A stretch of 10,607 nt of DNA from Candidatus Saccharimonadota bacterium (GTDB taxonomy: Bacteria; Patescibacteriota; Saccharimonadia; Saccharimonadales; UBA4665): positions 1-10,607 of the forward strand of contig JAQGGU010000023.1 in assembly GCA_028289265.1 (NCBI GenBank), given 5' to 3'. Shown in pieces: positions 1-10,607 of this stretch. The number at the start of each line of letters is the position of its first letter. Position 1 is the stretch's first letter. Made by a program: the position numbers and the translations under genes. Under the pieces are notes generated by a model, which was given only the letters and a program-made list of their open reading frames with translations, was not told where the DNA came from and searched no databases.

Positions 1-897
1 TTGCGTATCTCTCCGCTTATGGACAACGAGAAAAAAGTTTTTGCTGCAGTTGCCGTCTTTCGTGACATGACACTGGAACGAGCCGAGGAGTCGCAGCGGG
101 CTGAATTTATAAGTACGGCATCTCACGAGATGCGCACGCCGGTGGCAGCCATTGAAGGTTATCTGTCATTGGCACTCAATAACAATGTCAGTACCATCGA
201 TAGCCGGGCCCGCAACTATCTGGAAAAAGCTCACGACAGCACCCAACATCTAGGCAAGCTTTTCCAGGACCTCCTCACCAGCGCCAAGGCTGAAGACGGA
301 CGGCTCACAAGCCACCCAACAGTTATAGAAATGGGCGAGTACCTGCAACGCCTCACTGAAGACCTGAAATTCTCCGCCGTCAAAAAAGGCTTGGCTACCG
401 AGTTCGTCGTCGGTACAAGCAACTTTATTGATGCTAGCAATGAGGGTGGCAAAGTCATCAAGCCGCTGTACTACGTAGTGGCAGACCCGGAGCGGCTGCG
501 CGAGGTAGTCACTAATATCTTCGACAACGCCGTCAAATACACCGATCAAGGCAAAGTGACCATAGGGCTAACCGGCAACAATCAGGTAGTACAGTTTTAT
601 GTCAAAGACACCGGCCCGGGCATCGGCGCGGAAGACCTGCCGCATTTGTTCCAGAAATTTTACCGTGTGGATAATTCAGCCACTCGAACTATTGGTGGTA
701 CTGGACTTGGCCTATTTATCACCCGCAAGATCGTAGAGCTATACCAGGGACGTATTTGGGCAGAGAGCGAGCTCGGTTCGGGCACCACTTTCTTTATCAA
801 CCTGCCTCGACTCAGCACACAGCAGGCTATCCAACTACAAAGTACAGAGGCTGACAAGCAGACACTGCCAACCCTAACCTCACTGGCAAGTACATAA
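1..897 (+). CDS. Sensor histidine kinase, C-terminal part (5' end outside window)
   Basis: This is the transmitter half of a two-component sensor kinase, which autophosphorylates on histidine and passes the phosphate to a response regulator. Numbered from the first codon in the window, residues 13-28 (FAAVAVFRDMT then ERAEE) look like the end of a PAS/PAC sensor domain. HisKA follows, with the phospho-acceptor His42 in ASHEMRTP. The HATPase_c domain shows the N box (NIFDNAVKYT, about 176-185), the G1 box DTGPGIG and the G2 box GGTGLGLFIT. The TTG at base 1 is probably an internal Leu codon rather than a start, because the PAS domain is cut there. No membrane segment is visible; any would lie upstream. 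The gene ends TAA, 64 bp before the response regulator, its likely partner. The kinase call is secure; the signal sensed is unknown. Confidence 0.95.
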   Translation: MRISPLMDNEKKVFAAVAVFRDMTLERAEESQRAEFISTASHEMRTPVAAIEGYLSLALNNNVSTIDSRARNYLEKAHDSTQHLGKLFQDLLTSAKAEDGRLTSHPTVIEMGEYLQRLTEDLKFSAVKKGLATEFVVGTSNFIDASNEGGKVIKPLYYVVADPERLREVVTNIFDNAVKYTDQGKVTIGLTGNNQVVQFYVKDTGPGIGAEDLPHLFQKFYRVDNSATRTIGGTGLGLFITRKIVELYQGRIWAESELGSGTTFFINLPRLSTQQAIQLQSTEADKQTLPTLTSLAST

Positions 898-913
898 ATA
901 TGCAGCAGATTTA

Positions 914-922
914 TGCTACAAT
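914..922 (+). promoter_or_regulatory. Extended -10 promoter box for the response regulator
   Basis: TGC followed by TACAAT forms an extended -10 element in the 64-bp gap after the kinase. No convincing -35 box lies 16-18 bp upstream. Transcription would start near 929 and give a leader of about 33 nt that contains AGGA at 951-954, seven bases before the ATG at 962. The regulator could therefore be transcribed alone as well as with the kinase. This is inferred from sequence only. Confidence 0.4.
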
Positions 923-961
923 AATGAAAACATAAGCGTTACAAGGCAACAGGATTACATA

Positions 962-2821
962 ATGACAAAAATAATGCTTGTCGAAGACGACAATAACCTC
1001 CGTGAGATCTACGAAGCACGACTCAGTGCGGAAGGTTATGAAATCGTGGCAGCACCTAACGGGGAAGCAGCCCTGGCCATCGCTTCTAAAGAACAGCCGG
1101 ACATGATCATTTCTGATGTGATGATGCCTAAGATCAGCGGCTTTGAAATGCTTGATATTCTGCGTAATACCGAGTCGCTTCGCAATGTGAAGGTTATCAT
1201 GCTGACGGCCCTGGGCCAGGCAGAAGATAGCCAGCGAGCCAACGCACTTGGTGCGGACAGATACCTCATAAAATCCCAGGTTACACTGGAAGATATCGTA
1301 CGCACAGCCCACGAACTACTTAATGACACTGAACCCGCCGCAGTTTCCGAAGATGCTGCTGCCAGTGACGAAGTTAGTACCGCGACCCCAGAAGAAAGTA
1401 CCACTCCTACCGAGAGTCCTGTCGCTGTTGCCGTGGCGCCGGCATCTGAACCCGCCGTGGAGCCAACACCCGCCCCAGAAGTAGCCCTTGAACCTATGCC
1501 AGCAGCTCCCGCATCAGTGGTTAATGAACCTGCAACTATAGATGTCACGATGCCTTCCAGCGACATTGCGACTCCTTATGAACTTACACCTGTGGCTGAA
1601 CCTACAGTCATTGATACGCCGACCGAACCCGCACCAGCTCCATTAAACGTTGTCACGCCGGAATCTGCCGCTGAGGTAGACAGTCCTGTATTTACCCAGG
1701 AGCCGGTAGTAGAGCCGGCAGCGCCTTCTGTCATAAGTATTCCAGTATCGGACGGAGTGTCCGAACCGATCGTAACGCCTACAGCCCCAAGTGACGACTC
1801 GCTGCCTGTCGCAGAACCACCTGCCGACTCGTTAACTACTGATAATGCAACATCTGACTACACCGACGACGCTCCAGCTCAAAACGTAATCGCCATGCCT
1901 GACAGTCCATCAGACGATCAGCCTAGCGACGTCAGCACGACTTCTGACACCACTACCGAACCCGTTGACTCCGCATCAGAGAGTTGGACCTCTCCCGAAA
2001 ACTTTAGTACATATCAAGCTCCTGTGACTTTACCTGAGATAAGCGAAGAAGCCCTGGCGGCCGCTTCGCAGCCAGCCGCTAGCGAAGAAGCTACCATGAA
2101 GGCGCAAATAGACAACTTCATTAATGATACCGACACAGTAGCCGAAGCTCCTACCGACGAATCCAGCAGTGATACTCCCACGCCAGAAGTAATACAAGAA
2201 CCTACACAAGAGACTGCCTCGCCCGTAAATGTAGAGATCCCCTCAATCGTACCTACAAGCACAGAGCCACCTGTCAGCGAGACTCCTATCGTTGAGCCAG
2301 CTGCGGAAAACCTTAACTATGTCGAACCAACTGCCGAGACTCTTGATGGCTTCCAAGGGCCGGTTATCTCCGCACCGGAAGGCGTCGCCACTCCCGCCGC
2401 CCAACCAGTTAGTCTTCCAGACTCAGCCGAGCTAACTGCACCTCCTGCTGAGCTTTCAGTGGGCGAAGACACTACCGCAGCAGTTGCAGCCTATGATGAC
2501 CAGCTTGTCGTAGCCGCCGCCGAAAACCTATCCTCCGGCACTGACACCCCAGAAGAGACCGCGCAGCCCGAATCTACTGACACCCCGACGACACCGGCTA
2601 CTAGCACAAGCAGGATGAAGACCCTCGCCCCAATTTCTTCATCTGACAACAAGCCGAACATCCACCAACTCCTCGCACTCGAAGAGGCCAAGGCTTCTGC
2701 GCAGCAAGCAGCACAGAACACCGAGCCAGTAAGACCCAATGTAAACGCCTACAAGCCCAGTACTCCCGACGCGAGCGGTGACAACAAGCCGAACATCGAC
2801 CCCAATAGTATCTCCCTCTAA
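962..2821 (+). CDS. Response regulator: receiver domain with a very long acidic Pro/Thr/Ala/Glu-rich tail
   Basis: Residues 1-121 are a complete CheY-like receiver: acidic pocket Asp9/Asp10, phospho-acceptor Asp52 in SDVMMP, Thr82 in MLTA, and Lys104 in LIKS. It should accept phosphate from the kinase upstream. No DNA-binding or enzymatic output domain follows. Instead, residues from about 122 to 550 are low-complexity Pro, Thr, Ala, Ser, Glu and Asp, surely disordered and strongly acidic: between Arg114 and Arg551 the only basic residue apart from His117 is Lys380. The last 70 residues look less random, with basic residues, a short helical stretch (HQLLALEEAKASAQQAAQ) and two copies of DNKPNI (562-567 and 607-612). 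The start has an SD (AGGA, 7-nt spacing). At 619 aa it is about five times the length of a receiver-only protein. The receiver call is secure; the output mode of the tail is unknown. Confidence 0.95.
   Translation: MTKIMLVEDDNNLREIYEARLSAEGYEIVAAPNGEAALAIASKEQPDMIISDVMMPKISGFEMLDILRNTESLRNVKVIMLTALGQAEDSQRANALGADRYLIKSQVTLEDIVRTAHELLNDTEPAAVSEDAAASDEVSTATPEESTTPTESPVAVAVAPASEPAVEPTPAPEVALEPMPAAPASVVNEPATIDVTMPSSDIATPYELTPVAEPTVIDTPTEPAPAPLNVVTPESAAEVDSPVFTQEPVVEPAAPSVISIPVSDGVSEPIVTPTAPSDDSLPVAEPPADSLTTDNATSDYTDDAPAQNVIAMPDSPSDDQPSDVSTTSDTTTEPVDSASESWTSPENFSTYQAPVTLPEISEEALAAASQPAASEEATMKAQIDNFINDTDTVAEAPTDESSSDTPTPEVIQEPTQETASPVNVEIPSIVPTSTEPPVSETPIVEPAAENLNYVEPTAETLDGFQGPVISAPEGVATPAAQPVSLPDSAELTAPPAELSVGEDTTAAVAAYDDQLVVAAAENLSSGTDTPEETAQPESTDTPTTPATSTSRMKTLAPISSSDNKPNIHQLLALEEAKASAQQAAQNTEPVRPNVNAYKPSTPDASGDNKPNIDPNSISL
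2645..2797 (+). repeat. Direct repeat encoding DNKPNI twice near the regulator C-terminus
   Basis: The 18-base string GACAACAAGCCGAACATC occurs at 2645-2662 and again, identical, at 2780-2797, both in frame. It encodes DNKPNI at residues 562-567 and 607-612. The flanks differ (SSSDNKPNIHQ against ASGDNKPNIDP). Exact identity at the nucleotide level, including third positions, suggests either a recent internal duplication or strong constraint on a short binding motif. Confidence 0.8.
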
Positions 2822-2874
2822 GCCCTGAGATGAATACTAAAAGCTTTTTATGCTGTTAGCTTCGGGCTCTAACC

Positions 2875-2882
2875 TGTAAGCT
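2875..2882 (+). promoter_or_regulatory. -10 box (TGTAAGCT) giving a probably leaderless start for the pseudouridine synthase
   Basis: TAAGCT at 2877-2882, directly preceded by TG, ends seven bases before the ATG at 2890. Initiation 7-8 bases after a -10 box would place the first transcribed base at or next to the start codon. There is no good -35 hexamer at 16-18 bp. The same TAAGCT box stands six bases before two other starts in this window, at 6551 and 10317, which is the main reason to believe it. Confidence 0.5.
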
Positions 2883-2889
2883 AGTAGGT

Positions 2890-3558
2890 ATGAGACTCAA
2901 CAAATACATCGCCCTTTCTACTGGTATAAGCCGCCGCGCAGCCGACGAAGCCGTTACCCAGAATAGGGTGCTTATAAACGGTATACGGCCGTCGATGGGC
3001 CAGCAGGTAAGCGACACGGACACCGTGACGCTTGATAACAGCGTCATAACGCCAGGCGTCGATACCATGACCATCATGCTCAATAAACCTTCGGGTTACG
3101 TCAGTAGCCGAGAGGGGCAGGGCAGCCGTACGGTCTATGATTTGCTACCAGCCGAACTGCACACGTTAAAAACCGTCGGACGCCTCGACAAGGACTCCAG
3201 TGGGCTTCTGCTGCTCACCTCGGACGGCACGCTGGCACACGAACTGACGCACCCCAGCTTTCAGAAGGTAAAGGCATACGAAGTAACCCTCGACAAGCCC
3301 TTGCAGCCACTCCACCGCCAAATGATCAGTGATCATGGCATTACTCTCGAAGATGGCGTCAGCAAATTAGAACTGGAACGCTTACACGACGGGGATGAAT
3401 GCAAATGGATCGTGCGCATGCACGAAGGCCGTAACCGCCAGATCCGTCGCACATTTGAGAGCCTTGGCTACAATCTACCCAGACTTCACCGCACACATTT
3501 TGGCAAATATATGTTGGGCGGCCTTAAGCTTGGTAGTTATACGCAGATAAAAAGGTAA
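2890..3558 (+). CDS. RsuA/RluB/RluE/RluF-family rRNA pseudouridine synthase
   Basis: This enzyme isomerises specific uridines in ribosomal RNA to pseudouridine. Residues 1-48 form an S4 RNA-binding domain (MRLNKYIALSTGISRRAADEA, then the RVLING turn). The catalytic domain starts at MLNKPSGYVSS (63-73). The catalytic aspartate is Asp100 in GRLDKDSSGLLLLT, the form typical of the RsuA/RluB branch. The late conserved block EGRNRQIRR lies near residue 180, and the fold closes with a C-terminal LxxG segment. At 222 aa it is a normal short member, without the long basic C-terminal extension seen in E. coli RluB. It is monocistronic, has its own -10 box, and converges with the next gene at an 18-bp gap. 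I cannot separate a 16S (RsuA) from a 23S (RluB-type) target by eye, so no symbol is given. Confidence 0.93.
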   Translation: MRLNKYIALSTGISRRAADEAVTQNRVLINGIRPSMGQQVSDTDTVTLDNSVITPGVDTMTIMLNKPSGYVSSREGQGSRTVYDLLPAELHTLKTVGRLDKDSSGLLLLTSDGTLAHELTHPSFQKVKAYEVTLDKPLQPLHRQMISDHGITLEDGVSKLELERLHDGDECKWIVRMHEGRNRQIRRTFESLGYNLPRLHRTHFGKYMLGGLKLGSYTQIKR

Positions 3559-3576
3559 AGAAAAGACTTACAAGAC

Positions 3577-3882
3577 TTATCGTGCGCCACCAAATAGTTC
3601 GCGCATAACATTTTCGGCTTCCACGCCTGCCTGAAAGGCTATGTTATTAGCTCCATTAAGTGCTTTGTCGCCGAGATACGACAGGCTATAAGCGCGCCAT
3701 TGTTCGTCTAGAGCTTCTCGCGCTTCTACCTGGGCCGTCGTTTCAATCGTGAATGATGCTATTCCAGCAAGCCGTTGCGCCTGTTGCTCTGGCGTCAGCT
3801 GCCGGAACTCTAAAGGCACGTCCGCTTGGTCAAACCAAGGGTTAAGAGGGGTATAATTTTGGAATTGTACGCTTTCGGCCAT
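3577..3882 (-). CDS. Hypothetical protein, 101 aa
   Basis: I do not recognise this family. The protein is soluble, has no signal peptide or membrane segment, and is probably largely helical after residue 25 (LEFRQLTPEQQAQRLAGIASF, then TTAQVEAREALDEQWRAYSL). The N-terminus is rich in aromatic residues and Asn/Pro. It ends MRELFGGAR. The ATG has a clear SD, GGAG with a 7-nt spacer, which supports this start. Its upstream minus-strand neighbour ends 86 bp before it, and a GTGAC-N4-GTCAC palindrome plus a TTGACA box lie in that gap, so it may have its own regulated promoter. It converges on the pseudouridine synthase. Coding status is well supported by the SD, composition and lack of a competing gene; the function is unknown. 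Confidence 0.75.
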   Translation of the reverse strand: MAESVQFQNYTPLNPWFDQADVPLEFRQLTPEQQAQRLAGIASFTIETTAQVEAREALDEQWRAYSLSYLGDKALNGANNIAFQAGVEAENVMRELFGGAR

Positions 3883-3906
3883 ACGTAATCTCCAATTACT
3901 TCACTT

Positions 3907-3938
3907 ATTATGATCCCCTCATCGTACGTAGTTGTCAA
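3907..3938 (-). promoter_or_regulatory. Possible promoter of the 101-aa gene (TTGACA ... CATAAT, wide spacing)
   Basis: On the minus strand a perfect TTGACA (3938-3933) is followed by CATAAT (3912-3907). The spacer is 20 bp, wider than the usual 16-18, so the pair would be weak or need help from an activator. The palindrome at 3947-3960 sits just upstream of the -35 box, where an activator could bind. Inference only. Confidence 0.3.
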
Positions 3939-3946
3939 GTAATTAT

Positions 3947-3960
3947 GTGACGTAAGTCAC
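3947..3960. promoter_or_regulatory. Palindrome GTGACGTAAGTCAC, operator-like
   Basis: Two perfect 5-bp arms (GTGAC / GTCAC) flank a 4-bp centre. The site lies 9 bp upstream of a TTGACA box serving the 101-aa minus-strand gene and just after the stop codon of the 224-aa gene. Size and position suit a dimeric transcription factor site. The arms are too short for a terminator, and no T-run follows on either strand. Confidence 0.35.
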
Positions 3961-3968
3961 AAACTCCA

Positions 3969-4643
3969 TTAACTAGCAAAGTTCGGGCGTGAAGGATGGT
4001 TTCTGCGGCCTACTTTACGAAGTTGTATAGCGCTCCTGATGATCAGGAATTCGCTAGGCACTTCAGGCACATAGTCATGCTCGCGGCGTCGGCGTTCTCG
4101 CCGTGCCGCATTGGGGGGTTGCGTCATAAGCACCACGCCTGCATCGTCGTAGTCAGCATGGATATCGTCAACCACCCCTTCAAGACTTCGCCGTCTTGAG
4201 TCAACGATTCGCGAAGCATGCTTCATGATGCGCTGCAGAGTACTGCCTTCGCTAGGCCGAACGTCTTTTACCGCGGAAGGGCATATATCAAAAACGTAGG
4301 CATTAAGATGATTAGGAGGCAAGGCAGTATATCCGAGAGCGGCTTGCGGCGTGTTATACATTCTGGGACCCACGCCCTTACCTTGCAGGTCAATACTCCG
4401 GAATTTCTGCGGTACTTCATCGAGCTCCAAAATAGGATCGACAACACGGCCTTGGTCAAAGCCTCCTTCTCGAGCAAACGGAGCCCCGAAACCGAGCAAG
4501 GTTACTTGACTATGATGCGCACCGTTTTGGGCGACTTGTAGGAAGTTACCCAATAAGGCATCTTCTTCTACATAACGAAGTGTGGTTGGATCAAAGTCAT
4601 TATCAAACCTTACTGCTTGTAAGACATTCATTGGATTCGGCAT
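3969..4643 (-). CDS. Hypothetical protein, 224 aa
   Basis: I do not recognise this protein. It is soluble and has no signal peptide or membrane helix. Residues 1-120 are mixed (for example QVTLLGFGAPFAREGGFDQGRV and later NHLNAYVFDICPSAV). Around residues 176-186 there is a strongly basic run, NAARRERRRREHDYVP, and the C-terminus is also basic (RKVGRRNHPSRPNFAS), suggesting contact with nucleic acid or another acidic partner. The start is well fixed: AAAGGAG lies 6 nt before the ATG and a textbook promoter (TTGACA, 17 bp, TAGAAT) lies about 70 bp upstream. It is divergent from der, with overlapping -35 boxes. Alternative plus-strand ORFs inside it have no promoter or SD and are taken as shadows. 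Function unknown. Confidence 0.8.
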   Translation of the reverse strand: MPNPMNVLQAVRFDNDFDPTTLRYVEEDALLGNFLQVAQNGAHHSQVTLLGFGAPFAREGGFDQGRVVDPILELDEVPQKFRSIDLQGKGVGPRMYNTPQAALGYTALPPNHLNAYVFDICPSAVKDVRPSEGSTLQRIMKHASRIVDSRRRSLEGVVDDIHADYDDAGVVLMTQPPNAARRERRRREHDYVPEVPSEFLIIRSAIQLRKVGRRNHPSRPNFAS

Positions 4644-4712
4644 AGTTATCTCCTTTAGACACGCCTTACGTTAATTAAAATGATAAAAACACCAGGTGGC
4701 GTAACTCGTTAG

Positions 4713-4741
4713 ATTCTAAAATTATTAAGTTCGTTTGTCAA
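4713..4741 (-). promoter_or_regulatory. Promoter of the 224-aa hypothetical gene
   Basis: On the minus strand TTGACA (4741-4736), a spacer of exactly 17 bp and TAGAAT (4718-4713) make a near-consensus sigma-70 type promoter. Transcription would begin near 4706 and leave a leader of about 63 nt with a strong AAAGGAG site. The -35 box overlaps the -35 box of der on the other strand. Confidence 0.75.
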
Positions 4742-4763
4742 TAGTTGTCACCTCTGTTATAAT
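4735..4763 (+). promoter_or_regulatory. Promoter of der
   Basis: TTGTCA (4735-4740), a 17-bp spacer and a perfect TATAAT (4758-4763). The -10 box ends nine bases before the ATG at 4773, so the mRNA would have a leader of only 0-3 nt and no room for an SD. A second TTGTCA at 4745-4750 repeats the -35 hexamer one helical turn (10 bp) downstream. Confidence 0.75.
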
Positions 4764-4772
4764 AAATACTAT

Positions 4773-6173
4773 ATGAGTAAAAAACTACCGATCGTCGCAA
4801 TCGTAGGCCGGGCTAACGTTGGAAAATCCAGCTTGTTCAATGCGATCCTGGAACGTAAAGAGGCTATAGTCGCCCGCGAGGCAGGTACTACCCGCGACAG
4901 CATCATGGCAAAAGCAGAGTATGGAGAGAACCAGTTTTGGCTCGTCGACACCGCCGGTATCAAAGACCCTGAAGACGACTTCGAATTTACTATTCAGGAA
5001 CAAATCATCCAGGCTGCTGACAGCGCCGACGTGATATGGGTTGTTGTCGAGTCCGATGTGCCAGTCACCGAAGAGGATCGCCGCGTCGCGAAGATGGCAC
5101 TTAAGAGCCGCAAACCCGTCTTCTTAGTCGTAAATAAGATAGATAAGGCTAAAGGACAGGACCTGACACAGTTCCTTAAGTTGGGTGTCAAAGATATCTT
5201 CCACACCAGCACCACGCAGGGCCGCGGCATCGACCAGCGTCTCACCAAGCTTGTAGAGGTCATCCCGCAAGTCACCGAATTGGAAGACGACAACCGCTTG
5301 CATATCGCGCTGCTCGGCCGTCCGAACGTAGGCAAATCCAGCTTGTTCAACTCTCTAGCCAAGAAGCAGCAGGCCATCGTCGCCGATAAAGCAGGTACGA
5401 CCCGCGACGTCAACCGCGCCATCGTCAAATACCACGAACGCGAAATGGAAATCATGGACACTGCCGGTATTCGCCGTTCAGGCAAGATAGAAGTCGGTAT
5501 CGAGAAATTCAGCGTTGTGCGCGCTCTGGCTGCTATCGAACAGTCAGATGTCTGCTTGCTACTCATGGATGCTAATGAGCTGAACACCGCCCTCGATCAG
5601 AAGATCGCTGGAATGGTCAAAGAAGCGGGCAAGGGGCTTATACTCGTCGTCAGCAAATGGGACACCATCAAGAACGAAGAAGGGGAGACTGATCCGTTCG
5701 CGCGCGACCGTATCGCCGCAGAGATCGCCCAGACGTATGATTTCGTGCCGTGGGCTCCACTTATATTCACCAGTGCTGTCACCGGCCAGAATGTTACCAA
5801 GATTTTTGAACTGGTCACCGAGATAGTCGAAGAGCGCAAAAAGCGCATCCCTACCGTACAGCTCAATAAATTCCTCCGTGAAATGATAGACAAACACCCG
5901 CCGGCCGGTCTCAAGAACCGCCAACCAAAGCTTAACTACATGGTGCAGGAAACAGACAACCCGACACCAGCTTTCAAGATATTCAGTTCGCACACGCAGT
6001 ATATCCACTGGAGCTACCGCCGGTACCTGGAGCGTGGTATGCGCGAGCGTTGGAGCTTCACCGGCACGCCAGTACAGATATGGTTCATCGAAAAGCACGA
6101 GACACACCGCCACGGAAACAGTCCTACACTGGCACCGCGCAAGCACAACTCACGTGCTGGCCTCAAGAAATAA
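4773..6173 (+). CDS. der: Ribosome-assembly GTPase Der (EngA), tandem G domains
   Basis: Der binds GTP and helps mature the 50S ribosomal subunit. G domain 1 has the P-loop at 12-19 (GRANVGKS, where Ala replaces the usual Pro), then GTTRDS, DTAGI and NKID. G domain 2 has its P-loop GRPNVGKS at 182-189, then GTTRD, DTAGIRR and SKWD, where Ser replaces the usual Asn of NKWD. The C-terminal KH-like domain includes KLNYMVQ and HWSYRRYLERGMRERWSFTGTPVQI. A short basic tail follows (THRHGNSPTLAPRKHNSRAGLKK). At 466 aa it matches the family's usual 440-500. The two G domains still share identical DNA (AAATCCAGCTTGTTCAA at both P-loops), reflecting the ancient internal duplication. The start is fixed by the promoter and by the protein beginning five residues before the first beta strand. 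Transcribed alone. Confidence 0.98.
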   Translation: MSKKLPIVAIVGRANVGKSSLFNAILERKEAIVAREAGTTRDSIMAKAEYGENQFWLVDTAGIKDPEDDFEFTIQEQIIQAADSADVIWVVVESDVPVTEEDRRVAKMALKSRKPVFLVVNKIDKAKGQDLTQFLKLGVKDIFHTSTTQGRGIDQRLTKLVEVIPQVTELEDDNRLHIALLGRPNVGKSSLFNSLAKKQQAIVADKAGTTRDVNRAIVKYHEREMEIMDTAGIRRSGKIEVGIEKFSVVRALAAIEQSDVCLLLMDANELNTALDQKIAGMVKEAGKGLILVVSKWDTIKNEEGETDPFARDRIAAEIAQTYDFVPWAPLIFTSAVTGQNVTKIFELVTEIVEERKKRIPTVQLNKFLREMIDKHPPAGLKNRQPKLNYMVQETDNPTPAFKIFSSHTQYIHWSYRRYLERGMRERWSFTGTPVQIWFIEKHETHRHGNSPTLAPRKHNSRAGLKK

Positions 6174-6175
6174 AG

Positions 6176-6215
6176 CCCTAAGACATGATGTTATTCCCCT
6201 GGCATGTCTTGAGGG
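6176..6215. other. Stem-loop at the 3' end of der
   Basis: CCCTAAGACATG (6176-6187) pairs with CATGTCTTGAGGG (6203-6215), with one bulge and a 15-nt loop. It starts three bases after the der stop codon, so it could protect or end the der mRNA. No T-run follows on the plus strand, so it is not a classical intrinsic terminator. The right arm overlaps the 3' end of the doubtful minus-strand ORF at 6191. Confidence 0.4.
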
Positions 6216-6475
6216 TTCACGGGAATACCCTGAATAGTCCGGTACAGGGGGAGTCTGCCTAAGGTTTGCTGTAGTCGAAGGCTCTGCAGATAGACTTCAG
6301 CAACGACAGTATGCTGGTTATTCTGGCTGTCCCTGATATCGACTGTTTGCTGCCTTGGGTACCGTTCACGTACATCATCCTGAACCGCGGCAATCTCCAC
6401 GTACTCTGGCCGCCGCGTATCGTCCCAGAAGAGCCGCTGCTGCGTATAGCCTGGCCCGATGCTGGGGCATAACAA
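6191..6475 (-). CDS. Doubtful small hypothetical protein, up to 94 aa
   Basis: This open frame is the only candidate gene in the 377 bp between der and pth. The predicted protein has a credible composition (VEIAAVQDDVRERYPRQQTVDIRDSQ, later LYRTIQGIPVNPQDMPGE), without membrane or signal segments. The start is poor: the only upstream options are TTG at 6475, with GGAAG directly abutting it, and an internal GTG at 6400, which would give 69 aa. No ATG is in frame and I see no good promoter. The ATG at 6470 is in another frame. It may be a real small gene, a decayed one or chance. I recognise no homology. Confidence 0.4.
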   Translation of the reverse strand: MLCPSIGPGYTQQRLFWDDTRRPEYVEIAAVQDDVRERYPRQQTVDIRDSQNNQHTVVAEVYLQSLRLQQTLGRLPLYRTIQGIPVNPQDMPGE

Positions 6476-6516
6476 CTTCCGTGCCCACGATGCGGTACTT
6501 TTTCACACTGAGTATT

Positions 6517-6544
6517 TTTGCAAACCTGCTTTTATTGCTAAGCT
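6517..6544 (+). promoter_or_regulatory. Promoter of pth
   Basis: TTTGCA (6517-6522), a 16-bp spacer and TAAGCT (6539-6544), with TGC directly before the -10 box making it an extended -10. The box ends six bases before the ATG at 6551, so transcription should start at or next to the start codon and the mRNA should be leaderless. There is no SD-like sequence. Confidence 0.6.
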
Positions 6545-6550
6545 AGTCAC

Positions 6551-7192
6551 ATGGCGTTATTTCAACGAAAACCCCAAACTAGCAACCCGCTCAGCTATAC
6601 AACTATCGGGCTCAATAAAAATCTACTTATAGTTGGGCTCGGAAATCCTGGCAAAGAATACGATGACACGCGCCACAACATCGGCTTCACGTGCATCGAC
6701 GCATTCGTCGATAAGACAACCGAGATGGGACAGTGGGTCGACAAAAAAGACCAGAAGTGTCTAATGTCGACGGGGCAGATGGGCGAGACGCGCGTCATCG
6801 TCATCAAACCTACAACGTTCATGAACCTTAGCGGGGAAGCGGTACAGGCGGTCAGCCATTTTTATAAAATCCACCCCGACCAGATAGTCGTCGTGCATGA
6901 TGAGCTTGACATCAACTTCGGTCAGATACGCACCCGAAAAGGTGGCAGCGCCGCAGGGCACAACGGCATCAAATCCGTTACGCAGCACATGGGCGAAGAT
7001 TACGGCCGCGTCCGTATCGGTATCGGTCCGAAAGTTCCCGAGCAAATGGATAGCGCCGATTTTGTCCTACAAAAGTTTAGCCGTGAAGAGCAATCGCATA
7101 TGCCAGAACTAACACGTGAAGTAAATGCCATCCTCAGCGAGCTAATCTTCGGCACACCGATAGCAGCCGATACACGCAACTTCCTAATCTAG
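6551..7192 (+). CDS. pth: Peptidyl-tRNA hydrolase
   Basis: Pth cleaves the ester bond of peptidyl-tRNAs released early from ribosomes, recycling the tRNA; it is normally essential in bacteria. The signature GLGNPGKEYDDTRHNIGF (29-46) holds Asn32 and the catalytic His42, equivalent to Asn10 and His20 of the E. coli enzyme. TTFMNLSG (88-95), HDELD (116-120) and GGSAAGHNGIKS (from about 131) complete the active-site and tRNA-binding set, followed by RVRIGIGP. At 213 aa it is slightly long because of a 22-residue polar N-terminal extension before the first beta strand. That extension is supported by the -10 box placed six bases before its ATG and by the lack of a later ATG before the fold. It converges with the next minus-strand gene with only 5 bp between stop codons and no terminator between them. 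Confidence 0.97.
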   Translation: MALFQRKPQTSNPLSYTTIGLNKNLLIVGLGNPGKEYDDTRHNIGFTCIDAFVDKTTEMGQWVDKKDQKCLMSTGQMGETRVIVIKPTTFMNLSGEAVQAVSHFYKIHPDQIVVVHDELDINFGQIRTRKGGSAAGHNGIKSVTQHMGEDYGRVRIGIGPKVPEQMDSADFVLQKFSREEQSHMPELTREVNAILSELIFGTPIAADTRNFLI

Positions 7193-7197
7193 GAATT

Positions 7198-7521
7198 CTA
7201 ATAATCCCAGTCCGAATCCTGGTAGGTACCAGGAACCCAGGAATACAGATCAATAGCAGGGTTATCCAGACCGCGAAGAACGTCCTTTAAGGCAAGCGCC
7301 TTTATCATAGCTTGTTGCACAATAGCCAGCTCGTCCGGTGTGCCGCGGGCCGCTTCAATCCCGAGAGCAACTTCGCGCTGTGCTTCATCGACTTTATTTA
7401 GTATCTGGAGGGGATCATTCAGAGGGATAGTATTGTGGTCCGGCTGAAAGCCGAAAGCTGTCTGCTCGCCCGGCTCAAGTACGCCTTCCAGCCCAGCGAT
7501 AACGTCTTCTTTAATTCTCAT
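7198..7521 (-). CDS. Hypothetical protein, 107 aa
   Basis: I do not recognise this family. It is an acidic, soluble, mainly helical protein. The middle (DPLQILNKVDEAQREVALGIEAARG, then ELAIVQQAMIKALALKDVLRGL) should form two or three amphipathic helices, and the C-terminus is aromatic and acidic (YSWVPGTYQDSDWDY). There is no signal peptide or membrane span. The start at 7521 is supported by a promoter whose -10 box ends seven bases before the ATG; there is no SD. It lies downstream of, and on the same strand as, the 151-aa gene, but with its own promoter. Its stop codon is 5 bp from that of pth, so the two transcripts probably overlap at their 3' ends. Function unknown. Confidence 0.75.
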   Translation of the reverse strand: MRIKEDVIAGLEGVLEPGEQTAFGFQPDHNTIPLNDPLQILNKVDEAQREVALGIEAARGTPDELAIVQQAMIKALALKDVLRGLDNPAIDLYSWVPGTYQDSDWDY

Positions 7522-7528
7522 CCGTATA

Positions 7529-7556
7529 TACTTACATACCGCTTACACACTGTAAA
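7529..7556 (-). promoter_or_regulatory. Promoter of the 107-aa hypothetical gene
   Basis: On the minus strand TTTACA (7556-7551), a 16-bp spacer and TAAGTA (7534-7529), preceded by TG. The -10 box ends seven bases before the ATG at 7521, so the mRNA is predicted to be leaderless. Confidence 0.6.
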
Positions 7557-7615
7557 TCTAAAAATGGACATAAGGTGCCATTCCTGACACGTGCCAGCGC
7601 CCAGAAGGCTAGTCG

Positions 7616-8071
7616 TTACAGGGCGGCGGCCTGGTCGTAACTAAGCTGCAACTCCTGGGCCTGGCGTACTTCCTGAATCCGTCGGGCAGCGGCCATATTG
7701 TAGTGCACAAGCACATTCATAGAAAATTCCACGGGCATGTCTTTTGGCTCATAATCAACAACACGCGGCTGTTCTACCATCGGACGAGGCGCTTGAACAA
7801 TAGCATCATACTCGCCACCCAGCTCAACAACCTTACGGAGCACACCCACTACGACACTTTGCGCAATGCCGGCATTCGTAAGATGTTCTCGGCGATCTTT
7901 GCCTTTTATAGTCTCGGCAGTTTCAGCATGTACATTGTGGACAAGCATCGCTCGCCCCGCCAGCTCCGTAAATTCATGCGGCGCATAGAAGGCAGGGGTA
8001 GCAGGCAGACCTAAAACTTTTTGCTGATCTTCAGTGGTAGCAAAAAACATCTTGTTTTGCGTTTCAATCAT
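7616..8071 (-). CDS. Hypothetical protein, 151 aa
   Basis: The family is not recognised. Starting at the ATG at 8071, the protein begins MIETQNKMFFATTEDQQKVLG. A further open stretch upstream to 8149 contains another ATG but overlaps the promoter and reads as non-coding (Cys/Phe/Tyr-rich), so I reject it. The protein looks soluble and mixed helical: FTELAGRAMLVHNVHAETAETIKG and IAQSVVVGVLRKVVELG in the middle, a proline-rich linker (QAPRPMVEQPRVVDYEPKDMP), then a long C-terminal helix (AAARRIQEVRQAQELQLSYDQAAAL). The start is supported by a near-perfect promoter ending seven bases before the ATG. It forms a same-strand pair with the 107-aa gene, 94 bp apart. Function unknown. Confidence 0.78.
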   Translation of the reverse strand: MIETQNKMFFATTEDQQKVLGLPATPAFYAPHEFTELAGRAMLVHNVHAETAETIKGKDRREHLTNAGIAQSVVVGVLRKVVELGGEYDAIVQAPRPMVEQPRVVDYEPKDMPVEFSMNVLVHYNMAAARRIQEVRQAQELQLSYDQAAAL

Positions 8072-8078
8072 ACTTACT

Positions 8079-8107
8079 ATTATAGCATACTTCTCGTGCT
8101 TTTGCAA
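8079..8107 (-). promoter_or_regulatory. Promoter of the 151-aa hypothetical gene
   Basis: On the minus strand TTGCAA (8107-8102), a 17-bp spacer whose last bases are TGC, and a perfect TATAAT (8084-8079). The box ends seven bases before the ATG at 8071. This is the clearest leaderless-type promoter in the window, having both an extended -10 and a consensus hexamer. Confidence 0.75.
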
Positions 8108-8180
8108 TCGATAACAGGGACGGACACAGAAAAAGCTATAGGTTAGCAAATATATCAGCCAATTCCATTATTAGTTTGAA

Positions 8181-8267
8181 TTTATTCCGAATTAAAAATG
8201 GCAGCTATAAGAGCAGTGATTGCTATTTAATTCATATTTATTCTGAATTAATTTCGGAATAAATATG
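8181..8267. repeat. AT-rich palindrome cluster, operator- or iteron-like
   Basis: TTTATTCCGAATTAA (8181-8195) recurs as TTTATTCTGAATTAA at 8237-8251, and again inverted with one extra base (TTAATTTCGGAATAAA) at 8248-8263. The last two form a dyad with perfect 11-bp arms: CATATTTATTC (8233-8243) and GAATAAATATG (8257-8267). The first copy is 56 bp from the second. The repeats lie upstream of the 151-aa gene and beside the two-way terminator, in a gene-free stretch. They could be a regulator binding site, a plasmid or element remnant, or a protein-binding locus; nothing adjacent decides this. Confidence 0.6.
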
Positions 8268-8294
8268 TCAGTTATCAAGAGGAACAGCGAGGCA

Positions 8295-8322
8295 ATGAGG
8301 AAACTCATCCCGGTTTCCTCAT
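8295..8322. other. Perfect 10-bp hairpin beside the two-way terminator
   Basis: ATGAGGAAAC (8295-8304) and GTTTCCTCAT (8313-8322) pair without mismatch around an 8-nt loop. It begins the run of hairpins that continues to about 8683. On the minus strand it lies just past the terminator, so it may belong to another transcript or to DNA-level structure. Confidence 0.5.
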
Positions 8323-8324
8323 AC

Positions 8325-8373
8325 AAAAAAAGGCCTACAAGAGGGGGTGGGCACCGCTTGTAGGCCTTTTTTT
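8325..8373. terminator. Two-way intrinsic terminator with a perfect 17-bp stem
   Basis: The left arm (8325-8341, seven A then GGCCTACAAG) and the right arm (8357-8373, CTTGTAGGCC then seven T) are exactly complementary around a 15-nt loop. Each strand reads as a GC-rich 10-bp stem followed by a T-run, so it should stop transcription from both directions. The nearest protein genes on both sides point away from it or start well beyond it, so its users are probably non-coding transcripts: the candidate RNA on the minus strand and something arising near 8270 on the plus strand. Confidence 0.88.
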
Positions 8374-8713
8374 GAGGACGATTAGCTGCGAAAGTTAATC
8401 GTCCTCCACAACGGCCCTTCAACCCACCTTGAAGGCCTCCGCTTGAGATAACTCGCAATGATATATCTCAAACGGCCCACTCATAGGTTTTTTCCGTTAT
8501 TCACCACGACTCAAATAAAACGAGGGGGAATACGGGGTTAAAGGGACTAGATTACGTCTTACTTTCGTAAAGGCGCAATCTAGTGTTTTAGAGCGCTTAT
8601 GGTCATGCCATAAGCCAAACGCAAGTGGAGGGTAACAACTTGGGAGCTTAGCACGCTCTAAAACTGTCTAACAAATTGTTAGAAAATTGGGGGGTATAAG
8701 GTGCGTAAATCAC
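8325..8713 (-). ncRNA. Candidate structured non-coding RNA of unknown family, about 390 nt
   Basis: The interval has no credible ORF but holds a dense series of perfect stems. From right to left these are: an 8+1+8 palindrome at 8667-8683; an 11-bp stem GTTTTAGAGCG / CGCTCTAAAAC (8585-8595 / 8654-8664) closing a junction with a 7-bp hairpin at 8596-8614 and a 5-bp one at 8622-8642; an 8-bp stem (8546-8553 / 8577-8584) with an inner stem; an 8-bp stem (8443-8450 / 8464-8471); a 9-bp stem with one bulge (8413-8437); an 11-bp stem (8374-8384 / 8396-8406); and a 17-bp terminator hairpin (8325-8373). The minus strand is preferred because that reading ends the structured block at the terminator, gives a GAAA tetraloop closed by C-G at 8563-8566, and has TGTAAGTT (8727-8720) as a possible -10 box. 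I see no tmRNA, RNase P RNA or SRP RNA signature. Strand and ends are inferred. Confidence 0.5.
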
Positions 8714-8841
8714 ATAAGTAACTTACAGATTGCAATTCTAGCAAGAAAGTGTCCTTATGTCAATACTAAAATACATATTCGCATAATTTACCACTTATTA
8801 ACATAAACACAATTTCCTGCTCATGCTTGTACTACACGGGC

Positions 8842-8867
8842 AGGGGAGTACTATGAAACCACTATGA
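8842..8867 (+). promoter_or_regulatory. Strong SD plus 4-codon leader ORF (MKPL) coupled to dprA
   Basis: AGGGGAG (8842-8848) stands four bases before an ATG at 8853 that opens ATGAAACCACTATGA, encoding MKPL and then a TGA. This stop overlaps the dprA ATG at 8864 as ATGA. The SD is optimally placed for the mini-ORF, but 15 bases from the dprA ATG, too far for normal use. Ribosomes could finish MKPL and restart at dprA. Alternatively, the mini-ORF is chance and the SD acts from a distance. Confidence 0.45.
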
Positions 8868-9724
8868 GTATCAGTACACTCACGGTTAGGGATTCGCCGT
8901 ATACCGCTATCTTTGAGGGTATTGAACCGGCCGTTGATAGGCTGTATGTCACAGGCGACAACCTGGAGGACCTCCTTAGCCGGCCGCGGGTAGCTATCGT
9001 AGGGAGCCGTAAGATATCGGCTTACGGGAAGACAATAACGGCACAATTCGCCGCCGAACTAGCCAGACAAGGGATAGTCATCGTTAGCGGCCTCGCGTAT
9101 GGAGTTGACGCCACTGCGCACCGAGCGACACTCGAGGCGGGCGGACTGACCATCGCCGTACTGCCAAGTAGCATCCAGGAAATCTACCCAGCGGCTCACC
9201 GCGGTCTCGCCGAGCAGATAGCACAGAGCGGGGGAGCGCTACTTAGCGAGTATGAACCTGACACACCGACCATGAAACATAACTTTATCGGCCGCAACCG
9301 GATCGTCAGCGGCATGAGTGATGTCTTGCTCATCACAGAGGCAGCGATAAACAGCGGTACCATGCACACTGCACGCTTTGCCCTAGAGCAGGGAAAAGAC
9401 GTACTGGCCATACCTGGCAATATCACGAGCTTGACTTCGGCCGGCACTAATAATCTTATAAAGTCTGGCGCCACTCCCGTCACCTGTCCCCAGGACGTAC
9501 TACATGCACTTGGGATCAATACGACCGTCAGCATACCTAAGGTGAAGGGCAGCAACACTATCGAGCAAACTATACTCAATCTCATGGAGGAGAATATAGC
9601 TGATGCTAACGAACTTCTTATCAGGAGCGAGCTCTCTACTGACCAGTTCAACCAAGCACTGGTCATGATGGAAATCACCGGCAAAATCCGCGCTGTCGGT
9701 GCCAATCAGTGGACTATCCGCTAG
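8864..9724 (+). CDS. dprA: DNA processing protein DprA (Smf)
   Basis: DprA binds incoming single-stranded DNA during natural transformation and loads RecA on it. The Rossmann-like core is complete: VAIVGSRKISAYG (43-55), VSGLAYGVDATAHRATLEAGG, IAVLPSSIQEIYPAAH, GALLSEYEP, then RNRIVSGMSDVLLITEA and the late block AIPGNITSLTSAGTNNLIKSGA. A winged-helix-like C-terminal domain (about residues 220-286, TIEQTILNLMEENIADANELLIRSEL onward) is present. The N-terminal SAM-like domain seen in many DprA proteins is missing or reduced to about 12 residues, consistent with 286 aa. No in-frame start exists between the upstream TAA at 8804 and this ATG, so the start is firm. Upstream lies the long non-coding block; 39 bp downstream is a hypothetical gene with its own promoter. 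Other competence genes are not in view. Confidence 0.96.
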   Translation: MSISTLTVRDSPYTAIFEGIEPAVDRLYVTGDNLEDLLSRPRVAIVGSRKISAYGKTITAQFAAELARQGIVIVSGLAYGVDATAHRATLEAGGLTIAVLPSSIQEIYPAAHRGLAEQIAQSGGALLSEYEPDTPTMKHNFIGRNRIVSGMSDVLLITEAAINSGTMHTARFALEQGKDVLAIPGNITSLTSAGTNNLIKSGATPVTCPQDVLHALGINTTVSIPKVKGSNTIEQTILNLMEENIADANELLIRSELSTDQFNQALVMMEITGKIRAVGANQWTIR

Positions 9725-9727
9725 TGA

Positions 9728-9756
9728 TTGACATTTTTACTCTTATATGATAAGAT
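9728..9756 (+). promoter_or_regulatory. Promoter of the 140-aa hypothetical gene
   Basis: A perfect TTGACA (9728-9733) begins three bases after the dprA stop codon. A 17-bp spacer ending in TGA leads to TAAGAT (9751-9756), an extended -10. The box ends seven bases before the ATG at 9764, so the mRNA is predicted to be leaderless. Confidence 0.7.
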
Positions 9757-9763
9757 AATAGTC

Positions 9764-10186
9764 ATGGATGGGTTGATAGACACAATACGATTTCCACAAA
9801 TGACCGATGAATATACATGGTCTAAGGGACCAAGTGAAGCTGCGGGTTATATCCGTAGAATATCAACACCCGTGCCCTTAACGCGCACAGAATACTCGAC
9901 TCGCATGGCACGCCTTAGCGCACAACTGGGACAAGAAGTTACCTTACCTCCGGAACCAGAAGTTCAACAACTGATCAATAACCTCGAAGGAACGCCAGGT
10001 GTTACGGCGGTCACTATCGCACCTGACGGCGTATGGCTGACCCACGACCGCGAGACAGACCTTCTGGCATTTGAAGAGCACAAGTCAGAAATCTTCTATG
10101 CTATTGGAAGCTTAGCAGCCGCCAGTGACGGGCGCATCTGGACAGCTGGGGTTACTACCCCGGACGGCTATCGTATTACCGACTAG
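9764..10186 (+). CDS. Hypothetical protein, 140 aa
   Basis: The family is not recognised. An in-frame TTG at 9728 would add 12 residues, but that TTG is itself part of the -35 box, so the ATG at 9764 is the start. The protein is soluble and acidic, with no signal or membrane segment. The N-terminal third has aromatic and basic residues (RFPQMTDEYTWSKGPSEAAG, then RTEYSTRMARLSAQLG). A proline stretch (TLPPEPEVQQL) leads to a C-terminal half of alternating hydrophobic strands (GVTAVTIAPDGVWLTHDRE, then IWTAGVTTPDGYRITD) around a helix (KSEIFYAIGSLAAAS), which could be a small alpha/beta domain. It ends 20 bp before a strong terminator. Function unknown. Confidence 0.8.
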   Translation: MDGLIDTIRFPQMTDEYTWSKGPSEAAGYIRRISTPVPLTRTEYSTRMARLSAQLGQEVTLPPEPEVQQLINNLEGTPGVTAVTIAPDGVWLTHDRETDLLAFEEHKSEIFYAIGSLAAASDGRIWTAGVTTPDGYRITD

Positions 10187-10205
10187 AGGCTGTTACCACA
10201 CAGAG

Positions 10206-10250
10206 AAAAAGAAGCGCCCAAGAGACCCAAGGGAGTAGGCGCTTCTTTTT
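10206..10250. terminator. Two-way intrinsic terminator after the 140-aa gene
   Basis: AAAAAGAAGCGCC (10206-10218) and GGCGCTTCTTTTT (10238-10250) are exactly complementary over 13 bp around a 19-nt loop, with an A-run on the left and a T-run on the right. It follows the stop codon at 10186 and would end that transcript. The symmetry also allows termination from the right. Confidence 0.92.
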
Positions 10251-10301
10251 ATATGAGATATAAGATCACTTACGGAAGACCATAAGCGATTTACTTTATT
10301 G

Positions 10302-10310
10302 TGCTAAGCT
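10302..10310 (+). promoter_or_regulatory. Extended -10 box of the small membrane protein gene
   Basis: TGC followed by TAAGCT (10305-10310) ends six bases before the ATG at 10317. This is the same box and spacing as at pth, and the preceding bases (TTTATTG) also match those at pth. No clear -35 hexamer is present. The intervening GGAGGT would look like an SD but touches the ATG. Confidence 0.5.
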
Positions 10311-10316
10311 GGAGGT

Positions 10317-10478
10317 ATGAAAGGCATGATCTGGATAGGCATAACAATCGGGGGGCTTATCGGCGGCTGGATTGGCTCGCTCCTTGACCACGGCAACATG
10401 CTGGGGGCCTGGGGTATTATATTGGGCGCCGTAGGCTCGCTGGCTGGTATCTGGGCGGCCGTCCGCTTCGGTGACTAA
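10317..10478 (+). CDS. Small glycine-zipper membrane protein, 53 aa
   Basis: This short gene encodes two predicted membrane helices joined by a short polar turn (LLDHGN). Helix 1 covers residues 5-22 (IWIGITIGGLIGGWIGSL) and helix 2 residues 28-47, rich in Gly and Ala (MLGAWGIILGAVGSLAGIWA). The repeated GxxxG-like spacing points to tight helix packing or oligomers. The C-terminus is AVRFGD. Size and pattern recall small bacterial glycine-zipper inner-membrane proteins such as the GlsB/YeaQ type, but the match is by character only. The start is the ATG after the TAAGCT box; a second in-frame ATG at 10326 lies ten bases after GGAGG and would give 50 aa. It sits after a strong terminator and is probably transcribed alone. 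Confidence 0.72.
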   Translation: MKGMIWIGITIGGLIGGWIGSLLDHGNMLGAWGIILGAVGSLAGIWAAVRFGD

Positions 10479-10537
10479 ACCCGCCAGTATCTGGCTGCCT
10501 AAGGGCTCTTATTCTGGGGGGGTTTAAAATTTACACT

Positions 10538-10565
10538 TTGATTTTTACCCAGGGTTCGGTATCAT
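10538..10565 (+). promoter_or_regulatory. Possible promoter near the window end
   Basis: TTGATT (10538-10543), a 16-bp spacer and TATCAT (10560-10565). It could serve a gene starting at the ATG at 10590. Both hexamers are only partial matches, so the call is weak. Confidence 0.3.
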
Positions 10566-10589
10566 AGGCATTTATGTCTTAGGGCCAAG

Positions 10590-10607
10590 ATGCTTAAGAT
10601 TCACAGA
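10590..10607 (+). CDS. Possible start of a further gene, cut by the window end
   Basis: ATG at 10590 opens MLKIHR and runs off the window. AGGG at 10581-10584 gives an SD-like site with a 5-nt spacer, and a partial promoter lies upstream. Six codons are too few to assign anything. Confidence 0.25.

Follow-up and report, generated by a model that had tools for sequence, protein, structure and literature searches.

Evidence for a large structured non-coding RNA gene widespread in one order of Saccharibacteria

The window analysed here, a stretch of 10,607 nt from a Candidatus Saccharimonadota genome that is 83% complete, carries on its minus strand, at about 8325..8728, what is almost certainly a genuine gene for a structured RNA, roughly 404 nt long. 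The explanation that best fits the whole of the data, and in which we have high though not full confidence, is a free-standing, large structured non-coding RNA gene that is widespread in one order of the Saccharibacteria. It has a strand-specifically conserved promoter and a terminator, compensatory base changes in its helices, conserved neighbouring genes and no sign of coding. A previous sequence-only reading of the window had proposed an undescribed structured RNA at 8325..8713, and this proposal stands as far as tested, with "undescribed" referring to Rfam 15 and an open-access paper library.

To our knowledge, large RNA genes marking most of a bacterial order are rare. The genomes of this order are reduced (0.6–1.6 Mb among those compared), yet a 400-nt RNA gene has been kept. 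Rfam-based annotation leaves the locus empty, a gap that a new Rfam family would close. According to PMC10633639, Saccharibacteria include most of the cultivated Patescibacteria and are genetically manipulable, so that the function of the RNA is directly testable.

Materials and methods

Two models were used for searches. R1 is a covariance model of the 5′ domain built from 20 sequences, with which 392 genomes of the class and 379 genomes of the phylum were searched under strict filters. R2, a second model including divergent members, was run on 33 genomes: 20 listed genomes without an R1 match, G092, and 12 genomes from other orders and classes.

The sequence set comprised 109 distinct parsed sequences, while 25 loci could not be parsed because they held partial RNAs or variant motifs or, in the case of L132, because the stretch had been guessed and may not contain the RNA. 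For the R1 alignment, 100 of 172 loci were chosen, mostly omitting duplicates and near-duplicates, and a tighter cut-off removed 12 of 111 matches (11 self-matches on the opposite strand and the weak true match L129), which left 99 sequences. For helix P4, seven sequences were added to these and L166 was skipped, giving 105 sequences. The P4 search pattern fixed positions 2–4 and limited the others, and the partner strand was picked as the best complement.

Gene boundaries and genomic context

In the window, the RNA locus lies between the pth side and the dprA side. One flank holds pth (6551-7192), der (4773-6173) and a pseudouridine synthase gene (2890-3558), the other dprA (8864-9724). The RNA gene diverges from dprA, and pth converges on its terminator. 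Among 81 loci (80 from the pattern scan described below, plus the window), 71 have pth, 68 topA, 59 der and 47 dprA, and wherever found these four genes lay on the strand opposite to the RNA; the loci other than the window were at most 8 kb long, so missing neighbours are partly due to sequence ends. At the loci L184 and L187 of divergent genera, a topA-like start follows the RNA terminator on the same strand by eye, unlike the usual opposite-strand layout. A 177-aa ORF (7616-8149, minus strand) between the RNA and pth lies on the strand of the RNA and had no NCBIfam match.

Upstream of the RNA, a −35 element TTGACA, a 17-nt spacer and an extended −10 element TGC-TAGAAT (8735..8763, minus strand) form a strong-looking, putative sigma70-type promoter of the gene's own, the pattern of which is kept in homologues. 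A −35 TTGAYN with an extended −10 preceded the RNA in 101 of 105 homologues, compared with 1 of 105 on the opposite strand (first 200 nt, control). The minus-strand orientation suggested from the sequence alone is thereby borne out as far as tested, and an RNA on the plus strand was rejected on the promoter counts. With transcription expected to begin 7 nt after the −10 element, the start should lie near 8728, and with the end at the terminator the unit covers 8325..8728 (minus strand). The earlier estimate of about 390 nt thus roughly holds, the unit measured from this promoter being slightly longer.

The region had been described as having no usable ORF. An 88-aa listed ORF (8192-8458, minus strand) overlaps the 3′ half of the RNA, yet the homologues carry no coding sign, because their longest sense ORFs (median 34 aa, maximum 111 aa in 105 homologues) are no longer than those in shuffled letters (median 43, maximum 114). 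A protein-coding gene was rejected on this basis.

Fold and parts of the RNA

The dense hairpins reported for 8325..8713 are real and far beyond chance: their stems were recovered by a repeat finder, and the minus-strand fold of this segment (−153.8 kcal/mol, z −11.2) was more stable than each of 100 shuffles. For the plus strand, a less extreme z of −8.5 was obtained, likewise with 0 of 100 shuffles as stable. All parts are given below from the 5′ end on the minus strand.

The 5′ hairpin P1 (8704..8727) has arms that change in relatives and can still pair (by eye, uncounted). It is followed by a probably unpaired segment, GYACCUUAUACCCC (8689..8704), in which GYACCUU is mostly invariant and the remainder strongly conserved, and by the 7-bp hairpin P2 (8667..8683). 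P3 (8585..8664) consists of a perfect 11-bp closing helix (8654-8664/8585-8595) and the enclosed part. This is the stem that was said to close a multi-branch junction, and two hairpins are indeed enclosed by it in the predicted fold: P3a (8623..8641), a short stem capped by the nearly invariant loop UACCCUCC, and the variable hairpin P3b (8595..8615), for which the repeat finder gave a perfect 8-bp stem (8595-8602/8608-8615). An extra hairpin at 8546..8584 with 15-nt arms (8546-8560/8570-8584, 87%), defined by the repeat finder and by comparison with relatives, is also present in L003 and absent from the other three same-genus relatives (L004–L006).

The 5′ strand of the long-range helix P4, CCCUUUAACC (8536..8545), was assigned by pairing across homologues. 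Its 3′ strand is GGUUGAAGGG (8415..8424), with GGUGG directly before it. Between the two lies a variable middle domain (8425..8535), in which the repeat finder located 12-nt arms (8439-8450/8464-8475, 92%). By a crude sorting rule the window's middle domain is of type a; the same rule assigned 14 of 99 sequences to type a, 49 to type b and 36 to other forms. A variable linker hairpin of 13–14 bp (8374..8406, repeat finder) leads to the terminator hairpin (8325..8373), whose 17-bp stem (8325-8341/8357-8373) and U run agree with the intrinsic minus-strand terminator noted earlier. The terminator is flanked by A and T runs on both sides. Among relatives its stem varies and its loop, GCGGUGCCCACCCCCUC (8341..8357) in the window, hardly does; the middle domain holds G-rich strands with complementarity to this conserved loop. 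Just past the 3′ end of the RNA, two more hairpins (8233-8267 and 8295-8322) lie outside the conserved unit.

The sequence-only reading had also pointed to AACGGCCC at 8410 and 8471 as the basis of a switch between alternative pairings. Both copies are present; the switch was rejected for lack of support, since same-genus relatives, L003 and L004 among them, have not retained the repeat.

Compensatory base changes

Compensatory changes in the stems, as expected of a structured non-coding RNA gene, are present in related genomes in both P3 and P4, which excludes the outcome that there are none. In the R1 alignment of 99 sequences, 97.1% of the cells pair (shuffles: 85.0%) and both sides change in 14 of 20 pairs, values attained by none of 500 shuffles. 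These figures lean towards structure, since the sequences were aligned to this very model and relatedness among sequences can by itself lift such values above those of shuffles. When the partner is slid by 1–3 columns, pairing falls to 27–46%. The bulk of this covariation comes from P3, with changes on both sides at 11 of 12 model pairs and 98.9% of cells paired. In the f34 sequences that were read, the letters of P3 differ throughout and the pairing is kept. P2 contributes changes on both sides at 3 of 8 pairs (94.2% of cells paired, 99 sequences).

For P4, which pairs CCCUUUAAC with GUUGAAGGG in most sequences, 944 of 945 cells are paired in 105 sequences, while shuffles reach 96.4% on average and 97.0% at most. 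Changes on both sides occur at five of nine positions: CG/GC at position 1, UA/AU at 5, UG/UA/GC at 6, AU/UA at 8, and CG/GC/AU/UA at 9. Given the search pattern and the choice of partner described above, these P4 figures call for caution, but the partner strand lies beside GGUGG in 91 of the 105 sequences; this GGUGG is absent from the other 14, including all six of genera g81 and g87. In L183, P4 is replaced. Within this fixed frame the middle domain takes at least three forms. In many relatives AGYGAG can pair with UUCRCU, and GCGAG never occurred together with UUCAC in the 39 sequences caught by a simple pattern.

Fixed, probably unpaired segments and a candidate pseudoknot

In 104 of 105 sequences, the loop of P3a carries either UACCCUCC or UACCUCC. 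By rows, ACCCUCCAC was found in 97, the shorter form ACCUCCAC in six and ACCCUCCGC in one, with one of the 105 rows unmatched by the pattern. The terminator loop contains GCCCACC in 106 of 106 sequences despite the changing stem, the pattern itself having been used to find the loop. A Watson-Crick complement of at least 6 to this loop exists in the middle domain of 90 of 105 sequences, compared with 12% of shuffles, and by eye two G-rich strands compete as the partner. From these complementarities, a pseudoknot in which the GCCCACC loop pairs with one of these strands is a plausible candidate; the partners of fixed loops are unproven because fixed letters cannot covary. A further point against the pseudoknot is the lack of GGUGG beside P4 in 14 of 105 sequences. 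Another candidate, pairing of GYACC of the 5′ segment with GGUGC of the terminator loop, fits many sequences but was rejected, as the loop letters differ by eye in f34. Peripheral hairpins that vary around unpaired segments that do not would be the pattern expected of a molecule binding something constant.

Distribution across genomes

When the 389 nt of 8325..8713 were compared at the DNA level with 98 whole genomes of the order, among them that of the window, 81 showed a match at E ≤ 0.001. At the loose threshold of E ≤ 1 the number rose to 97 of 98, mostly as separate conserved pieces. In 30 extracted RNAs, these pieces align as one RNA in unchanged order.

The R1 model matched 208 of the 392 class genomes, belonging to 109 of 151 genera, and 24 of the 379 phylum genomes, and all of these matches lie inside the window's order. 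The RNA occurs, next to housekeeping genes, in most of the genera sampled from a single order. There was one R1 match per genome in 206 of the 208 and two in each of the remaining genomes, G014 and G170. The two copies in G170 are L158 and L159, and L095 and L107 are two contigs of one assembly with the same lengths. One assembly with two copies of the RNA near contig ends may hold either a true second copy or the result of an assembly break or strain mixture.

No R1 match was obtained in 184 of the 392 class genomes. At least 20 of these, namely all that are listed, belong to the same order (four in the window's family f1, 16 in f34); the other 164 are unlisted. At E ≤ 1, R2 matched seven of its 33 genomes, namely G092, five of five of genus g87 and one of ten of g81. 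Six of the seven scores were weak (E 0.0035–0.053), that of G092 being 2e-7; when read, these sequences show the elements known from the other homologues, in unchanged order and including the terminator loop. At the same threshold, R2 had no match in the 12 genomes from outside the order, in nine of the ten g81 genomes, in the single g83 genome and in the four misses of the window's own family (86–95% complete). Some genomes of the order, mainly of g81, matched neither model, so the RNA may not be present throughout it.

Scanning named genomes with a sequence pattern yielded 85 stretches. The 80 listed ones are labelled Saccharibacteria, Saccharimonadia, Saccharimonadales or Saccharimonas, or carry an unspecific label (bacterium, Patescibacteria). 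Going by these labels, the order is probably the Saccharimonadales.

Comparison with known RNA families

Neither the window nor ten homologous loci matched any of the 4227 families of Rfam 15 at E ≤ 1, and at E ≤ 10 there were 7 and 6 matches, all far below the gathering score and at chance level. A search of an open-access library turned up no paper recognisable as a description of the RNA; a description may exist among subscription papers, most of which lay outside the scope of this search, or among bioRxiv preprints, all of which did. Judged by these two sources, the RNA family would be new.

The impression that the RNA is not RNase P RNA, tmRNA or SRP RNA was supported with the individual models, as there was no match to the locus with RNase P RNA (RF00010) at E ≤ 1, no score with tmRNA (RF00023) or ARAGORN, no match with SRP RNA (RF00169, RF01854) and no score with 6S RNA (RF00013). 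RNase P RNA genes over the cut-off lie elsewhere in 18 of 21 genomes, the others being G000 (the window genome, 83% complete), G010 and G066. For tmRNA, genes over the cut-off also lie elsewhere in 18 of 21 genomes, and two more were full-length and below the cut-off; in G062 only tRNA-sized matches were found. In the window genome, the tmRNA is on another contig (C16).

Each SRP RNA model gave a match in 0 of the 21 genomes, with a sensitivity that is limited because both also miss the control Bacillus subtilis. SRP RNA not having been found elsewhere, a replacement SRP RNA was worth testing. The protein Ffh (TIGR00959) was over the cut-off in 0 of 21 relatives and 0 of 192 phylum genomes. 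The 14 control genomes all gave a match, 10 of them over the cut-off; hence no clear partner for an SRP-type RNA is visible. The signal recognition particle may be absent from, or very diverged in, many Patescibacteria. A section on Ffh-related proteins in PMC8321541 includes two patescibacterial sequences, which speaks against a firm conclusion of absence. An identity of the RNA with RNase P RNA, tmRNA, SRP RNA or 6S RNA was rejected on model scores together with the copies elsewhere or the missing Ffh.

P3 also shares the letters GUUUUAGAGC with the Cas9 repeat/tracrRNA. The resemblance to tracrRNA was rejected as chance, as the letters of P3 differ in f34 and there is no cas gene among the identified neighbours.

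Possible function

Large structured bacterial RNAs with unassigned function are, in a broad sense, a known kind. OLE, GOLLD, ROOL and raiA are large structured non-coding RNAs of bacteria whose function is unclear, and the RNA described here resembles them in being long, free-standing and lineage-restricted, with many helices, long-range pairing and fixed unpaired blocks. It differs from them in having no Rfam match and in spanning most sampled genera of an order beside housekeeping genes. With 6S RNA, RNase P RNA and tmRNA it shares a gene of its own, usually single per genome, and a widespread occurrence in its lineage, whereas it does not score with their models and the matches to these lie elsewhere.

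The anatomy suggests a trans-acting structural RNA because of the gene's own promoter and terminator, the usually single match per genome, the variable periphery and the fixed unpaired segments. In the mechanism we propose, the RNA would be transcribed from its own promoter, and the intrinsic terminator hairpin would itself belong to the conserved molecule. P1, P2 and P3 with its nearly fixed C-rich loop would make up the 5′ domain, the long-range helix P4 would close a replaceable middle domain, and the nearly fixed C-rich loop of the 3′ hairpin may fold back onto a G-rich strand within that domain. The RNA would be a trans-acting molecule that most likely forms the RNA core of a ribonucleoprotein and offers its fixed unpaired segments for contact. 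To this ribonucleoprotein-core mechanism we give about an even chance. A bolder version is put forward tentatively and seems rather less probable, the more so as many genomes of the order gave no R1 match: the RNA might be at the heart of an essential ribonucleoprotein without a known counterpart in other groups, comparable in rank to RNase P RNA, tmRNA or 6S RNA and possibly with catalytic activity. It would then be a housekeeping RNA machine whose origin lies within a single order of epibiotic bacteria with reduced genomes.

Among the alternatives, a multi-target regulatory RNA survives best, although we regard it as unlikely. Its C-rich loops UACCCUCC, GCCCACCCC and UAUACCCC would pair with ribosome-binding sites of mRNAs, in the manner of RNAIII of Staphylococcus aureus, the C-rich loops of which pair with the G-rich ribosome-binding sites of mRNAs. 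Both RNAs have a size of about 400–500 nt, many hairpins and C-rich loops, one of them in the terminator hairpin, and three C-rich segments are conserved here; unlike RNAIII, the present RNA has no conserved ORF, and no quorum-sensing gene is found among its identified neighbours. In 200 kb, one fifth of one sister genome, with crude start calls and small counts, AGGAG preceded 19 of 162 start codons (about 1.6 expected), and complements of the loops occurred as GTGGAG (1), TGGAGG (1), GGAGGG (2), GGGTGG (1) and GGTGGG (2), slightly above the 0.2–0.5 expected for each. Few genes carry a loop complement, the counts being too few to judge, and the long conserved architecture would exceed what such pairing needs.

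A new ribozyme, in which the conserved unpaired segments would form an active site, is very unlikely. Size, the long-range helix, the possible pseudoknot and the fixed unpaired segments would resemble those of large ribozymes, but there is no known substrate or cleavage site. Still less probable is a cis-acting element that would serve dprA or pth as antisense RNA, leader or bidirectional terminator. The conserved neighbours and the A and T runs on both sides of a terminator on which pth converges would fit it; on the other hand, the RNA gene and dprA are divergent, the RNA is preceded by a promoter of its own and does not form the leader of genes on the opposite strand, a conserved fold of 404 nt is not needed for a terminator, and in L184 and L187 the topA-like gene lies on the same strand (by eye).

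A diverged copy of RNase P RNA, tmRNA, SRP RNA or 6S RNA would agree with size and spread and with the SRP RNA not found elsewhere, but can practically be dismissed in view of the RNase P RNA and tmRNA genes elsewhere, the lack of Rfam matches, the Ffh results and weak 6S-like matches at other loci. These 6S-like matches occur in three of the 21 genomes (G060:C51:16563-16716, G009:C5:117588-117670 and G012:C52:5179-5323) with 27–32 bits, below the cut-off. In each of these genomes the match lies about 0.4–1.4 kb away from the gene for RNase P RNA; the three are possibly a diverged 6S RNA of Saccharibacteria.
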